Origin: Rhodanobacter denitrificans
GTDB lineage: Bacteria > Pseudomonadota > Gammaproteobacteria > Xanthomonadales > Rhodanobacteraceae
Direction of reading: 5' to 3'
NCBI RefSeq assembly: GCF_000230695.2
Contig: NC_020541.1
Coordinates: 4,161,491 to 4,225,490, forward strand
DNA: 64,000 nt
The notes beneath the pieces are model-generated. The model worked only from the letters and a program-made list of their open reading frames with translations. It had not been told where the DNA came from and searched no databases. The position numbers and the translations under genes are program-made. Positions 1 to 64,000 of this stretch are shown piece after piece. Positions within the stretch are counted from its first letter, which is position 1. Each line of letters starts with the position of its first letter.

Positions 1-433
1 GCAGCTTCACGCCATCGATGGCGAACATCTGGCGCCCGATCAGACCCTCGCCGTCGAGCAACGTCAGCACCTGGGCAAAGACGGTCGCGATCGCCCCGCG
101 CGAGCGGCTGACGAAGTCCGCGATGGTGGTGAAGTGTGGCTTGGCGTCGCCGGTCAGGGCGATGAACAGCACGTTGTCGCGGCAGGCGCGCTCGATCGAG
201 CGGGAGCTCACCATGCCTTGGGAATACGCCAGCAGCACCGCCTTGAGCAACATCGTCGGCGCATGGGCCGGCGCGCCGCTGTCGTCATTGCGGTAATGCG
301 CATCGAAGGCGGACAGATCCAGCTGATCGACCAGATGGTGCACGGCATGGGCAAATGATCCCGGCACCAGCTGCGCCTGCAGATCCACCGGCAACAGCCG
401 CGGACTCATATCGATATGCCGGTAGCGTGCCAT
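1..433 (-). CDS. IS1182-family transposase, N-terminal part (cut by window edge)
   Basis: The minus strand reads from ATG at 433 to the window edge without a stop, giving 144 residues that begin MARYRHIDMSPRLLPVDLQ. This is the N-terminal region of IS1182-type DDE transposases, recognisable from LKAVLLAYSQGMVSSRSIERAC, FIALTGDAKPHFTTIADFVS and IGRQMFAIDGVKL (positions about 60-144). The DDE catalytic core lies outside the window. The gene is transcribed away from the gene cassettes to its right, and the insertion sequence end should fall between 433 and about 482, where a remnant of the cassette-associated inverted repeat begins. The family is clear by eye; whether this copy is intact cannot be seen. 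Confidence 0.85.
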   Translation of the reverse strand, partial: MARYRHIDMSPRLLPVDLQAQLVPGSFAHAVHHLVDQLDLSAFDAHYRNDDSGAPAHAPTMLLKAVLLAYSQGMVSSRSIERACRDNVLFIALTGDAKPHFTTIADFVSRSRGAIATVFAQVLTLLDGEGLIGRQMFAIDGVKL

Positions 434-482
434 GCCGCCCCCTTGTTCACGTGGGGCTATTGAAGCAGGATGGGCGGAGGTA

Positions 483-495
483 TTTCTACAACCTC
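483..495. repeat. 13-bp remnant of the cassette-associated inverted repeat
   Basis: TTTCTACAACCTC directly precedes the GTTAGCC core at 496-502. It is identical to the right terminal repeat of the 158-bp elements at 959-1116 and 1623-1780. The rest of this copy is absent, probably lost when the IS1182 element on its left inserted. It shows that the junction before the first visible cassette had the same structure as the next two. Confidence 0.6.
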
Positions 496-505
496 GTTAG
501 CCTCT

Positions 506-901
506 ATGCGCACACTGTTCGCTTTTCTACTGCTCGCCGCTTGCAGCCAAGCGTCGGCGACTTCATGCAATGCGGTGAGCCAGGCACTCACCAACGTCCA
601 AAGGATTGCGTGGGCTCCCGTGTTGGCCAAGCAACTAAAGGTCAGTTCGGCTTCGGTGAACCAATCGTTCGCTCTTGCAGACTGGCGCATCATCTATGTC
701 GAAACTCCTGACACAGATTCGCCATTCCTTTTCTTCCACGGCGACCCACTCAGCACTCACTTTATTACTTTGTGGGCCGGTGCCGCCCGTTCGCAGGAGG
801 AGGGCGCCATCAAAGCTTGGGTCATCAAAAATGCGCCAGGTATCCCTGAGCCGCTCGCAGCTTGTTTTGCGTGGCACGTCACCAAGGTACGTAACCGGTA
901 A
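506..901 (+). CDS. Integron cassette protein 1, small exported protein of unknown function
   Basis: I do not recognise this 131-residue protein. The start is ATG at 506, three bases after the cassette core GTTAGCC (496-502); an upstream in-frame ATG at 470 lies outside the cassette. The N-terminus MRTLFAFLLLAACSQASA is a signal peptide, and LLAAC could be a lipobox with Cys13 as lipidation site. The mature part holds few charged motifs and two further cysteines. Base composition is clearly more AT-rich than the neighbouring core genes, as is usual for cassettes. The stop at 899-901 is only four bases before the attC site. No function is inferred beyond export from the cytoplasm. Confidence 0.6.
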   Translation: MRTLFAFLLLAACSQASATSCNAVSQALTNVQRIAWAPVLAKQLKVSSASVNQSFALADWRIIYVETPDTDSPFLFFHGDPLSTHFITLWAGAARSQEEGAIKAWVIKNAPGIPEPLAACFAWHVTKVRNR

Positions 902-905
902 ACTC

Positions 906-1123
906 GGCTAACAACTCGTTCAAGGCGGACGGCTACGCCGCCGCTTAACTCCAGCGTTGAGGTTGTAGAAAAACCACTTCTGGACAAGTTGACCGCCAAG
1001 CAGGGGAAAAGCGACCTCACAGAACGCTCTACAATCGACGCGCAGCCTGCCGGGAAGGGTTCAAGTACCCCCTGAAATCATGCGAATCCGCGCCAGGGTA
1101 CTTTTTCTACAACCTCGTTAGAT
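906..1123 (+). other. attC recombination site of cassette 1, interrupted by a 158-bp element
   Basis: GGCTAAC (906-912) is the inverse core and is exactly complementary to the cassette's own 5' core GTTAGCC at 496-502, as required for an integrated cassette. It is followed by TCGTTCAAG, a short GC-rich hairpin, CTTAACTCCAGC and then GTT (956-958), which is the layout of a standard 60-bp attC. The 3' core does not continue as GTTRRRY. A 158-bp element follows and the core reappears as GTTAGAT at 1117-1123, where cassette 2 begins. From 916 to 1120 it matches 1580-1784 at all but three positions. Confidence 0.75.
959..1116. mobile_element. 158-bp MITE-like element inside attC, copy A
   Basis: The ends GAGGTTGTAGAAAAA (959-973) and TTTTTCTACAACCTC (1102-1116) are perfect 15-bp inverted repeats. 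GTT flanks both sides (956-958 and 1117-1119), which looks like a 3-bp target duplication. Removing the element and one GTT restores a canonical attC end, CCAGCGTTAGAT. It holds no credible reading frame, so it would need a transposase in trans. It is identical over all 158 bp to copy B at 1623-1780. An alternative reading is that it belongs to an unusually long attC. Confidence 0.65.
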
Positions 1124-1135
1124 GTGGAGGTTTCC

Positions 1136-1579
1136 GTGCGCACCTTTGTGCTTTTCCTTGTGGCAGCCCTACTACTCAGCACTGCAGCGCAAGCTACGCA
1201 GCCTTATTCTGAGCAGTTTTCCGCCAAGTTTAAGGCGGCGGTAGACAATGCAATGAGCCAACCGACTGCTGATGGCAGGACTAGGCTTCTAATGGAGGCC
1301 ATGCGCGGCGGGACCGACAGCGAAGTGTTTTTTGTCTTTCCGCTACTTTTCCCTCGCAGGGTCATAGATGCCGCTCAAAACGCGCATATATGTGTCGCTG
1401 AGATTTCGTCTTCAATCAGTAATGGCAAAGCGTACTTGGCTGCCGCTCCGGCTGAGCGGGAAGATTTTCCTCATGCGCAGGCAAAGAAAATTCGGTCTGA
1501 CATGGATCGCCTGATCACGTGTCTCGATCGATACTATGCCAATGGCCAGTTACGACTTCCTTCGCAATCATCTAACTGA
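1136..1579 (+). CDS. Integron cassette protein 2, exported protein of unknown function
   Basis: I do not recognise this 147-residue protein. I chose GTG at 1136 because GGAGG at 1126-1130 sits five bases before it and because the product then begins MRTFVLFLVAALLLSTAAQA, a good Sec signal peptide; GTG at 1124 would destroy that spacing. The mature protein is mostly polar and helical with two cysteines (in HICVAE and LITCLDRY). The stop lies inside the attC inverse core, so gene and recombination site overlap. Signal-peptide starts in two consecutive cassettes (MRTLFAF, MRTFVLF) suggest envelope functions. AT content is higher than in the core genes. Confidence 0.6.
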   Translation: MRTFVLFLVAALLLSTAAQATQPYSEQFSAKFKAAVDNAMSQPTADGRTRLLMEAMRGGTDSEVFFVFPLLFPRRVIDAAQNAHICVAEISSSISNGKAYLAAAPAEREDFPHAQAKKIRSDMDRLITCLDRYYANGQLRLPSQSSN

Positions 1580-1787
1580 TCGTTCAAGGCGGACGGCTTC
1601 GCCGCCGCTTAATTCCAGCGTTGAGGTTGTAGAAAAACCACTTCTGGACAAGTTGACCGCCAAGCAGGGGAAAAGCGACCTCACAGAACGCTCTACAATC
1701 GACGCGCAGCCTGCCGGGAAGGGTTCAAGTACCCCCTGAAATCATGCGAATCCGCGCCAGGGTACTTTTTCTACAACCTCATTAGGC
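1570..1787 (+). other. attC recombination site of cassette 2, interrupted by a 158-bp element
   Basis: ATCTAAC (1570-1576) is exactly complementary to this cassette's 5' core GTTAGAT (1117-1123). The attC body (1577-1622) differs from the first site only in the hairpin tip and one base of the 3' arm. The 158-bp element follows, and the next cassette starts with ATTAGGC (1781-1787), in which the invariant G of the core has become A. Confidence 0.75.
1623..1780. mobile_element. 158-bp MITE-like element inside attC, copy B
   Basis: It has the same 15-bp terminal inverted repeats (1623-1637 and 1766-1780) and sits at the same place in its attC as copy A, after GTT at 1620-1622. The right flank is ATT instead of GTT. 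The two copies are identical over their full length, which means recent duplication, gene conversion, or spread together with the attC. Confidence 0.65.
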
Positions 1788-1793
1788 CTCAGC

Positions 1794-2063
1794 ATGTACA
1801 CCGACCGTTATGGAAAATTCACCTGCAATATCGCCGGCTTTTTCGCAGGCTTGGCTGCGCTGGCTATTCTACTTGTAGCGTGGGGTTGGGGTGGCTTTGC
1901 AACAGGGGTTTGGGTTGACGGCTGTCCTGACGTCGTTGCGGCTTATGCCTGCCCAAAGTGGTGGGAAGACATTTTTTTGTTTGCTCTCCCGCCAGTTCTT
2001 GTTGGCATCTCAATTTTTAGCGGTCTTTGGGTTCGGCGCTCTATGTTTGTTTGTCCGGCCTAA
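1794..2063 (+). CDS. Integron cassette protein 3, small membrane protein of unknown function
   Basis: I do not recognise this 89-residue protein. It starts at ATG 1794, six bases after the cassette core, and ends inside the inverse core GCCTAAC (2058-2064), which is complementary to the expected GTTAGGC 5' core. Two hydrophobic segments are visible at about residues 13-36 and 61-80, with three cysteines in and after the loop between them (DGCPD, YACPKW) and near the C-terminus. An integral inner-membrane protein is likely. Orientation and spacing are those of a cassette gene read from an upstream promoter. Confidence 0.55.
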   Translation: MYTDRYGKFTCNIAGFFAGLAALAILLVAWGWGGFATGVWVDGCPDVVAAYACPKWWEDIFLFALPPVLVGISIFSGLWVRRSMFVCPA

Positions 2064-2071
2064 CCAGTCCG
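2058..2071 (+). other. Truncated attC of cassette 3
   Basis: The inverse core GCCTAAC is followed by only seven bases before the left inverted repeat of the IS701-type element begins at 2072. The remainder of this attC is not found on the far side of the element at 3551, so the array was truncated here rather than simply split. Confidence 0.6.
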
Positions 2072-3550
2072 TAATTCTACTGTGTCACTAAAGACGTCTG
2101 GTGCTCGGATGCGCCATGCCGCAGCAAGGACATCGCGCCAACTGTCGCGCGATCAGGCGGGCGAGACGAAAGTGTACGGTCGCGATCGAGAGCGGTTGAT
2201 GGCGCTGCATCGGCCCCGGCCCCACGCGGGCGGAAGCCTTCGGGTACGGCAGGCGCCTTGAATCGTGCACGGTTTTTTTTACTGCCACGCAAGCGCTCCA
2301 ACGTCAGGAAGCCGTAGGCCGCGATACACAGGCTGGCGTGATGATGAAAGCCGCGCCAGTTGCGCCCCTCGTAGTGACCCAAGCCGAGTTCTTGCTTGAG
2401 TTCCAGGTAGTCCCGCTCGATGCGCCAACGGCCCTTGATGGTGCCGACAAGGGCCTTGAAGGTCGTCGCTTTCGGCAACGTCGACAACCAGTAGCGTAGC
2501 GGTTCGGCGTCGCCGCCAGGCCATTCGATGACCAGCCATTCGGGCGCGCGATCGCGGTCGTCGTGGGCGGCGACCACGCGTACGCGGGCGAAGCGGCCGG
2601 ACAAGGGTTCGGCGGAGCCCTGCCGCCAGGTAATGGTGCGGTACGCCCGCGCCGGCAACGCCTGCGCCAACGCACGCACACTGATCGGCCGGTGCGCCGC
2701 ATCGCGGCATACCCGCACGCGGGGGCGTCCACCACCCGTCGCAGGCGGTGGTGGCGTGGCTGGTTGATGCTTGCCCCACCACACCGCCGTGAGCGGCCTG
2801 ACGCCCAGCGCGTAGATCAGGTCTTGCGTGCTCAGCGCATCGCGAAGCATGCTGTCATCGCCGTAGGCGGCATCGCCCAACACGACGCCTCGCGGCACGC
2901 CCGCCGCGACGGCGGCGCGGATCTGCGCCACCGCAATCTGGTTCTTGGTCAGAAAGCCGACTGATGCGGGCACCCCAACAGCGGCACATCGCTGCGGGTC
3001 GTCGGTCCATTCGGCCGGCAGGTATAGCTGATACGCCAACGGCAGGCTGTTGGAGTCCGTCGCCAGCGACAAGCTCACCGCCACCCGACAGTTGTCGGTC
3101 TTGCCGGTCTGCCCGCAGTACTGCCGGGCTACGCCCACCGAGTGCCTACCCTTCTTCGGAAAGCCGGTGTCATCAATGATCCAGAAGCACGGTGTGGTTC
3201 CGCCGTGCGTCAGCACGGGCAGCACCTGCTCGGCCACGGCGGCCAGCAAGGCATCGTCGTTCCATGCCGACGTCGACACCAGGTGATGCATCGACTGGTG
3301 GGTCGCCCGTACATCTTGCGGCCGCACCCGTGCCGCCATCGGCTCCACGCTCTTGCGGCCGCCAGGCAGCATCAAACCCTGCAGATACCAGCGCGTGGGC
3401 GCCACCCGATCCGCGTGCCCCATGGCGATGACCATCGCTTCGCCATACCGCTCAAAGCGGCCTTCCAGACCGATGCCCATGACCCACCTCCTCGCAGGTT
3501 GCTAGAAGATGCCGTGATCATGCCATATATTTATTGACACAGTAGAATTA
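2072..3550 (-). mobile_element. IS701-family insertion sequence
   Basis: Perfect 16-bp terminal inverted repeats bound the element: TAATTCTACTGTGTCA at 2072-2087 and its complement at 3535-3550. The 1479 bp between and including them hold one transposase gene on the minus strand. I see no convincing target duplication: the flanks are CCG on the left and GGA on the right. It ends the gene-cassette array. Confidence 0.85.
2077..3480 (-). CDS. IS701-family transposase (probable 3' frameshift)
   Basis: 467 codons from ATG 3480. The IS701 transposase signature is clear in CFWIIDDTGFPKKGRHSVGV, followed by ARQYCGQTGKTDNC (residues about 97-133, with a catalytic Asp), then VLGDAAYGDDSMLRDAL and the region WRIERDYLELKQELGLGHYE with the catalytic Glu. 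The last 70 or so residues look wrong for the family. The usual C-terminus, with PLSIATVHFRLARLIARQ and LARCPCCG, is encoded in another frame at about 2110-2215. One base shift in the GC-rich run near 2210-2225 would restore it. The listed frame instead runs into the terminal repeat. The copy may be inactive, or the base may be a sequencing error. Confidence 0.8.
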   Translation of the reverse strand: MGIGLEGRFERYGEAMVIAMGHADRVAPTRWYLQGLMLPGGRKSVEPMAARVRPQDVRATHQSMHHLVSTSAWNDDALLAAVAEQVLPVLTHGGTTPCFWIIDDTGFPKKGRHSVGVARQYCGQTGKTDNCRVAVSLSLATDSNSLPLAYQLYLPAEWTDDPQRCAAVGVPASVGFLTKNQIAVAQIRAAVAAGVPRGVVLGDAAYGDDSMLRDALSTQDLIYALGVRPLTAVWWGKHQPATPPPPATGGGRPRVRVCRDAAHRPISVRALAQALPARAYRTITWRQGSAEPLSGRFARVRVVAAHDDRDRAPEWLVIEWPGGDAEPLRYWLSTLPKATTFKALVGTIKGRWRIERDYLELKQELGLGHYEGRNWRGFHHHASLCIAAYGFLTLERLRGSKKNRARFKAPAVPEGFRPRGAGADAAPSTALDRDRTLSSRPPDRATVGAMSLLRHGASEHQTSLVTQ

Positions 3551-4094
3551 GGAGACTTCCGATCAACCCCCGGCGCATGATGCTTTTGCCCTGAGCTTTC
3601 GGGCCGATGCTGGTCATCGTGTTGTCCTTGATGTTGCGTCGTGCGTGTCAGTACTTCGCGGTGTTGAACGTTGCCAGACTGCATTTCCTTAGACGGTCTT
3701 GTTGAGCCATTGCCGCCGGCTCGGACCAGGGTATAAACCGCGCCCAGAGACCTCGTTCGTTCATCGGTGTCGTCGGTGTTTGGGGATCAGCCGAAACATG
3801 TTTGGACGTCCAGAATGTTAGTCAGGTTCTCTCCGGGTCGGTCTGACCTGCTGCCGCCGCGCTGCGCTGACGGTGGAACGAAGGCGGGTGGCTCGGATAG
3901 TCCTGGCGCGCTGGTGCACGGGATGGGCCAGGTATGGGGCTTTTGCCCTAGGCTTGCGGGCCGCTGCCGGTCAGCGTGTTGCACCCGGGGTGGCATCGCG
4001 CAAGCCCGTGCCGCGCGGATTCATCGCGTGTCAGACTGCATCCGTGCGCGCTGCACGCGCTGCCCGCCGACCGACGAAGCGCACCGGAGGCACC
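3551..4094. other. Gene-free stretch between the IS701 element and the cupin gene
   Basis: No reading frame here has credible composition or a ribosome binding site. A diverged internal duplication is visible: about 3578-3625 (GCTTTTGCCCTGAGCTTTCG and following bases) resembles 3938-3985 (GCTTTTGCCCTAGGCTTGCG and following bases), and both are followed within about 80 bp by GTGTCAG or GCCAGACTGCAT-type sequence. It is probably remnant sequence from earlier rearrangement of the island. Confidence 0.5.
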
Positions 4095-4481
4095 ATGAGC
4101 AAAGAGCCGACTGCTCCTGAAACGCGAGGCGTCGCGATCCAGTCGCTGGCGATCATGGACCTGGGCCAGGAAATCGAGGGCATGGCCGGGCGCCAGCTGC
4201 GCATGCGCAGGGTCACCATCGCGCCAGGCGGGGTGTTCGGCCCCGTCCACGACCACCGGGATCGGCCGGGCCTCGTCTACATCCTGCAAGGGACGATCAC
4301 CGACCATCGCGACGGCATCGCCACCGACTACGGCCCCGGCGTGGGCTGGCCCGAGGACCGGCATACCGTCCACTGGCTAGAGAACCGGGGCACGGTGCCG
4401 GCCGTGGAGATCTCCATCGACATCGTGCGGCAGGAGCCGAACCCGGCCAGCCGTGCCGACGACGCCGGGCGGGTCCGATGA
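4095..4481 (+). CDS. Cupin-domain protein
   Basis: 128 residues from ATG 4095, preceded by GGAGG at 4086-4090. A single small cupin barrel is visible: RRVTIAPGGVFGPVHDHRDR (residues about 36-55) supplies the two metal-binding histidines of cupin motif 1, and DRHTVHWLENRGTVPAVEI (about 90-108) is motif 2. It probably binds a metal and acts on, or senses, a small molecule; the substrate cannot be told. Its stop overlaps the start of the acetyltransferase gene (ATGA at 4478-4481), so the two are translationally coupled. Confidence 0.75.
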   Translation: MSKEPTAPETRGVAIQSLAIMDLGQEIEGMAGRQLRMRRVTIAPGGVFGPVHDHRDRPGLVYILQGTITDHRDGIATDYGPGVGWPEDRHTVHWLENRGTVPAVEISIDIVRQEPNPASRADDAGRVR

Positions 4482-5071
4482 GCGCATCCGACGGGAGACA
4501 AGGCGCCGCGGGGCGAATCGCCATGACGTATCTGCAGCGGCAAGGCGGGATCGTCGTCCGCCCGCTGGCGGCAGGCGACGCGGAGCCGCTGTACCGGGCA
4601 GTGCGCAGTTCGGTGGAGTCGCTGTCGTACTGGCTGCCCTGGTGCCACCGCGACTATGCGCTGGCGGATGCGACCGCTTGGGTCGAGCACGGCATGGCGT
4701 GCTGGGCGGCCGGCTCCGAATTTCCCCTCGGCGTGTTCGATGGCACGGGCGCGGTCATCGGCGGCACCGGGGTGAACCACCTCAACCGCGCCCACGGGGT
4801 GGGCAATCTCGGCTACTGGGTATGCGACGCCGCAAGGAATCGCGGCGTGGCCACGCTCGCCGCCCGTGCCGCGGCCCGGCTGGGCTTCGACGTGCTGGGC
4901 CTGACGCGGCTGGAGATCGTGGTGCCGCCGCACAACGCGGCCAGCCAGCGGGTGGCGGAGAAGCTGGGCGCGCTGCGCGAGGTGGAGGCACGCAACCGCG
5001 TGCTGTTCCAGGGCCGGCCCGAGCGCGCGGTGGTCTATTCGCTGATTCCCAACGACCTGGCGGACGGCTGA
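4478..5071 (+). CDS. GNAT-family N-acetyltransferase (RimJ/RimL-like)
   Basis: 197 residues from ATG 4478; ATG 4523 (MTYLQRQGGIVVRPL) is a good alternative start because the fold begins there. RPLAAGDAEPLYRAV opens the fold, and LGYWVCDAARNRGVATLA (residues about 111-128) is the acetyl-CoA-binding loop of the RimL subgroup, with VVPPHNAASQRVAEKLGA as the following helix. Members acetylate N-termini of ribosomal proteins or small amines; the acceptor here is unknown. It is coupled to the upstream cupin gene. Confidence 0.85.
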   Translation: MSASDGRQGAAGRIAMTYLQRQGGIVVRPLAAGDAEPLYRAVRSSVESLSYWLPWCHRDYALADATAWVEHGMACWAAGSEFPLGVFDGTGAVIGGTGVNHLNRAHGVGNLGYWVCDAARNRGVATLAARAAARLGFDVLGLTRLEIVVPPHNAASQRVAEKLGALREVEARNRVLFQGRPERAVVYSLIPNDLADG

Positions 5072-5262
5072 GCGGACGGCACTTGGTATGGCCGCCACGC
5101 CGGCACGCCCCGGCTTATGCATCGACTTAACCTGCCGCCGTGCACGCTGGAAAGCGAACCCGATGTCCGGCATGTTGGCGACGTCCTGCCGTAGCGCGTG
5201 GAATGATGCGCGCCGCATGTCGGGCAAGTTCGCCCGCCGCCCCCAAGGAGAACGCCATCACC

Positions 5263-6669
5263 ATGCCGACACCCCGCTCGGACGCCCTGGTCTTTTTCGG
5301 CGCCACCGGCGACCTGGCCTACAAGAAGATCTTTCCGGCACTGCAGGCGATGCTGCTGCACGACGGGCTGAACCTGCCGATCATCGGCGTGGCGCACTCG
5401 GGCTGGAGCGTGGAGCAGCTGCGCCAGCGCGCGCACGACAGCCTGGCGCACGCGGCGCAGGAGCAGGGCGGCGCGGTGGACGAGGCCGCCTTCGCGCAGC
5501 TGGCGGCGCGATTGCAGTATGTCGATGGCGACTACAACGACCCGGCCACGTTCGCGCAACTGAAGCGGGCGCTGGGCGCGGCACAACGGCCGCTGCACTA
5601 TCTGGCGATCCCGCCCGGGCTGTTCGCCGTGGTGGCGAAGAACCTGCAGCAGGCCGGCTGCGCCGACGGGGCTCGGATCGTGGTGGAGAAGCCGTTCGGC
5701 CGCGACCTGGCCTCGGCGCAGGCGCTCAACCGCACGCTGCACGCGGTGTTCCCGGAGTCGGCGATCTTCCGCATCGACCATTACCTGGGCAAGGAGCCGG
5801 TGCAGAACCTGTTGTATTTCCGCTTCGCCAACACCGTGCTGGAGCCGGTGTGGAACAACCGCTACGTAGACCGCGTGCAGATCACCATGGCCGAGCAGTT
5901 CGGCGTGGACGGCCGCGGCGCGTTCTACGAGGGCGTCGGTGCTATCCGTGACGTGCTGCAGAACCACCTGCTGCAGGTGACCTCGCTGCTGGCGATGGAT
6001 GCGCCGATCGGCAGCGAGCCGGAAGCGCTGCGCGCGGAGAAGCTGCGGCTGTTCCGCGCGATGCGCCCGCTCGACCCGGCCGAGGTGGTGCGCGGCCAGT
6101 TCCGCGGCTACCGCGAGGTCGAGGGTGTGGCCGCCGATTCCAACGTGGAGACCTTCGTGGCGCTGTGCCTGCACATCGACACCTGGCGCTGGGCCGGCGT
6201 GCCGTTCCACATCCGCGCCGGCAAGCGGCTGCCGCTGACCACCACCGAGGTGATGGTGGACATGAAGGCGCCGCCGCTGTCGGTGTTCGACCCGGTCGGC
6301 GCGGCGCAGTCGAACTACTTCCGCTTCCGGCTCAGCCCGCAGGTGATCCTCGCCGCGGGCATGCGGGTGAAGCAGCCGGGCGAGGAGATGCGCGGCGAGC
6401 CGGTGGAGCTGGTCGTGCGGCACGACCTGGCACCGGAGAAATCGCCGTACCAGCGCCTGCTCGGCGACGCGATACGCGGCGACAACGCGCTGTTCACCAG
6501 CGACGAATGCGTGGAGGCGGCGTGGGCGGTGGTCGACCGCGTGCTCGCCCACGAAGGCGCGGTGGAGCTCTACGAGCCGGGCAGCTGGGGTCCGGCCGCG
6601 GCGGCGCACCTGGTCGGCGGCGACGAGGGCTGGCACGACCCGCGGGCGGAGGAGAACCGGCCATGCTGA
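5263..6669 (+). CDS. zwf: Glucose-6-phosphate 1-dehydrogenase
   Basis: 468 residues from ATG 5263 with AAGGAG at 5245-5250. It oxidises glucose 6-phosphate to 6-phosphoglucono-1,5-lactone with NADP, the entry to the oxidative pentose phosphate and Entner-Doudoroff routes. The Rossmann nucleotide site is [17 protein letters not shown] (residues about 10-26), the substrate-binding and catalytic motif is [13 protein letters not shown] (about 170-182), and VRIEKPFG appears as [10 protein letters not shown]. It is slightly shorter than the usual 480-500 residues. It is the first gene of a compact sugar-phosphate operon, and its stop overlaps the next gene. Confidence 0.95.
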
Positions 6670-7379
6670 GCCACCCTGCCGCCGAAGCCGCTGCGGTGGT
6701 GTTCCTGCTCGACGTGGACAACACCCTGCTCGACAACGACCGCTTCGGCGCCGACCTCGGCGCCACGCTGGAGGCGGCGTTCGGCGCCGCTGCGCGCGAG
6801 CGCTACTGGGCGATCTACGAGGAGCTGCGCCAGCAGTCCGGCTTTGCCGATTACCTGGGCGCGCTGCAGCGCTTCCGCACCGGCCTGGACAACGACCCGT
6901 CGCTGCTGCAGATGTCGTCCTACCTGCTGGACTACCCGTTTGCCGAACGGCTGTATCCGCACGCGCTGGAAACCGTGGCGCACCTGCGCACGCTGGGTCC
7001 CACCGCAATCCTGTCCGACGGCGACGTGGTGTTCCAGCCGCACAAGATCCAGCGCGCCGGGCTGTGGGCCGCGCTACGCGGCGAGGTGCTGGTCTACGTG
7101 CACAAGCAGCAGATGCTGGTGGCGATGCAGCAGCGCTACCCGGCCGCGCACTACGTGATGGTGGACGACAAGCCGCAGGTGCTGGCGGCGATGAAGCAGC
7201 GCCTGGGCCGCAAGCTCACCACGGTGTTCGTGCGCCAGGGCCACTACGCGGCCGCCGGTGCCGGCGAAGCCGTCACGCCGGCGCCGGACCTGACCCTCGC
7301 GTGCATCGGCGATCTGCGCCGGCGTAAGCTTGAAGACTTCCTGCCGAGCGCGCCCGCGATCAGCCTGCCGGCAGACTGA
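6663..7379 (+). CDS. HAD-superfamily hydrolase
   Basis: 238 residues from ATG 6663, overlapping the zwf stop by seven bases. HAD motif I is [12 protein letters not shown] (residues about 15-26, nucleophile Asp), motif II is AILSDGD, and motif IV is [13 protein letters not shown]. An alpha-helical cap lies between motifs I and II. It should hydrolyse a phosphate ester in the cytosol. In many operons the second gene here is 6-phosphogluconolactonase, but this protein has no resemblance to that family. Its fixed place in a sugar-phosphate operon suggests a sugar phosphate or damaged metabolite as substrate. Confidence 0.8.
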
Positions 7380-7416
7380 CATCATCTATCGATCGAATCG
7401 GAGACACGGAGCAAGC

Positions 7417-8511
7417 ATGAAAGCGACTCGCCAATTGCACGACCTCGGCCAGAGCCTGTGGCTGGACAACATCACCCGCAGCCTGCTCGACGACGGCACG
7501 CTGGCGCGCTACATCGCCGAGGACTCGATCACCGGCCTCACCTCGAACCCCAGCATCTTCGACGCGGCGATCGGCGGCGGCGACGCCTACGACGCCGGCA
7601 TCCACGCCAAGACGCTGGCCGGGCTGTCCGGCGAGGCGCTGTTCACCGAGCTGGCGCTGGAAGACCTGCGCCGCGCGGCCGACCTGTTCCGCCCGGTGTT
7701 CGACGCCACCGGCCAGGTCGACGGCTGGGTCTCGATGGAGGTCTCGCCGCTGCTGGCCGCCGACAGCGCCGGCTCGATCGCCGCGGCGCGGCACATCCAC
7801 CACCAGGGCCGGCGCGACAACCTGTTCGTGAAGATTCCCGGCACCCCGGAAGGCGTGCCGGCGATCGAGGAGGCGATCTTCCTCGGCATTCCGATCAACG
7901 TGACCCTGCTGTTCTCCTGCGCGCAGTACCAGGCCGTGGCCGAGGCGTACCTGCGCGGCATCGAGCGGCGCCTGGCCGCCGGGCTGGACCCGCGCGTGGG
8001 CTCGGTCGCCTCGCTGTTCATCAGCCGCTGGGACGTGGCCGCCAACCCGCAGCTGCCGGACGCGCTGCGCAACCAGCTGGGCATCGCGGTGGGCCAGCAG
8101 ACCTACCGCGCCTACCGCGAACTGCTGGCCTCCAAGCGCTGGCACAAACTCGCCGCCGCCGGCGCCCGGCCGCAGCGCCTGCTGTGGGCCAGCACCGGGG
8201 TGAAAGACCCGTCCGCGCCGGACACGCTGTACGTCAGCGCGCTGGCCGCGCCGGACACCATCGACACGATCCCGGAGAAGACCCTGCACGCGTTCGCCGA
8301 CCACGGCCAGCTGCACGGCGTGCTGGCCGACGACGGCGGCGACGCGGACGCGGTGCTGGCGCAGATCGCCGCCGCCGGCGTGGACCTCGACGCGCTGGCG
8401 CTGAAGCTGCAGCGCGACGGCGCCGCGGCGTTCGTGAAATCGTGGCAGCAGTTGCTGCAGCGCATCGCCGACAAGGCCAGCGCACTGGAAAAGGAATCCC
8501 AGCTGCCATGA
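7417..8511 (+). CDS. tal: Transaldolase
   Basis: 364 residues from ATG 7417 (GGAG at about 7400). It transfers a dihydroxyacetone unit between sedoheptulose 7-phosphate and glyceraldehyde 3-phosphate. [31 protein letters not shown] and NLFVKIPGT (with the Schiff-base Lys) are diagnostic, and the length matches the longer transaldolase subfamily typical of actinobacteria and cyanobacteria rather than E. coli TalB. The stop overlaps the pgi start (ATGA at 8508-8511). Confidence 0.93.
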
Positions 8512-10157
8512 GCGAGCCGCGACTGACCCGCCTGCCCCAGTGGCAGGCGTTGCAACGGCATGCCGACGCGATCGGCCACAAGCATCTGCGCGAGCTGTTC
8601 GCCGCCGACCCGCAGCGCGGCGAGCGCTACGTGCTGGAGGACGTCGGCCTGTATTTCGACTACGCCAAGCAGCGGGTGGACGCCGACGCGCTGCGCCTGC
8701 TGCGCGAACTGGCGCTGGCCTGCGGCCTGCCGCAACGGGTCGAGGCGATGTTCCGCGGCGAGCGCATCAACACCACCGAGCAGCGCGCCGTGCTGCACGT
8801 GGCGCTGCGCGCGCCGGCAGGCGAAGCGATTCTGGTCGACGGCCACGACGTGGTGACGGACGTGCACGCGGTGCTCGAGCGCATGGGCGCGTTTGCCGAG
8901 CGCGTGCGCAGCGGTGCCTGGCTGGGCCACGGCGGCCAGCGCATCCGCCACGTGGTCTCGATCGGCATCGGCGGCTCCGACCTCGGCCCGGTGATGGCGT
9001 ACGAAGCGCTGCGCGCGTACAGCCGGCGCGAGATGACGTTCCATTTCGTCTCCAACGTGGACGGCACCGACATCGCCGAGGCGGTGCACGGCCTAGACGC
9101 GGCCGAGACGCTGTTCATCGTCTGCTCGAAGACCTTCACCACGCTGGAGACGCTGGCCAACGCGCGCGCCGCGCGCGCCTGGTGCGTCGCGGCGTTGGGC
9201 GACGAGGCGGCGGTGGCGAAGCACTTCGTGGCGGTCTCCACCAACGCCGCCGAAGTGGCGAAGTTCGGCATCGACACCGCCAACATGTTCGGCTTCTGGG
9301 ACTGGGTGGGCGGGCGCTACTCGATGGACTCGGCGATCGGCCTGTCCACCATGCTGGCGATCGGCGCGGAGCATTTCCGCGCGATGCTGGCCGGCTTCCA
9401 CGCCATGGACGAGCACTTCCGCCACGCGCCGCTGGAACGCAACCTGCCGGTGCTGATGGGCCTGCTCGGCATCTGGAACAACAACTTCCTCGGCGCGGCC
9501 AGTGTCGCGGTGCTGCCGTACGAGCAATACCTGAAGCGCTTCCCGGCCTACCTGCAGCAGCTGACCATGGAAAGCAACGGCAAGCGCGTGACGCGGGACG
9601 GCGCCGCGGTCGACTACGCCACCGGGCCGATCTACTGGGGCGAGCCGGGTACCAACGGCCAGCACTCGTTCTACCAGCTGCTGCACCAGGGCACGCGCCT
9701 CGTGCCGTGCGACTTCATCGGCTTCGGCCAGAGCCTGAACCCGCTCGGCGACCAGCACGACCTGCTGCTGGCGAACCTGATCGCCCAGGGCGAGGCGCTG
9801 GCGTTCGGCAAGACCGCCGAGGAAGTGCGTGCCGCCGGCACCGATGCGGCGCTGGCCCCGCACCGCACCTTCCCCGGCAACCGTCCCAGCAGCACCCTCC
9901 TCGCCAAGAAGCTCACTCCGCACACGCTCGGCACGCTGATCGCGTTGTACGAGCACAGCGTGTTCGTGCAGGGCGTGATCTGGGACATCGACTCGTTCGA
10001 CCAGTGGGGTGTGGAATTGGGCAAGCAGCTGGCGAAGACCACCATTGCCGAGCTGACCGCGAAGAACATGCCGACGCTCGCGCACGACAGCTCCACCAAC
10101 GCCCTGATCCACCGCTATCGCCAGCTGCGCGATCGCCAGACAACGGAAGGTCCATGA
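8508..10157 (+). CDS. pgi: Glucose-6-phosphate isomerase
   Basis: 549 residues from ATG 8508, overlapping the transaldolase stop. It interconverts glucose 6-phosphate and fructose 6-phosphate. Family signatures are visible: [17 protein letters not shown] (sugar-phosphate loop), [20 protein letters not shown], and [19 protein letters not shown] (with the catalytic His). Length matches the family. The stop overlaps the following phosphoglucomutase gene (ATGA at 10154-10157), so the operon continues without gaps. Confidence 0.95.
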
Positions 10158-11800
10158 GCCAGAAGATCAGTCCCCTCGCCGGCAAGCCGGCACCGTCGTC
10201 GATCCTGGTCGACATCCCGCAACTGCTGGCCGCCTACGCCGACCTGAAGCCCGATCCCGCGGTGCCGGCGCAGCGCGTGGCGTTCGGTACCTCCGGCCAT
10301 CGCGGCAGCTCGCTCGAGCGCAGCTTCAACGAGGCGCACATCCTGGCGATCAGCCAGGCGATCTGCGAGTACCGCCGCTCGAAAGGCATCGACGGCCCGC
10401 TGTTCATCGGCGCCGACACCCATGCGCTGTCGCAGCCGGCGTTCGAGAATGCGCTGGAAGTGCTGGCCGCGAACGGCGTCGCGGCGATGATCTCCGCGGG
10501 CGGCGAGGTCACGCCGACGCCGGCGGTGTCGCACGCGATCCTGGTCTACAACAAGGGCCGCACATCGGGCCTCGCCGACGGCATCGTGATCACGCCGTCG
10601 CACAATCCGCCGGACAACGGCGGCTTCAAGTACAACCCCAGCAACGGCGGCCCAGCCGACAGCGACATCACCAAGTGGGTGGAGAACCGCGCCAACGCCC
10701 TGCTCGAAGGCGGCCTGAAGGACGTGCGCCGGATGCCGTACGCGCAGGCGCGCCAGGCGGCCACCACGCACGAGCACGACTATCTCAACAGCTACGTCGC
10801 CGACCTGGCGAACATCGTCGACTTCGACGTGATCCGCAGCGCCGGCGTGCACATGGGCGTCGACCCGCTGGGCGGCGCCGGCGTGCACTACTGGGCGCCG
10901 ATCGCCGAGCGCTACAAGCTCGACCTCACCGTGGTCAGCGCGGTGGTCGACCCGCAGTTCGCCTTCATGAGCGTGGACTGGGACGGCAAGATCCGCATGG
11001 ACCCGTCGTCGAAGTACGCGATGCAGCGGCTGATCGGGCTGAAGGACCAGTACGACGTCGCGTTCGCCTGCGACACCGACCACGACCGCCACGGCGTCGT
11101 CACCCGCAGCAGCGGGCTGATGGAGCCGAACCACTACCTGTCGGTGCTGATCGACTACCTGTTCCGCCATCGCCCGCAGTGGGGCGCGCACGCCGCGGTG
11201 GGCAAGACCGTGGTCAGCACCGCGCTGATCGACCGCGTGGCGAAACGGCTCGGGCGACAGCTGTACGAGGCGCCGGTCGGCTTCAAGTGGTTCGCGCCGG
11301 GCCTGTTCGACGGCTCGCTCGGCTTCGGCTGCGAGGAAAGCGCCGGTGCCTCGCTGCTGCGCCGCGACGGCACGGCCTGGGTCACCGACAAGGATGGCCT
11401 GGTGCCGGCGCTGCTGTCGGCCGAGATCACCGCGCGCGAGGGCAAGGACCCGGGCGAGCTGTACGCGCAGCTGACCCGCGAGCTCGGCAAGCCGTTCGCC
11501 AGCCGCGTCGATGCTGCCGCCACCCCGGCGCAGAAGGCGAAGCTGGCGAAACTGTCGCCCGATCAATTGAAGAGCGACCAGCTGGCCGGCGAAAAGATCG
11601 AGCAGGTGCTGGACAAGGCACCCGGCAACGGCGCCGCGATCGGCGGCATCAAGGCGATCGCCGCCAGCGGCTGGTTTGCCGCGCGGCCATCCGGCACCGA
11701 GGCGATCTACAAGGTCTACGCCGAGAGCTTCAAGAGCGAGGAACACCTGCAAGCGCTGCTGAAGGAAGCCCAGGGCATCGTCGACGCCGCGCTCGCGTAG
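10154..11800 (+). CDS. pgm: Alpha-D-glucose phosphoglucomutase
   Basis: 548 residues from ATG 10154. It interconverts glucose 1- and 6-phosphate and links this operon to glycogen and nucleotide-sugar synthesis. The N-terminal [20 protein letters not shown] motif, the phosphoserine loop [20 protein letters not shown] (residues about 145-164), the metal loop [11 protein letters not shown] and the C-terminal phosphate-binding [17 protein letters not shown] are all intact. It belongs to the bacterial alpha-PGM subgroup, not phosphomannomutase. The operon's only sizable gap (about 100 bp) comes after it. Confidence 0.94.
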
Positions 11801-11870
11801 GAGCGCGCCTTGTGCGCGCTGGCTCTTCGTCACGTAACGAAAGGCATCGCGCGCACGCTGCGCTCCTGCA
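11798..11870. repeat. REP-like inverted repeat
   Basis: TAGGAGCGCGCCTTGTGCGC at the left and CGCGCGCACGCTGCGCTCCT at the right form an imperfect hairpin around CACGTAACG. It shares the AGGAGC(G/C)CGC core with the palindromes at 35658, 37404, 39441 and 59151. It fills most of the space between pgm and the transketolase gene and could attenuate transcription there. Confidence 0.5.
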
Positions 11871-11899
11871 TAACCCCATCCACCACCGGAGATACCGCC

Positions 11900-13948
11900 A
11901 TGTCCCACACCCTCGACCAGCAATGCATCGACCTGCTGCGTTTCCTGTCGGTGGACATGGTGCAGAAGGCCAACAGCGGCCATCCCGGCCTGCCGCTGGG
12001 CGCCGCGCCGATGGCCTACGCGCTGTGGACGCGGCAGCTGAAGCACAACCCCGCCAATCCGCACTGGTCCGACCGCGACCGCTTCGTGCTGTCCGCCGGC
12101 CACGGCTCGGCGCTGCTGTACAGCCTGCTGTTCGCCACCGGCTACGACCTCACGCTGGACGACCTCAAGCAGTTCCGCCAGTGGGGCAGCAAGGCGCCCG
12201 GGCATCCCGAGTACGGCCACACGCCGGGCGTCGAGATCACCACCGGCCCGCTCGGCCAGGGCCTGGCCAACGCGGTGGGCATGGCGATCGGCGAGGCGCA
12301 CCTGGCCGCGCGCTACAACCGCGACGGCCATCGCGTGATCGACCATCGCACCTGGGCCATCGTCAGCGACGGCGACCTGATGGAAGGCGTGGCCAGCGAG
12401 GCCGCCTCGCTGGCCGGGCACCTGAAGCTGGGCAAGCTGGTCTGCCTGTACGACGACAACGACGTGACGCTGGCCGGCGGCACCGACATCACCTTCTCCG
12501 AGGATCGCGCGAAACGCTTCGAAGCCTACGGCTGGCAGACCATCCACGTGGCCGACGGCAACGACCTGGCGGCGATCGACGCCGCGCTGCTTGAAGCGCG
12601 CGCCGACACCACGCGGCCCTCGCTGATCCTGCTGCGCACGCATATCGGCTACGGCTCGCCCGAGCAGGACACGTTCAAGGCGCACGGCTCGCCGCTGGGC
12701 GTCGAGGACGTCAGGAAGACGAAGGAGAAGCTGGGCTGGCCGGTCGAACCGGACTTCCTGCTGCCGCCGCCGGCGCTGGCGCATTTGCGCGAGGCATTGG
12801 ATCGCGGCGTGGCAGTCGAGCGCGCCTGGAACAGCCGTATGGACGTCTATGCCAAAGCCTTCCCCGAGCTGGCCGCCGAGTTGCAGGGCCGCCTGGACGG
12901 CGAACTGCCGCCGGGCTGGGACGCGGACATCCCGGTGTTCCCCACCGACGCCAAGGGCCTCGCCACTCGCGTCGCCGGCGGCAAGGTGATGAACGCGATC
13001 GCGCCGAGATTGCCCGCCCTGTTCGGCGGCTCGGCCGACCTCGATCCGTCCACCCACACCGCGCTGAAGGACCTGGGCGACTTCAATCCGCCGCTGGCGC
13101 CGGGCGAAGACAGCCAGGGTTCGGACGGCGGCGGCTGGAGCCACGCCGGGCGCAACCTGCACTTCGGCGTGCGCGAACATGCGATGGGCGCGATCGCGAA
13201 CGGGCTGGCCGTGCACGGCGGCTTCGTGCCGTACGGCTCGACCTTCCTGATCTTCTCCGACTACATGCGCCCGGCGATCCGCCTGGCCGCGCTGATGGGC
13301 GTGCACGTGGTGCACGTGTTCACCCACGACAGCGTGGCGCTGGGCGAGGACGGCCCCACCCACCAGCCGATCGAACAGCTGGCCAGTCTGCGTGCAATCC
13401 CCAACCTCAGCGTGATCCGCCCCGCCGACGCGAACGAGACCACGGTGGCGTGGCGGGTGGCGCTGGAAACGAAGCGGCGACCGGTGCTGCTGGCGCTGAC
13501 CCGGCAGAACGTGCCCACGCTGGACCGCACCCGCTACGCCAGCGCCGACGGCCTGCGCCGGGGCGCGTACGTGCTCCGCGATGCGCCGGACGGCAAGCCC
13601 TCGCTGATCCTGATCGCCAGCGGCTCCGAAGTCGGCCTGATCGTCGAAGCCGCCGACCAGCTGCAGGCCGATGGCATCGCCGTGCGCTGCGTGTCGATGC
13701 CGAGCTGGGAGCTGTTCGATGCACAGCCGCAGGCGTATCGCGATCAGGTGTTACCGCCCGACGTACCGGCCCGGCTGGCGGTGGAGCTGGGCGTATCGCA
13801 AGGCTGGGACCGCTACACCGGCGCGCACGGCGACATGCTCGGCATCGACCACTTCGGCGCCTCCGCCCCGGCCGAAGTGCTGCTGCGCGAGTTCGGCTTC
13901 ACGGTGGACAACGTGGTGGCACGGGCGAAGGCGCTGCTGGGCAAATAA
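11900..13948 (+). CDS. tkt: Transketolase
   Basis: 682 residues from ATG 11900, which is preceded by CCGGAG. It transfers two-carbon units between sugar phosphates using thiamine diphosphate. The N-terminal half carries [20 protein letters not shown] and the metal/ThDP motif [18 protein letters not shown] in the form SDGDLMEGV; the middle domain carries [20 protein letters not shown] and [15 protein letters not shown]. Length and order of domains are normal. It ends the zwf operon and is followed by a strong terminator. No 6-phosphogluconate dehydrogenase or lactonase gene is nearby. Confidence 0.95.
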
Positions 13949-13961
13949 GCCCGCGGACACG

Positions 13962-14002
13962 AAGAGGCCGGCGGATCGCGACGATTCGCCGGCCTCTTTG
14001 TT
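13962..14002. terminator. Bidirectional rho-independent terminator
   Basis: AGAGGCCGGCGGATCG and its near-perfect complement form a hairpin with a four-base loop followed by TTTGTTTT. It sits between the convergent transketolase and BI-1 genes and can serve both strands, because the opposite side begins with CGAAGAGG. Confidence 0.85.
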
Positions 14003-14011
14003 TTCAGTCGA

Positions 14012-14767
14012 TCAATTGCGCGACTGCAGCTTCGACAGCAGGCGCAGCAGTTCCAGGTACAGCCAGACCAGGGTCACCACCAGCGCGAACGCGCCATACC
14101 ACTCCATGTACTTCGGCGCGCCCTGCTGGGCGCCGGTTTCGATCAGGTCGAAGTCGAGGATCAGGTTCAGCGCCGCGATCACCACCACCACCGCGCTGAA
14201 CGCGATGCCGACGCCGCTGCTGCCGTTGATGAAACCGATCGAGTGGCCGAAGAAGCCCATCGCGAAGTTGGCCAGGTACAGCAGCATGATGCCGCCGGTG
14301 GCGGCGACGATGCCGAGCTTGAACTTCTCGGTGGCGCGGATCAGCCCGCTGCGATAGGCCAGCAGCAGTGCGGCCATGGTGCCGAAGGTCAGCCCCACCG
14401 CCTGCATCACGATGCCGGGGTAGCGCAGCTCGAAGATCGCCGACAGCGCGCCGATGAACAGCCCTTCCGCCACCGCGTACAGCGGCGCGGTGAACGGCGC
14501 CCAGGTCTTCTTGAACGCGGTGACCAGGCCCAGCACCAGGCCGCCGAGGGCGCCGCCAAGCACCAGCGGCAGCATCGCCGGCAGGCTGTCCGGGCCGGCG
14601 AAGCGGCTCCAGCTGACCATCGCGCCGACCAGCACCAGGAGCAGCAGCAGGCCGGTCTTGTTGACCGTGCCGTTGATCGTCATCGCCTCGTCGCCGCGCG
14701 TGAAGACCGCGCCGCTGGAAGCGTCGAGGAAGGTGTTCTTGTTGAGCGCCGGATTGCCGCTTTGCAT
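14012..14767 (-). CDS. Bax inhibitor-1/YccA family membrane protein
   Basis: 251 residues from ATG 14767. The soluble N-terminus ([19 protein letters not shown]) is typical of the larger YbhL-like branch, which is followed by seven hydrophobic segments between residues about 40 and 235. Family features include the C-terminal acidic patch [12 protein letters not shown] and the ending [20 protein letters not shown]. Members are inner-membrane proteins implicated in ion leak and membrane stress; the exact role in bacteria is unclear. It stands as a single gene with its own terminator shared with tkt. Confidence 0.88.
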
Positions 14768-14890
14768 GGTCTGCTCCCGTGGTTTGCCCTCATCGTAGCG
14801 GCTTTGCCGGCGCCCTGCGCCAACATGCCGTTACGCCGCTGCGCAGAAACTACGCGACAATGCGCTCTTGCCGAACCGTGCGGAGCCCCG

Positions 14891-15808
14891 ATGAACCCTG
14901 CCACCCTGCGTATCGCCACCCGCAAGAGCGCGCTCGCGCTGTGGCAGGCCGAACATGTCGCCACGCTGCTGCGCACGACGCACCCGGGGCTGACGGTGGA
15001 ACTGGTGCCGATGAGCACGCGCGGCGACGAGATCCTCGACCAGCCGCTGGCCACGATCGGCGGCAAGGGGCTGTTCCTGAAGGAACTCGAGGTGGCGATG
15101 CTGGAAGGCCGCGCCGACCTCGCCGTGCATTCGCTGAAGGACGTGCCGGCGCAGCTGGAGCCGGGCTTCGCGCTGCCGGCGATCCTGCCGCGCGCGGACG
15201 CCGCCGACGCGTTCGTCAGCAACCATTACGACGACCTGGCCGCGCTGCCCCATGGCGCGCGCGTGGGCACCTCGTCGCTGCGCCGGCAGGCGCAGTTGCG
15301 CGCGTTGCGGCCGGATCTCGTCTTGCTCGACCTGCGCGGCAACGTCGGCACCCGGCTGGGCAAGCTCGACGCCGGCGCCTACGACGCGATCGTGCTGGCC
15401 TGCGCCGGGCTGGAGCGCCTCGACCTGGCCGCGCGCATCCGCTCGCGACTGGCCGCGCCGGACTGGCTGCCGGCGCCGGGCCAGGCGGCGATCGCGATCG
15501 AGGCGCGCGAAGGCCAGCCCGGCGTGCTGGCCTTGCTGGCCGCGCTGGACGATGCCGACACCCGGCTCACGGTGAGCGCCGAGCGCGCGATGAACCAGGC
15601 GCTGGGCGGCAGCTGCACGGTGCCGGTCGGTGCCTGGTGCATGCTGGGCGAACACGGCCTGCACCTGCGCGGCCTGGTCGGCGACGCGGCCGGCGGCCGG
15701 TTGCTGCGCGCCGAAGCCAGCGGCCCCAGCAACCAGGCGATCGCACTGGGCCGGCAGGTGGCGGCCGAGCTGCTGGCGCAGGGCGCGGCGGAGTTTCTCG
15801 GGCTCTGA
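14891..15808 (+). CDS. hemC: Hydroxymethylbilane synthase (porphobilinogen deaminase)
   Basis: 305 residues from ATG 14891. It polymerises four porphobilinogens into hydroxymethylbilane in haem synthesis. [18 protein letters not shown] opens the protein, [13 protein letters not shown] (residues about 82-94) contains the catalytic Asp, [20 protein letters not shown] binds the growing chain, and [12 protein letters not shown] holds the Cys that carries the dipyrromethane cofactor. Often hemD follows directly, but here the next gene is convergent and unrelated, so hemC is a single-gene unit. Confidence 0.96.
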
Positions 15809-15822
15809 AAAGCCGCAGGGGC

Positions 15823-15849
15823 GACCGGCACCGATGGCCGGCGCCGGTC
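15823..15849. terminator. Possible hairpin terminator between hemC and the DUF481 gene
   Basis: GACCGGC at 15823-15829 pairs with GCCGGTC at 15843-15849, placed between two convergent stops. No T-run follows, so it may act as a barrier only, or be rho-dependent. Confidence 0.35.
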
Positions 15850-15867
15850 CGCAACCCCGGTCGCTAC

Positions 15868-16677
15868 TCAGAAGCTGTAGACCAGGTTGGTGGTGGTCAG
15901 CGTGTCGGTCTTCCTGGTGCCGGGCAGCACGTCGCTGTTGTGGCGCACCTGGAAGCCGACCTTCAGCGCCAGCTTCTGGGTCATGCTGACCGCCACGCCC
16001 GCGTCGTTCTGCAGGTAGGTGTTCTTCGAACCGGCTTCCATCAGGAAGGTGTCCTCGAACGCGGTGTTCTCGGTGAGCTTGTACTTGTAGTTGGCCAGGC
16101 CGCGCGCAACCATTTCGCTTTCGGTCGGCTGCCGCTGGTGCTCCACCACGCCATTGACCACGAGCTCGACGTCGGCGGGGCGGTAGCGCTTGTAGCCGGG
16201 GCCGATTTCGAACGACAGCTCGTTGCGCCCGTCCTTCAGCGCGATGTAGCCGTAACCGAGCGAGACGATGCCCTGCCACAGGTTCGCGCCGAAGTCGTCG
16301 TGCTCGTAGCGGGCGGCGCCGACGATGTAGCTGCGCGGGTCGAGCTTGAGGCCGACCGAGGCGCCGCCGTCATAGCGGTTCGCGGTGGTGTTGAACTGCT
16401 TGAGGGTGTTGCCGTTCGTATCCACGATGGTCTGCTGGCTCTTCGAGCGCAGCGCATCGAGGAAGAAGTTGTTCTTCCACTGCTCGTTTTCCTGGCTCAG
16501 GCCGAGCTTGGCGTTGATGTTCTCGGAGCGCGAGTTGCCGGTGGAGGAGGCGAAGCCGAACTCGCCCGAACCGCTCCAGCCGCCGTTGCTGGCGGGGTTG
16601 ACGTCAGTGTTCTGGGCCTGGGCAGCGAAACTCGCGAAAGCGGCCAGCAGCAGGCCGGCGATCAGGGTCTTTTTCAT
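15868..16677 (-). CDS. DUF481 outer-membrane beta-barrel protein
   Basis: 269 residues from ATG 16677 (MKKTLIAGLLLAAFASFAAQA is a signal peptide; an in-frame ATG five codons upstream is less likely). The mature protein consists of alternating beta strands with sequences such as GSGEFGFASSTGNSRSENIN, WKNNFFLDALRSKSQ and a terminal TTTNLVYSF ending in Phe, as expected for an outer-membrane barrel. DUF481 proteins are often called salt-induced outer-membrane proteins; the transported substrate, if any, is unknown. Single gene. Confidence 0.85.
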   Translation of the reverse strand: MKKTLIAGLLLAAFASFAAQAQNTDVNPASNGGWSGSGEFGFASSTGNSRSENINAKLGLSQENEQWKNNFFLDALRSKSQQTIVDTNGNTLKQFNTTANRYDGGASVGLKLDPRSYIVGAARYEHDDFGANLWQGIVSLGYGYIALKDGRNELSFEIGPGYKRYRPADVELVVNGVVEHQRQPTESEMVARGLANYKYKLTENTAFEDTFLMEAGSKNTYLQNDAGVAVSMTQKLALKVGFQVRHNSDVLPGTRKTDTLTTTNLVYSF

Positions 16678-16775
16678 CGGGGGACGATCCATTTGTTAAA
16701 CAATAGTAAGACCGCTACCTTAACGGGGCGGCTTGAATTGGCAATGAACGGCGTGGCGACGCCATCCACGCCGAT

Positions 16776-17666
16776 TCACCCGCCGGCCGCCAAGCCGCCC
16801 GCCAGCGCCGTCTCGTAGACGCGCTGCTCCAGCATCTTGCCGAGCAGGCAGCTGGGCACCGTCAGCGCGGCGGCCAGCAAGCCGCCGCCGTAGCGTTCGG
16901 TCAGCAACAGCGCGGCACACGGCAGCACGTAAACGAGGATCGCCGCCACGATGCGCGCCGGCGGCACGTGGTGCGCCTCCAGCTCGCCGCCCGCGCCGTG
17001 CGGCAGACCCAGCAGCTGCCAGCGCATGCCTTCGAGCAGGCCCAGCAGCAAGGCCAGCGCCAGCAGCAGCAGGATCCACGGATACGCGCGGTGCGGCGGC
17101 TCCAGCCCGCCCTGCACTATCGTGCACAGCCACAACCACAGGCCACCACCGTACCAGGCGGTGATCAGCCGGCTCACCGGCAGCGACGACGACACCCGCT
17201 GCAGGCCGGGCGACAGGTGGCGGCGATAACGGTAGGCGGTGTAGACCAGGCTGACCAGGCTGCACAGCATCAGCGCCACGCCGGCCAGACGCATCGCCGG
17301 GACATGGCCGTGGCCATCGCCCAGGATGATCACCAGCAGCACCGGCAGGAGGGTCAGCAGCGCCATCGGCAGCACCTGCGCGGGCCGGCGCTCATGCTCC
17401 GGCGACCAGCGGCAGGCGGCGGCCGCCGGCCGCCGCGACTGGGTCAGCGGCAGGCCCGCCGCGACCAGCGCGGTGCCGAGGATCAGCGGCATCCGCATGT
17501 CGCAGCGGCCGATCCGCTCCATGCCCAGCGCCAGCGCCATGCCGAGCCAGAGCCACAGGCCGTAGCCGCTGATCGCCAGCAGCCGCAGCAGGATCTCCGC
17601 GTAGCTCGACGGCGGCGCGCGGTCGATGCCGGCGGTGGAGAGGACGTCGGGGGGCAGTTCGCGCAT
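16776..17666 (-). CDS. Integral membrane protein of unknown function
   Basis: 296 residues from ATG 17666. I do not recognise the family. About seven hydrophobic segments can be counted (for example ILLRLLAISGYGLWLWLGMA, VLPMALLTLLPVLLVIILG, AYPWILLLLALALLLGLLEG, IVAAILVYVLPCAALLLTE). There are no obvious catalytic or transport motifs. It is divergently transcribed from the WYL regulator with about 100 bp between them, so regulation by that protein is possible. Confidence 0.55.
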   Translation of the reverse strand: MRELPPDVLSTAGIDRAPPSSYAEILLRLLAISGYGLWLWLGMALALGMERIGRCDMRMPLILGTALVAAGLPLTQSRRPAAAACRWSPEHERRPAQVLPMALLTLLPVLLVIILGDGHGHVPAMRLAGVALMLCSLVSLVYTAYRYRRHLSPGLQRVSSSLPVSRLITAWYGGGLWLWLCTIVQGGLEPPHRAYPWILLLLALALLLGLLEGMRWQLLGLPHGAGGELEAHHVPPARIVAAILVYVLPCAALLLTERYGGGLLAAALTVPSCLLGKMLEQRVYETALAGGLAAGG

Positions 17667-17768
17667 GGGCGGAAAGGCATCCGGGGAGTCGAAGGCGGCG
17701 ACTTGCGACCGCCGCAGGCCGCCGCCATGCTACACAAGGCCTCTTCCCCACGATATGCCGACGCTCCC

Positions 17769-18752
17769 ATGGATCGCTACGAACGCATACTGACCCTGCA
17801 CCGGCTGCTGAAGTCGGCGCACTATCCGATTCCGCTGTCGCGCCTGCTCGGCGAGCTGGAGTGCTCGCGCGCCACGCTGTACCGTGACGTGGCGTTCCTG
17901 CGCGACGCGCTGGGCGCGCCGGTGGAAAGCGCCGGCACCGACCAGGCCGCCTTCCGCTACGAGGCGGGCGAGGGCGAGAAATTCGAGCTGCCCGGACTGT
18001 GGCTGACCTCCGACGAACTGGCCGCGCTGCTGGCGCTGAACGAGCTGATCGGCCGCTCCGGCCCCGGCGTGCTGGCCGGCGCGCTGGCGCCGTTCAAGTC
18101 GCGCATCGAAGGCCTGCTGTCCAGCCACGACAACGGCAAGACGCTGCCGATCGAGCGCATCCGGGTGATTCCGTGGGGCGAGCGCAAGCTCGACCAGCAG
18201 GTGTTCCGCATCGTCGCCGGCGCGGTGCTGGAGCGGAAGCAACTGCGCTTCCGCTACCGCGCGCGCACCACCAACGCGGACAGCCGGCGCACGGTCTCGC
18301 CGCAGCGGCTGACCCACTACCGCGACAACTGGTACCTCGACGTGTGGGACCACGACCGCCAGGCGCTGCGCAGCTTCGCGGTGGACCGCATCGCCGACGC
18401 GCAGGCGCTGGACACGCCCGCCACCGACGTGGCCGACGCCGAGCTCAACGAACTGCTCGCCTCCAGCTACGGCATCTTCGCCGGCAAGCCGAAGGCGTGG
18501 ACCACGATCCGCTTCTCGCAGCACGCCGCACGCTGGGTCGCCGACGAGCACTGGCATTCGCAGCAGAAGGGGGAGTGGCTGCCGGACGGCCGCTACGAGC
18601 TGAAGCTACCGTACTCCAACTCCAAGGAACTACTGATGGACGTGCTCAAGTACGGCCCGGATGCGGAGGTGGTGGCGCCGCTGCCGCTGCGCGAGGAGAT
18701 GAAGATCCTGCTGCAGCTGGCGCTCGGCGGCTACCAGCAACCACCGCGCTGA
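17769..18752 (+). CDS. YafY-type transcriptional regulator (HTH plus WYL domain)
   Basis: 327 residues from ATG 17769. The N-terminal winged helix (MDRYERILTLHRLLKSAHYP, then LLGELECSRATLYRDVAFLR) is of the DeoR-like HTH_11 type. The middle carries the WYL-type ligand domain: RFRYRARTTNADSRRTVSPQ, then LTHYRDNWYLDVWDHDRQ, in which NWYLDVW is the WYL-like motif, and FAVDRIADAQAL. A C-terminal WCX segment ends the protein. It likely controls nearby or DNA-stress-related genes. The membrane-protein gene upstream is the natural candidate target. Confidence 0.88.
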   Translation: MDRYERILTLHRLLKSAHYPIPLSRLLGELECSRATLYRDVAFLRDALGAPVESAGTDQAAFRYEAGEGEKFELPGLWLTSDELAALLALNELIGRSGPGVLAGALAPFKSRIEGLLSSHDNGKTLPIERIRVIPWGERKLDQQVFRIVAGAVLERKQLRFRYRARTTNADSRRTVSPQRLTHYRDNWYLDVWDHDRQALRSFAVDRIADAQALDTPATDVADAELNELLASSYGIFAGKPKAWTTIRFSQHAARWVADEHWHSQQKGEWLPDGRYELKLPYSNSKELLMDVLKYGPDAEVVAPLPLREEMKILLQLALGGYQQPPR

Positions 18753-18762
18753 GCGCAGCCCG

Positions 18763-19698
18763 ATGACCTCCACCGATCCCGTTGGCATCGCGCCGGGGCG
18801 GCGCCCGCCGACCGTGGCGCTGGCGCTCGGCGCCGGCGGCGCCAAGGGGCTGGCGCACATCGGCGTGATCGAGGAGATCGAGGCGCAGGGTTTCCAGATC
18901 GTGGCGATCGCCGGCAGCTCGATGGGCGCGCTGATCGGCGGCATCCACGCCACCGGCCGGCTCGACGTGTACCGCGACTGGGTCTGCGCGCTGGCCAAGC
19001 TCGACGTGCTCAGGCTGGTCGACTGGAGCTTCTCCGGCGGCGGCCTGATCAAGGGCGACAAGATCATCGAGACCATGCGCGGGCTGGTCGGCGACGCGCA
19101 GATCGAGGAACTGCCGCTGGCGTTCACCGCGGTGGCCACCGACCTCGAGCGCGGCCGCGAGGTGTGGCTGAGCCGGGGCGGCCTGTTCGAGGCGATCCGC
19201 GCATCGATCGCGATCCCTACGGTGTTCCGCCCGCACACCATCGACGGCCGCCGGCTGGTCGACGGCGCCCTGCTCAACCCGGTGCCGGTGACGCCGCTGA
19301 TCCGCGAGCGCGCCGACTACCTGATCGCGGTGAGCGTGGACGGCCCAGCGGTGGCGGCGACGCCGCCGGAACCGCCGCTCCAGCCGGCGGCCGCGGAAGA
19401 CAGCTATCGCTACCGCATCGGCGAGTTCATCGGCCGCATGCTCCCGCGCGGCGAGAGCCGCCCACGCGAGCCGGGCACGCTCGAACTGCTGACCCAGGCA
19501 ATGGACCTGATGCAGGCCAACCTGTCGCGCCTTCGCCTGGCCGCGTACGCGCCGGACCTGCTGATCCAGCTGCCGCACAACATGGCGCTGGCCTACGAGT
19601 TCTACCGCGCGCACGAGCTGATCGAACTGGGTCGCCTGCAGGCACGCGCGGCACTGGCGAACTGGCCACGCGCCGGCACGCCGCAACGCGAGGCCTGA
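18763..19698 (+). CDS. Patatin-like phospholipase (RssA/NTE type)
   Basis: 311 residues from ATG 18763. The oxyanion loop LGAGGAKGLAHIGVIEEIEA (residues about 20-39), the nucleophile elbow AIAGSSMGALIGGI (Ser in GSSMG) and the dyad motif LVDGALLNPVPV (Asp in DGA) are all intact, so an active serine lipid hydrolase is expected. There is no signal peptide. The C-terminal third, including LELLTQAMDLMQANLSRLRL, resembles the helical region of NTE-like proteins. The natural lipid substrate is not predictable. Confidence 0.88.
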   Translation: MTSTDPVGIAPGRRPPTVALALGAGGAKGLAHIGVIEEIEAQGFQIVAIAGSSMGALIGGIHATGRLDVYRDWVCALAKLDVLRLVDWSFSGGGLIKGDKIIETMRGLVGDAQIEELPLAFTAVATDLERGREVWLSRGGLFEAIRASIAIPTVFRPHTIDGRRLVDGALLNPVPVTPLIRERADYLIAVSVDGPAVAATPPEPPLQPAAAEDSYRYRIGEFIGRMLPRGESRPREPGTLELLTQAMDLMQANLSRLRLAAYAPDLLIQLPHNMALAYEFYRAHELIELGRLQARAALANWPRAGTPQREA

Positions 19699-19708
19699 AC
19701 CGCACGCC

Positions 19709-20077
19709 TCAGCGCGGGCCGTGCGTGCGCAGCCAGTTGTCCAGGTACGCCTTCAGCGCCACCGCGTTGTTGTGCTCCTCGTCGCGGGCACCGAACAGCA
19801 GGGTGACGGGGTGCCGTGCGGCCCGCTCGGCCAGCGGCTGCCAGTACTCGGCCAGCGCGTCCAGCTCGCCGGCGTAGCGGTGGCGGAAGCCATCCCACAG
19901 CGCCGGGTCGTGGCCGAACCACTGGCGCAAGGCGGTCGACGGGGCCAGCTCCTTCGCCCACAGGTCCAGCGGCACCGCCTCCTTCTTCAGCCCACGCGGC
20001 CACAACCGGTCGATCAGCACGCGATAGCCGTCGGACTTCGCGGCCGGTTCGTAGACACGTTTGACGCTGATGCTCAT
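19709..20077 (-). CDS. DUF488 family protein (YeaO-like)
   Basis: 122 residues from ATG 20077, preceded by GGAGG. DUF488 features are VKRVYEPAAKSDGYRVLIDR, LWPRGLKKE, LDLWAKELAPSTALRQWFGH and the ending VTLLFGARDEEHNNAVALKA. It is a small cytosolic protein whose function is not established. An upstream in-frame ATG at 20125 would add 16 residues without any family similarity, so I prefer 20077. Confidence 0.85.
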   Translation of the reverse strand: MSISVKRVYEPAAKSDGYRVLIDRLWPRGLKKEAVPLDLWAKELAPSTALRQWFGHDPALWDGFRHRYAGELDALAEYWQPLAERAARHPVTLLFGARDEEHNNAVALKAYLDNWLRTHGPR

Positions 20078-20141
20078 GGGTGCCTCCCTGGAAGGAAGAT
20101 CCCCAGCATACGACCGCCGGCGCAAGGCGGCGTGACGCCGA

Positions 20142-20858
20142 TCAGAGTTCCTCGACCTTCGTCACCTTGCCCCGGCGCATCAGCCAGGCCACCCCGCGCA
20201 GGTCGGCCAGGCCGACCCACAGCCGGTCCAGCATGCCGTACTTGGACACGCCGGCGGTGCGCGGGCGATGGCCCACCGGCACGCTCTGGCTGGCGAAACC
20301 GGCGCGCTTGACCAGCGCCGGCAGGTAGCGGTGCATGTGGTCGAAGTAGGGCAGGCGCAGGAACACCTCGCGCTCGAACAGCTTCAGGCCGCAGCCGGTG
20401 TCCGGGGTGGCGTCCTTCAGCATGCGCGAGCGCACCGCGTTGGCGACCTTCGAGGAGATGCGCTTGTTGAAACTGTCGCGGCGGGTGGTGCGCCAGCCGG
20501 CGAACAGCCGCGTTTCGGCCGATGCCGCGTCGCGCGCGGCGAGCAGCTTCGGGATGTCGGCCGGATCGTTCTGGCCGTCGCCGTCCAGCGTGGCGATCCA
20601 CGGCGACGCGGCCGCGCGCACGCCGTTCCACACCGCCGTGCTCTGCCCGCTGCGGGTGACGTGGTGCAGCACGCGCAGCTCCGGGTGCAGCGCCTTCTGC
20701 GCGGCCAGCACGGCGCGGCTGTCGTCGCTGGAATCGTCGTCGACGTAGACCACTTCGTAGTCGACCCGGCCGCGCAGCGCGGCGGCGATCTCGGCCAGCA
20801 GCGGCGGGATGTTGTCGCGCTCGTTGAAGACGGGGACGACGACGGAGAGTTGCGGCAT
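20142..20858 (-). CDS. Family 2 glycosyltransferase (dolichol/undecaprenyl-phosphate sugar transferase type)
   Basis: 238 residues from ATG 20858. The GT-A fold signature is intact: LSVVVPVFNERDNIPPLLAE, the nucleotide-binding YVDDDSSDDSR, and the metal-binding TLDGDGQNDPADI. TPDTGCGLKLFEREVF and HRPRTAGVSKYGMLDRLWVG are typical of DPM1/ArnC-like enzymes that load a sugar onto a polyprenyl phosphate. Unlike ArnC there is no C-terminal pair of membrane helices, so it is a soluble or peripheral form. It is followed by a long inverted repeat and parB. Confidence 0.85.
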   Translation of the reverse strand: MPQLSVVVPVFNERDNIPPLLAEIAAALRGRVDYEVVYVDDDSSDDSRAVLAAQKALHPELRVLHHVTRSGQSTAVWNGVRAAASPWIATLDGDGQNDPADIPKLLAARDAASAETRLFAGWRTTRRDSFNKRISSKVANAVRSRMLKDATPDTGCGLKLFEREVFLRLPYFDHMHRYLPALVKRAGFASQSVPVGHRPRTAGVSKYGMLDRLWVGLADLRGVAWLMRRGKVTKVEEL

Positions 20859-20927
20859 GGCGATGACCTTGCGGTGTGGTGCGGGGCGTTGTCTGGCGGC
20901 GGCGGGCAGGGCAGTGAGTGAAGAGGA

Positions 20928-20999
20928 GTGCGGCGTGAGAAAAGTCGTTGCGCCGACCGGGCTTCCCCCTCGCTTCTCACGCCGCTCCCCGCACTCCCG
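20928..20999. repeat. Intergenic imperfect inverted repeat downstream of parB
   Basis: GGAGTGCGGCGTGAGAAAAG at the left faces TTCTCACGCCGCTCCCCGCA and CTCC at the right. The GTGAGAA/TTCTCAC arm is perfect. Repeats built from GGAGTG and GTGAGAA blocks are common between genes of Xanthomonadaceae. It may end the parAB transcript. Confidence 0.5.
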
Positions 21000-21003
21000 T
21001 TTT

Positions 21004-21873
21004 TCAGCGGATCTTGCCGAGGATGCCGTCCAGCTCGTCGTTGCTGTGGTAGTGGATCACCAGCTTGCCGCGACCGCCGCGGCCCTGGGCCAGTTCGACC
21101 CGGGTGGCCAGGCGTTCGGCCAGTTCGCGCTCCAGCGCGGCGACGTTCGGGTCGCGCGCGGGCGCGTGCTTGGCCTTGCCCTTCGGCGCGGTTTGCGCGC
21201 GGCGCGCGGCTTCCTCCAGCTCGCGCACCGACCAGCCGAGGGTCGAGGCCTGACGCGCCAGCGGCACGGCGATGGATTCGTCCAGGGTCAGCAGGCAGCG
21301 CGCGTGGCCCATTTCCAGCTTGCCGTCGTCGAGCAGGCGCCGGATCGGCTCCGGCATCTCGGTCAGCCGCAGCATGTTCGACACCGCCGCGCGCGAACGG
21401 CCGACCGCATCGGCGGCCTGCTGGTGGGTGAGCTCGAAGTCGTCGATCAGCCGCTTCAGCGCGTCGGCTTCTTCCAGCGGGGTGAGGTCCTGGCGCTGGA
21501 TGTTCTCGATCAGCGCCATCGCCGGCACGGCCGCCTCCGGCACCGCCTTCACCAGCGCCGGCAGTTCGCTCAGCTGGGCGCGCTGTGCCGCCCGCCAGCG
21601 GCGTTCGCCGGCGATCAGCTCGTAGCTGTTCTTGCCGATCTCGCGCACCACCACCGGCTGGATCAGGCCCTGCGCCTTGATCGACGCGGCCAGTTCGTCC
21701 AGCGCCTCGTCGTTCCAGTGCCGCCGCGGCTGGTACTTGCCGGGCTGGATCTGCTGGATCGGCAGCACGCGCAGTTCGCCTTCCTGGGTCAGTACCGACG
21801 GCGCAGCGTCGCCGTCGCCACCGAGCAGGGCGTCCAGTCCGCGTCCCAGTCCACGTTTTTTCGCAGCTGCCAT
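21004..21873 (-). CDS. parB: Chromosome-partitioning protein ParB
   Basis: 289 residues from ATG 21873. It is a CTPase clamp that loads at parS sites near the origin and works with ParA. The N-terminus KKRGLGRGLDALLGG, the nucleotide motif ELIAGERRWRAAQRAQLSEL, ALIENIQRQDLTPLEEADAL (box II), and the HTH segment LTHQQAADAVGRSRAAVSNM are all present; the C-terminal dimerisation part is normal. It lies three bases downstream of parA in one operon. No consensus parS was found in the window. Confidence 0.95.
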   Translation of the reverse strand: MAAAKKRGLGRGLDALLGGDGDAAPSVLTQEGELRVLPIQQIQPGKYQPRRHWNDEALDELAASIKAQGLIQPVVVREIGKNSYELIAGERRWRAAQRAQLSELPALVKAVPEAAVPAMALIENIQRQDLTPLEEADALKRLIDDFELTHQQAADAVGRSRAAVSNMLRLTEMPEPIRRLLDDGKLEMGHARCLLTLDESIAVPLARQASTLGWSVRELEEAARRAQTAPKGKAKHAPARDPNVAALERELAERLATRVELAQGRGGRGKLVIHYHSNDELDGILGKIR

Positions 21874-21876
21874 GCC

Positions 21877-22746
21877 TTATTCCTGATGGTTGGCGGCCGG
21901 CGCCTTGAGCGTCGGGCCGCCGTCGCCGTATGCCGGCGGTTCGATGTCGTCGAGCGCCTCGGCGTGGCTGGGGCGCGGCGGCAGCCCGCGCTCGCGCCGG
22001 ATCACCTCGCCGGCCAGGCCGATGTAGGCGATCGCGCCGCGCGAGCTGCGATCGTACAGATGGATCGGCTGGCCGTGGCTGGGCGCCTCGGCCAGGCGCA
22101 CGTTGCGCGGGATGATCGAGCGCAGCACCTTGTCGCCGAAGTGCTGGGTGAGCTGGGCGGAGACTTCGTTGCCGAGGTTGTTGCGCACGTCGTACATGGT
22201 GCGCAGCAGGCCCTCGATCTCCAGATGGGGGTTCAGCCGGTGGCGCACCGCCTTGATCGTGTCGAGCAGGCTGGACAGGCCTTCCAGCGCGAAGTATTCG
22301 CACTGCACCGGGATCAGCACGCCATCGGCGGCGGTCAGCGCGTTCAGCGTGAGCAGGTTCAGCGACGGCGGGCAGTCGATCAGGATGGTGTGGTAGTTCG
22401 GCGCGATCTTCGCCAGCACTTCCTTCAGCCGGTGCTCGCGCGCCAGCGCGTCCATCAGCTTCAGCTCGGCGGCGGTGAGGTCGCCGTTGCCGGGCAAGAG
22501 GTCGTAGTGCGCCTCGGTGGGCACGATCGCGGCAGCGATCTCCACTTCCTCCAGCAACACCTCGCAGCCGCTGGCCTTGATGTCGCGCTTGTTGACGCCC
22601 GAGGCCATCGTGGCATTGCCCTGCGGGTCGAAGTCGACCAGCAATACCTTGCGCTTCGCCGCGGCCAGCGCCGCGGCGAGATTGACGGCAGTGGTGGTCT
22701 TGCCGACGCCGCCCTTCTGGTTGGCGACAGCGATGATGCGGGCCAT
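21877..22746 (-). CDS. parA: Chromosome-partitioning ATPase ParA (Soj)
   Basis: 289 residues from ATG 22746. The deviant Walker A motif is VANQKGGVGKTTTAVNLAAA (residues about 7-26), followed by LLVDFDPQGNATM (Walker A') and TILIDCPPSLNLLTLNAL (Walker B). The last 30 residues (PSHAEALDDIEPPAYGDGGP and following) are a variable tail. It moves origin regions together with ParB. Usually rsmG (gidB) lies directly upstream; here a MalK ATPase and a beta-glucosidase stand between parA and rsmG. Confidence 0.95.
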   Translation of the reverse strand: MARIIAVANQKGGVGKTTTAVNLAAALAAAKRKVLLVDFDPQGNATMASGVNKRDIKASGCEVLLEEVEIAAAIVPTEAHYDLLPGNGDLTAAELKLMDALAREHRLKEVLAKIAPNYHTILIDCPPSLNLLTLNALTAADGVLIPVQCEYFALEGLSSLLDTIKAVRHRLNPHLEIEGLLRTMYDVRNNLGNEVSAQLTQHFGDKVLRSIIPRNVRLAEAPSHGQPIHLYDRSSRGAIAYIGLAGEVIRRERGLPPRPSHAEALDDIEPPAYGDGGPTLKAPAANHQE

Positions 22747-22823
22747 GGATGGATAGCTACCGTTCGCGAAGGACGGCTAGATTAGCATTGCCGCCGCGGC
22801 TTGCCTCCCCGGGGACTGCGCTC

Positions 22824-23915
22824 TCAGGTACCGATCCGCGCCCCGCTGGCGGCATCGAACAGATGCAGCCGTTCGGCCGCCAGGCCCAGCGCCAGCGTGC
22901 TGCCCGGCTCAGGCAGGGCGCGCGGCGGCACCCGCGCGACCAGCGGCTGGTCGCCGTAGCGCAGGTTCAGGAACACCTCGTGGCCGACCGGCTCGAGCAC
23001 TTCCAGCCGGGCGCTCAGCGCACCGGCGCCGTCCGCCTGCGGCTGCAGGTGCTCCGGACGGATGCCCAGCACCACCTCGCGATCGCGCCACAGCTGCCAC
23101 GCCGCCGCCTGCGCCGGCTCGCCCAGCGCGATGGCGCCGTGGGCGGTGGCCAGCGTCCAGCCGCCGTCGCGCTGCAACGTGCCGCGCAGCTGGTTCATCG
23201 CCGGGCTGCCGACGAAGCCGGCCACGAACAGGTTGGCCGGCCTTTCGTACAGCGCCATCGGCGTGTCGATCTGCTGGATCACCCCGCCGTCCAGCACCAC
23301 GATGCGCTGGCCCAGGGTCATCGCCTCGATCTGATCGTGGGTGACATAGACCATGGTGGCGCCGAGCTGGCGGTGCAGCCGCGCGATCTCCACCCGCATC
23401 GACAGGCGCAGCTTGGCGTCCAGGTTGGACAGCGGCTCGTCGAGCAGGAACACCTTCGGGTCGCGCACCAGCGCCCGGCCCAGCGCCACGCGCTGGCGCT
23501 GGCCGCCGGACAGCGCCGCCGGGCGCGCAGCCAGCCGCGACTCCAGCTCCAGCGTCTTCGCCGCCACCGCCACGCGACGGTCGATCTCGGCCGGCTTGTG
23601 CCCGCGCAGCTTCAGGCCGAAGCCGAGGTTCTCGGCCACCGTCATATGCGGGTACAGCGCGTAGTTCTGGAACACCATCGCGATGTCGCGGTCCTTCGGC
23701 GCCACCGCGTTGACCACGCGGCCGTCGATGCTCAGCGTGCCGCCGCTGATCGACTCCAGCCCGGCGATCATGCGCAGCAGGGTGGTCTTGCCGCAGCCGG
23801 ACGGCCCCACCAGCACCAGCAGCTCGCCGTCGGCGATCTCGAAACTGGCGTCGGCCACGCCGACGTGGCCGTTGGGGTAGACCTTGCGCAGCTGATCCAG
23901 GCACACGCGAGCCAT
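22824..23915 (-). CDS. Sugar ABC transporter ATP-binding protein (MalK/UgpC family)
   Basis: 363 residues from ATG 23915; an upstream in-frame ATG at 23969 adds 18 residues outside the fold. Walker A is LVGPSGCGKTTLLRMIAGLE, Q-loop VFQNYALYPHMTVAEN, signature LSGGQRQRVALGRALVRDP, Walker B VFLLDEPLSNLDAKLR and the H-loop YVTHDQIEAMTLG. A C-terminal TOBE/regulatory domain (about 240-363) marks the MalK group, which powers di- and oligosaccharide importers. No permease genes adjoin it; the only ones in the window are at 33948-35659, about 10 kb away, and it very likely serves them. It is divergent from the GH1 gene across a LacI-type operator. Confidence 0.9.
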   Translation of the reverse strand: MARVCLDQLRKVYPNGHVGVADASFEIADGELLVLVGPSGCGKTTLLRMIAGLESISGGTLSIDGRVVNAVAPKDRDIAMVFQNYALYPHMTVAENLGFGLKLRGHKPAEIDRRVAVAAKTLELESRLAARPAALSGGQRQRVALGRALVRDPKVFLLDEPLSNLDAKLRLSMRVEIARLHRQLGATMVYVTHDQIEAMTLGQRIVVLDGGVIQQIDTPMALYERPANLFVAGFVGSPAMNQLRGTLQRDGGWTLATAHGAIALGEPAQAAAWQLWRDREVVLGIRPEHLQPQADGAGALSARLEVLEPVGHEVFLNLRYGDQPLVARVPPRALPEPGSTLALGLAAERLHLFDAASGARIGT

Positions 23916-24006
23916 CGGCGTCTCCGCTGGGGGTTGGCCACGACGGCCGGTCTTCGCCACAGCATGCACTCGTCTGCACAGCGGCGATACATTGGGCTAT
24001 TCTGTC

Positions 24007-24024
24007 GATGTAATCGTTTACATC
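24007..24024. promoter_or_regulatory. LacI-family operator between malK-type and GH1 genes
   Basis: GATGTAATCGTTTACATC is palindromic around a central CG at eight of nine positions per half, which is the LacI/GalR-type pattern. It lies in the divergent 134-bp region, 26 bp before the GH1 start, so it could control both genes. Related sequences occur before lacI (27005-27020) and in the TonB receptor gene (28806-28821). Confidence 0.75.
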
Positions 24025-24049
24025 AAGCGCCTTGATCGCAGGACCTCCC

Positions 24050-25411
24050 ATGACGCGCCCCAGCTTCCGCTTCCCCGACGGCTTCCATTGGGGCGCCGCC
24101 ACCTCGGCCTACCAGATCGAAGGTTCCCCGCTGGCCGACGGCGCCGGCCCCAGCATCTGGCAGCGCTTCGCCCACACGCCGGGGATGATGGTCAACGGCG
24201 ACACCGGCGACGTCGCCTGCGACCACTACCGCCGCTACCGTGAAGACGTGCAGCTGATGAAGGCGCTGGGCCTCAAGGGCTACCGCTTCAGCATCAACTG
24301 GGCGCGCGTGCTGCCCGAGGGCAGCGGCCGGTTCAACCCGAAGGGACTGGACTTCTATTCGCGGCTGGTCGACGAACTGCTGGAGCACGGCATCGCGCCG
24401 AACGCCACGCTGTTCCACTGGGACCTGCCGGCGGCGCTGGACGACCGCGGCGGCTGGCTCAACCGCGACAGCGCGTACTGGTTCGCCGAGTACGCCGAGG
24501 TGATGTTCAAGGCGCTGGACGACCGCGTGCCGCGCTGGTCCACACTCAACGAGCCCTGGGTGGTCACCGACGGCGGCTACCTGCACGGCGCGCTGGCGCC
24601 CGGCCACCGCAGCAAGTACGAGGCACCGATCGCCGCGCACAACCTGATGCGCGCCAGCGGCGCCGGCATCCAGGCGTACCGCGCGCACGGCAAGCACGAG
24701 ATCGGCGTGGTGTTCAACATCGAACCGAAGTACCCGCACTCGGACAGCGCCGGAGACCTCGCCGCCACGGCCCGCGCGCACGCCTACATGAACCAGCAGT
24801 TCGCCGACCCGGCCCTGCTCGGCAGCTACCCGCCCGAGCTGAAGGAGATCTTCGGCGACGCCTGGCCGGATTTCCCGGCCGAGGATTTCAAGCTGACGAA
24901 GCAGCCAGTCGATTTCGTCGGCATCAACTACTACACCCGCGCGGTGGTGAAGCACGACGCGAACGCGTATCCGTTGCACGCGGTGTCGGTGCGCCAGCCG
25001 AACAGGACCTACACCGAGACCGGCTGGGAAGTGTTCGAGCAGGGCCTGACCGACACGCTGAGCTGGTTCAAGGGCCGCTACGGCGACATTCCGCTGTACA
25101 TCACCGAAAACGGTTCGGCGTTCTACGACCCGCCGGTGGCCGAGGGCGAGGTGCTGGACGATCCGCTGCGCACGAACTATCTGCGCAAGCACCTCCAGGC
25201 GCTGCACCGGGCAATCGCGGCGGGCGTGAACCTGAAGGGCTACTACGCGTGGTCGCTGCTGGACAACCTGGAGTGGTCGCTGGGTTTCTCCAAGCGCTTC
25301 GGCCTGTACCACGTCGACTTCGCCACCCAGCAGCGCACGCCGAAGGCCAGCGCGAAGCTGTACGCGCAAGTGATCGAGAGCAACGGCGCAGTGCTGGACG
25401 AAGACGCGTAG
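24050..25411 (+). CDS. Beta-glucosidase, glycoside hydrolase family 1
   Basis: 453 residues from ATG 24050. It is a retaining GH1 enzyme that releases glucose from beta-linked oligosaccharides. FPDGFHWGAATSAYQIEG (residues about 7-24) opens the barrel, VPRWSTLNEPWVV contains the acid/base Glu, and IPLYITENGSAFYDPP contains the nucleophile Glu. There is no signal peptide, so it acts on imported di- or oligosaccharides in the cytosol. It is divergent from the MalK-type ATPase and lies under a LacI-type operator. The exact linkage preference is not visible. Confidence 0.93.
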   Translation: MTRPSFRFPDGFHWGAATSAYQIEGSPLADGAGPSIWQRFAHTPGMMVNGDTGDVACDHYRRYREDVQLMKALGLKGYRFSINWARVLPEGSGRFNPKGLDFYSRLVDELLEHGIAPNATLFHWDLPAALDDRGGWLNRDSAYWFAEYAEVMFKALDDRVPRWSTLNEPWVVTDGGYLHGALAPGHRSKYEAPIAAHNLMRASGAGIQAYRAHGKHEIGVVFNIEPKYPHSDSAGDLAATARAHAYMNQQFADPALLGSYPPELKEIFGDAWPDFPAEDFKLTKQPVDFVGINYYTRAVVKHDANAYPLHAVSVRQPNRTYTETGWEVFEQGLTDTLSWFKGRYGDIPLYITENGSAFYDPPVAEGEVLDDPLRTNYLRKHLQALHRAIAAGVNLKGYYAWSLLDNLEWSLGFSKRFGLYHVDFATQQRTPKASAKLYAQVIESNGAVLDEDA

Positions 25412-25427
25412 GAGCCCTCGGGATTTC

Positions 25428-26057
25428 TCAGGCGCGGCCGAGCAGCAGCACGTGGCGCTCGGCGTCGAGCCCCGGCACCTTCAGCGCGTGGCGTTCGCGC
25501 AGCGCGAAGCCGGCCGGCACGCCGGGCAGCTCGTCGTCCGCCGGCTTGCCCTTCATCGCCAGCCAGATCCCGCCCGGCGCCAGCAGATGACCGCCCCAGG
25601 CCAGCATGTCGGCGAGGCTGGCGAACGCGCGTGCGGTGATGCAGTCGAACTGGCCCTCGACCTCTTCCACCCGCGACTGCAGCGCGCGCACGCCGTCCAG
25701 CTTCAGCGCGCGGATCGCCTCGCGCAGGAAGCGCACCTTCTTGCCGTTGGAATCGACCAGCAGGATCTGCCGCCCCGGCGCGGCAATCGCCAGCACGATG
25801 CCGGGCAGGCCGGGGCCGGTGCCGAGGTCGGCCAGAGTCGCGCCCTGCACGTACGGCAGGATCGCCAGCGAATCGAGCAGGTGACGGGTGACCATCTCCG
25901 CCGGGTCGCGCACCGCGGTGAGGTTGTAGGCCGCGTTCCAGCGTTCGAGCAGCGCCTGGTAGTCGAGCAGCCGTGGCACCGCATCGGCCGGCAGCGACAG
26001 CCCCAGCGCGGCAATGCCTTGTTCGAGTCGGGCCTGCAAGGCGTCACGCGTGGTCAT
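25428..26057 (-). CDS. rsmG: 16S rRNA (guanine527-N7)-methyltransferase RsmG
   Basis: 209 residues from ATG 26057. It methylates N7 of G527 in 16S rRNA using S-adenosylmethionine. YQALLERWNAAYNLTAVRDP, the Rossmann SAM motif LADLGTGPGLPGIVLAI, LLVDSNGKKVRFLREAIRAL and FDCITARAFASLADM are characteristic. In most proteobacteria it sits beside mnmG and parAB close to oriC; here it is separated from parA by the GH1 and MalK genes. Confidence 0.95.
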   Translation of the reverse strand: MTTRDALQARLEQGIAALGLSLPADAVPRLLDYQALLERWNAAYNLTAVRDPAEMVTRHLLDSLAILPYVQGATLADLGTGPGLPGIVLAIAAPGRQILLVDSNGKKVRFLREAIRALKLDGVRALQSRVEEVEGQFDCITARAFASLADMLAWGGHLLAPGGIWLAMKGKPADDELPGVPAGFALRERHALKVPGLDAERHVLLLGRA

Positions 26058-26207
26058 GGGCTCATTTGGAGGATTGGGGGCGCAAAGTATCCGCGGGCCG
26101 CGCCGGCATTGCCAACCCCGTCAAAGGAAGACCCGCCGAAGCGGGTCGAAGGCTTGCAAATCCCCTGCGGCGCGGGCGCTCTCGGGCGCCCTGGCGCGGT
26201 GCACGAC

Positions 26208-26657
26208 TCAGGCCACGTCGAGCTCGACCCGGGTCACCATCATGCCGCGCTCGCGCAACGAGCTGTTCAAGGACTGCTTCACTTTCGCGCCGAGGTCGCG
26301 ACGGTCGGCGGCCGGCTCGCTGCGCAAGGCTTCCTGCGCGCCGCGGCGGATCAACTGGTCGACCTGCTCGAACACCGCGTCGGCACGCTCCGGCTCCAGC
26401 ACCTGCCAGTACACCGTGCCGCGCACGTCGTGCGCATCGGCCAGCGGCTCCTCGAAACGCAGGGTCTGGCCGGCCAGGTTGATCTTGTGTCCGACCCGAT
26501 CCAGCAGCGGCAGCACCATGTGCGTGCCGGCCTCCAGCACGCGCAGCAGTCGGCCGTGGCGATACAGGCTGTAGACCTGGCCGGCCGGCACGCGCCTGAC
26601 CGCACTGGCAAGCAGGACGGCGGGGAGTGCGAGCAGCAGGGTCAGCAGAGTCGTCAT
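26208..26657 (-). CDS. Short SPFH/band-7-like membrane protein
   Basis: 149 residues from ATG 26657 (MTTLLTLLLALPAVLLASAV forms an N-terminal membrane anchor); a frame extension to 26750 lacks a sensible start. The rest resembles the first half of a slipin/HflC-like SPFH domain: RRVPAGQVYSLYRHGRLLRV, GTHMVLPLLDRVGHKINLAG, RGTVYWQVLEPERA and a last segment SLRERGMMVTRVELDV. Slipins are normally 250 residues or more with a coiled-coil tail, which is missing here. Either a truncated copy or a small variant; function unknown. Confidence 0.6.
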   Translation of the reverse strand: MTTLLTLLLALPAVLLASAVRRVPAGQVYSLYRHGRLLRVLEAGTHMVLPLLDRVGHKINLAGQTLRFEEPLADAHDVRGTVYWQVLEPERADAVFEQVDQLIRRGAQEALRSEPAADRRDLGAKVKQSLNSSLRERGMMVTRVELDVA

Positions 26658-27067
26658 GGCCTGAGAAAACAGTAGTTTGCCTCTGGTTTCTTCACTATTT
26701 GCGATAGCTTGAGGATACAGTGGCCTGAGCCCGCAAAGATTAACCTTCATTTAACGACAAAACCAAGCCTTTAACAACCGGCGCCGAGCCGGGTATTGGC
26801 GACGCCATTCACAGAATCGGAAGATCCGCACGACGGCATGCCTGAATCATGCCAACAGGCCGGCTGTTGCACCGCCGTAGTGCCTTCCTCCCGGCGCCAC
26901 TGCTGTCACCACTGGCGATCCACCCGTCGCGCCAGCCACGAAGGTGCGAAAGCTGCGGCAGCGCAACAGAAAAGTTTGCTTTACAAGCACTTTACAATGC
27001 GCCATGAAAACGTTTACGTTGCCGCGGCGATGCGGTTTTCTGCACGTTTTGACCGGACACATCCAGG
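26658..27067. other. 410-bp intergenic region upstream of lacI
   Basis: It is AT-richer than its surroundings between about 26680 and 26790 and has no credible gene. Divergent promoters for the short SPFH gene and the LacI gene must lie here. TACAAT at about 26992-26997 is a possible -10 for lacI, directly followed by the operator-like sequence at 27005-27020. Confidence 0.5.
27005..27020. promoter_or_regulatory. LacI-type operator upstream of lacI
   Basis: TGAAAACGTTTACGTT is centred on CG with AAAC/GTTT inner arms, 48 bp before the lacI start and just after a possible -10 box. This position suggests autorepression. Confidence 0.55.
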
Positions 27068-28078
27068 ATGTCGGCAGCAACCATCAAAGATGTAGCGCGC
27101 GAGGCCGGGGTTTCGGTGGCCTCGGTGTCGCGTGCACTGAACGGCGGCCACGGGGTGACCGCCGAAACCAGCCGGCGCATCCATGAAGCCGCGCAACGCC
27201 TGCACTACGTGCCGCATGCCGCGGCACGCATGCTGATCACCCGCCGCACCAACACCGTCGGCGCACTGCTGCCGGACCTCTACGGCGAGTTCTTCTCCGA
27301 ACTGATCCGCGGCATCGACCTGGCCGCCCGCGCGCGCGGCCTGCACCTGCTGGTGTCCAGCTCGCACGACGACGCCGACGCCGCCGCCGTTGCGCTGCGC
27401 GCGATGCAGGGTCGCGTCGATGGCCTGCTGCTGATGTCGCCACACGCCGACGCCGACTTCCTGCGGCAGAACCTGCCGCACGATCTGCCCACCGTGCTGA
27501 TGAACACCCGGCCCGCCGGCAGCGACTACTGCGCGCTGTCGGTAGACAACGACGGCGGCGCCCGCCTGATGGTCGAGCACCTGCTGTCGCTGGGCCACCG
27601 GCGCATCGCCTTCATCCAGGGGCCGCCCGGCAACCGCGACGCCGGCGAGCGCGAGCACGGCTACCGCGAGGTGCTGGCCAGCCACACGCCGGGCAGCCCC
27701 GCGATCACCCTGGAAGGCGATTTCAGCGAGGAATCCGGCTACCGCGCCGGCCGGCAGGTGCTGGCGATGCGGCCGCGACCGGACGCCGTGTTCGCTGCCA
27801 ACGACATGATGGCGATCGGCTGCATGGCGGCGCTGCGCGAGGCCGGCATCTGCGTGCCGGAAGAGATCGCCATCGGCGGTTTCGACGACGTGCCGATGGC
27901 GCGTTACGTGACGCCTTCGCTGACCACCATCCAGGTGCACATCGCCGAGCTCGGCAGCCAGGCGATGGCGCTGCTGGGCGAGCAGATCGACCACCCCGGC
28001 AGCGTGCCCGCCGGCACCCGACGCCACGTCGGCGCCGAGCTGGTCGTGCGCGCCTCCAGCGGGGCGGCGATCGCGTAG
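27068..28078 (+). CDS. LacI-family transcriptional repressor
   Basis: 336 residues from ATG 27068. The HTH and hinge (ATIKDVAREAGVSVASVSRA, then ALNGGHGVTAETSRRIHEA) occupy residues 4-55 and a periplasmic-binding-protein-like effector domain follows, with VGALLPDLYGEFFSELIRGI, VDNDGGARLMVEHLLSLGHR and ECVAANDMMAIG in the form VFAANDMMAIGCMAAL. It should repress sugar-use genes and be released by an imported sugar. Three LacI-type sites in the region and the neighbouring transporter and hydrolases indicate a local regulon. Confidence 0.93.
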   Translation: MSAATIKDVAREAGVSVASVSRALNGGHGVTAETSRRIHEAAQRLHYVPHAAARMLITRRTNTVGALLPDLYGEFFSELIRGIDLAARARGLHLLVSSSHDDADAAAVALRAMQGRVDGLLLMSPHADADFLRQNLPHDLPTVLMNTRPAGSDYCALSVDNDGGARLMVEHLLSLGHRRIAFIQGPPGNRDAGEREHGYREVLASHTPGSPAITLEGDFSEESGYRAGRQVLAMRPRPDAVFAANDMMAIGCMAALREAGICVPEEIAIGGFDDVPMARYVTPSLTTIQVHIAELGSQAMALLGEQIDHPGSVPAGTRRHVGAELVVRASSGAAIA

Positions 28079-28246
28079 CGACACCGACAGTTTGACGACG
28101 CGGGATCGCGTCGGATGGAAGCGCCCGCGACAACCGGGCAGCTGGCGCGAAGGGATCGAGGGAATCTGCCGACGGGCAACACCCCAGCAACGCGGCAACA
28201 GAAAAGTCCGAACTACTTGCAACGACCTACGGGAGAGGATCAGCTC

Positions 28247-31057
28247 ATGGCCAACCAACGCACGCTACCCAGGCACATCTCACTGGCCCTCGCCGGCCTG
28301 CTGCTCACCACGCTCGCGCTGCCGGGCGTGCAGGCCCAGACCAGCACGGCGACCCTGCGCGGCCGCGTCAGCGCCGCACAGGGGCAGGTACCCACCGAGG
28401 TCGTCGCCACCAATGTCGCCACCGGCTTCGTCAGCAAGGCCAGGGTCAACGCCGACGGCAGCTATACCCTGGCCGGACTGGCGCCAGGCAGCTACACCAT
28501 CAGCTCCGGCGGCGCCAGCCGGACCGTCACCGTGCAGGTCGGCCAGTCGCTGAACCTGAACCTGGACGCCGCCGCCGCGCCAAGCACCGCCAGCGCCACC
28601 ACCCTGCAAAGCGTCACGGTGAACGCAGCCACGCTGGTCGAGACGCGCACCTCGGAGGTGGCCACCAACGTCACCCAGAAGCAGATCCAGACGCTGCCGC
28701 AGAACGAGCGCAACTTCCTCGACTTCGCCAAGCTGGTGCCGGGCGTGGTCACCTCGCGTGATCCCACCCAGAAAACCTTCTCCTCGGGTGGCCAATCGGC
28801 CGAGAATGTAAACGTTTTCATCGACGGCGCCAGCCTGAAGAACAACGTGCTCAAGGGCGGCATCGCCGGGCAGGATTCCACCCGCGGCAACCCGTTCTCG
28901 CAGGAGGCGGTGCAGGAATTCCGCGTGCTGACCAACAACTACAAGGCCGAGTACGAGCAGGCCGGCACCGCGATCATCACCGCGGTCACCAAGTCGGGCA
29001 CCAACGAGTTCCACGGCTCGCTGTACGACTACTACCAGAACCAGGGGATGATCGCGCAGAACTCGTTCGACAAGAAAAACCACGTCAAGAAGCCCGACTA
29101 CAAGCGCGAGCAGCGCGGCTTCACGCTGGGCGGCCCGATCATCAAGGACGTGGCGCAGTTCTTCATCAACTACGAGGAGCGCAAGGACACCGCCAACAAC
29201 ACGGTGCAGATCAACGACCCGCGCTTCGCCCAGTACAACGGCACCTTCTCGGCGCCGTTCAACGAGAAGGCCTTCTTCGGCAAGTTGAGCTGGCAACCGA
29301 ACCACGACAACAACGTCGACCTCAGCCTGACCACCCGCCGCGACAGCGAGCAGCTCGGCTTCGGCGGCACCACCGCCTACAGCGCGCGCAGCAACCGCAA
29401 GAACAACGTCGACGACCTGCTGGTGAAGTGGCAGTCGCGCGGCGACAGCTGGATCAACGACCTGCTGCTCGATGCCGGCATGGCGAAGTGGCACCCGACC
29501 TCGGCCGAGTCCGGCTCGGTGCGCCGCATCTACGACCCGGGCATCGCGGTGATCGGCAGTGGCAGCGACCTGCAGGACAAGGGCCAGGACCAGCGCACCC
29601 TGCGCGACGACTTCACCTGGTTCGGCCTGCCCGACCACACCATCAAGGCGGGCATCAAGTACGCCGCCTACGGCATCACGCTGGAACAGAACAGCGCCAC
29701 CGTGCCCACCTACTACTTCCAGGAAGGCGCGGCCTTCCCCGGCGGCTTCAACTCGCCGTACAAGGCGGTGTACTCGCCCACCGGCGCCAGCGCGAACCTG
29801 CACACCAACCAGCTCGGCCTGTACGTGCAGGACGACTGGGATGTCACCGAGCGCCTGCAGCTGAACCTGGGCCTGCGCTGGGACTACGAGACCAATGCGC
29901 TGAACAAGGACTACGTGACGCCGGCGGTGCAGATCCCCACGCTGGAATACCTGGGCCTGCAGGACTACATCAGCACCGGCCACAACCGCGACGGCTACAA
30001 GGGTGCGATCCAGCCGCGGCTGGGCTTCTCGCTGGACGTCAGCAAGGACGGCGACCAGAGCACCACCATCTTCGGCGGTGCCGGCCGCTACTACGACCGC
30101 ACGCCGTTCGACTGGATCAGCCAGGAGGAACTGCACTCGCTGGTGCCGAACTACACCTTCCTGTTCAGTCCGGGCGGTGTCACCCCCGGCACCATCGCGT
30201 GGGATCCGAGCTACGTCACCCCGGCCGGCCTCAACAGCCTGCTGGCCTCCGGCCAGGCCGGCTTCAGTTCCGAGATCGACGTGGTCAACAACCACACGAA
30301 GCCGCCGCACACCGACCAGTTCAGCCTGGGCGTGCGCCAGCTGATGGGCGACTGGACCGCGTCGCTGACGCTGGCCCGCGTGCTCGGCTACGACCAGTTC
30401 ACCTGGGTGTGGAACCGCCTGCCGGAGCCGGGCTTCGTGCTCAACCAGATGCCGGGAAGCCCGTATGGCGTGGTGCTGCACAACACCGACAAGAAGACCC
30501 AATCCAGCAGTGTGCTGATCAGCATCGACAAGCCGTACACCGAGGCCTCCGGCTGGGGCGTGGGGCTGGCCTATACCTATCAGCGCGCGCGCCAGCAAGG
30601 CAACGACAACTACTCGCTGGACTACGTCGATCCGGCCGGCTACCCCGCCGGCCACGTCGGCGAGAAGCAGCACCTGGTGCTGAACGGCATCGTGCGCGGA
30701 CCGTGGGACACCCGCCTGACCGGCATCTTCACCTACGGCTCCGGCCTGCCCTACGACTACTTCGCCAACGTGCCGGGCTGCGACTACAACTGCATCTTCT
30801 TCCACAACGGCAAGTACGGGCAGAAGTACCTCAACCTCGACCTGTCGATCGCCAAGGAATTCCGCTGGGGCGAGAGCCAGGCGCTGGAGCTGCGCTTCGA
30901 CGTGATGAACGTATTCAACCGCGACGTCGACAACGGCTATATCAACAACCAGTACAACTGGGGCACCACCAACCCGAACCCCGACTTCGGCCGCGCCACC
31001 AGCGCCGACCCGAACCAGACCCGCCGCTTCCAGATCGGCGCGCGCTACACGTTCTGA
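28247..31057 (+). CDS. TonB-dependent outer-membrane receptor with N-terminal carboxypeptidase-regulatory-like domain
   Basis: 936 residues from ATG 28247 (GGGAGAGG at about 28230). A signal peptide (about residues 1-33) is followed by a CarboxypepD_reg/Ig-like domain (TATLRGRVSAAQGQVPTEVV to about 110), a plug domain (KQIQTLPQNERNFLDFAKLV, later AGTAIITAVTKSGTNEFHGS) and a beta barrel that ends in RRFQIGARYTF with terminal Phe. It resembles Oar/SusC-like receptors of Xanthomonadales that import oligosaccharides. Its place between lacI and the glucanase-ABC genes makes a glucan oligosaccharide the likely ligand. Confidence 0.9.
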   Translation: MANQRTLPRHISLALAGLLLTTLALPGVQAQTSTATLRGRVSAAQGQVPTEVVATNVATGFVSKARVNADGSYTLAGLAPGSYTISSGGASRTVTVQVGQSLNLNLDAAAAPSTASATTLQSVTVNAATLVETRTSEVATNVTQKQIQTLPQNERNFLDFAKLVPGVVTSRDPTQKTFSSGGQSAENVNVFIDGASLKNNVLKGGIAGQDSTRGNPFSQEAVQEFRVLTNNYKAEYEQAGTAIITAVTKSGTNEFHGSLYDYYQNQGMIAQNSFDKKNHVKKPDYKREQRGFTLGGPIIKDVAQFFINYEERKDTANNTVQINDPRFAQYNGTFSAPFNEKAFFGKLSWQPNHDNNVDLSLTTRRDSEQLGFGGTTAYSARSNRKNNVDDLLVKWQSRGDSWINDLLLDAGMAKWHPTSAESGSVRRIYDPGIAVIGSGSDLQDKGQDQRTLRDDFTWFGLPDHTIKAGIKYAAYGITLEQNSATVPTYYFQEGAAFPGGFNSPYKAVYSPTGASANLHTNQLGLYVQDDWDVTERLQLNLGLRWDYETNALNKDYVTPAVQIPTLEYLGLQDYISTGHNRDGYKGAIQPRLGFSLDVSKDGDQSTTIFGGAGRYYDRTPFDWISQEELHSLVPNYTFLFSPGGVTPGTIAWDPSYVTPAGLNSLLASGQAGFSSEIDVVNNHTKPPHTDQFSLGVRQLMGDWTASLTLARVLGYDQFTWVWNRLPEPGFVLNQMPGSPYGVVLHNTDKKTQSSSVLISIDKPYTEASGWGVGLAYTYQRARQQGNDNYSLDYVDPAGYPAGHVGEKQHLVLNGIVRGPWDTRLTGIFTYGSGLPYDYFANVPGCDYNCIFFHNGKYGQKYLNLDLSIAKEFRWGESQALELRFDVMNVFNRDVDNGYINNQYNWGTTNPNPDFGRATSADPNQTRRFQIGARYTF
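28806..28821. promoter_or_regulatory. LacI-type operator sequence inside the TonB receptor gene
   Basis: ATGTAAACGTTTTCAT matches the LacI-family pattern at seven of eight half-site positions. It encodes NVNVF of the plug domain using GTA and GTT, codons that are rare in this GC-rich gene. It lies about 560 bp after the start codon, so it could act as a roadblock or auxiliary operator. Confidence 0.5.
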
Positions 31058-31189
31058 TCCAGCCGCGGCAGCCGGCATCGCCGCTTCGCCCGTCCGCCCG
31101 CAGACTGCGGGCGGACGTTTGAACGGCCCCGTGAATCCGTGTGAAGCTGCGGGTCCGCTGGGCTGCAAATGCAACCTACGGCAGACCCC

Positions 31190-32653
31190 ATGACGCTTTT
31201 CCCACGGCCAAGGCGGCTGTTATCGCTACTGCTCGGTTTCGCCCTGATCCTCGCGGCCCCGGCCAGCCCGGCCTGGCAGGCGCAGCCCGCCGCCGTCACC
31301 CAGGCCCGCGCGCCGGTCGTGCCGGCGCTGGTCGACGATCTCGAACAGCGCAGCTTCCGTTTCTTCTGGGACAGCGCAAACCCGGCCAACGGGTTGGTCC
31401 CCGATCACTATCCCGGCGAGTCGTTTTCCAGCATCGCCGCGGTTGGCTTCGGCCTGACCGCCTACGGCGTCGGCGTGGAGCGCGGCTACATCAGCCGCGC
31501 GCAGGCGATCGAACGCACCCTGGCCACGCTGCGCTTCTTCGACACCGCGCCGCAGAACGCGAGCGAGGACGAGGCCAGCGGCTACCGCGGCTTCTTCTAC
31601 CACTTCCTCGACATGCGCAGCGGCAAGCGCTACGCGCGCTGGACCGAGTTGTCCACGGTGGACACCACCCTGCTGCTCGGCGGCGTGCTGTTCGCGCAGT
31701 CGTACTACGACCGCGACACGCCGGCCGAACGCACGATCCGCGTGCTGGCCGACCGCATCTACCGCCGCGTCGACTGGCGCTGGGCGCAGGCGCGCCCGCC
31801 ACTGATCAGCATGGGCTGGACACCCGGCGGCCGCTTCATCCCGAGCGACTGGGAGGGCTACAACGAGGCCATGCTGCTGTACGTGCTGGCGCTGGGCTCG
31901 CCCACCCACCCGGTCGACGGCGACGCCTGGCGCGCATGGACCCGCACCTACGACCGCCACTGGGGCAGGTTCGAAGGCCAGCAGCTGCTGAACTTCGGCC
32001 CGCTGTTCGGCCACCAGTACAGCCATGCGTGGATCGACTTCCGCGGCATCCGCGACGCCTGGAGCCGCGCGCACGACCTGGACTACTTCGAGAACAGCCG
32101 CCGCGCGGTGATCGCCCAGCGCAACTACGCCATCGCCAACCCAGGCCGCTGGAGCGGCTACGGCCCGAACGTGTGGGGGCTGACCGCCAGCAACGGCCCC
32201 GGCGGCTTCGTGGTGGAAGGCCACGGCCGGCGCGAGGCGTTCCACGGCTACACCGCGCGCGGCGCCGGACTCGGCTACCTGGTCGACGACGGCACCATCG
32301 CGCCGACCGCCGCCGCCGGCTCGATCGCGTTCGCGCCGGAGCTGGTGATCCCGGCGCTGGAAGAAATGAAGCGCCGCTACGGCAAGGCCATCTACGGCGA
32401 GTACGGCTTCGTCGACGCGTTCAACCCCAGCTTCCACGTGCAGACTCCACTGCGTACCGGCAAACTGCTGCCGATGGGCTGGGTCGACACGGTGTACCTG
32501 GGCATCGATCAGGGTCCGATCGTGTTGATGATCGAGAACTGGCGCAGCGACTTCGTGTGGAACGTGATGAAGAAGAATCCGTACATCCGCCGGGGACTCC
32601 AACGCGCCGGCTTCGCCGGCGGCTGGCTGGACGCGGGGGCCGCGGAAAAATGA
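31190..32653 (+). CDS. GH144/glycoamylase-family glucan hydrolase, exported
   Basis: 487 residues from ATG 31190, chosen because MTLFPRPRRLLSLLLGFALI and following residues are a Sec signal peptide; ATG 31169 is possible. Glycoamylase-family features are LEQRSFRFFWDSANPANGLV, SIAAVGFGLTAYGVGVERGY, GFFYHFLDMRSGKR, TELSTVDTTLLLGG and SDWEGYNEAMLLYVLALGSP. GH144 members are endo-beta-1,2-glucanases, while others in the Pfam family are uncharacterised, so linkage is inferred. It probably acts in the periplasm, feeding the binding protein encoded next, with which it overlaps by four bases. Confidence 0.82.
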   Translation: MTLFPRPRRLLSLLLGFALILAAPASPAWQAQPAAVTQARAPVVPALVDDLEQRSFRFFWDSANPANGLVPDHYPGESFSSIAAVGFGLTAYGVGVERGYISRAQAIERTLATLRFFDTAPQNASEDEASGYRGFFYHFLDMRSGKRYARWTELSTVDTTLLLGGVLFAQSYYDRDTPAERTIRVLADRIYRRVDWRWAQARPPLISMGWTPGGRFIPSDWEGYNEAMLLYVLALGSPTHPVDGDAWRAWTRTYDRHWGRFEGQQLLNFGPLFGHQYSHAWIDFRGIRDAWSRAHDLDYFENSRRAVIAQRNYAIANPGRWSGYGPNVWGLTASNGPGGFVVEGHGRREAFHGYTARGAGLGYLVDDGTIAPTAAAGSIAFAPELVIPALEEMKRRYGKAIYGEYGFVDAFNPSFHVQTPLRTGKLLPMGWVDTVYLGIDQGPIVLMIENWRSDFVWNVMKKNPYIRRGLQRAGFAGGWLDAGAAEK

Positions 32654-33951
32654 AACCGGGCGGGCGCCCGCGGCGGCCGTGGCGCGGTCGGTGGCTGGCC
32701 GCGATCGCCGCGGGCAGCGTGCTGCTGGGCGGCTGTTCACCGGCACCGGCGGGACACGAACTCACCTTCTGGACCATCGGCCGCGAGGGCGAGGCGATCG
32801 CCCAGCTGCTGCCGGCGTTCGAGCGCGCGCACCCGGGCATCACGGTGAAAGTGCAGCAGCTGCCGCTGACCGCGGCGCACCAGAAGCTGCTCACCGCGTT
32901 CGCCGGCAACTCCACGCCGGACCTCAGCCAGCTCGGCAACACCTGGCTGCCCGAGCTGGCCGCGCTGCAGGCACTGGAACCGCTGCAGGCACGCGTGGAC
33001 GCCTCGGCTGTGGTGCAACCGCGCGACTACTTCGCCAGCATCTGGGCCACCAACGTGATCGACGGCACCTTGTACGGTGTGCCGTGGTACGTCGACACGC
33101 GGCTGCTGTTCTACCGCAAGGATCTGCTTGCGGCCGCCGGCTTCGCCGCGCCGCCGCGCAACTGGGCCGAGTGGCGGCGCCAGCTCGCCGCGCTGAGCGA
33201 GCCGGCGCGGCACCGCTACGGCATCCTGCTGCCGACCAACGAGTACGAGCAGCTGATGTCGCTGGCGCTGCAGCAGAGTGAACCGCTGCTGCGCGACGGC
33301 GGCCGCTACGGCAACTTCGAGAGCGCCGGCTTCAAGCGCGCGCTGAGCTTCTACGTCGACACGTTCAAGCTGCAGCAGGCGCCGGCGATCACCAACGTGG
33401 AGGCCGGCAACCCGTGGACGGAATTCGGCCGCGGCGTGTACGCGTTCTACCTGTCCGGGCCGTGGAACCTCGGCGAATTCCGCTCGCGCCTCCCGGCATC
33501 GCAGCAGGACGACTGGGCCACCGCGCCGCTGCCCGGCCCCGACGGCGCCGGCATCGGTGTGGCCGGCGGCTCCAGCCTGGTGATCTTCCGCGCCTCGAAG
33601 CACAAGGACGCCGCCTGGCAGCTGATCGAGTACCTGTCGCAGCCGGCGGTGCAGCAGCGCTTCTACGAGCTGCTCGGCGACCTGCCGCCGCGGCGCAGCT
33701 CGTGGGAGGACCGTGCGCTGCGCGACGATCCGAAACTGCGCGCGTTCCGCGAGCAGCTGGAACAGGTGCGGCCAGCCCCGCCGGTGCCGGAGTGGGAGCG
33801 CATCGCCAACGAGATGCAGCTGGTCGCCGCCGAGGCGATCGCCGGCCGGCTGAGCATCGACCAGGCCGCGGCCGAGATCGATCGGCGCACCGACGCGATC
33901 CTGGCCAAGCGCCGCTGGGTGCTCGACCACGCACGCGAGCGCACGCCGTGA
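32650..33951 (+). CDS. Sugar ABC transporter solute-binding lipoprotein
   Basis: 433 residues from ATG 32650, overlapping the preceding stop. RWLAAIAAGSVLLGGC is a lipoprotein signal with Cys at about residue 31. The MalE/UgpB-like fold shows ELTFWTIGREGEAIAQLLPA, FAGNSTPDLSQLGNTWLPEL, GVPWYVDTRLLFYRKDLLAA and GIGVAGGSSLVIFRASKHKD. It captures sugar in the periplasm and delivers it to the permeases encoded next. Stop and next start overlap (GTGA at 33948-33951). Confidence 0.92.
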   Translation: MKPGGRPRRPWRGRWLAAIAAGSVLLGGCSPAPAGHELTFWTIGREGEAIAQLLPAFERAHPGITVKVQQLPLTAAHQKLLTAFAGNSTPDLSQLGNTWLPELAALQALEPLQARVDASAVVQPRDYFASIWATNVIDGTLYGVPWYVDTRLLFYRKDLLAAAGFAAPPRNWAEWRRQLAALSEPARHRYGILLPTNEYEQLMSLALQQSEPLLRDGGRYGNFESAGFKRALSFYVDTFKLQQAPAITNVEAGNPWTEFGRGVYAFYLSGPWNLGEFRSRLPASQQDDWATAPLPGPDGAGIGVAGGSSLVIFRASKHKDAAWQLIEYLSQPAVQQRFYELLGDLPPRRSSWEDRALRDDPKLRAFREQLEQVRPAPPVPEWERIANEMQLVAAEAIAGRLSIDQAAAEIDRRTDAILAKRRWVLDHARERTP

Positions 33952-34841
33952 AGCCGCCGCGCAGCGCCTGGCTGTTCCTCGCCCCGGCACTGGTCGTGCT
34001 GGGCGTGTTTTTCCTGCTGCCGGTGCTGGCCGCGCTGGTGCTCAGCCTCACCGACTACGACCTCTACGCGCTGGCCGACCTGCGCAACCTGCGCTTCGTG
34101 GGCTTCGGCAACTACTGGGCGCTGCTGCAGCGGCCGCTGTTCTGGTCGGCGCTGGGCCACACCGTGTATTTCGTGGCGGTGGGCGTGCCGCTGTCGATGG
34201 GCGCCTCGCTGGGTGCGGCGCTGCTGCTGAACTCGCCGCTGGCGCGCTGCAAGGCGCTGTTCCGCACCGCGCTGTTCGCCCCGGTGGTGACCACGGTGGT
34301 GGCGGTGGCGGTGATCTGGCGCTACCTGTTCAACACCAGGTACGGCATGGCGAACCATCTGCTGGACCTGCTCGGCATCCACCCGATCGACTGGCTGGGC
34401 GATCCGCACTGGGCGATGCCGACCATCATCGCGTTCGCGGTGTGGAAGAACTTCGGCTACAACATGATCATCTTCCTGGCCGGGCTGCAGGCGATCCCGC
34501 CGGAGCTGTACGAAGCCGCGCGCATCGACGGCGCATCAAGCTGGCGGCAGTTCCGCCACATCACCCTGCCGATGCTGAAACCGACCCTGCTGATGGTGGC
34601 GATCCTTACCGTGTCGGGCTACTTCCAGCTGTTCGCCGAGCCCTACGTGATGACCGAGGGCGGCCCGCTGCAGAGCACGGTGAGCGTGCTGTACCTGATG
34701 TACGACGACGGCTTCAAGTGGTGGAACCTCGGCTCCGCCTCGGCGGTGGCGTTCCTGCTGTTCCTGCTCATGTTCGCGGCGACCGTGCTGATGCTGAAAC
34801 TGTCGCGACGCGGCGAGCATCCTGATGGAGGGCCGGCATGA
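33948..34841 (+). CDS. Sugar ABC transporter permease (MalF/UgpA type)
   Basis: 297 residues from GTG 33948, which overlaps the binding-protein stop. Six membrane segments are visible, beginning with AWLFLAPALVVLGVFFLLPV. The EAA loop for the ATPase is ELYEAARIDGASSWRQFRHI, followed by TLPMLKPTLL. No extended N-terminal periplasmic region of the enterobacterial MalF type is present, which fits the UgpA-like subgroup. It pairs with the downstream permease and presumably with the MalK-type ATPase encoded at 22824-23915. Confidence 0.92.
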   Translation: MKPPRSAWLFLAPALVVLGVFFLLPVLAALVLSLTDYDLYALADLRNLRFVGFGNYWALLQRPLFWSALGHTVYFVAVGVPLSMGASLGAALLLNSPLARCKALFRTALFAPVVTTVVAVAVIWRYLFNTRYGMANHLLDLLGIHPIDWLGDPHWAMPTIIAFAVWKNFGYNMIIFLAGLQAIPPELYEAARIDGASSWRQFRHITLPMLKPTLLMVAILTVSGYFQLFAEPYVMTEGGPLQSTVSVLYLMYDDGFKWWNLGSASAVAFLLFLLMFAATVLMLKLSRRGEHPDGGPA

Positions 34842-35659
34842 GTCCGCGACTGATGAAGGCGATCATCAACGGCCTGCTGATCGGCGGCGCGGTGGTCGCG
34901 CTGTTCCCGCTGCTGTGGATGCTGTCGGTGTCGTTCATGGTGCCGGGCGAGGCCAGCGCGCTGCCGCCGCCGCTGCTGCCGGCGCATGCCACGCTCGGCA
35001 ACTACCGCGAGCTGTTCGTGCGCGCCGGCATGGGCCGCTACCTGCTCAACAGCGTGCTGGTGGCCGGTGCGGTCACCGCACTGTCGCTGGTCTTCAACCT
35101 GATGGCCGGCTACGCCTTCGCCAAGCTGCGCTTCGCCGGGCGCGAACGATTGTTCCGCGCGCTGCTCGGCGCGCTGGTGATCCCGGCGCAGGTGGCGATG
35201 CTGCCGCTGTTCCTGCTGCTGAAATACATGGGCCTGGTCAACAGCTACGCCGGCGTGGTGGCGCCGGCGCTGGCCAGCGTGTTCGGCATCTTCCTGGTGC
35301 GCCAGTACGCGCGCGGCATCCCCGACGAACTGCTGGAGGCCGCGCGCATCGACGGCGCCGGCGAGTGGCACATTTTCACGCGGATCGTGCTGCCGCTCTT
35401 GAAGCCGATCATCGTGACGCTGGCGATCTTCACTTTTCTCGCCGCCTGGAACGACTTCATGTGGCCGCTGATCGCGCTGACCGGGCAGGAGCACTACACG
35501 CTGCCGATCGGGCTGGCCTCGCTGGCGCGCGAGCACGCGCAGGACAGCGAGCTGATGATGGCCGGCTCGGTGGTCACCGTGCTGCCGGTGCTGGCGCTGT
35601 TCCTGTCGCTGCAGCGCTACTACCTCGAAGGGTTGCTGCTCGGCAGCGTGAAGGGCTGA
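34838..35659 (+). CDS. Sugar ABC transporter permease (MalG/UgpE type)
   Basis: 273 residues from ATG 34838, overlapping the upstream stop (ATGA). Six membrane segments, the first about residues 10-32, and the EAA loop LLEAARIDGAGEWHIFTRIV followed by LPLLKPI. The sequence AWNDFMWPLIALTGQEHYTL and TLPIGLASL is typical of MalG-like subunits. It ends the operon of hydrolase, binding protein and two permeases; no ATPase gene follows. Confidence 0.92.
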   Translation: MSPRLMKAIINGLLIGGAVVALFPLLWMLSVSFMVPGEASALPPPLLPAHATLGNYRELFVRAGMGRYLLNSVLVAGAVTALSLVFNLMAGYAFAKLRFAGRERLFRALLGALVIPAQVAMLPLFLLLKYMGLVNSYAGVVAPALASVFGIFLVRQYARGIPDELLEAARIDGAGEWHIFTRIVLPLLKPIIVTLAIFTFLAAWNDFMWPLIALTGQEHYTLPIGLASLAREHAQDSELMMAGSVVTVLPVLALFLSLQRYYLEGLLLGSVKG

Positions 35660-35687
35660 GCGCGCTCCGGCGCGAGCGCGCGCTCCT
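35658..35687. repeat. REP-like palindrome
   Basis: GAGCGCGCTCCGGCGCGAGC and the next bases form a GC-rich hairpin immediately after the permease stop. Its GGAGCGCGC blocks match the dispersed repeat family seen at 11798, and it may act as a terminator for the ABC operon. Confidence 0.45.
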
Positions 35688-35700
35688 CGCGTGGCCTTGC

Positions 35701-36534
35701 CTAGAACTTCCCGGCGCGGAAGTCGGCGATCGCCTGGTGGATCTGCTCGGGCGTGTTCATCACGAACGGCCCGTAGCGCGCCACGGTTTCATTCAGCGGC
35801 CGGCCGGCGACCACCAGCAGGCGCGATGACTGGTCGCCGCCGACCAGTTGCAGCTGGCTGCCTTCGGACAGCACGCCCAGCTCGCTGCGACGCAACTGCT
35901 CGCCGCCGACCAGGGCCGATTCGCCTTCGAACACGTAGGCGAAGCCGTGATGGCCGGTCGGCAGCTCCAGCGTGAATTGCGCGCCCGCTTGCAGGGCCAC
36001 GTCCAGATAGATCGGCGCGGTGACGATGCCCTCGACCGGGCCGGTGGCGCCGGCCAGCTCGCCGGCGATCACCTTCACTTCGACGCCGTCGGCCGGACGC
36101 ACGACCGGAATGCGCTCCGGGCCAATGTCCTGGTAGCGCGGCGCGGTCATCTTGTCCTTCGCCGGCAGGTTCACCCATAACTGGAAGCCCCACATCAGAC
36201 CGTTCTCCTGCTGCGGCATCTCCGAGTGCAGGATGCCGCGGCCGGCGGTCATCCACTGCACGCTGCCGGCCACCAGGTCGCCGCGGTTGCCGTGGTTGTC
36301 GCCGTGCTGCATGTGGCCGGCCAGCATGTAGGTGACCGTCTCGAAGCCGCGATGCGGGTGCTCGGGGAAGCCGGCGATGTAGTCGTCGGCGCTGTCGGAG
36401 TGGAACTCGTCCAGCAGTAGGAACGGGTCGAGCATGTCCAGCGCGGGCTGGCCGATGATGCGCTTGAGCTTCACGCCAGCGCCGTCGGACGTGTCCATGC
36501 CGCGGAAGCGGCGGGTGATGTGGCGATCGCTCAT
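35701..36534 (-). CDS. Pirin-family protein
   Basis: 277 residues from ATG 36534 with GGAGC before it; further ATGs upstream at 36558 and 36594 lack family similarity. The N-terminal pirin cupin carries FPEHPHRGFETVTYMLAGHM, then QHGDNHGNRGDLVAGSVQWM and AGRGILHSEMPQ, with the metal-binding His residues intact (HPHRG, HSE). The C-terminal cupin-like domain is also complete. Some pirins have quercetinase activity and others are regulators; the role here is open. Single gene. Confidence 0.92.
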   Translation of the reverse strand: MSDRHITRRFRGMDTSDGAGVKLKRIIGQPALDMLDPFLLLDEFHSDSADDYIAGFPEHPHRGFETVTYMLAGHMQHGDNHGNRGDLVAGSVQWMTAGRGILHSEMPQQENGLMWGFQLWVNLPAKDKMTAPRYQDIGPERIPVVRPADGVEVKVIAGELAGATGPVEGIVTAPIYLDVALQAGAQFTLELPTGHHGFAYVFEGESALVGGEQLRRSELGVLSEGSQLQLVGGDQSSRLLVVAGRPLNETVARYGPFVMNTPEQIHQAIADFRAGKF

Positions 36535-36637
36535 GGGGTGCTCCGGCTGGGAAGACATGCCCGCCAAGATGGTCCTGTTCGCGCTCCAATCCAAGCGGCG
36601 TCACCGGAACGGATCGTTCCGGTGGCGCGACACCGGC

Positions 36638-37384
36638 TCAGTCGAGCCAGCGAAAGGCCCGGCGCAACTCGGCCATGGCGTGGTCCGGAAACCAGCGCCC
36701 GTGCGCCAGCACCACGCGCTGCGGCCGCCACGCCAGCATCCGTGCCAGGCAAGCGCGCGCCTGGCGTTTGCGGCCCAGAAAGGTCAGGCGCATGTCCGAT
36801 GGCGCCTTGCCATCGGGATCCAGTACGCCACCCAGCCGGGCCAGCCAGCGCATCGGGCCGTGCAGCCTGGCGAGTTCAAAATTCTCGATCAGGTCGGTGA
36901 GGATCAGCGTACCGCTGGCGCCATGCAGGAACACGAACTCCTGCATGACGCGACTGCCGCGGAAGCGCAGCTGCTCGATGCTGCCGGCCCAGTCTGGTGG
37001 CGGCGCATCGTCCAGATCGGCGTCGAAATGCACCTCGATCCGCTGGCTGGCAGCGCGCTGGCGCACCCCGGGCGAAGCCCACGCCGTGGCGTGCGGATAG
37101 CGCCGCTTCCACGCGGCGATGTGGGCGTAATGAAGCAGGTTGGGCGACACCAGGTGGTGCACCGGGCCGAGCGCATCGATCGCCTCGAACAGGTCCGCGT
37201 CGGGCGCGATCGGCGAGTGGCACCACAGCCCGCCGTCAGGCAACCGCACCACCGTCATGCGGGTAGGGAACGGCATGCGCAGGCCCAGCGCCGCCATCGC
37301 CACCACCGGACCGTCGACGATCCAGATGCCGGCGGCGACCGGCTTCAACGTGTTGAGCGGGGTATACAAGCCGAGTTCCGTCAC
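36638..37384 (-). CDS. DUF4336 protein, metallo-beta-lactamase-like
   Basis: 248 residues from GTG 37384 (GAGG about nine bases upstream). DUF4336 features include [80 protein letters not shown] and [12 protein letters not shown]. The fold resembles a metallo-beta-lactamase, though the HxHxDH motif is replaced ([11 protein letters not shown]), so activity is uncertain. Function unknown. Located downstream of a REP-like palindrome. Confidence 0.8.
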
Positions 37385-37403
37385 GAATGACCTCGCGGGT
37401 GCT

Positions 37404-37424
37404 GCAGGAGCCCGCTTGCGGGCG
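37404..37424. repeat. REP-like palindrome
   Basis: GCAGGAGCCCGCTTGCGGGC is the clearest copy of the dispersed repeat family, with CCCGC/GCGGG arms around TT. Confidence 0.55.
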
Positions 37425-37461
37425 ATGGTTTGCTCCGGTTCCCGAATCCGATTCCCGGCCC

Positions 37462-38139
37462 TCAATGCACCCAGTGGCCGCTGCGCTGGCGCGGCGGCGA
37501 ACTGTCGTCGTCGTCGGCTGGACGCTGCTGCAGCACCATCGCCTCGACTTCCGCCTCGGTGGCGGGCTTGGCCTGCCAATACTGGTTCACCGCGCCGAGC
37601 ACGGCCGGCACCTGGGCCAGGCATTCGTCGTATTCGTCGTCGCTGAGCTTCTCGAACTCGGCGTCGGCGCTGAGGATGCCTTCGTCCACCGCCAGCGCCA
37701 TCACCGGGCCGAGCAGTTCCATCAGCTGCGGATCCTCGGCCAGCCGGCTCTCCCACAGCCCGGCGCGCAGGTCGATGCCGCGGCTGAAACCTTCGCACCA
37801 GCCGGCGGCGGACAGCATCGGGCCGCCCTCCAGCTCGACCTCGCCGAGGATCGGCTCGTAGGCGTCGACCTCGAGCTCGGCGACGATCGAATCGTTGAGC
37901 TTGGCCAGCAGTGCCAGCACCCGGTTGCCTTCGTCCTCGTCGGTGAACGGCTCGTGCAGCACCTCGGGCAGCCACTCGTCCGGCAGCACCAGCAGCGGGC
38001 CGACTGCCAGCGCCGAGAGCAGGCCGTGCACGCCATCCAGCAGCAGGTCGCCTTCGCCGGTGTGCGCGCGCAGGTAGCGGTCCAGTTCATCCAGCTCGTT
38101 GTCGTCCAGCGAGCTGGGCCATTCGCTTTTTGCAGTCAT
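37462..38139 (-). CDS. YecA/UPF0149 family protein
   Basis: 225 residues from ATG 38139. It is an acidic, helical protein with the UPF0149 pattern: [60 protein letters not shown] and [18 protein letters not shown]. It lacks the C-terminal SEC-C zinc motif found in some YecA proteins and ends instead in a charged tail. Molecular function is not established. Start and the xthA stop overlap (ATGA), so both genes form an operon. Confidence 0.82.
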
Positions 38140-38948
38140 GTCGTTCGGAGATCCAGGTCCAGCGTCACCGGCGTGTGGTCCGAAGGTCGCTCCCAGCGGC
38201 GCGGCTCACGGTCGATCGCCGCCGCGGTGGCGGCGGATTTCAGGGCATCGCCGATCAGGATCAGATCGATGCGCAGACCCATGTTGCGGCGGAACGCGGC
38301 CTGCCGGTAATCCCACCAGCTGTAGTGCCCGGGCTCCGCCTGGAACAGCCGGAAGCTGTCGTGCAGGCCGAGGTCGGTGATCGCCTTCAGCGCGGCGCGC
38401 TCCGGCGGCGAGCACAGGATGTCCGCGCCCCAGGCCACCGGGTCGTAGACGTCGCGGTCGTCCGGGCAGATGTTGAAGTCTCCCAGCACGACCAGGTTCG
38501 GGTGGCGTTCCAGCTCATGCGCCAGGAACTCGCGCACCTTGGCCAGCCAGTCCAGCTTGTACGCGTACTTCTCGTCGCCGACCGCCTTGCCGTTGACTAC
38601 ATAGAGATTCACCACGCGCAGCGTCTGCCGCGGACCCGAGGCGGGGTCGCCGACGCTGGCGGCGAGGATCCGTCGCTGCGGATCATGCAGGCCGGGAATG
38701 TCGGTGACCACCTCGCCAAAGTCGTCATGGACGCCGTCGCGGGCCAGGATCGCCACCCCGTTGTAGGTCTTCTGGCCCGAATACACCGCCCGATAGCCCG
38801 CCGCCGCCAGCTCGTCCACCGGAAACTTCGCGTCCTCCAGCTTGGTTTCCTGCAGCGCCACCACGTCCGGCCGCGTGTCGGCCAGCCACTGGGTCAGCTG
38901 CGGCAGGCGCACCTTCAGCGAGTTGACGTTCCACGAGGCGATCTTCAT
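38136..38948 (-). CDS. xthA: Exodeoxyribonuclease III / AP endonuclease
   Basis: 270 residues from ATG 38948. It is a Mg-dependent 3'-exonuclease and AP endonuclease of base-excision repair. The N-terminal MKIASWNVNSLKVRLPQL, VVALQETKLEDAKFP (metal-binding Glu), VVLGDFNICPDDRDVYDP (Asp and Asn of the active site) and the C-terminal SDHTPVTLDLDL (catalytic His) are complete. Size matches E. coli Xth. Its stop overlaps the start of the YecA-like gene. Confidence 0.94.
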   Translation of the reverse strand: MKIASWNVNSLKVRLPQLTQWLADTRPDVVALQETKLEDAKFPVDELAAAGYRAVYSGQKTYNGVAILARDGVHDDFGEVVTDIPGLHDPQRRILAASVGDPASGPRQTLRVVNLYVVNGKAVGDEKYAYKLDWLAKVREFLAHELERHPNLVVLGDFNICPDDRDVYDPVAWGADILCSPPERAALKAITDLGLHDSFRLFQAEPGHYSWWDYRQAAFRRNMGLRIDLILIGDALKSAATAAAIDREPRRWERPSDHTPVTLDLDLRTT

Positions 38949-39170
38949 GGCGCCATTGTACGGGATGCGCCGCTGGCCCCCGCGGCGCGGGCAGGTTTGA
39001 CCGGGCGGCGAGCCAAGATGAACGGAGGCGGTGAAAAACCCCCCGGAACGCTTGTTCCAGTGTATGCTGTCCGAGCAAGAATCCGAGGAAACTCCTATTT
39101 TTGCTTCTTTTGCGGCCCGTGCCTTGCGCACCCGGACGCAAACACTTCCATGCTTCAAAGGTAAAGTTAC

Positions 39171-39380
39171 ATGTCGGATCGTCAGAGCGGTACAGTCAAG
39201 TGGTTCAACGACGCCAAGGGTTTTGGCTTCATCACCCCGGAAAGCGGTGATGACCTGTTCGTGCATTTCCGCGCGATCCAGGGCACGGGCTTCAAGTCCC
39301 TGCAGGAAGGTCAGCGCGTCACGTTCATCGTCACCAAGGGCCAGAAAGGCCTGCAGGCTGAGGAAGTCCAGGCGGTCTGA
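39171..39380 (+). CDS. Cold-shock protein (CspA family)
   Basis: 69 residues from ATG 39171 with AAAGGTAAAG upstream. It is a single OB-fold RNA chaperone with RNP1 KGFGFITPE and RNP2 DLFVHFRAI, ending in [10 protein letters not shown]. The 222-bp space back to xthA leaves room for a long 5' leader of the kind that regulates csp mRNAs. A strong terminator follows 30 bp after the stop, so it is monocistronic. Confidence 0.95.
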
Positions 39381-39410
39381 AGTCCCACGGACTCCAAACC
39401 CCTGAAAAAA

Positions 39411-39434
39411 AGCCCGCTTCGGCGGGTTTTTTTT
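39411..39434 (+). terminator. Rho-independent terminator of the cold-shock gene
   Basis: AGCCCGCTTCGGCGGG followed by TTTTTTTT gives a stable hairpin with a TTCG-type loop and a U-run; AAAAAAA on the other side makes it usable from both strands, including after prlC. Confidence 0.92.
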
Positions 39435-39440
39435 GCTTCA

Positions 39441-39464
39441 CAGGAGCCCGCTGACGGGCTCCCG
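39441..39464. repeat. REP-like palindrome
   Basis: CAGGAGCCCGCTGACGGGCT and CCCG form an inverted repeat of the same family as 37404 and 59151, directly after the csp terminator. Confidence 0.5.
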
Positions 39465-39485
39465 TGGACGGGCCGGCGATGGTGT

Positions 39486-41543
39486 TCAGGCCAGCCCGTG
39501 GCTGCGCAGCAACGCCTCCGGTTCCGGCTTGCGGCCGCGGAAGGCGACGAAACTTTCCAGCGCCGGGCGGCTGGCGCCGACGGCAAGAAACTCGCGGCGG
39601 AAGCGCTCGCCGGTGGCGCGGTCGATCACGCTGCCACCTTCTGCCGCGCGCTGCTCGAACGCACCGAACGCGTCGGCACTGAGCAGTTCGGCCCACAGGT
39701 AGCTGTAGTAACCGGCCGCGTAGCCGCCGGCGAAGATGTGGCTGAAGCCGTGCGGGAAGCGCTGCCACGCTGGCGGGTGCAGCACCGCGACCTGCTTGCG
39801 CACGTCTTCCAGCACGGCCAGCGCGCGCGCACCCTGCGCCGGGTCGTACTCCAGGTGCAGCAGGAAATCGAACAGCGCGAATTCCAGCTGGCGCACCAGG
39901 AACAGGCCGGCGTGGAAGTGCCGCGCCGCCAGCATGCGTTCGAACAGTTCGTCGGGCAGCCGTTCGCCGGTCTGCCAGTGCCGGGCGAACAGGTCCAGCG
40001 CCTCGCGGTTCCAGCCGAAGTTCTCCATGAATTGGCTGGGCAGCTCCACCGCATCCCATTCCACGCCGTCGATGCCGCCGATCGAGGGCAGCGCAATCTC
40101 GGTGAGCAGGTGGTGCAGGCCGTGGCCGAATTCGTGGAACAGGGTCAGCACGTCGTCATGGGTGAGCAGGGCCGGCTTGCCCTCGGTGGGCGGCGCGAAG
40201 TTGCAGGTGAGGAACGCCACCGGCAGCTGCATGTGCTCACCATCGTCGAAGCGGGCACGGCAGACGTCCATCCATGCGCCGCCGCGCTTGCCGTTGCGTG
40301 CGTAGAGATCCACGTAGACACCGGCGAACACGCGGCCGGCGGCGTCGCGCACGTCGTAGTAGCGCACCCCGGGATGCCACACGTCGACGCCCTCGCGCAC
40401 GGCGAGGGTGATGCCGTAGAGTTTTTCGGCGAGGCCGAACAGGCCGTCGATCACCGCCGGCAGCGGGAAGTACGGCTTCAGCTGTTCCTCGTCCAGCGCG
40501 TAGTCGCGCTGGCGCAGCTTCTCCGCGGCGTAGCCGACGTCCCACGATTCGAGGTTGTCGAGTTTCAGCTCGGTGCTGGCGAACTCGCGCAGCCGCGCCA
40601 GCTCGCGCTGCGCCACCGGCTTCGCGCGTACGGCCAGGTCGTGCAGGAATTCCAGCACCTCGGTCGGCGAGGCGGCCATCTTGGTCGCCAGCGACTCCTC
40701 CGCCGCATTGGCGAAGCCGAGCAGCTGCGCCGCCTCGTGCCGCAGCGCCATGATCCGCTCGATGCGCGCGCCGTTGTCGAACTTGCCCGCGTCCGGCCCC
40801 TGGTCGGAGGCGCGCGTCTGGTAGGCCCAGTACACCCGCTCGCGCAGGCCGCGGTTGTCGGCATAGGTCAGCACGGCCTGCACGCTGGGCTGCTTCAGGG
40901 TGACCAGATAGCCGTCCAGCTGCTGGTCCTCCGCGTATTGGCGCAGCACCGCGCGGCCGGACTCGGGCACGCCGGCAAGGTCGCGCTCGTCGGTGACGTG
41001 TTCGTGCCACGCCTCGCTGGCATCCAGCACGGCATTGGAGAATTCGGTGGAAAGGCGGCTCAGCTCGACCCCGATCGCGCGGAAGCGCGAACGCGCCGGC
41101 TCCTCCAGCGCCACGCCGGACAAGCGGAAATCGCGCAGCGCATGTTCGACCAGCGCGCGCTCGGGCCGCGGCAGCGCGGCGAAATCCGCCGCCGCGGCCA
41201 GCGCCTGCACCGCGGCGTACAGCTCGCGGTTCTGGCCCAGCTCGATCGCGTGCTCGGTGAGCTTCTCCTCGGCCGGCCCGTAGACCTTGCGCAAGGCTTC
41301 GCTGTCGGCCACCGCATGCAGGTGCGACACCGGCGCCCAGGCCCGCGCCAAGCGCTGCTCCAGCCGCTCCTGGGTCAGCATCACGTGGCCGAAATCGCGC
41401 GGCGCGCCGGGCGCGACCAGCGCGTCGATGCCGGCGCGATAGTCGGCCAGGAGGGCGTCGATCGCCGGCTCGACGTGTTCGGGAAGGATCTGCGCGAACG
41501 CCGGCAGCGTGTCGTCGGCCAGCAGCGGGTTGGGGTGACTCAT
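39486..41543 (-). CDS. prlC: Oligopeptidase A (M3 metallopeptidase)
   Basis: 685 residues from ATG 41543. It is a cytosolic zinc peptidase that degrades signal peptides and other short peptides. The thermolysin-type motif LFHEFGHGLHHLLTE (residues about 466-480) with the third ligand Glu in DGVEWDAVELPSQFMENF is intact. The opening NPLLADDTLPAFAQILPEHV and the overall length match the family. Its start lies 88 bp from the divergent carbonic-anhydrase gene. Confidence 0.94.
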   Translation of the reverse strand: MSHPNPLLADDTLPAFAQILPEHVEPAIDALLADYRAGIDALVAPGAPRDFGHVMLTQERLEQRLARAWAPVSHLHAVADSEALRKVYGPAEEKLTEHAIELGQNRELYAAVQALAAAADFAALPRPERALVEHALRDFRLSGVALEEPARSRFRAIGVELSRLSTEFSNAVLDASEAWHEHVTDERDLAGVPESGRAVLRQYAEDQQLDGYLVTLKQPSVQAVLTYADNRGLRERVYWAYQTRASDQGPDAGKFDNGARIERIMALRHEAAQLLGFANAAEESLATKMAASPTEVLEFLHDLAVRAKPVAQRELARLREFASTELKLDNLESWDVGYAAEKLRQRDYALDEEQLKPYFPLPAVIDGLFGLAEKLYGITLAVREGVDVWHPGVRYYDVRDAAGRVFAGVYVDLYARNGKRGGAWMDVCRARFDDGEHMQLPVAFLTCNFAPPTEGKPALLTHDDVLTLFHEFGHGLHHLLTEIALPSIGGIDGVEWDAVELPSQFMENFGWNREALDLFARHWQTGERLPDELFERMLAARHFHAGLFLVRQLEFALFDFLLHLEYDPAQGARALAVLEDVRKQVAVLHPPAWQRFPHGFSHIFAGGYAAGYYSYLWAELLSADAFGAFEQRAAEGGSVIDRATGERFRREFLAVGASRPALESFVAFRGRKPEPEALLRSHGLA

Positions 41544-41630
41544 GGACGCTCCTTTGCGAAGCCGCCAGCGTGGCGACCCCGCCGGCCGAAATCAAGCGCG
41601 GCGGCGTGACGGCGCCGCTAGAATGCCCGG

Positions 41631-42164
41631 ATGAATCCCCTGCGCAGCTTCAAGGGCATCGCGCCCCGCCTCGGCCAGCGCGTCTACCTCGACCCCGCCG
41701 CCAGCGTGATCGGCGACGTGGCGCTCGGCGACGACGTCTCGATCTGGCCCGGCGCGGTGCTGCGCGGCGACGTCAACCATATCCGTGTCGGTGCGAAGAC
41801 CAGCATCCAGGACGGCGCGATCGTGCACGTCGCCCACGCCGGCCCATACGGCCCGGGCTACCCGTGCCTGATCGGCGAGGGCGTCACCGTCGGCCATGCC
41901 GCGGTGGTGCATGCCTGCACGATCGGCGACTACTGCCTGATCGGCATGCACGCCAGCGTGCTGGATGGCGCGGTGGTGATGAAGCACGGCTTCGTCGGCG
42001 CCGGCGCGCTGGTGCCGCCGGGCAAGATGGTCGGCGAGCGCGAGCTGTGGCTGGGCAACCCGGCAAAGTTCGTGCGCCTGCTCAGCGACCGCCAGATCGA
42101 GCAGCTGCACTATTCCGCCGATCACTACGTGCGCCTGAAGGACGCCTACCTGGCGTCCGCCTGA
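41631..42164 (+). CDS. Gamma-carbonic anhydrase family protein (YrdA-like)
   Basis: 177 residues from ATG 41631. It is a left-handed beta-helix of hexapeptide repeats: VIGDVALGDDVSIWPGAVLR, GAKTSIQDGAIVHVAHAG, VGHAAVVHACTIGDYCLIGM and HASVLDGAVVMKHGFVGAGA. The three zinc-binding histidines (VHVAHAG, VGHAAVVHA) are recognisable. Many YrdA-type members lack measurable carbonic anhydrase activity, so only the family is certain. It is next to and divergent from prlC, a common pairing in this group. Confidence 0.9.
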   Translation: MNPLRSFKGIAPRLGQRVYLDPAASVIGDVALGDDVSIWPGAVLRGDVNHIRVGAKTSIQDGAIVHVAHAGPYGPGYPCLIGEGVTVGHAAVVHACTIGDYCLIGMHASVLDGAVVMKHGFVGAGALVPPGKMVGERELWLGNPAKFVRLLSDRQIEQLHYSADHYVRLKDAYLASA

Positions 42165-42171
42165 GGCGGTG

Positions 42172-42723
42172 TCACAGCGCCGCGCCGCGCGCGGCGTTCG
42201 CCTGGCGGATACGCTCGGCTTCCGCCTCGTGCTGCCGCGCCTCGATGTTGCGCGCGGCGGAAAGTTTGCCGCCGAGCAGGGCGAGGGTGAAGTTGTCGCG
42301 GTCGAACTCGCGCAGCAGGTCGATCTCGCGGCGCGCTTCGTCCAGCCCCTTCTGGTTGATGGTGCGCTCGATCTCCTCCGAGGCTCGCGGGAACGATTCG
42401 CGCAGGGCCTCGTTGGCGGTCTTGTTGTCCGGCTCCAGCTGCAGCACGCTGAGGTAGAACTCGAAGGCATTGCTGCCGGCCGGCGCGACCAGCCGCCCGT
42501 CGTGCATCGCGTCGCGGGCCAGGCCGAGCAGGATCGCGCTGCCGCTTTGCGCGTCGTCGCCTGGCGCCCCTGCCGCACCCGCCGCGGCGGGTGCGGCCAC
42601 ATTCAACGTGGCGTTCGTCGTCGCCCGGGTGTACCAGAAGACGCCGCCGACGCCGGCCAGCAGGAGCAGACAGACAAGCGTGATCGCGTATCGGTGCGAT
42701 ACGACGGGAAGAAAACGGGGCAT
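42172..42723 (-). CDS. Membrane-anchored helical protein of unknown function
   Basis: 183 residues from ATG 42723. One membrane segment (YAITLVCLLLLAGVGGVFWY, about 12-31) is followed by an alanine- and glycine-rich linker and a helical region with a TPR-like stretch (AFEFYLSVLQLEPDNKTANE and ARREIDLLREFDRDNFT). The C-terminal domain should face the periplasm. Comparable proteins in this order are annotated only as hypothetical. It converges with the carbonic anhydrase gene, seven bases apart. Confidence 0.6.
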   Translation of the reverse strand: MPRFLPVVSHRYAITLVCLLLLAGVGGVFWYTRATTNATLNVAAPAAAGAAGAPGDDAQSGSAILLGLARDAMHDGRLVAPAGSNAFEFYLSVLQLEPDNKTANEALRESFPRASEEIERTINQKGLDEARREIDLLREFDRDNFTLALLGGKLSAARNIEARQHEAEAERIRQANAARGAAL

Positions 42724-42835
42724 GACACCTGCTGCGCAAACCGGTCCCGCACGCTGGAGCCCGCGTCATCGACACGCTCCCGGCGGATGCCGCCATCATC
42801 GCCGGGCCATGTTTCAGCCGCGTGGCGGCACCGCC

Positions 42836-43102
42836 TCAGCGCGCGGCCGTAGCCGCTTCCAGCTGCGCCAGCCAGGCCAGCGCATGGGCGCGATCCGCGC
42901 CGCACATCGCCGGCTCTGCACCCAGGCGGCGGCAAACCGCGGGCCGCTCGGGGCGACCGAAGATCGCGCAGCGGTGGTCGTCGGTGAGCTGCACGCAGCG
43001 CACGCCGGCCGGCTTGCCATCGGGCATGCCGGGGATCGGCGAACTGATCGAGGGGGCGATGCAGCAGGCGCCGCAGCCGGCACGACAAGCCAGCGCGTTC
43101 AC
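42836..43102 (-). CDS. YkgJ-family cysteine-cluster protein
   Basis: 88 residues from GTG 43102, overlapping the aroE stop (GTGA). It has the metal-cluster pattern of the family: CRAGCGACC near the N-terminus (residues about 6-14), then [22 protein letters not shown] and MCG, eight cysteines in all. It probably binds zinc or an Fe-S cluster. Its partner is unknown; here it is co-transcribed with aroE. Confidence 0.8.
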
Positions 43103-43929
43103 GCGGACTGCCGGCGCAGCGCCTGGTACACCGGCTCGGTATCCGGGCGCCGGCCATGCCACAGCGCGAACGCATCGGCCGCGGTTTCCACCAGCATGCC
43201 GAGGCCGTCGAACGCGTAACGTGCGCCGGCCGTCGTCGCCCAGCTCAGGAAGCTGCTGGCGGCGGTGCCATAGGAAAGGTCGTAGCACAGCGCGCGCGCG
43301 CCGACCAGCGAGGGCGGCAACTGCAGCGACACGCCCAGCACGCCGGCCGAGGTGGCGTTGACGATCAGGTCGTAGCTGCCGATGCCGGCCAGGTCGGACC
43401 AGTAGCGGGTGTGCGCACGCGCCGGCTCGCCGATCGCGTCGGCCAGCGCGTCGGCCGACGTGGCGGTGCGGCTGACGATGGTCAACGTCGCCACGCCGGC
43501 GTCCAGCAGGTTCCACGCCACGCCGTGCGCGGCACCGCCGGCGCCCAGCAGCAGCGCGGTGTGGCCGCGCAGATCCAGCCCGTGGCGCTCGGTGAGGTCG
43601 CGCACCAGGCCGTCGCCATCGGTGTTGTGCGCGGCCAGCCGGCCGGCGACCAGCGCGGTCAGCACGTTCGCGCTGCCGGCGCGGGTGGCCGCCACGCTGC
43701 GTTCGTCCGCCAGCGCGAAGGCGGCGGCCTTGTGCGGCAGGGTGACGTTGGCGCCGCGGCCGCCGTCGGCGAAGAAGCGTCGCACCGCCGCGGCAAACCC
43801 GGCCGGTTCCACGTCGATCGCACGGTACGTCAGCTCGATCTCGAACTGTCGCGCGAAGGCCTGGTGGATGGTCGGCGACAGGCTGTGCGCGATCGGATGG
43901 CCGAACACGGCGAACTGGGCGACTGGCAT
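43099..43929 (-). CDS. aroE: Shikimate dehydrogenase
   Basis: 276 residues from ATG 43929. It reduces 3-dehydroshikimate with NADPH in aromatic amino-acid synthesis. [20 protein letters not shown] (shikimate-binding Ser residues), [17 protein letters not shown] (catalytic Lys), [11 protein letters not shown] (catalytic Asp), and the nucleotide motif [20 protein letters not shown] with [11 protein letters not shown] are complete. It starts an operon with the YkgJ-like gene. Confidence 0.95.
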
Positions 43930-44042
43930 GAAGATCCCCGAGGAAGGTCCGGCCACCATTCTACAAGGCGGATTTTCTGCACGTCGCAGCCGGTGAGATG
44001 GGGGCGCGGCACCTTGCGGCCACCTTCCGGTGGAAAACTCCC

Positions 44043-44300
44043 ATGCGCCCGCAAGTCCTGCCTTCGCCGCACCACCAGCGCCTGCTCGGCGCCGCCGCAC
44101 TGTGGCTGCTCGGTGGCGGCACGTTGCTGCTGAGCACGCTGGTGCCGGCGCACACCATGCTGCTCGGCTGGACGCCGGCGTTCTGGCTGCTGGGGGCACC
44201 GCTGGTCGTGCTGCTGGCGCTGGAACCCTCCTGGCCGCGGCAGCTGCTGGCGCTGTGCCGGCCACGCCGGCGCACGGTCCGCGGCGCAGCCTGGCACTGA
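44043..44300 (+). CDS. Small membrane protein of unknown function
   Basis: 85 residues from ATG 44043; an upstream ATG at 43998 is possible. Two hydrophobic segments (LLGAAALWLLGGGTLLLSTL and PAFWLLGAPLVVLLALE) are followed by a short basic tail. I do not recognise a family. It lies between divergent aroE and the convergent RimK-like gene. Confidence 0.5.
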   Translation: MRPQVLPSPHHQRLLGAAALWLLGGGTLLLSTLVPAHTMLLGWTPAFWLLGAPLVVLLALEPSWPRQLLALCRPRRRTVRGAAWH

Positions 44301-44321
44301 GGCGGCCGGGAAACCGCTCCG

Positions 44322-45809
44322 TCAGCGGACGCCGTCACCCTGGCGCTTGCGCTCCATCCGGCGCAGGAACTCCCGCATCACGCGCAGATACAGCTCCTCG
44401 CCGAGGTAGGCGTCCTCGACGCCGGCGTCGATCGACGGGTTGTCGTTCACCTCGATCACCACCGGCTTGCTGCCGACCTGCTTCAGGTCGACACCGTAGA
44501 GACCGTCGCCGATCGGCTGGGTCGCCTTCAGCGCCAGCTTGACCACCGCCGCCGGCGCCTCCTTCAGCGCGATGGTCTCGAAGCCGCCGGATTTTGCCGT
44601 GCCCTTGGCACCGTGGTTGTAGATCTGCCAGTGGCCGCGCGACATGTAGTATTTGCAGGCGTAGATCGGCTCGCGATTGAGTACGCCGATGCGCCAGTCG
44701 AACTCGGTGTAGACGTATTCCTGCGCCAGCAGCAGCGCACTGTGCTGGAACAGGCCGCTGGCCGCGTGTGCCAGCGCGTCCTCGTCCTCGACCTTGACCA
44801 CGCCGCGCGAGAACGAGCCGTCCGGGATCTTCAGCACCAGCGGGAAGCCGAGCCGGGCCACCACTTCCTTCATGCCCTTGCTGTCGTCGCGGTAGAGGAT
44901 TTCCGTACGGGGGACAGCCAGCTTGCGCGAGACCATCAGGTCGTTGAGGTAGATCTTGTTGGTGCAGCGCAGGATCGAGCTGGGGTCGTCGATCACCACC
45001 ATGCCTTCCTTCTCGGCGCGGTGGGCGAAGCGGTAGGTGTGGTTGTCGGACGCGGTGGTCTCGCGGATAAACAGGCCGTCGTATTCGGCCAGGCGCTGGT
45101 AGTCGTTCTTGCCGATCGGGTCGACCTCGATGCCGAGCTCCCTGCCGGCGGCGACGAAGGACTTCAGCGCCTTCTTGTTCGACGGTGGCATCTGCTCCTT
45201 CGGGTCGACCAGCATCGCCAGGTCGTAGCGGAACTGGCGCCGCGCGCGCGGCTTGCGCCACAGCTTGCGCGAGAAGCGGTCGAGCTCCTCGGCGAACGCG
45301 TCCTCCTGGGTGTCGACCAGGGTGTGCAGGCCGACCGGCTTGATCGAGCTGACCTGCCACACGCGGTCGCGCTCGAACTCGATGCGCAGCAGCGGGCAGG
45401 GGAACATTTCGAACACCTGCCGGGCCAGGTCCTGCAGCGCCGGGTAGGCCGTCTCGCCAAAATAGACCAGGGTGCCGAAATCGGTGGTGTCGCGGCCGCC
45501 GGCCGGCAGGAAGTGGGTGAGCTTCTGGTTGAGGTCGTCGATGTCCAGGCCGTACAGCGAGCGCCGGCGCAGGTCGTTCACCGTGCGCACCGACGGCATC
45601 ACCTTGTGCCCGCGCGCCTCGGCCAGCAGCGACACGTAGTAGCCGGTGCCCAGGTACTTGTAGCTGCGGCACAGGTTGATCACGTGGGTGCGTTCGTCGT
45701 CGCCGCCGACCGGCTTGCGCAGATAGTCCATCGCGCTCATCACGTCGACGGACGGGTAGTACGAACTCCAGTCGGAAGCTTTTTCGACAACGATGACCAG
45801 ACGGGTCAT
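44322..45809 (-). CDS. RimK-like ATP-grasp ligase
   Basis: 495 residues from ATG 45809. An N-terminal domain of about 200 residues (VIVVEKASDWSSYYPSVDVM, INLCRSYKYLGTGYYVSLLA) precedes a C-terminal ATP-grasp fold: NDLMVSRKLAVPRTEILYRD, FPLVLKIPDGSFSRGVVKVE, LLAQEYVYTEFDWRIGVLNR and VIEVNDNPSIDAGVEDAYLG. The family ligates amino acids, usually glutamate, to a protein or peptide, but this long subgroup has no settled substrate. It is often found beside a GNAT or GNAT-peptidase C39 gene, as here (46001, divergent). Confidence 0.87.
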   Translation of the reverse strand: MTRLVIVVEKASDWSSYYPSVDVMSAMDYLRKPVGGDDERTHVINLCRSYKYLGTGYYVSLLAEARGHKVMPSVRTVNDLRRRSLYGLDIDDLNQKLTHFLPAGGRDTTDFGTLVYFGETAYPALQDLARQVFEMFPCPLLRIEFERDRVWQVSSIKPVGLHTLVDTQEDAFAEELDRFSRKLWRKPRARRQFRYDLAMLVDPKEQMPPSNKKALKSFVAAGRELGIEVDPIGKNDYQRLAEYDGLFIRETTASDNHTYRFAHRAEKEGMVVIDDPSSILRCTNKIYLNDLMVSRKLAVPRTEILYRDDSKGMKEVVARLGFPLVLKIPDGSFSRGVVKVEDEDALAHAASGLFQHSALLLAQEYVYTEFDWRIGVLNREPIYACKYYMSRGHWQIYNHGAKGTAKSGGFETIALKEAPAAVVKLALKATQPIGDGLYGVDLKQVGSKPVVIEVNDNPSIDAGVEDAYLGEELYLRVMREFLRRMERKRQGDGVR

Positions 45810-46000
45810 GGCACCACTCGGGCGATACGGCGATGGCGGGCCGCCCCGGCGCAGCGTGGGGCAGGGCGTGCAAAACGCGCAGTTTGGCACAGCGCCGGCA
45901 CGGCACAAGGGCACGCGCTGAAGGGCGAGTGAACGGCACCGGCGCGGCGCGGCAAGGCGGAATCGCCCGCATCGGCGCGGCTGCCTGCTAGAGTCCGCGC

Positions 46001-46534
46001 GTGCCGACCGCCCTGCCCCCGCCATCCCCCGCCCACGGCCGCCGCATCGCCGCGGGACCGGCCGACCTGCCGTCGGCAACCAGCGGCCCGCGCGTGCGCC
46101 GCGCCGCCGCATCCGACCTGGACGAGCTGGTCGCGCTGGAACAACGCAGCTTCAGCAGCGACCGGCTGAGCCGTGCGCAATACCGCCGCCACCTGGACAG
46201 CGACTCCGCCCTGGTACTGGTGGCCAGCGCCAACCATCACCTTTTCCTCGGCAGCGCCGTGCTGTTCTTCCGCAAGCGCAGCGCGGTGGCCCGCCTGTAC
46301 TCGCTGGCCACCGCGCCGGAGGCACGCGGCCAGGGCGTCGGTGCCGCGCTGCTGGCCGCGGTGGCCGACGCCGCGCGGCGCCGCGGCTCGCGCGCACTGA
46401 AACTGGAAGTGCGCACCGACAACGCCGCCGCGATCCGGCTGTACGAACGCCACGGCTTCCGCCGCATCGCCCGCTACGCGCGCTACTACGAAGACGGCGC
46501 CGATGCCTGGCGCTACGAGCAGACGCTCGACTGA
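46001..46534 (+). CDS. GNAT-family N-acetyltransferase (RimI-like)
   Basis: 177 residues from GTG 46001; the first 28 are disordered and the fold begins at PRVRRAAASDLDELVALEQR. The acetyl-CoA loop is LATAPEARGQGVGAALLAAV (residues about 105-124), and LKLEVRTDNAAAIRLYERHG follows as in RimI. It is divergent from the RimK-like ligase. In related genomes the same neighbour often carries an added peptidase C39 domain, which is absent here. The acceptor is unknown. Confidence 0.85.
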   Translation: MPTALPPPSPAHGRRIAAGPADLPSATSGPRVRRAAASDLDELVALEQRSFSSDRLSRAQYRRHLDSDSALVLVASANHHLFLGSAVLFFRKRSAVARLYSLATAPEARGQGVGAALLAAVADAARRRGSRALKLEVRTDNAAAIRLYERHGFRRIARYARYYEDGADAWRYEQTLD

Positions 46535-46563
46535 CCCGCGCGACGGTGCGCCAGATCGGCCTT

Positions 46564-46591
46564 GCGCGGCCTGATGTACATCAGGTCGCGC
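46564..46591. promoter_or_regulatory. 28-bp near-perfect palindrome upstream of the mevalonate operon
   Basis: The core CCTGATGTACATCAGG (46570-46585) is a perfect 16-bp palindrome. Adding GCGCG on the left and CGCGC on the right extends it to 28 bp with one mismatched pair. No T-run follows, so a dimeric-regulator binding site is more likely than a terminator. It is 179 bp before the mvaD start and 30 bp after the acetyltransferase stop. Confidence 0.6.
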
Positions 46592-46769
46592 GAGGCCCGG
46601 CGCCGGCACAATGGCGGGGATGTCGGCGGCGTGGTTGGCCGGGGCCGCGGCGACCGTGCCGCGGTTTCCCGCGCGCCACGCGCTGCCGGCAAGCGGCAGC
46701 TGCCGACCGCTCCGGATGCACGCACCCGTCCGGTGCCGGCGGTGCGGCCGCTTCCGCAACGGAACCCCG

Positions 46770-47762
46770 ATGGCCGCCACCGCGCAAGCACAACCGAACA
46801 TCGCCCTGGTCAAATACTGGGGCAAGCGCGACACGAGGTTGAACCTGCCGGTCACCGGCTCCCTGTCGATCACCCTGGACGCGCTGTGGACGCGCACCCG
46901 GATCGAGTTCGATGCGTCGCTGCGGCATGACGAGCTGCGCCTGAACGGGAAGGAGGACCCGGCAACGCTGGCCCGGGCCAGCGCCTGCCTGGATCTGCTG
47001 CGGCGGCGCGCCGGCACCACGCAGCGCGCGCGAATCGACACGCGCAACAATTTCCCCACCGCGGCGGGACTGGCTTCCTCGGCATCCGGCTTCGCGGCGC
47101 TGGTGGTGGCGGCCGACGCCGCGCTCGGCCTCACGCTGGATCGCCGGACCCTGTCCATGCTGGCCCGGCAGGGTTCGGGTTCGGCGGCGCGCTCGCTGTT
47201 CGGCGGCTTCGTCAGCATGGCCGCGGGCCAGCGCGACGACGGCGCGGACGCGGTCGCGCAACCCCTGCTCGGCGCCGCCGCATGGCCGCTGGCGGTGGTC
47301 GTCGCGGTGACCTCGGACCGCCGCAAGCACGTCGGCTCGGGCGCCGGCATGGAGCGCAGCCGCCGCACGTCGCCGTTCTACCCGGCGTGGGTGGACAGCG
47401 CGGCGGCGGACCTGGCGGCCGCGCAGCGCGCGGTGCAGGCGCGCGACTTTGCCGCGTTGGCCGAGCTGAGCGAACACAACTGTCTGAAGATGCATGCAGT
47501 GATGCAGTCCAGCCGGCCGCCGCTGCTGTACTGGAACGGCGCCACCGTCGACTGCATGCAGCGCATTCGCGCCTTGCGCGAGGACGCGGGCGAGCAGGTC
47601 TTCTTCACGGTCGATGCCGGCGCCCAGGTGAAGGCCGTCTGCACGCCGGACGCGGCGCCCCGGGTCGCCGCCGCGCTGGCCGAGTTGCCCGGCGTCGCCC
47701 AGGTGCTGAGCAGCCGCCTGGGCGAAGGTGCGCGGCGGCTCGACGACAGCGAGGCGCCCTGA
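46770..47762 (+). CDS. mvaD: Diphosphomevalonate decarboxylase
   Basis: 330 residues from ATG 46770; the open frame reaches back to 46611 but the added part is arginine-rich and unlike the family. It converts mevalonate 5-diphosphate to isopentenyl diphosphate, with ATP. Diagnostic motifs are QPNIALVKYWGKRDTRLNLP (residues about 6-25), FPTAAGLASSASGFAAL (phosphate loop), GSGSAARSLFGGF and FFTVDAGAQVKAV. It is the first gene of the mevalonate operon, and its stop overlaps the next start (TGATG). Confidence 0.93.
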   Translation: MAATAQAQPNIALVKYWGKRDTRLNLPVTGSLSITLDALWTRTRIEFDASLRHDELRLNGKEDPATLARASACLDLLRRRAGTTQRARIDTRNNFPTAAGLASSASGFAALVVAADAALGLTLDRRTLSMLARQGSGSAARSLFGGFVSMAAGQRDDGADAVAQPLLGAAAWPLAVVVAVTSDRRKHVGSGAGMERSRRTSPFYPAWVDSAAADLAAAQRAVQARDFAALAELSEHNCLKMHAVMQSSRPPLLYWNGATVDCMQRIRALREDAGEQVFFTVDAGAQVKAVCTPDAAPRVAAALAELPGVAQVLSSRLGEGARRLDDSEAP

Positions 47763-48781
47763 TGCGCGTACTGGCTACGGCGCCGGGCAAGCTGGTGATC
47801 GCCGGCGAGTACGCGGTGCTGGAGGGCGCCCCCGCGCTGGTCCTGGCGATCGACCGGCAGGCACGCGTGACGCTGGAAGACACCGACGGCAGCGATTACG
47901 AGATCACGGCGCCCGGGCTCGGCATCGATGCCGCGCACGGCCGGCTGGATGCGGCCGGGCGGATCGCCTGGCCGGCGCTGGATGCGGCGGCGAGCGCACC
48001 GCTGCGGCTGGTCGGCGCCATCCTGGAAACGCTCGGCGCGGAGGACCGGCCGCCGCCGTTTCGCGCCAGCCTGGACACCCGCGCGTTCCATGCCGGCAGC
48101 GATGGCCGGCGCAAGCTCGGCCTGGGTTCCAGCGCGGCGCTGACGGTGGCGCTGGCCAGCGCGATCGGCACGCTGGGCCGGCGCGGCGTGCCGTCCCTCG
48201 ACACGCTGCTCGCGGCACACCGCCGGGCGCAGGATGGCTACGGCAGCGGATTGGACGTCGCCGCCAGCCTGACCGGCGGCCTGCTGCTCTACCGGCTGCA
48301 CGACGGGCAGCCGCGGATCGCGCCGGCGACATGGCCGCAAGGGCTGGCGTGGTGCTGCGTGTGGACTGGCCGGCCGGCCTCGACCGGACTCTTCCTGCAG
48401 CGGCTGGCCGCCTGGCGCGCGCAGGCGCCGGCGCGCCACGCCGCGGCGATGCGCGAGCTCGGCGACTGCGCCACGGCCGCCGCCGGCGCAACCAGTGCGG
48501 CCGCGCTGCTCGAGGCGGTCGCCGCTTGCGCCCAGGCGCTGGAGCGACTGGGCGCGGCCAGCGGCCTGGACATTTTCAGCCCCGAGCACCGCGCGCTGGC
48601 CGCGCTGGCGGCGCGCCTGGGGGTTGCCTACAAGACCTGCGGCGCCGGCGGCGGCGACATCGGCATCGCGCTGGCCACCGACGCTGCGCGCCTGCAAGCC
48701 TTCCGGCGGGCCGCCAGCGCCGCCGGCTTTCCCGTGCTCGACCTGCACCCGGCCGCCGCCGCCAGCGTGCAGGCGCACTGA
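47762..48781 (+). CDS. Phosphomevalonate kinase
   Basis: 339 residues from ATG 47762, coupled to mvaD. It is a GHMP kinase that phosphorylates mevalonate 5-phosphate. LATAPGKLVIAGEYAVLEGA (residues 4-23) is the substrate motif, KLGLGSSAALTVALASAIGT (about 119-138) the ATP loop, DGYGSGLDVAASLTGGLLL the middle motif and YKTCGAGGGDIGIALA the C-terminal motif. GEYAVLEGAPA and GAGGGD favour phosphomevalonate kinase over mevalonate kinase. The mevalonate kinase activity is encoded in the next gene as a fusion, so the two kinases are complementary. Confidence 0.88.
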   Translation: MRVLATAPGKLVIAGEYAVLEGAPALVLAIDRQARVTLEDTDGSDYEITAPGLGIDAAHGRLDAAGRIAWPALDAAASAPLRLVGAILETLGAEDRPPPFRASLDTRAFHAGSDGRRKLGLGSSAALTVALASAIGTLGRRGVPSLDTLLAAHRRAQDGYGSGLDVAASLTGGLLLYRLHDGQPRIAPATWPQGLAWCCVWTGRPASTGLFLQRLAAWRAQAPARHAAAMRELGDCATAAAGATSAAALLEAVAACAQALERLGAASGLDIFSPEHRALAALAARLGVAYKTCGAGGGDIGIALATDAARLQAFRRAASAAGFPVLDLHPAAAASVQAH

Positions 48782-48809
48782 TTCGTCCGACCTATCCAGG
48801 AAAACCCAC

Positions 48810-51155
48810 GTGGACTCGTTACCCGCAACCGGCCAGGCCGACTCGCCTGCCGCAACCCCGGCCGACGACACGCCGTGCGATCGCGCGGCGAGTGCGCCCG
48901 AGCATCCCGCCCGCCTGCCCGGCTTCCATCGGCTGGCGGTGACCGAGCGGCTGCAGCTGCTGCGCAGCCGCGGGCTGCTGACGCAGGCCGACCACCGCGC
49001 GCTGACCAGCGGTGCGCAGCGGCTGGAGCCGGCGCAGGCCGACAAGATGATCGAGAACGTCATCGGCGTGATGGGGCTGCCGGTCGGGCTGGGCCTGAAT
49101 TTCCTGATCAACGGCAAGGACTACGTGGTGCCGCTGGTGGTCGAGGAGCCGTCGATCGTGGCCGCGCTGAGCGCCGCCGCCAAACTGGTGCGAGGCTGCG
49201 GCGGCTTCACCACCGCGAGCGACCGGCCCCTGCTGATCGGCCAGGTCCAGCTGACCGGCCTGGCCCACTCGGGCAAGGCGCGCACGGCCTTGCTGCAGCG
49301 GCGCGACGAGATCATCAACCTGGCCAACAGCCTGCACCCGAACATGGTCGCACGCGGCGGCGGCGTGGCGGACGTCGAGGTGCTGATCCACGCCGCGCCG
49401 GACGGCGGCCCCGACATGCTGGTGCTGCACCTGCTGGTCGACACCTGCGACGCGATGGGCGCCAACCTGGTTAACACGATGTGCGAGGGCGTGGCCCCGT
49501 TGGCCGAGGCGATCACCGGCGGCAAGGCCTGCCTGCGCATCCTGTCCAACCTGACCGACCGGGCGCTGGTGCGCGCCAGCGCGGTGATCCCGGCGCATGC
49601 GCTGGCCGGCAAGGGCCACGACGGCGGGCAGGTGCGCGACGGCATCATCCTGGCCAACGACCTGGCCCTGGTCGACCCGTATCGCGCCGCGACCCACAAC
49701 AAGGGCGTCATGAACGGCGTGGATGCAGTGGCGCTGGCCACCGGCAACGACTGGCGCGCGCTGGAGGCGGCGGTGCACGCCTACGCCGCGCGCGGTCAGG
49801 GTTATCGCGCGCTGACCCGCTGGTCGCGCAACGCGCAGGGCGATCTGGTCGGCAGCATCGAGCTGCCGCTCAAGGTCGGCACCGTGGGCGGTTCGCTGCA
49901 GGCCAACCCGATGGTGGCGATCAACCATCGTTTGCTGGGTTCGCCCGGCGCGCGCGAGCTCGCCGAGGTGATGGCCGCCGTCGGCCTGGCGCAGAACTTC
50001 TCCGCCTTGCGGGCGCTGGTCACCGACGGCATCCAGCAAGGCCACATGACCCTGCACGCGCGCAGCGTGGCGATGGCGGCCGGCGCCACGCCGCCGATGT
50101 TCGAGCAGGTGGTGGAACGCCTGCTGGCCGACGGCGAGATCAAGCTGTGGAAGGCGCAACTGATCGTGGCCGAGCTGGGCGGGCAGGCGGCGCCGGGGCA
50201 AGCTGCCAGCGGCCACCCGCGGGCGGCCGGCACGCAGGAATGGGCGGCCGGCCACGGCAAGGTGATCCTGCTCGGCGAACACGCCGTGGTATACGGCCGC
50301 CACGCAATCGCCGCGCCGTTGCCGCTGGCGATCCGCGCGCGCGTGGAGGACGCCCGCGACGGCACCACGCTGCTGATCCCGCGCTGGGGCATCGAGCAAC
50401 GCCTGCCGCAGCAGCCGGCGCACCCGGGTTCCTTCCTGCAGTCCCTGACGCTGCTGCTGGAGCGTCTCGGCCTGGACCGGCGCGCGCTGCGCATCCAGGT
50501 GGCGCCGGAGATGCCCCGGGCGATGGGCCTGGGCGGCTCGGCGGCGCTGGCGGTGGCGGTGATCCGCGCACTCGACCGGCACTGCGCGCTGGGCCTCGAC
50601 GACGCCAGCGTCTGCGCGCTCGCCTTCGAGTGCGAGACGATCGCCCACGGCACGCCCTCGGGCATCGACAACACGGTCGCCACCCACGGCGAGGCGCTGC
50701 TGTACCGGCGCGGCGAGCCGGCGACGATCCGCCCGCTTGCGCTGAAACAGCCGCTGCCGCTGGTGATCGGCCTGAGCGGCAGCGAGAGCCTGACCGCCAG
50801 GATGGTGGCGCGCGTGCGTCAGGCGTGGCGGCAGCATCCGGCGCGATACGAACGCATCTTCGACGAAATCGACGTGCTGACCCGGCACGCGCTCGACGCG
50901 CTGCAAGCCCACGACCTGGGCGAACTCGGCGAACTGATGAACATCTGCCAGGGTCAGTTGAACGCGCTGCAGGTGTCCAGCCGCGAGATCGAGGAACTGG
51001 TCCAGCTGGCACGCGAGCACGGCGCGCTGGGCGCCAAGTTGACCGGCGGCGGCGGTGGCGGCGCGGTGATCGCGCTGTGCCCCGACGGCGGCGCGCGCGT
51101 GGTCCGGGCGATGCGCGACGCCGGCTACCAGGCGCTGGAGGTGTCCTTTGGCTGA
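48810..51155 (+). CDS. Fused HMG-CoA reductase (class II) - mevalonate kinase
   Basis: 781 residues from GTG 48810 (AGGA at 48798-48801), one uninterrupted frame. Residues about 35-465 are class II HMG-CoA reductase: ENVIGVMGLPVGLGLNFLIN with the catalytic Glu, TCDAMGANLVNTMCEG (cofactor site), THNKGVMNGVDAVALATGND with catalytic Lys and Asp, and GHMTLHARSVA with catalytic His. After a short linker, residues about 477-781 are mevalonate kinase: GHGKVILLGEHAVVYGRHAI, AMGLGGSAALAVAVIRAL, HGTPSGIDNTVATHG (catalytic Asp) and KLTGGGGGGAVIAL. The protein thus makes mevalonate from HMG-CoA and phosphorylates it. Its last eight bases overlap the isomerase gene. Confidence 0.93.
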   Translation: MDSLPATGQADSPAATPADDTPCDRAASAPEHPARLPGFHRLAVTERLQLLRSRGLLTQADHRALTSGAQRLEPAQADKMIENVIGVMGLPVGLGLNFLINGKDYVVPLVVEEPSIVAALSAAAKLVRGCGGFTTASDRPLLIGQVQLTGLAHSGKARTALLQRRDEIINLANSLHPNMVARGGGVADVEVLIHAAPDGGPDMLVLHLLVDTCDAMGANLVNTMCEGVAPLAEAITGGKACLRILSNLTDRALVRASAVIPAHALAGKGHDGGQVRDGIILANDLALVDPYRAATHNKGVMNGVDAVALATGNDWRALEAAVHAYAARGQGYRALTRWSRNAQGDLVGSIELPLKVGTVGGSLQANPMVAINHRLLGSPGARELAEVMAAVGLAQNFSALRALVTDGIQQGHMTLHARSVAMAAGATPPMFEQVVERLLADGEIKLWKAQLIVAELGGQAAPGQAASGHPRAAGTQEWAAGHGKVILLGEHAVVYGRHAIAAPLPLAIRARVEDARDGTTLLIPRWGIEQRLPQQPAHPGSFLQSLTLLLERLGLDRRALRIQVAPEMPRAMGLGGSAALAVAVIRALDRHCALGLDDASVCALAFECETIAHGTPSGIDNTVATHGEALLYRRGEPATIRPLALKQPLPLVIGLSGSESLTARMVARVRQAWRQHPARYERIFDEIDVLTRHALDALQAHDLGELGELMNICQGQLNALQVSSREIEELVQLAREHGALGAKLTGGGGGGAVIALCPDGGARVVRAMRDAGYQALEVSFG

Positions 51156-51735
51156 CGCGACGCCACGCCACCCCACGGTCTCCTCCGAAGCCGAGCGGCT
51201 GATCCTGGTCGACGCCGACGATCGCGCGGTCGGCTACGCCAGCAAGGCGGCCGCCCACGATGGCCGCGGCCAGCGCCATCGCGCCTTCTCGCTGTTCATC
51301 TTCAACGGGCACGGCGAGTTGCTGCTGCAGCAGCGCAGCCGCAGCAAGCGGCTGTGGCCCGGTTACTGGGCCAACAGCTGCTGCAGCCACCCGCGCCAGG
51401 GCGAAAGCATGGAGCAGGCCACCGAACGACGCCTGCAGCAGGAGCTGGGCATGCGCTGCCCGCTGCGTTACCTGTTCAAGTTCGAATACCAGGCCGATTA
51501 CCGCGACCTCGGCGCCGAACACGAACTGTGCTGGGTCTACGCCGGCACCTGCACGCAGCCGGTGCGCGCCAATGCCACGGAAGTCGAGGCCTGGCGCTTC
51601 GTCGCGCCGGCCGCACTCGATCGCGAGATCGCCCGCTGCCCGGAGCGCTTCACGCCCTGGCTGAAGCTCGAATGGGCGCAACTGCGCCAGGGCCTGGCGC
51701 TGTCGGCTTACCTCAGCCCCCCAGCGGGTGGCTGA
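51148..51735 (+). CDS. idi: Isopentenyl-diphosphate delta-isomerase, type I
   Basis: 195 residues; the start is TTG at 51148 inside the end of the fusion gene, since no ATG or GTG lies near the conserved beginning. It interconverts IPP and DMAPP. The Nudix-type fold shows GQRHRAFSLFIFNGHGELLL, then QQRSRSKRLWPGYWANSCCS and HPRQGES (catalytic Cys in NSCCSHP), AATERRLQQELGM in the form QATERRLQQELGM, and EHELCWVYAG (catalytic Glu). It completes the pathway encoded by this operon. The 3' end overlaps the convergent gene by 23 bp. Confidence 0.9.
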   Translation: MADATPRHPTVSSEAERLILVDADDRAVGYASKAAAHDGRGQRHRAFSLFIFNGHGELLLQQRSRSKRLWPGYWANSCCSHPRQGESMEQATERRLQQELGMRCPLRYLFKFEYQADYRDLGAEHELCWVYAGTCTQPVRANATEVEAWRFVAPAALDREIARCPERFTPWLKLEWAQLRQGLALSAYLSPPAGG

Positions 51736-52402
51736 TTTTCTCCGCGGTCGCGGCATCCGGCCGCGCCACCAGCGCGCCGGTGCGCATCAGGCTCACCGCG
51801 TAATGCCCGCCATCGACCAGCGGCAGGAACGCACCGCTGCCGTAGACGGTATCGATTTCCGGCACCCAGCGCGGGTACTGCTTTTTCAGGTTGAGCAGGT
51901 CGAACGCGCCGGCTTCGTCGAAGCCGATCACCGTGCGCGGCGCCTGGGCCTCCTGCGCGGGATCGTCGTAGCGGCCGGACAGCCGGTCGAGCCGGTACAG
52001 CGGCGGCACGCCGGCCAGCAGCGCGGGCAGCTTCCACTTCAGCACGATCGCCTCGACACGCCAGGCGTCGCCGGCCAGCTGCAGCCGGCGCGTGCTGCCG
52101 TCGGGCCAGCTGAGGGTCAGCACCCAGCGCTGCGGCGACAGGATGTGCGCGTCGATCTCGACCACCGGCGCCTCCTCGCCAAGCAGCCGGTAGCCGCGCA
52201 GCGCACAGCCGGCACCGGCCAGCAGCAGGGTCAGTGCGAAGGCGCCCACGCACAGCAGCGCACGCCAGCTGGCGGCCAGATGCCGGCCGCCGTGCAGGCG
52301 CTGGCGCAGGGCCACCAGCTGCACCAGGGTGATCAATGCAAACACCGCCGCCAGCACCAGCAGCACGGTCATCGGCATGCGCAGCAGCGCACTCCAGTCC
52401 AT
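51713..52402 (-). CDS. Membrane protein of unknown function
   Basis: 229 residues from ATG 52402. Two N-terminal membrane segments (MTVLLVLAAVFALITLVQLV and WRALLCVGAFALTLLLAGAG) precede a soluble domain rich in beta strands (VVEIDAHILSPQRWVLTLSW, RVEAIVLKWKLPALLAG and ALRTVIGFDEAGAFDLLNL-like stretch). Comparable proteins occur in Xanthomonadaceae without an assigned role. The domain following the second segment probably lies outside the inner membrane. Its end overlaps idi, with which it converges. Confidence 0.6.
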   Translation of the reverse strand: MDWSALLRMPMTVLLVLAAVFALITLVQLVALRQRLHGGRHLAASWRALLCVGAFALTLLLAGAGCALRGYRLLGEEAPVVEIDAHILSPQRWVLTLSWPDGSTRRLQLAGDAWRVEAIVLKWKLPALLAGVPPLYRLDRLSGRYDDPAQEAQAPRTVIGFDEAGAFDLLNLKKQYPRWVPEIDTVYGSGAFLPLVDGGHYAVSLMRTGALVARPDAATAEKISHPLGG

Positions 52403-52482
52403 CGTCGTCACCTCGTCCCCGCGTCGTGCGATTCGTGCGCGCATCATAGCGGCGATGCCGCGGCCGAGCCGGCGCGGCTCGC

Positions 52483-52488
52483 TATACT
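52483..52488 (+). promoter_or_regulatory. Probable -10 box before lptM-dapF
   Basis: TATACT lies 26 bp before the lptM start in the 111-bp divergent region. No good -35 box is visible at the usual spacing. Confidence 0.45.
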
Positions 52489-52513
52489 GCACCCGTCCCC
52501 AGGAATCCCGACC

Positions 52514-52690
52514 ATGCGCCGATCCTTCTTGCTGCTGCCGCTCTGCCTCGCCCTCGCCACGCTTGCCGGCTGCGGCAACAAGGGACCGCTGGTGCTGCCG
52601 AGCCAGCCCGCCGCCGCGTCGACCACGGTACAGCCGGCCGCGCCCGCGCTGCCGGCCAGCGTCGACGAACCGGCGCCCGGCCAGCACTGA
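52514..52690 (+). CDS. lptM: LptM-like small lipoprotein (YifL family)
   Basis: 58 residues from ATG 52514. MRRSFLLLPLCLALATLAGC is a lipoprotein signal with Cys20, directly followed by the family motif GNKGPLVLP and a proline-alanine-rich tail. In E. coli LptM (YifL) helps LptD mature in the outer membrane. Position immediately before dapF matches the conserved lptM-dapF-DUF484-xerC order and supports the call. Confidence 0.85.
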   Translation: MRRSFLLLPLCLALATLAGCGNKGPLVLPSQPAAASTTVQPAAPALPASVDEPAPGQH

Positions 52691-52703
52691 GCCGCAGCCG
52701 CCC

Positions 52704-53552
52704 ATGCAGCTGCGTTTCTCGAAGATGCACGGCATCGGCAACGACTTCGTCGTGCTGGATTGTCGGCAACGCGCGTTTCCGCTGGATGCGGCGCAGATCC
52801 GCGCGCTGGCCGACCGCCATACCGGCGTGGGCTTCGACCAGCTGCTCAGCGTGGAGCCGGCGCGCAGCCCGGACGGCGCGTTCTACTACGGCATCTGGAA
52901 CGCCGACGGCTCGCCGTCCGGCCAGTGCGGCAACGGCGTGCGCTGCGTGGCGGCGTGGCTGCACCGCGCCGGCGCGCTGGCGATCGGCAAGGACGTGGCG
53001 ATCGAGAGTCCGTCCGGTCCGGTGACGGTGCGCCTGCTCGGCGCGCACGAAGTCGCCGTGGACATGGGCGAGCCGGTGTTCGAGCCCAGGCGGATCCCGT
53101 TCGCGGCCGACGCCGCAGCCGATCGCTACGCGATCGACGCGGCCGGCGAGACACTGGACATCGGCGCGGTGTCGATGGGCAACCCGCATGCGGTGGTCAC
53201 GGTGGACGACCTCGCCGACCCCGTGCTGGCGCGGCTGGGCCCGCTGCTGACCAGCCACCCACGCTTCGCCCAGGGCGCCAACGCCGGCTTCGTGCAGCGG
53301 CTGGACCGCCGCCATCTGCGCCTGCGCGTGCACGAACGCGGCGCCGGCTGGACCCTGGCCTGCGGCACCGGCGCCTGCGCCGCGATGGCGGTGCTGCGCC
53401 GGCGCGGCGAGGTCGATGCCACGGTGGCGGTCGAGTTGCCCGGCGGCACGCTGCGCATCGACTGGGCCGGCCCCGGCCACACCTTGTGGATGACCGGCCC
53501 GGCCGCGTTCGCGTTCGAGGGCGAATGGCCGGTTCCGGCCACCAGCCCCTGA
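52704..53552 (+). CDS. dapF: Diaminopimelate epimerase
   Basis: 282 residues from ATG 52704. It converts LL- to meso-diaminopimelate for lysine and peptidoglycan. RFSKMHGIGNDFVVLDC opens the protein, and the two catalytic cysteines lie in SGQCGNGVRCVAAWL (about residue 75) and LACGTGACAAMAVLRRRG (about 220). SMGNPHAVVTVDD and HERGAG, which bind the substrate, are present. Length is normal. Confidence 0.95.
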   Translation: MQLRFSKMHGIGNDFVVLDCRQRAFPLDAAQIRALADRHTGVGFDQLLSVEPARSPDGAFYYGIWNADGSPSGQCGNGVRCVAAWLHRAGALAIGKDVAIESPSGPVTVRLLGAHEVAVDMGEPVFEPRRIPFAADAAADRYAIDAAGETLDIGAVSMGNPHAVVTVDDLADPVLARLGPLLTSHPRFAQGANAGFVQRLDRRHLRLRVHERGAGWTLACGTGACAAMAVLRRRGEVDATVAVELPGGTLRIDWAGPGHTLWMTGPAAFAFEGEWPVPATSP

Positions 53553-53646
53553 CGCGGCGGTTGAAGCGCGCCCGCGTCCATCGCACACTCCGGCCGGACG
53601 GCGCGCCTTCTTCGCGTACCGCGCAACGGTTCGAGGATTTCCGCGC

Positions 53647-54339
53647 ATGACTGCCACCCTGCTCGACGACGCCACCCAGGCCCGCGTGGTCGCCGCCTAC
53701 CTGAAGCGCCATCCGGAGTTCCTCAGCGAATACCCGGAGCTGGCCGCCAAGCTGACCATGCCGCCGCGCGAGCGGGGCGGCGCGGTGTCCTCGCTGGCGG
53801 TGTACCAGCTGCAGAGCCTGCGCGACAAGAATGCGGAACTCGAACGCCAGCTGGCCGAGCTGGTCGCGATCGCCGCCGAGAACGAGAAGCTGATGGAGCG
53901 CGTGCACGCGCTCACCGTGGCGCTGCTGCGCGCGAACACGATGGAGGTGACCGCGCGCACGGTGATCGCCAAGCTCAGCGCGGATTTCCATACCGAGCAG
54001 GTGCGCCTGCTGCTGTTCGGCGACGAGCCGCGGCTGCCGCGTGCGGAATGGCTGCAGCAGATCCCCGGCGGCGCCGCCGCGCTGCCGGAGTTCGGCGAAT
54101 TCCTGCACAAGGGCGAGCCGGTCTCCGGCCGCCTGTCCGCCGAGAAGCTCGAACGCCTGTTCGGCGTCGACGCCGGGCAGATCCGCTCGGTCGCGATGAT
54201 GCGCCTGGGCGACTGCGGCATCCTGGCGATCGGCAGCACCAACCCGGACCGCTTCCAGCCCGGCATGGGCACGCTGTTCCTGAAGATGATCTCGGCCACC
54301 ATCACTGCCGCGCTGGCCCGCTCGCGGGATATCTCCTGA
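53647..54339 (+). CDS. DUF484 family protein
   Basis: 230 residues from ATG 53647. AAYLKRHPEFLSEYPELAAK (about 15-34) is the family N-terminus, a coiled-coil (LQSLRDKNAELERQLAELVA) follows, and the C-terminal half resembles a GAF-like fold ending in IGSTNPDRFQPGMGTLFLKM. Function unknown (E. coli YigA). It always tends to lie between dapF and xerC, as here, 7 bp before xerC. Confidence 0.9.
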   Translation: MTATLLDDATQARVVAAYLKRHPEFLSEYPELAAKLTMPPRERGGAVSSLAVYQLQSLRDKNAELERQLAELVAIAAENEKLMERVHALTVALLRANTMEVTARTVIAKLSADFHTEQVRLLLFGDEPRLPRAEWLQQIPGGAAALPEFGEFLHKGEPVSGRLSAEKLERLFGVDAGQIRSVAMMRLGDCGILAIGSTNPDRFQPGMGTLFLKMISATITAALARSRDIS

Positions 54340-54346
54340 GCCGGCG

Positions 54347-55231
54347 ATGACGCCCGCCGAACAGGTCGAGCAATGGCTCGCCCGCCTCGCCGGCGAGCGC
54401 CATGCCTCGCCGCACACGGTCGCCGGCTACCGCCGCGACCTGGCCAAGCTGCTGCGCTTCATGCACGAGCAGCGACTGGAGGCGTTCGACGCGCTGGACG
54501 CGAACCGGATGCGCACGTTCGTGGCCGGCGAGCATCGCAGCGGGCTGGCGCCGAAGAGCCTGCAGCGCCTGCTGTCGTCCTGCCGCAGCCTGTTCCGCCA
54601 GCTCAATCGCGAAGGCCAGCTGGCCAGTGATCCGCTGCTCGGCGTGCGCGGCCCCAAGGTGCGCCGCAAGCTGCCGCAGGTGCTCGACGTCGACGAGGCC
54701 GCCGCGCTGGTGGAGACCGACAGCGGCGGCAGGTTGGCGGTGCGCGACCGCGCGATGCTGGAGCTGTTCTACTCCAGCGGCCTGCGCCTGTCCGAACTGT
54801 GCGGCCTGCGCTGGCTCGACCTCAACCTCGACGAGGGCGAAGTGCGCGTGCTCGGCAAGGGCAGCAAGACCCGCATCGTGCCGGTCGGCCGCCACGCCCT
54901 CGCCGCGCTGCGCGCGCTGGGCGCGGGGGAAGGCATGCCGGCGGACAGCCCGATCTTCCGCGGTCGCGGCGGCGCGCCGATCAACCCGCGCACGATACAA
55001 CTGCGCATGAGCAAGCTGGCGTTGCAGCAAGGCATTCCGAAGCACATCCACCCGCACCTGCTGCGGCATACTTTCGCCAGCCACATGCTGGAATCCTCCG
55101 GCGACCTGCGCGCGGTGCAGGAGCTGCTCGGCCATGCCGACATCGCCACTACCCAGATCTACACCCACCTGGACTTCCAGCACCTGGCGCGGGTCTACGA
55201 CGCCGCGCACCCGCGCGCGCGGCGCAAATGA
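54347..55231 (+). CDS. xerC: Tyrosine recombinase XerC
   Basis: 294 residues from ATG 54347. With XerD it resolves chromosome dimers at dif. The N-terminal SAM-like domain (QVEQWLARLAGERHASPHTV) is followed by the catalytic domain: FYSSGLRLSELCGLRWLDLN with the first Arg, GKGSKTRIVPVGRHA with Lys, HLLRHTFASHMLESSGDLRA with His and Arg, and TTQIYTHLDFQHLARVYD with the nucleophile Tyr. All are intact. Length and context (dapF-DUF484-xerC) are standard. Confidence 0.95.
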   Translation: MTPAEQVEQWLARLAGERHASPHTVAGYRRDLAKLLRFMHEQRLEAFDALDANRMRTFVAGEHRSGLAPKSLQRLLSSCRSLFRQLNREGQLASDPLLGVRGPKVRRKLPQVLDVDEAAALVETDSGGRLAVRDRAMLELFYSSGLRLSELCGLRWLDLNLDEGEVRVLGKGSKTRIVPVGRHALAALRALGAGEGMPADSPIFRGRGGAPINPRTIQLRMSKLALQQGIPKHIHPHLLRHTFASHMLESSGDLRAVQELLGHADIATTQIYTHLDFQHLARVYDAAHPRARRK

Positions 55232-55319
55232 CCGCCATCGGGCGAACCGCCGCAAAAGCCCGCAGAAAGATTCCCCCGGCCACAATGGCGGCACGATACC
55301 TCTTGCCAGGCGCCAGCCA

Positions 55320-56411
55320 GTGACCCCCTCGGAAACGCCACTTGCCGCCATCGCACCCACGGTGTTCGGTCGCGACGCGTGGCCGACACACCGGCATCTG
55401 CTTGGGGTGGGAGAGCTGCCGCGACGCGACGTCTTCCGCATCCTGCTGCTGCGCCCCAACCATCGGCTTGGCAACACGCTGCTGCTCACTCCGCTGCTGA
55501 GCGAGCTGGAACGGCGCTATCCCGGTGCCGAGATCGACCTGGTCACCGGCTGCGAAGCGGCCGACGAGGTGTTCGCCGGATTTCGCCAGGTTCGCCACAT
55601 CTTTCAACTGACCCGCCGGCCAGGCCACCATCCGCTGCGGCTGTTGCGCACCCTGCTGCGTCTGCGACGCGCCCGTTACGACCTGGCGATCGACGGCACC
55701 CGCGGTTCGCGCTCCGGTCGCCTGCTGCTCTTCCTGAGTGGCGCCCGCCATCTGCTCGGCCTGCCGGGCAGCAAGCGCGAATTGCGTGAGGGCGGTTCGG
55801 CCTGGAAAACCGCGCTGGCTCACGCACCCGACCACTTTTCGCTGGATGGCGTATACGCGCTGCGCTGCGCGATGGGATTGTCCTTCCCGGAACAGGAAGA
55901 AAGCTGGCCGCCGCTGCGAATCCATCTGGGCGCAGAGGAGCGGGCGAGCGGCCGCGCGCTGCTGCTCGACCTGCTTGGCCACGAGCCGGACCGCAACCAC
56001 CGGGTGATCGCGCTGTTCCCCAATGCCACCGGCAGCAAGCGTCTTTGCAGCGAGTGGTGGCTGGCCCTGGTCGACGCGCTGACGACAGCCCACCCGGAGC
56101 TGCGCTTCATCGAGATGCTTCCGGCGCACGGCCAGTCGCAACTGCAATCGCGCTTCCCCGCCTTCTACTCCAGCAACGTGCGCCGGATGGCGGCGGTGCT
56201 TGCGCAGTGCGACGGCTACATCAGCGCCGACTGCGGGGTGATGCATCTGGCCTGCGCCGCCGGCGTGCCCACGCTGGGCTTGTTCACGCGGGACAACCTG
56301 ACGCGTTATCGCCCGCGCGGCCAGCACGACGAGGCACTGTGCGTGGCCGGCCTCACCCCGGTCCAGGTCGCCGCGGCGGCGGCGCCATTCGTGCACGCCC
56401 TGCAGCGCTGA
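55320..56411 (+). CDS. Glycosyltransferase family 9 (heptosyltransferase-like)
   Basis: 363 residues from GTG 55320; the first ADP-heptosyltransferase-like strand is [20 protein letters not shown] (residues about 40-59). Further features are [60 protein letters not shown] and [20 protein letters not shown], the nucleotide-binding end. It probably adds a sugar to LPS core on the cytoplasmic face. It stands between xerC and hslV, outside any LPS cluster, in place of the HAD gene yigB found there in E. coli. Confidence 0.88.
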
Positions 56412-56425
56412 AGCCGGGCGCATCG

Positions 56426-56455
56426 CTTGCAATCGGCGGGGCCGATCCTTATCTA
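56426..56455 (+). promoter_or_regulatory. Sigma-32-like heat-shock promoter of hslVU
   Basis: CTTGCAA (56426-56432), a 14-bp spacer and CCTTATCTA (56447-56455) resemble the heat-shock consensus CTTGAAA-N13-14-CCCCATNTA. The same bases also read as a sigma-70 pair TTGCAA-17-TATCTA. The position, 31 bp before the hslV start, fits the known heat-shock control of this operon. Confidence 0.6.
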
Positions 56456-56485
56456 GTCAGCTCCTCCCCGGAGCAAGACACCACC

Positions 56486-57022
56486 ATGGAATCGTTTCAC
56501 GCCACCACCATCGTCTGCGTGCGCCGCGAAGGCCGCGTCGTGATCGGCAGCGACGGCCAGGTCACGCTGGGCAACACGGTGATGAAGGGCAATGCGCGCA
56601 AGGTCCGCCGGCTGGGCAAGGCGGGCGACGTGGTGGCCGGCTTCGCCGGTGCCACCGCCGATGCGTTCACGCTGTTCGAGCTGTTCGAGCAGAAGCTCGA
56701 GAAGCACAACAGCAACCTCACCCGCGCCGCCGTGGAGATGGCCAAGGAATGGCGCACCGACCGCCGCTTCGGCCGGCTCGAGGCGATGCTCGCCGTGGCG
56801 GACAAGGAGGCCTCGCTGCTGATCTCCGGCAACGGCGACGTGGTGGAACCCGAACACGGCCTGATCGCGATCGGCTCCGGCGGGCCGTTCGCGCAGTCCG
56901 CAGCGATGGCCCTGCTCGAAAACACCGAACTGGATGCGCGCACCATCGTCGAGAAGGCGCTGAAGATCGCCGGCGACATCTGCATCTACACCAACCACAA
57001 CGTGTCGATCGAAGAGCTGTGA
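56486..57022 (+). CDS. hslV: ATP-dependent protease peptidase subunit HslV
   Basis: 178 residues from ATG 56486. It is the proteasome-like core of the HslUV protease. The catalytic N-terminal Thr is expected at residue 7 or so ([20 protein letters not shown]), so a six-residue propeptide must be removed, unlike E. coli, where Thr follows the initiator Met. [40 protein letters not shown] and the acidic end NHNVSIEEL are typical. It is followed by hslU after a repeat-containing gap. Confidence 0.95.
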
Positions 57023-57128
57023 TTCGGGATGGGGGATTCGGGATTCGCAAAAACCCGCCCCCACTCCCATGCGCCACCCGCTGATCTTCCGCATACCGAA
57101 TCTCGTCTCCCGAATCCCGGCGAAGCCC
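57021..57128. repeat. Inverted repeat array between hslV and hslU
   Basis: GATTCGGGATGGGGGATTCG and GGGATTCG are mirrored by CCGAATCTCGTCTCCCGAAT and CCC near the hslU start. Repeats of the GGGATTCGGG type are frequent between genes in Xanthomonadaceae. The hairpin lies inside the hslVU operon and may influence the ratio of the two products. Confidence 0.55.
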
Positions 57129-58472
57129 ATGTCCGAACTCACTCCCCGCGAAATCGTCAACGAACTCGACCGCTACATCATCGGCCAGCACGACGCCAAG
57201 CGTGCAGTGGCGGTGGCGCTGCGCAGCCGCTGGCGGCGCATGCAGCTGCCGGCCGAGATGCGCAACGAGATCACGCCGAAGAACATCCTGATGATCGGGC
57301 CCACCGGCGTCGGCAAGACCGAGATCGCGCGGCGGCTGGCCACGCTGGCCAATGCGCCGTTCGTGAAGGTCGAGGCGACCAAGTTCACCGAGGTGGGCTA
57401 TGTCGGCAAGGATGTCGAATCGATCATCCGCGATCTGGCCGATGGTGCCTACAAGCTGACCCGCGAGCAGGCGATCAAGCGCGTGCGTTCACAGGCCGAG
57501 GATCGCGCCGAAGACCGCATCCTGGACGCACTGCTGCCGCGCCGGCAGGCCCCGCCGACCGACTGGAGCCACGACGCACCGGCCGCTCCCGCCATCGACA
57601 GCGACACCCGCCAGAAGCTGCGCAAGCAACTGCGTGAAGGAGCGCTCGACGAGCGCGAAATCGAGCTGGATTTCGCCATGAACGTGGGCGTGGAGATCAT
57701 GTCGCCGCCGGGCATGGAGGAGATGGGCGCGCAGCTACGCCAGATGTTCCAGAACCTGGGCGGGGCCAAGACACAGAACCGCAAGCTGGCGATCAAGCTG
57801 GCGCGCCCGCTGCTGATCGACGAGGAGGCCGGCAAGCTGCTCAACGACGAGGAAATCCGCGCCCAGGCGATGGAAGCTGCCGAGCAGAACGGCATCGTCT
57901 TCATCGACGAGATCGACAAGGTCGCCCAGCGCGGCGACCACGGCCACGCCGGGGTCAGCCGCGAAGGCGTGCAGCGCGACCTGCTGCCGCTGGTGGAGGG
58001 CTCCACCGTATCGACCAAGTACGGCCCGATCAAGACCGACCACATGCTGTTCATCGCCTCCGGCGCGTTCTCGCTGGCCAAGCCGTCCGACCTGATCCCC
58101 GAGCTGCAGGGGCGGTTGCCGATCCGGGTTGAACTGTCCGCACTCAGCGTGGACGACTTCAAGCGGATCCTGCGCGAGCCGCAGAACGCGTTGACCAAGC
58201 AGTACGTGGCCCTGCTCGGCACCGAAGGCGTCAGCATCGAGTTCACCGACTCCGGCGTCGACCGGCTGGCCGAGGTGGCGTTCCAGGTGAACGAGCGCAC
58301 CGAGAACATCGGCGCCCGTCGGCTGCACACCGTGATGGAGCGCCTGCTGGAAAAGATTTCCTTCGAGGCGGCGGACAAGTCCGGCGAAAAATACCTTATC
58401 GACGCCGAACATGTAGACAAAAACCTTGGAAGCCTGGCCCGGAACGAGGATCTCAGCCGCTACATCCTCTGA
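57129..58472 (+). CDS. hslU: ATP-dependent protease ATPase subunit HslU
   Basis: 447 residues from ATG 57129. It is the AAA+ unfoldase that feeds Hsl[21 protein letters not shown] opens the protein, Walker A is [20 protein letters not shown], the pore motif is [20 protein letters not shown], Walker B is [16 protein letters not shown] and sensor II lies in [16 protein letters not shown]. The C-terminus ends in EDLSRYIL, the tail that docks into HslV. Length is normal. Confidence 0.96.
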
Positions 58473-58508
58473 ACAAGCCGGTTACCCCCATCTGCTAAAA
58501 TAGGCGCC

Positions 58509-59132
58509 GTGAGCAACATTATTGAACTGAAAAACACCGGCCAGCGCGCCCAGTTGCGCGAGGCGCAACAGAAACAGACGCTGGTGCGGTTGTGGCGAGA
58601 GGAGCTTGAACACGGCAGCTTCTGCGGCTACGTGGGCGGCGTGGGACGCGAGTTCTTCCTGCTCTGGGTGGTCGGCGACGGCGTCACCTACGACGGCATG
58701 TACGTGATGCGCCACCGCGACGTCAGCGAGCTGGAGGCACCGGACAAGCACCACGTGTTCTTCGAGAAGGCGCTGGCGCTGAAGCAGATCCTGCCGCGGA
58801 TGCCGCGCGGCTTCCCGCTGGACAATATCCGCGAGGTCATCCAGGCCGCCGGTGCGCAGGCGCCGGTGATCGGCGTGCACGTGGACAGCGAGGACGAGTC
58901 CGAGGTCTGCTACATCGGCCGCCTGATCGACGTCGAGGAAGACGGCTTCAACATGCAGGAGCTGAGCCCCGACGCGGAGTGGATGCGCGAACCCTCGTTC
59001 TTCGCCTGGGACGAGGTCTCCACCGTCAGCATCGAGGACAGCTACGCGCAGTCCCTGCTCGCCGTGGCCGGCCCTGCGCCGGCCCTGCTGCCCGGCGGCG
59101 ACGCCGGCTTCGGCCGCGCTCCCTCGCCCTGA
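58509..59132 (+). CDS. Conserved protein of unknown function
   Basis: 207 residues from GTG 58509; a TAAAAT box at 58495-58500 lies just before it and may be a -10 of a nearly leaderless gene. I do not recognise a family. The protein is soluble and acidic with no membrane segment: notable stretches are FCGYVGGVGREFFLLWVVGD, DGMYVMRHRDVSELEAPDKH and GVHVDSEDESEVCYIGRLID. The latter half reads like a small beta-barrel domain. The C-terminus is a disordered proline-glycine tail. Confidence 0.65.
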   Translation: MSNIIELKNTGQRAQLREAQQKQTLVRLWREELEHGSFCGYVGGVGREFFLLWVVGDGVTYDGMYVMRHRDVSELEAPDKHHVFFEKALALKQILPRMPRGFPLDNIREVIQAAGAQAPVIGVHVDSEDESEVCYIGRLIDVEEDGFNMQELSPDAEWMREPSFFAWDEVSTVSIEDSYAQSLLAVAGPAPALLPGGDAGFGRAPSP

Positions 59133-59150
59133 TTCCCAGAAAAACGCCCT

Positions 59151-59176
59151 TGCAGGAGCCCGCTCGCGGGGTTCCC
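59151..59176. repeat. REP-like palindrome
   Basis: TGCAGGAGCCCGCTCGCGGG and GTTCCC form the same CAGGAGCCCGC...GCGGG pattern as the copies at 37404 and 39441. Confidence 0.5.
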
Positions 59177-59250
59177 GTCGCACCCGGCTCGCCACGCCAA
59201 CGAGTAAGCTTTCGGATACGTCCTGAAAGCCCACCCGCCCGGGAGCACAC

Positions 59251-60147
59251 ATGTGCCGCATCGTCGTCGTCGGCAGCATCAACATGGATCTGGTCACCCA
59301 GGCGCCGCGCTTCGTCGGGCCGGGCGAGACCATCCTCGGCGAGCGCTTCCTCACCATGCCCGGCGGCAAGGGTGCCAACCAGGCGGTGGCCGCGGCGCGA
59401 CTGGGTGCCGAGGTGGCGCTGGTCGGTGCGCTCGGTGATGACGCCTTCGGCCAGCAATTGCGCGCCGGCCTCGCCACCGAAGGCGTCCACCTGGACCACG
59501 TCGCGCGCCTCGCCGACAGCGCCAGCGGCACCGCCTCGATCACCGTTGCCGACGGGGAAAACCAGATCATCGTGGTGCCGGGTGCCAACGCCCGTGTCAC
59601 CCCCGCGCAGGTGGACAACGCACACGCGCTGATCGAGCGCGCCGACGCCGTGCTGGTACAGATGGAAATCCCGCTGGACACCGTCGAAGCCACCGTGCGC
59701 CTGGGCCACCGCCTCGGCGTGCCGGTGATCCTCAACCCCGCGCCCGCGCAAAAGCTGCCCACCGACTGGCTGCAACTCGCCCGCTACGTCACTCCGAACC
59801 AGCACGAACTGGCGATCCTGCTCGACGCCGATCCCGACGAAGACTTCCGCACGTTGATGCAACGCGCGCCCTGTCCGGTGGTGCTCACCCGCGGCGGCGA
59901 AGGCGCCTGGTACCGCGAGCAGGGCGAACCGCTGCACCAGTCCGGCTTCAAGGTCCACGTGGTCGACAGCACCGGCGCCGGCGACACCTTCAACGCCGCG
60001 CTGGCGGTGTTCCTGCACGAAGGCCTGCCCACCGCCGTACGCAAGGCCTGCGCCGCCGCCGCGCTGTCGGTGACGAAGCTCGGCGCGCAGGGCGGCATGC
60101 CGGGGCTGCAGGAACTGGATGCTTTTCTCGCGCGGCAGGCCGGCTGA
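59251..60147 (+). CDS. rbsK: Ribokinase
   Basis: 298 residues from ATG 59251 with GGGAGC upstream. It is a PfkB-family kinase for ribose. IVVVGSINMDLVTQAPRFVG (residues 4-23) holds the substrate Asn and Asp, LTMPGGKGANQAVAAARLGA is PfkB signature 1 with GGKGAN, and VVDSTGAGDTFNAALAVFLH is signature 2 with the catalytic Asp in GAGD. No rbsD or ribose transporter genes adjoin it, so it may salvage ribose from nucleosides. Confidence 0.93.
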   Translation: MCRIVVVGSINMDLVTQAPRFVGPGETILGERFLTMPGGKGANQAVAAARLGAEVALVGALGDDAFGQQLRAGLATEGVHLDHVARLADSASGTASITVADGENQIIVVPGANARVTPAQVDNAHALIERADAVLVQMEIPLDTVEATVRLGHRLGVPVILNPAPAQKLPTDWLQLARYVTPNQHELAILLDADPDEDFRTLMQRAPCPVVLTRGGEGAWYREQGEPLHQSGFKVHVVDSTGAGDTFNAALAVFLHEGLPTAVRKACAAAALSVTKLGAQGGMPGLQELDAFLARQAG

Positions 60148-60148
60148 A

Positions 60149-61492
60149 TCACTTGCCGATGCAGAACGAACTGAAGATCGCGCCGAGCAGGTCGTCGCTG
60201 CTGTAGCTGCCGGTGATTTCACCGAGCGCGTGCTGGGCCTGGCGCAGTTCCTCGGCGGCGAGTTCGCCGGCGCGGCTGCCGGTGAGGATGGCGGCGGTGC
60301 GATCGAGAAGCGCGCCGACCTGCTGCAGCGCCAGCACGTGACGACGACGCGCGCTGAAGGCGCCTTCGCCGCTGCCGGCGCCGGCCAGCCGCTTGAGGTG
60401 CTCGCGCAGGGCGTCGAGGCCGGCGCCGGTTTTCGCCGAGGCCCACAGCCAGTGCATGCCTGCGCACTGGCTGTGGCGGGCGGGAGCCTGGTCGAGGTCG
60501 ATCTTGTTGATCAGCACGATGCGTTCGACGCCGACGGGCAGGGCGTCAAAGAAGGCCAGGTCGGCGGCGCAGTCGGCAGCGGTGGTCACCAGCAGGGCGA
60601 CGTCGGCGCGCTGCAGTTCGCCGTGGGCGCGGCGCACGCCTTCGCGTTCGACTTCGTCGTCGGTGTCGCGCAGGCCGGCGGTGTCGGCCAGTTCCAGCGC
60701 GATGCCGTCGAGGCTGAGGCTTTCGCGCAGCACGTCGCGGGTGGTGCCGGCGATCGGGGTGACGATGGCGCGCTCGCTGCCGGCCAGCGCGTTGAGCAGG
60801 CTGGACTTGCCGGCGTTGGGGCGGCCCACGATGGCCACCTTGAGGCCATCGTTCAGGCGCAGCCCGCGTTGCGCCTCGCGCAGGAGTTCAGCCAGTTCGG
60901 CGCGCAGTCTTTCGAGTCGTGCCGCGATCGCCGGGTCGGCGAGGAAGTCGATTTCCTCCTCCGGAAAGTCGATCGCCGCCTCGATGTGCACGCGCAGCGC
61001 GATCAGCGATTGCAGCAGCGCCCCGACCTTGCGCGAGAACACGCCTTCCATCGACTGCAGCGCCGCGCGCGCGCCGGCCTGCGAGCGGGCGGCGATCAGG
61101 TCGGCGACGGCTTCGGCCTGGGCCAGGTCGAGCTTGCCGTTCAGGAACGCGCGCTCGGTGAACTCGCCGGGGCGTGCCAGCCGCGCGCCGAGTTCGCACA
61201 CGCGACGCAGCAGCGCGTCGAGCAGCACGGCGCTGCCATGGCCCTGCAGTTCCAGCACGTGCTCGCCGGTATACGAGGCCGGCGCGGGGAAATGCAGCAG
61301 CAGGCCACGGTCGATCAACTCGCCGGCACCGTCGCGGAACGCGGCGAAGTGGGCGTGGCGCGGTTGCGGCGGCCGGCCGAGCAGGGCTTGCGCGATCGCC
61401 GACGCGGCGGGCCCCGACACGCGCAGCACGCCCACGCCGGCGGCGCCCGGTGCGCTGGCGATGGCGGCGATGGTGTCGGCAGGCTGGGTCAT
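60149..61492 (-). CDS. mnmE: tRNA modification GTPase MnmE
   Basis: 447 residues from ATG 61492. With MnmG it installs the 5-aminomethyl or carboxymethylaminomethyl group on U34 of certain tRNAs. The folate-binding N-domain begins DTIAAIASAPGAAGVGVLRV, the G domain carries IVGRPNAGKSSLLNALAGSE (G1), GTTRDVL (G2), DTAGLRDTDDEVE (G3) and NKIDLD (G4), and the C-terminus is the invariant CIGK. It converges with rbsK with one base between the stops. yidC lies upstream, as usual near oriC. Confidence 0.96.
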   Translation of the reverse strand: MTQPADTIAAIASAPGAAGVGVLRVSGPAASAIAQALLGRPPQPRHAHFAAFRDGAGELIDRGLLLHFPAPASYTGEHVLELQGHGSAVLLDALLRRVCELGARLARPGEFTERAFLNGKLDLAQAEAVADLIAARSQAGARAALQSMEGVFSRKVGALLQSLIALRVHIEAAIDFPEEEIDFLADPAIAARLERLRAELAELLREAQRGLRLNDGLKVAIVGRPNAGKSSLLNALAGSERAIVTPIAGTTRDVLRESLSLDGIALELADTAGLRDTDDEVEREGVRRAHGELQRADVALLVTTAADCAADLAFFDALPVGVERIVLINKIDLDQAPARHSQCAGMHWLWASAKTGAGLDALREHLKRLAGAGSGEGAFSARRRHVLALQQVGALLDRTAAILTGSRAGELAAEELRQAQHALGEITGSYSSDDLLGAIFSSFCIGK

Positions 61493-61514
61493 GTCGGAGA
61501 GCGTAAACGAAGAC

Positions 61515-61540
61515 GGCCGCGGCGGTTGCCCGGCGCGGCC
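61515..61540 (-). terminator. Possible hairpin between yidC and mnmE
   Basis: GGCCGCG (61515-61521) and CGCGGCC (61534-61540) form a GC-rich hairpin downstream of yidC on the minus strand, with only a weak T-run after it. It may lower read-through into mnmE. Confidence 0.35.
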
Positions 61541-61616
61541 GCTGTTACTGGAAGTGCGGCCACGAATGGCCGCTCACTCGATCCTGGCGATCAGGGATGA
61601 GCGCCAGCGTCACTCA

Positions 61617-63353
61617 TCAGGCGGCCTGGGGCTTGGCCGCGTCCTCGCGATCGACGTGGTGGGTGATCCACCACTGCTGGCCGAGACCGACGATGCCGTT
61701 GACGGCGTAGTACAGGCACAGGCCGGCAGGGAAGAACGCGAACATCACGGTGAACAGCAGCGGCATCACCTTCATCATCTTCGCCTGGGTCGGGTCCATG
61801 CCCGCGGCGACCGGGTTCAGCCACTGCGTGCCCAGCATCACCAGTGCGTAGATGATCGGCAGGATGTAGAACGGATCGGGTGCGCTGAGGTCAGGGATCC
61901 ACAGGAACGCGGCATGCCGCAGCTCCAGGCTGTCCATTAGCACGAAGTACAAACCGTAGAACACCGGCAAGGTGATCAGCACCGGCAGGCAGCCGCCCAT
62001 CGGGTTGACCTTCTCCTTCTTGTACAGCTCCATCATCGCCGTCTGCATCTTCTGCTTGTCGTCGCCGTAGCGCTCCTTGAGCGCCTGCACGCGCGGCTGC
62101 AGCTTGCGCATGCGGGCGCTGGAGCGGTACTGGATGGCGGTGAGCTTCCAGCTCAGGCCCTTGATCAACAGCACCAGCAGGATGATCGCCACACCCCAGT
62201 TCCTGGTGACGGCGTGGAACTGCGACAGCACCCAGTGCATCGGCACGGCGATGATCTTGAACATGCCGTAGTCGATGGTGAGGTCCAGCCCCGGCGCGAT
62301 CGCGTCCATCGTGCCCTGCTTGTTCGGACCCACGTACAGGCGCGACTGGCTGGTCAGGCTCTGTCCCGGCGCCACGCTGAGCGCGGGGCCGACGGTGCGG
62401 ATCAGGTAGCGCGGGTGCGCGCTGTCCGGGTTGATCGTCTGGGTGACGTACTGCTCGGTCTGGTCGGCCGGCGGAATCCACGCAGTGACGAAGTACAGCT
62501 TCAGCATCGCCGCCCAGCCGCCCTTGATCGAGGCGTTGAGCTGGTCTTTCGGTTCGGCGAAATTCTTGAACGGCAGCTTCTCGAACTTCTCGCCGGTGTA
62601 CCAGGCGGCGCCCTGGAAGCTGCGTGTCTCGGGGTTGGTGTAGTTCGCCAGCCAGTTGCCGGCCTTCGGCGGCTCGACCCGCAGCAGTTGCTGGTAGGCG
62701 TTGCCCTGCCACGGCGCGGCGCTGCCGTTGTCGATGCGCTGGCTGACGCCGATGACGTAGCTGCCCCGCTTGAAGGTGTAGGTCTTGGTGACCTTGAGGC
62801 CGGCGGCGTCCTGCCAGGTGAGGTCGACCTTCAGCTCGTCCTGGCCGGGGGCGAGCGCGTAGGCGCTCTTCTCGGCATGGAACAGCGCCAGGTGGTTCGG
62901 CTGGTCGGCCGGCACACTGTCGCTGTTGCTGACCAAGCCGTTCTGCGCCACCGAATAGCGCTCGGGATCGCTGGTCAGCAGCACGGTCGGCGGCGGGTTC
63001 GGCGCCTTGTGCGTGCGCGGCGCCTGCGGGTAGGCCAGCAGGTCGGCGTGCACCAGGCTGCCGCCGCGGGTGTCCACGGTGAGCTTGAGTACGTCGGTCT
63101 CGACGGTGATCAGTTGCGCCGCGGCGGGTGTGGCGGCAGCCGCGTCACCGGCGCTCGGCGGCGTGGCCGCCGAGCCTGGCGCGGAGGCGGCCGGGATCGC
63201 GCCCGGTACACCGGCGTCCGCCGAAGATGCGGCTGCGACGACGGCGCTGGTTGCCGTGGCCGGCGGCGGCGCGTAATCCTTCTCCCAGGCGAGGAACAGG
63301 AAGTAGGCCACGGCCAGCAGGGCGAACAGGAGGAAGGTGCGCGTTTGATTCAT
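61617..63353 (-). CDS. yidC: Membrane protein insertase YidC
   Basis: 578 residues from ATG 63353 (MNQTRTFLLFALLAVAYFLF is the first membrane segment; an upstream ATG at 63392 adds 13 unrelated residues). An alanine-rich linker and the large periplasmic domain (about 95-355) precede the conserved core: MHWVLSQFHAVTRNWGVAII, SSARMRKLQPRVQALKERYG (cytosolic hairpin), GGCLPVLITLPVFYGLYFVL and FPAGLCLYYAVNGIVGLGQQ. It inserts inner-membrane proteins with or without SecYEG. Located between rnpA and mnmE as usual, but without yidD. Confidence 0.95.
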   Translation of the reverse strand: MNQTRTFLLFALLAVAYFLFLAWEKDYAPPPATATSAVVAAASSADAGVPGAIPAASAPGSAATPPSAGDAAAATPAAAQLITVETDVLKLTVDTRGGSLVHADLLAYPQAPRTHKAPNPPPTVLLTSDPERYSVAQNGLVSNSDSVPADQPNHLALFHAEKSAYALAPGQDELKVDLTWQDAAGLKVTKTYTFKRGSYVIGVSQRIDNGSAAPWQGNAYQQLLRVEPPKAGNWLANYTNPETRSFQGAAWYTGEKFEKLPFKNFAEPKDQLNASIKGGWAAMLKLYFVTAWIPPADQTEQYVTQTINPDSAHPRYLIRTVGPALSVAPGQSLTSQSRLYVGPNKQGTMDAIAPGLDLTIDYGMFKIIAVPMHWVLSQFHAVTRNWGVAIILLVLLIKGLSWKLTAIQYRSSARMRKLQPRVQALKERYGDDKQKMQTAMMELYKKEKVNPMGGCLPVLITLPVFYGLYFVLMDSLELRHAAFLWIPDLSAPDPFYILPIIYALVMLGTQWLNPVAAGMDPTQAKMMKVMPLLFTVMFAFFPAGLCLYYAVNGIVGLGQQWWITHHVDREDAAKPQAA

Positions 63354-63417
63354 CGCGTAGCAGATCCGGGTAACGCCACGACACGTGTCCACGCCGCGGA
63401 GACAGGAAGGAAAAAGG

Positions 63418-63822
63418 TCAACGCTCGATTGTGGTGGTGTCGCCCGCGGGCTTCAATGGCCCCGACGTCGCGGCATGGCCGGCCAGCAGTTTTTTCCACA
63501 AGCCGTCGAGTTCGGCCAGCAGCTGCGGCCCGGGTACGCCGGCGGCCTGTTCGCGCGCCATCACCATCATGTCGACCGCCGGCAGCCGGTGGCGCACGCG
63601 CCGGAACGACTCGCGCAGCAGGCGCTTGATCCGGTTGCGCTCGACCGCGCGCTTGGAGACGCGCTTGGAGATCGCCAGGCCGAGCCGGGCATGGCCGAGC
63701 CCGTTGTCGCGATAGCGCATATGAAAACAGCGGCCGCCTGCGCGTCCGCTGCTTGTCCGCAAGGCGGCGAAGTCACCCGGCCGACGTAACCGCGCTTCGC
63801 GCGGCAGCCCGGCGCTGGACAT
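63418..63822 (-). CDS. rnpA: Ribonuclease P protein component
   Basis: 134 residues from ATG 63822. It assists the RNase P RNA in 5' maturation of tRNA. LRRPGDFAALRTSSGRAGGR is the beginning of the fold and LAISKRVSKRAVERNRIKRL followed by LRESFRR is the RNR signature. The last 25 residues or so (AATSGPLKPAGDTTTIER) are an extra tail beyond the usual 115-120. It lies 14 bases after rpmH in the standard rpmH-rnpA operon. Confidence 0.94.
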   Translation of the reverse strand: MSSAGLPREARLRRPGDFAALRTSSGRAGGRCFHMRYRDNGLGHARLGLAISKRVSKRAVERNRIKRLLRESFRRVRHRLPAVDMMVMAREQAAGVPGPQLLAELDGLWKKLLAGHAATSGPLKPAGDTTTIER

Positions 63823-63836
63823 GACGCTCGTGCCGA

Positions 63837-63971
63837 TTACGGGATCAGGCGCTTGCGGCCCTTGGCGCGACGGGCGTTGAGGACTTTGCGGCCGTCGGCG
63901 GTGGCCATACGGGCACGGAAACCGTGCGTGCGTGCGCGCTTGAGCTTGCTGGGCTGGAAGGTCCGCTTCAT
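63837..63971 (-). CDS. rpmH: 50S ribosomal protein L34
   Basis: 44 residues from ATG 63971 to TAA at 63837-63839: [20 protein letters not shown] and then [24 protein letters not shown] in the standard form. Highly basic, as expected for this large-subunit protein. GGAG-like GGAGCAACCC precedes the start. It begins the rpmH-rnpA-yidC run that points away from dnaA/oriC. Confidence 0.97.
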
Positions 63972-63989
63972 GGGTTGCTCCGAAGGGAA

Positions 63990-63998
63990 TGTGGATAA
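63990..63998 (-). promoter_or_regulatory. DnaA box at the right edge
   Basis: TGTGGATAA is the complement of the perfect DnaA box TTATCCACA and lies 18 bp upstream of rpmH. Together with rpmH-rnpA it marks the left border of the dnaA/oriC region. Confidence 0.8.
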
Positions 63999-64000
63999 AA

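Follow-up and report, generated by a model that had tools for sequence, protein, structure and literature searches.

A class II HMG-CoA reductase and a mevalonate kinase joined in one predicted polypeptide of Rhodanobacter denitrificans and other Gammaproteobacteria

Introduction

MvaE of Enterococcus, a thiolase-reductase, likewise naturally joins a bacterial HMG-CoA reductase to a second mevalonate-pathway step, and it is the only mevalonate-pathway fusion mentioned in the excerpts of PMC13001223. Its partner domain is acetoacetyl-CoA thiolase, whereas the partner in the fusion described here is the directly following kinase, and no thiolase model was among the matches of the fusion chain. 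IspDF of the MEP pathway is also a natural bifunctional isoprenoid enzyme (excerpts of PMC13001223), although its enzymes are unrelated to those of the fusion and act at nonconsecutive steps, whereas the fusion joins consecutive ones; in that paper, the word "fusion" is used once, for IspDF, and "fused" is absent. According to the same excerpts, most of the Legionella species analyzed lack HmgS, and possible compensating alternative enzymes need work (PMC13001223).

Here, we describe a gene of Rhodanobacter denitrificans that joins HMG-CoA reductase to mevalonate kinase. It lies in a window of 64,000 nucleotides, the whole stretch of DNA that was analyzed, which forms the final 64 kb of a host genome consisting of one contig of 4,225,490 bases and listed as 100% complete. 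The initial annotation of this DNA knew of no characterized reductase-kinase fusion, in keeping with our full-text literature search, which covered few subscription papers and no preprints and gave no paper dealing with such a fusion in its title or the opening of its abstract. The fusion brings two known enzymes together in a new architecture, undescribed within the literature searched.

Class II HMG-CoA reductases can work oxidatively, as established for P. mevalonii, and the chain 1qax, which we take to be the degradative class II HMG-CoA reductase of that organism, is matched over its full length by the reductase of the fusion, with four catalytic residues common to both; it differs in being unfused and in its coenzyme site, described below. 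The kinase half aligns over its length with the single-domain mevalonate kinases 2hfs (presumably the Leishmania enzyme; best match, 1.1e-44) and 2x7i, which are separate proteins, whereas the kinase of the fusion is joined to the reductase. An unfused arrangement was found at five gammaproteobacterial loci (L133-L137), where a reductase 42-43% identical to that of the fusion adjoins a GHMP-like kinase gene. MvaD lies nearby in L136 and L137, and in L133 it is 7 kb distant; a separate gene of L136 matches the mevalonate kinase model at 127.6, under the cut-off of 163.

Results

The fusion gene runs as a single open frame of 781 codons from a GTG at 48810 to a stop codon at 51153-51155 (Table 1), with AGGA upstream, ending 8 bases ahead of the start, and the host genome contains one match to the fusion protein, at 4210300. 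The initial annotation had assigned both enzymes to one 781-codon frame, for which coordinates, strand, and length were all borne out, and had proposed looking for a stop or frameshift near the linker; none was present at about 50175-50240, where the frame is open. In the N-terminal half, PF00368 matched residues 43-417 (E 2.7e-109, model positions 1-368 of 368) and TIGR00532 scored 401.7 bits against a cut-off of 260, while the mevalonate kinase model TIGR00549 scored 244.9 bits against a cut-off of 163 over residues 482-756. The reductase residues E113, K298, D314, and H412, located through alignment with the chain from P. mevalonii, and the eight tested kinase residues, among them K484, S577, E609, and D620 of the GHMP motifs, were invariant in 98/98 aligned rows, a set that includes the window twice and other near-duplicates (the 97 fetched rows reduce to 50 at <85% identity), which agrees with the earlier claim that catalytic residues are kept in both halves. 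We assume that these aligned residues of the reductase and kinase have catalytic roles. From these matches, we infer that the reductase half would carry out NAD(P)H-dependent reduction of HMG-CoA and the kinase half ATP-dependent phosphorylation of mevalonate. Solved sequences matching the fusion numbered 38, none of which had its best stretch across both halves.

Table 1. Coordinates of the fusion gene, its parts, and the neighboring operon genes in the window
Feature	Position	Strand	Details
Diphosphomevalonate decarboxylase MvaD	46770..47762	+	TIGR01240 284 bits, cut-off 171
GHMP kinase, probably phosphomevalonate kinase (PMK-like)	47762..48781	+	Best model TIGR01220 118 bits, under cut-off 166
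HMG-CoA reductase-mevalonate kinase fusion	48810..51155	+	781 aa, GTG start; NCBIfam/Pfam models
Class II HMG-CoA reductase domain	48909..50174	+	Residues 34-455; PF00368, TIGR00532; solved relatives 6dio, 1qax
Linker	50175..50240	+	About residues 456-477; length varies among relatives
Mevalonate kinase domain	50241..51152	+	Residues 478-781; TIGR00549, PF00288, PF08544; best solved match 2hfs
Type 1 isopentenyl-diphosphate isomerase (IDI), putative start TTG	51148..51735	+	NF002995 174 bits (cut-off 127), TIGR02150 152 (cut-off 106)

At one position of the coenzyme site, the fusion carries His (97/98 rows), where Asp is found in the P. mevalonii chain, 6dio, and 6p7k and Tyr in 5wpj and 3qae. 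Asp at this site is reportedly tied to NADH use, and because it is His in the fusion, NADPH would be a likelier coenzyme than NADH.

A scan of named genomes yielded at least 581 confirmed relatives of the fusion, and in all of the best 80 loci, which were kept, both halves lay in one frame (L058 reaches residue 718). One frame spanned residues 80-740 in 88 of the 92 loci examined; L010 and L058 end at contig ends, and the other two exceptions, L011 and L012, are unrelated weak matches. PF00368, PF00288, and PF08544 all matched in 50/50 diverse fusion members. Overall, the searches showed the fusion to be common in Gammaproteobacteria. Close relatives among the matches listed were those of R. 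thiooxydans LCS2 (97%, L070) and R. lindaniclasticus (96%, L013), and the scan loci also included records titled Nakamurella, Planctomycetota, Myxococcales, and Thermoanaerobaculia, assignments that are by title alone and may reflect misbinning. Within the host genus, the fusion occurs in 7/25 genomes, with identities to the host copy (G000) of 95-97% in G002, G006, and G019, 65% in G004 and G016, and 69-75% in G023, where it falls into two contig pieces. When 369 genomes were sampled from the class, 36 matched the fusion at E 1e-20, comprising nine full-length fused proteins (host included), one partial match over both halves (G219), 18 matches to the reductase only, seven weakly matching kinase-like sequences, and one distant and weakly matching reductase-like sequence. 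Plasmids gave 41 matching records, none of which covered 80% of the fusion at a single location. A sequencing or assembly artefact, or chance, was ruled out by the E-values, the recurrence in many genomes, the invariant active sites, and purifying selection in both halves. At another locus (L130), an unfused class II reductase at 1106-2392 lies about 2.6 kb from a type-1-IDI-like gene at 4975-5505 (37% identical), and no match to the kinase half of the fusion was found in 10 kb.

On a quick reductase tree, for which SH-aLRT was the only support measure and which contains one long fused branch (L138), 52 fused rows were set apart from 11 unfused ones by a branch with an SH-aLRT of 96; a single origin of the fusion is favored by this split, and several independent fusions are not. 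For the kinase half, the matches to the outgroup were short. The distances of the two halves correlated over the 52 fused rows (Mantel r 0.856, with 0/999 permutations as high), a correlation that any two linked genes with a common descent would also show. On the tree, the G016 copy grouped with those of Dokdonella and Dyella and the window copy lay elsewhere, so more than one transfer of the fusion into the host genus is likely.

The fusion is the third gene of a four-gene operon encoding MvaD, a PMK-like kinase, the fusion, and IPP isomerase. The MvaD and PMK-like genes overlap by one base, a gap of 28 bases separates the latter from the fusion, and the fusion and isomerase frames overlap by eight bases if the isomerase TTG is the start. 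With named probes, a PMK-like gene was found near the fusion in 73, MvaD in 67, and IDI in 65 of the best 80 of at least 581 loci, some of which end at contig ends. Calls by a rough gene caller, which misplaced genes in L129 and L131, for example, were used only with backing from models or similarity. Upstream of the operon lies a divergent pair consisting of an ATP-grasp ligase (44325-45809, minus strand; RimK-like, with the RLAN domain PF14401) and a GNAT acetyltransferase (46001-46534, plus strand), possibly a peptide-modifying pair.

Hopanoid genes were probed by tblastn with representatives, HpnH and HpnA being over cut-off and HpnB, HpnG, and squalene synthase below, and such a gene was near the fusion in 38 of the best 80 of at least 581 loci (HpnH 31, HpnB 22, HpnA 15, HpnG 6), with a squalene-synthase-like gene in 11 of the same 80. 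Given these neighbors, the mevalonate pathway probably feeds hopanoids in many relatives, and in the host genus a squalene-hopene cyclase lies roughly 12 kb from the fusion in G004 and G016. Hopanoid supply was ruled out as the role of the operon in the host itself, since its genome yielded no squalene-hopene cyclase and six hopanoid-cluster probes gave no match within the window. A hopanoid-linked HMG-CoA-synthase-like family of about 500 aa was also seen near the fusion in 12 of these best 80 of at least 581 loci (e.g., L025:13355-14839 and L028:14174-15661), the L025 member scoring 154.6 with TIGR01835 against a cut-off of 360.

HMG-CoA synthase was sought with PF01154 and with the alignment A1, which comprises eight sequences of the hopanoid-linked type, in 39 distinct fusion-bearing genomes, made up of 10 from a genus-inclusive search, 8 from the class sample (G079, G157, G205, G209, G272, G317, G369, and G406; 8 of the 9 full-length, host aside), and 23 hand-picked genomes behind the 80 loci, two of which duplicate G006 and G033 by identical coordinates. 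A1 found a synthase in 22/39 of these genomes and none in the other 17, namely the host (G000), G002, G004, G006, G016, G019, G023, G033, G079, G157, G272, G369, G420, G421, G422, G423, and G426. PF01154 gave nothing over cut-off in these 17 (G426 had a sub-cut-off match of 17.8 bits), and the host genome matched neither PF01154 nor A1.

The MEP pathway was judged by one gene, Dxr, which was over cut-off in 9/17 synthase-negative genomes, the host among them, and had no match in 7/17; G422 holds a 33-residue fragment, leaving 8/17 without full-length Dxr. Neither Dxr nor synthase was over cut-off in G033 (Wenzhouxiangella sediminis), G157, G272, G369, G421, G423, and G426, with listed completeness of 94-99% for G033, G157, G272, and G369 and no listing for G420-G426. 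A type II DXR is described in a few bacteria (PMC3847144, in excerpt). The host keeps Dxr, and the operon therefore need not be its main source of IPP. Three Dyella genomes (G415-G417; L044, L047, and L048) gave Dxr matches of 220-256 bits, under the cut-off of 316, which may stem from a Dxr that has diverged or from a paralogue resembling Dxr, and the other two Dyella genomes searched (G413 and G414) gave none.

A substantial possibility, if somewhat short of an even chance, is that the negative hosts run an ordinary acetyl-CoA-fed pathway with a synthase too divergent for the models, the fusion then being a mere convenience. The synthases of the 22 positive genomes are of more than one type, those of G418, G419, and G424 score no more than 104-112 bits with A1 but 99-107 with PF01154, and first-look filtering ahead of scoring can lose candidates, all of which speaks for this explanation; against it, PF01154 reaches archaeal-type control genomes, yet detected nothing over cut-off in the 17, and the host genome is complete in one contig.

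Leucine degradation with methylcrotonyl-CoA carboxylase and methylglutaconyl-CoA hydratase yields HMG-CoA. HMG-CoA lyase was over cut-off in 16/17 synthase-negative genomes, the G423 match being cut by the contig start, and a LiuB-like carboxyltransferase was present in 16/17 at 58-100% identity (the query G157 itself included), with 35% in G423. The host lyase scored 443.7 bits against a cut-off of 246 and adjoins biotin carboxylase and crotonase genes (L117); the biotin carboxylase had no MCC-specific NCBIfam match, the crotonase is named LiuC solely from its context, with its top-scoring NCBIfam models under cut-off, and the LiuB-like carboxyltransferase, 65% identical to that of G157, lies elsewhere. 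G157 has a run of lyase, biotin carboxylase, crotonase, carboxyltransferase, thiolase, and acyl-CoA dehydrogenase genes, and G272 looks alike; the carboxyltransferase and dehydrogenase of G157 fit NCBIfam superfamilies but no specific model, and the other genes were named from order and similarity. The leucine route to HMG-CoA thus appears to be available in 16/17 synthase-negative genomes.

Lyase over cut-off together with a LiuB-like protein at >=50% identity to that of G157 was found in 16/17 synthase-negative versus 5/10 tested synthase-positive genomes (lyase in 7, LiuB-like at >=50% in 7), an association given little weight because one genus accounts for 7 of these 17 and its fusion-free members carry such genes as well. 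Those fusion-free members have HMG-CoA lyase (11/11) and a LiuB-like protein (3/3), and the leucine genes consequently do not point to a feed into the fusion. Leucine degradation is nevertheless our leading guess for the origin of HMG-CoA in synthase-negative hosts such as this one. For Gammaproteobacteria lacking both synthase and the MEP pathway, it is conceivable, though doubtful, that the fusion diverts leucine-derived HMG-CoA one-way to IPP, with leucine or isovalerate serving as isoprenoid carbon; the synthase found in 22/39 genomes counts against this leucine feed.

In a different role, the fusion would stand at a branch point for imported mevalonate, which its kinase would send toward IPP and its reductase, running backwards, would turn into HMG-CoA for breakdown by the lyase. 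The oxidative capacity of class II reductases such as that of P. mevalonii is in line with this role, as are the presence of HMG-CoA lyase and the failure to find a synthase in the host, but several observations make it improbable. Two unfused plasmid-borne relatives adjoin TRAP or tripartite transporters, and one also HMG-CoA lyase, as expected for mevalonate use, unlike the fusion, whose neighbors include MvaD, PMK-like, and IDI genes; no HMG-CoA lyase or transporter was among the neighbors checked (ATP-grasp, GNAT, MvaD, PMK-like, and IDI), and the host lyase, at G000:C1:1339033, is far from the fusion at 4210300. Moreover, the coenzyme-site Asp of the P. mevalonii type is His in the fusion, and genomes without Dxr would depend on outside mevalonate.

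Similarly slight is the chance that the host operon now serves no purpose and simply remains from a hopanoid cluster acquired in the past. This would fit a host that keeps Dxr, in which neither synthase nor squalene-hopene cyclase was found, and whose relatives often show hopanoid genes next to the fusion (38 of the best 80 of at least 581 loci); it conflicts with the retention of the operon in G002, G006, and G019 and with purifying selection on both domains, for which dN/dS against four near relatives was 0.04-0.11 in the reductase and 0.13-0.18 in the kinase, versus 0.5-1.3 in the 21-codon linker.

It is very unlikely that two proteins are made in practice, whether by translation of the kinase from a start inside the gene or by cleavage of the chain in the linker. 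In favor of this reading, the window has a GTG in frame at 50166, upstream of which lies GGAAGG, the linker is poorly conserved, and an in-frame ATG, GTG, or TTG occurs there in 59/97 fused sequences, so separate kinase translation may be possible in some species. Against it, an SD-like 4-mer stands upstream of such a codon in only 14/97, chance alone should place in-frame GTG and TTG codons in GC-rich genes, and the segment from residue 449 to residue 480 varies from 21 to 67 residues while always staying in frame (98 aligned rows).

Discussion

The fused protein is probably a bifunctional biosynthetic enzyme, HMG-CoA reductase plus mevalonate kinase, that traps mevalonate. The N-terminal class II reductase would convert HMG-CoA to mevalonate, which the C-terminal kinase, carried on a flexible linker, would phosphorylate; since the reductase reaction can run in either direction, the kinase step would render it one-way and prevent the escape of mevalonate. 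The products of the adjoining genes would then convert phosphomevalonate to IPP and DMAPP. Where a host has HMG-CoA synthase, the fusion would receive its HMG-CoA from acetyl-CoA, and in synthase-negative hosts, this substrate may be drawn from leucine degradation in competition with HMG-CoA lyase. A coupling of mevalonate formation to its phosphorylation is plausible. The initial reading that consecutive steps are joined stands on the sequence, the operon, and conservation, but its assumption of an ordinary mevalonate pathway is called into question for the host, in which no synthase was found and Dxr is present.

What most merits further work is the source of HMG-CoA in those hosts for which the searches gave no synthase. 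As many fusion hosts fall into this group, the published question of HmgS absence in Legionella becomes testable, and a feed from leucine catabolism, if true, would be one answer to how that absence is compensated. If both domains are active, the fusion would offer, as a natural module on one chain, two central mevalonate-pathway steps that follow each other, and it could serve in pathway engineering and in tests of the importance of coupling.
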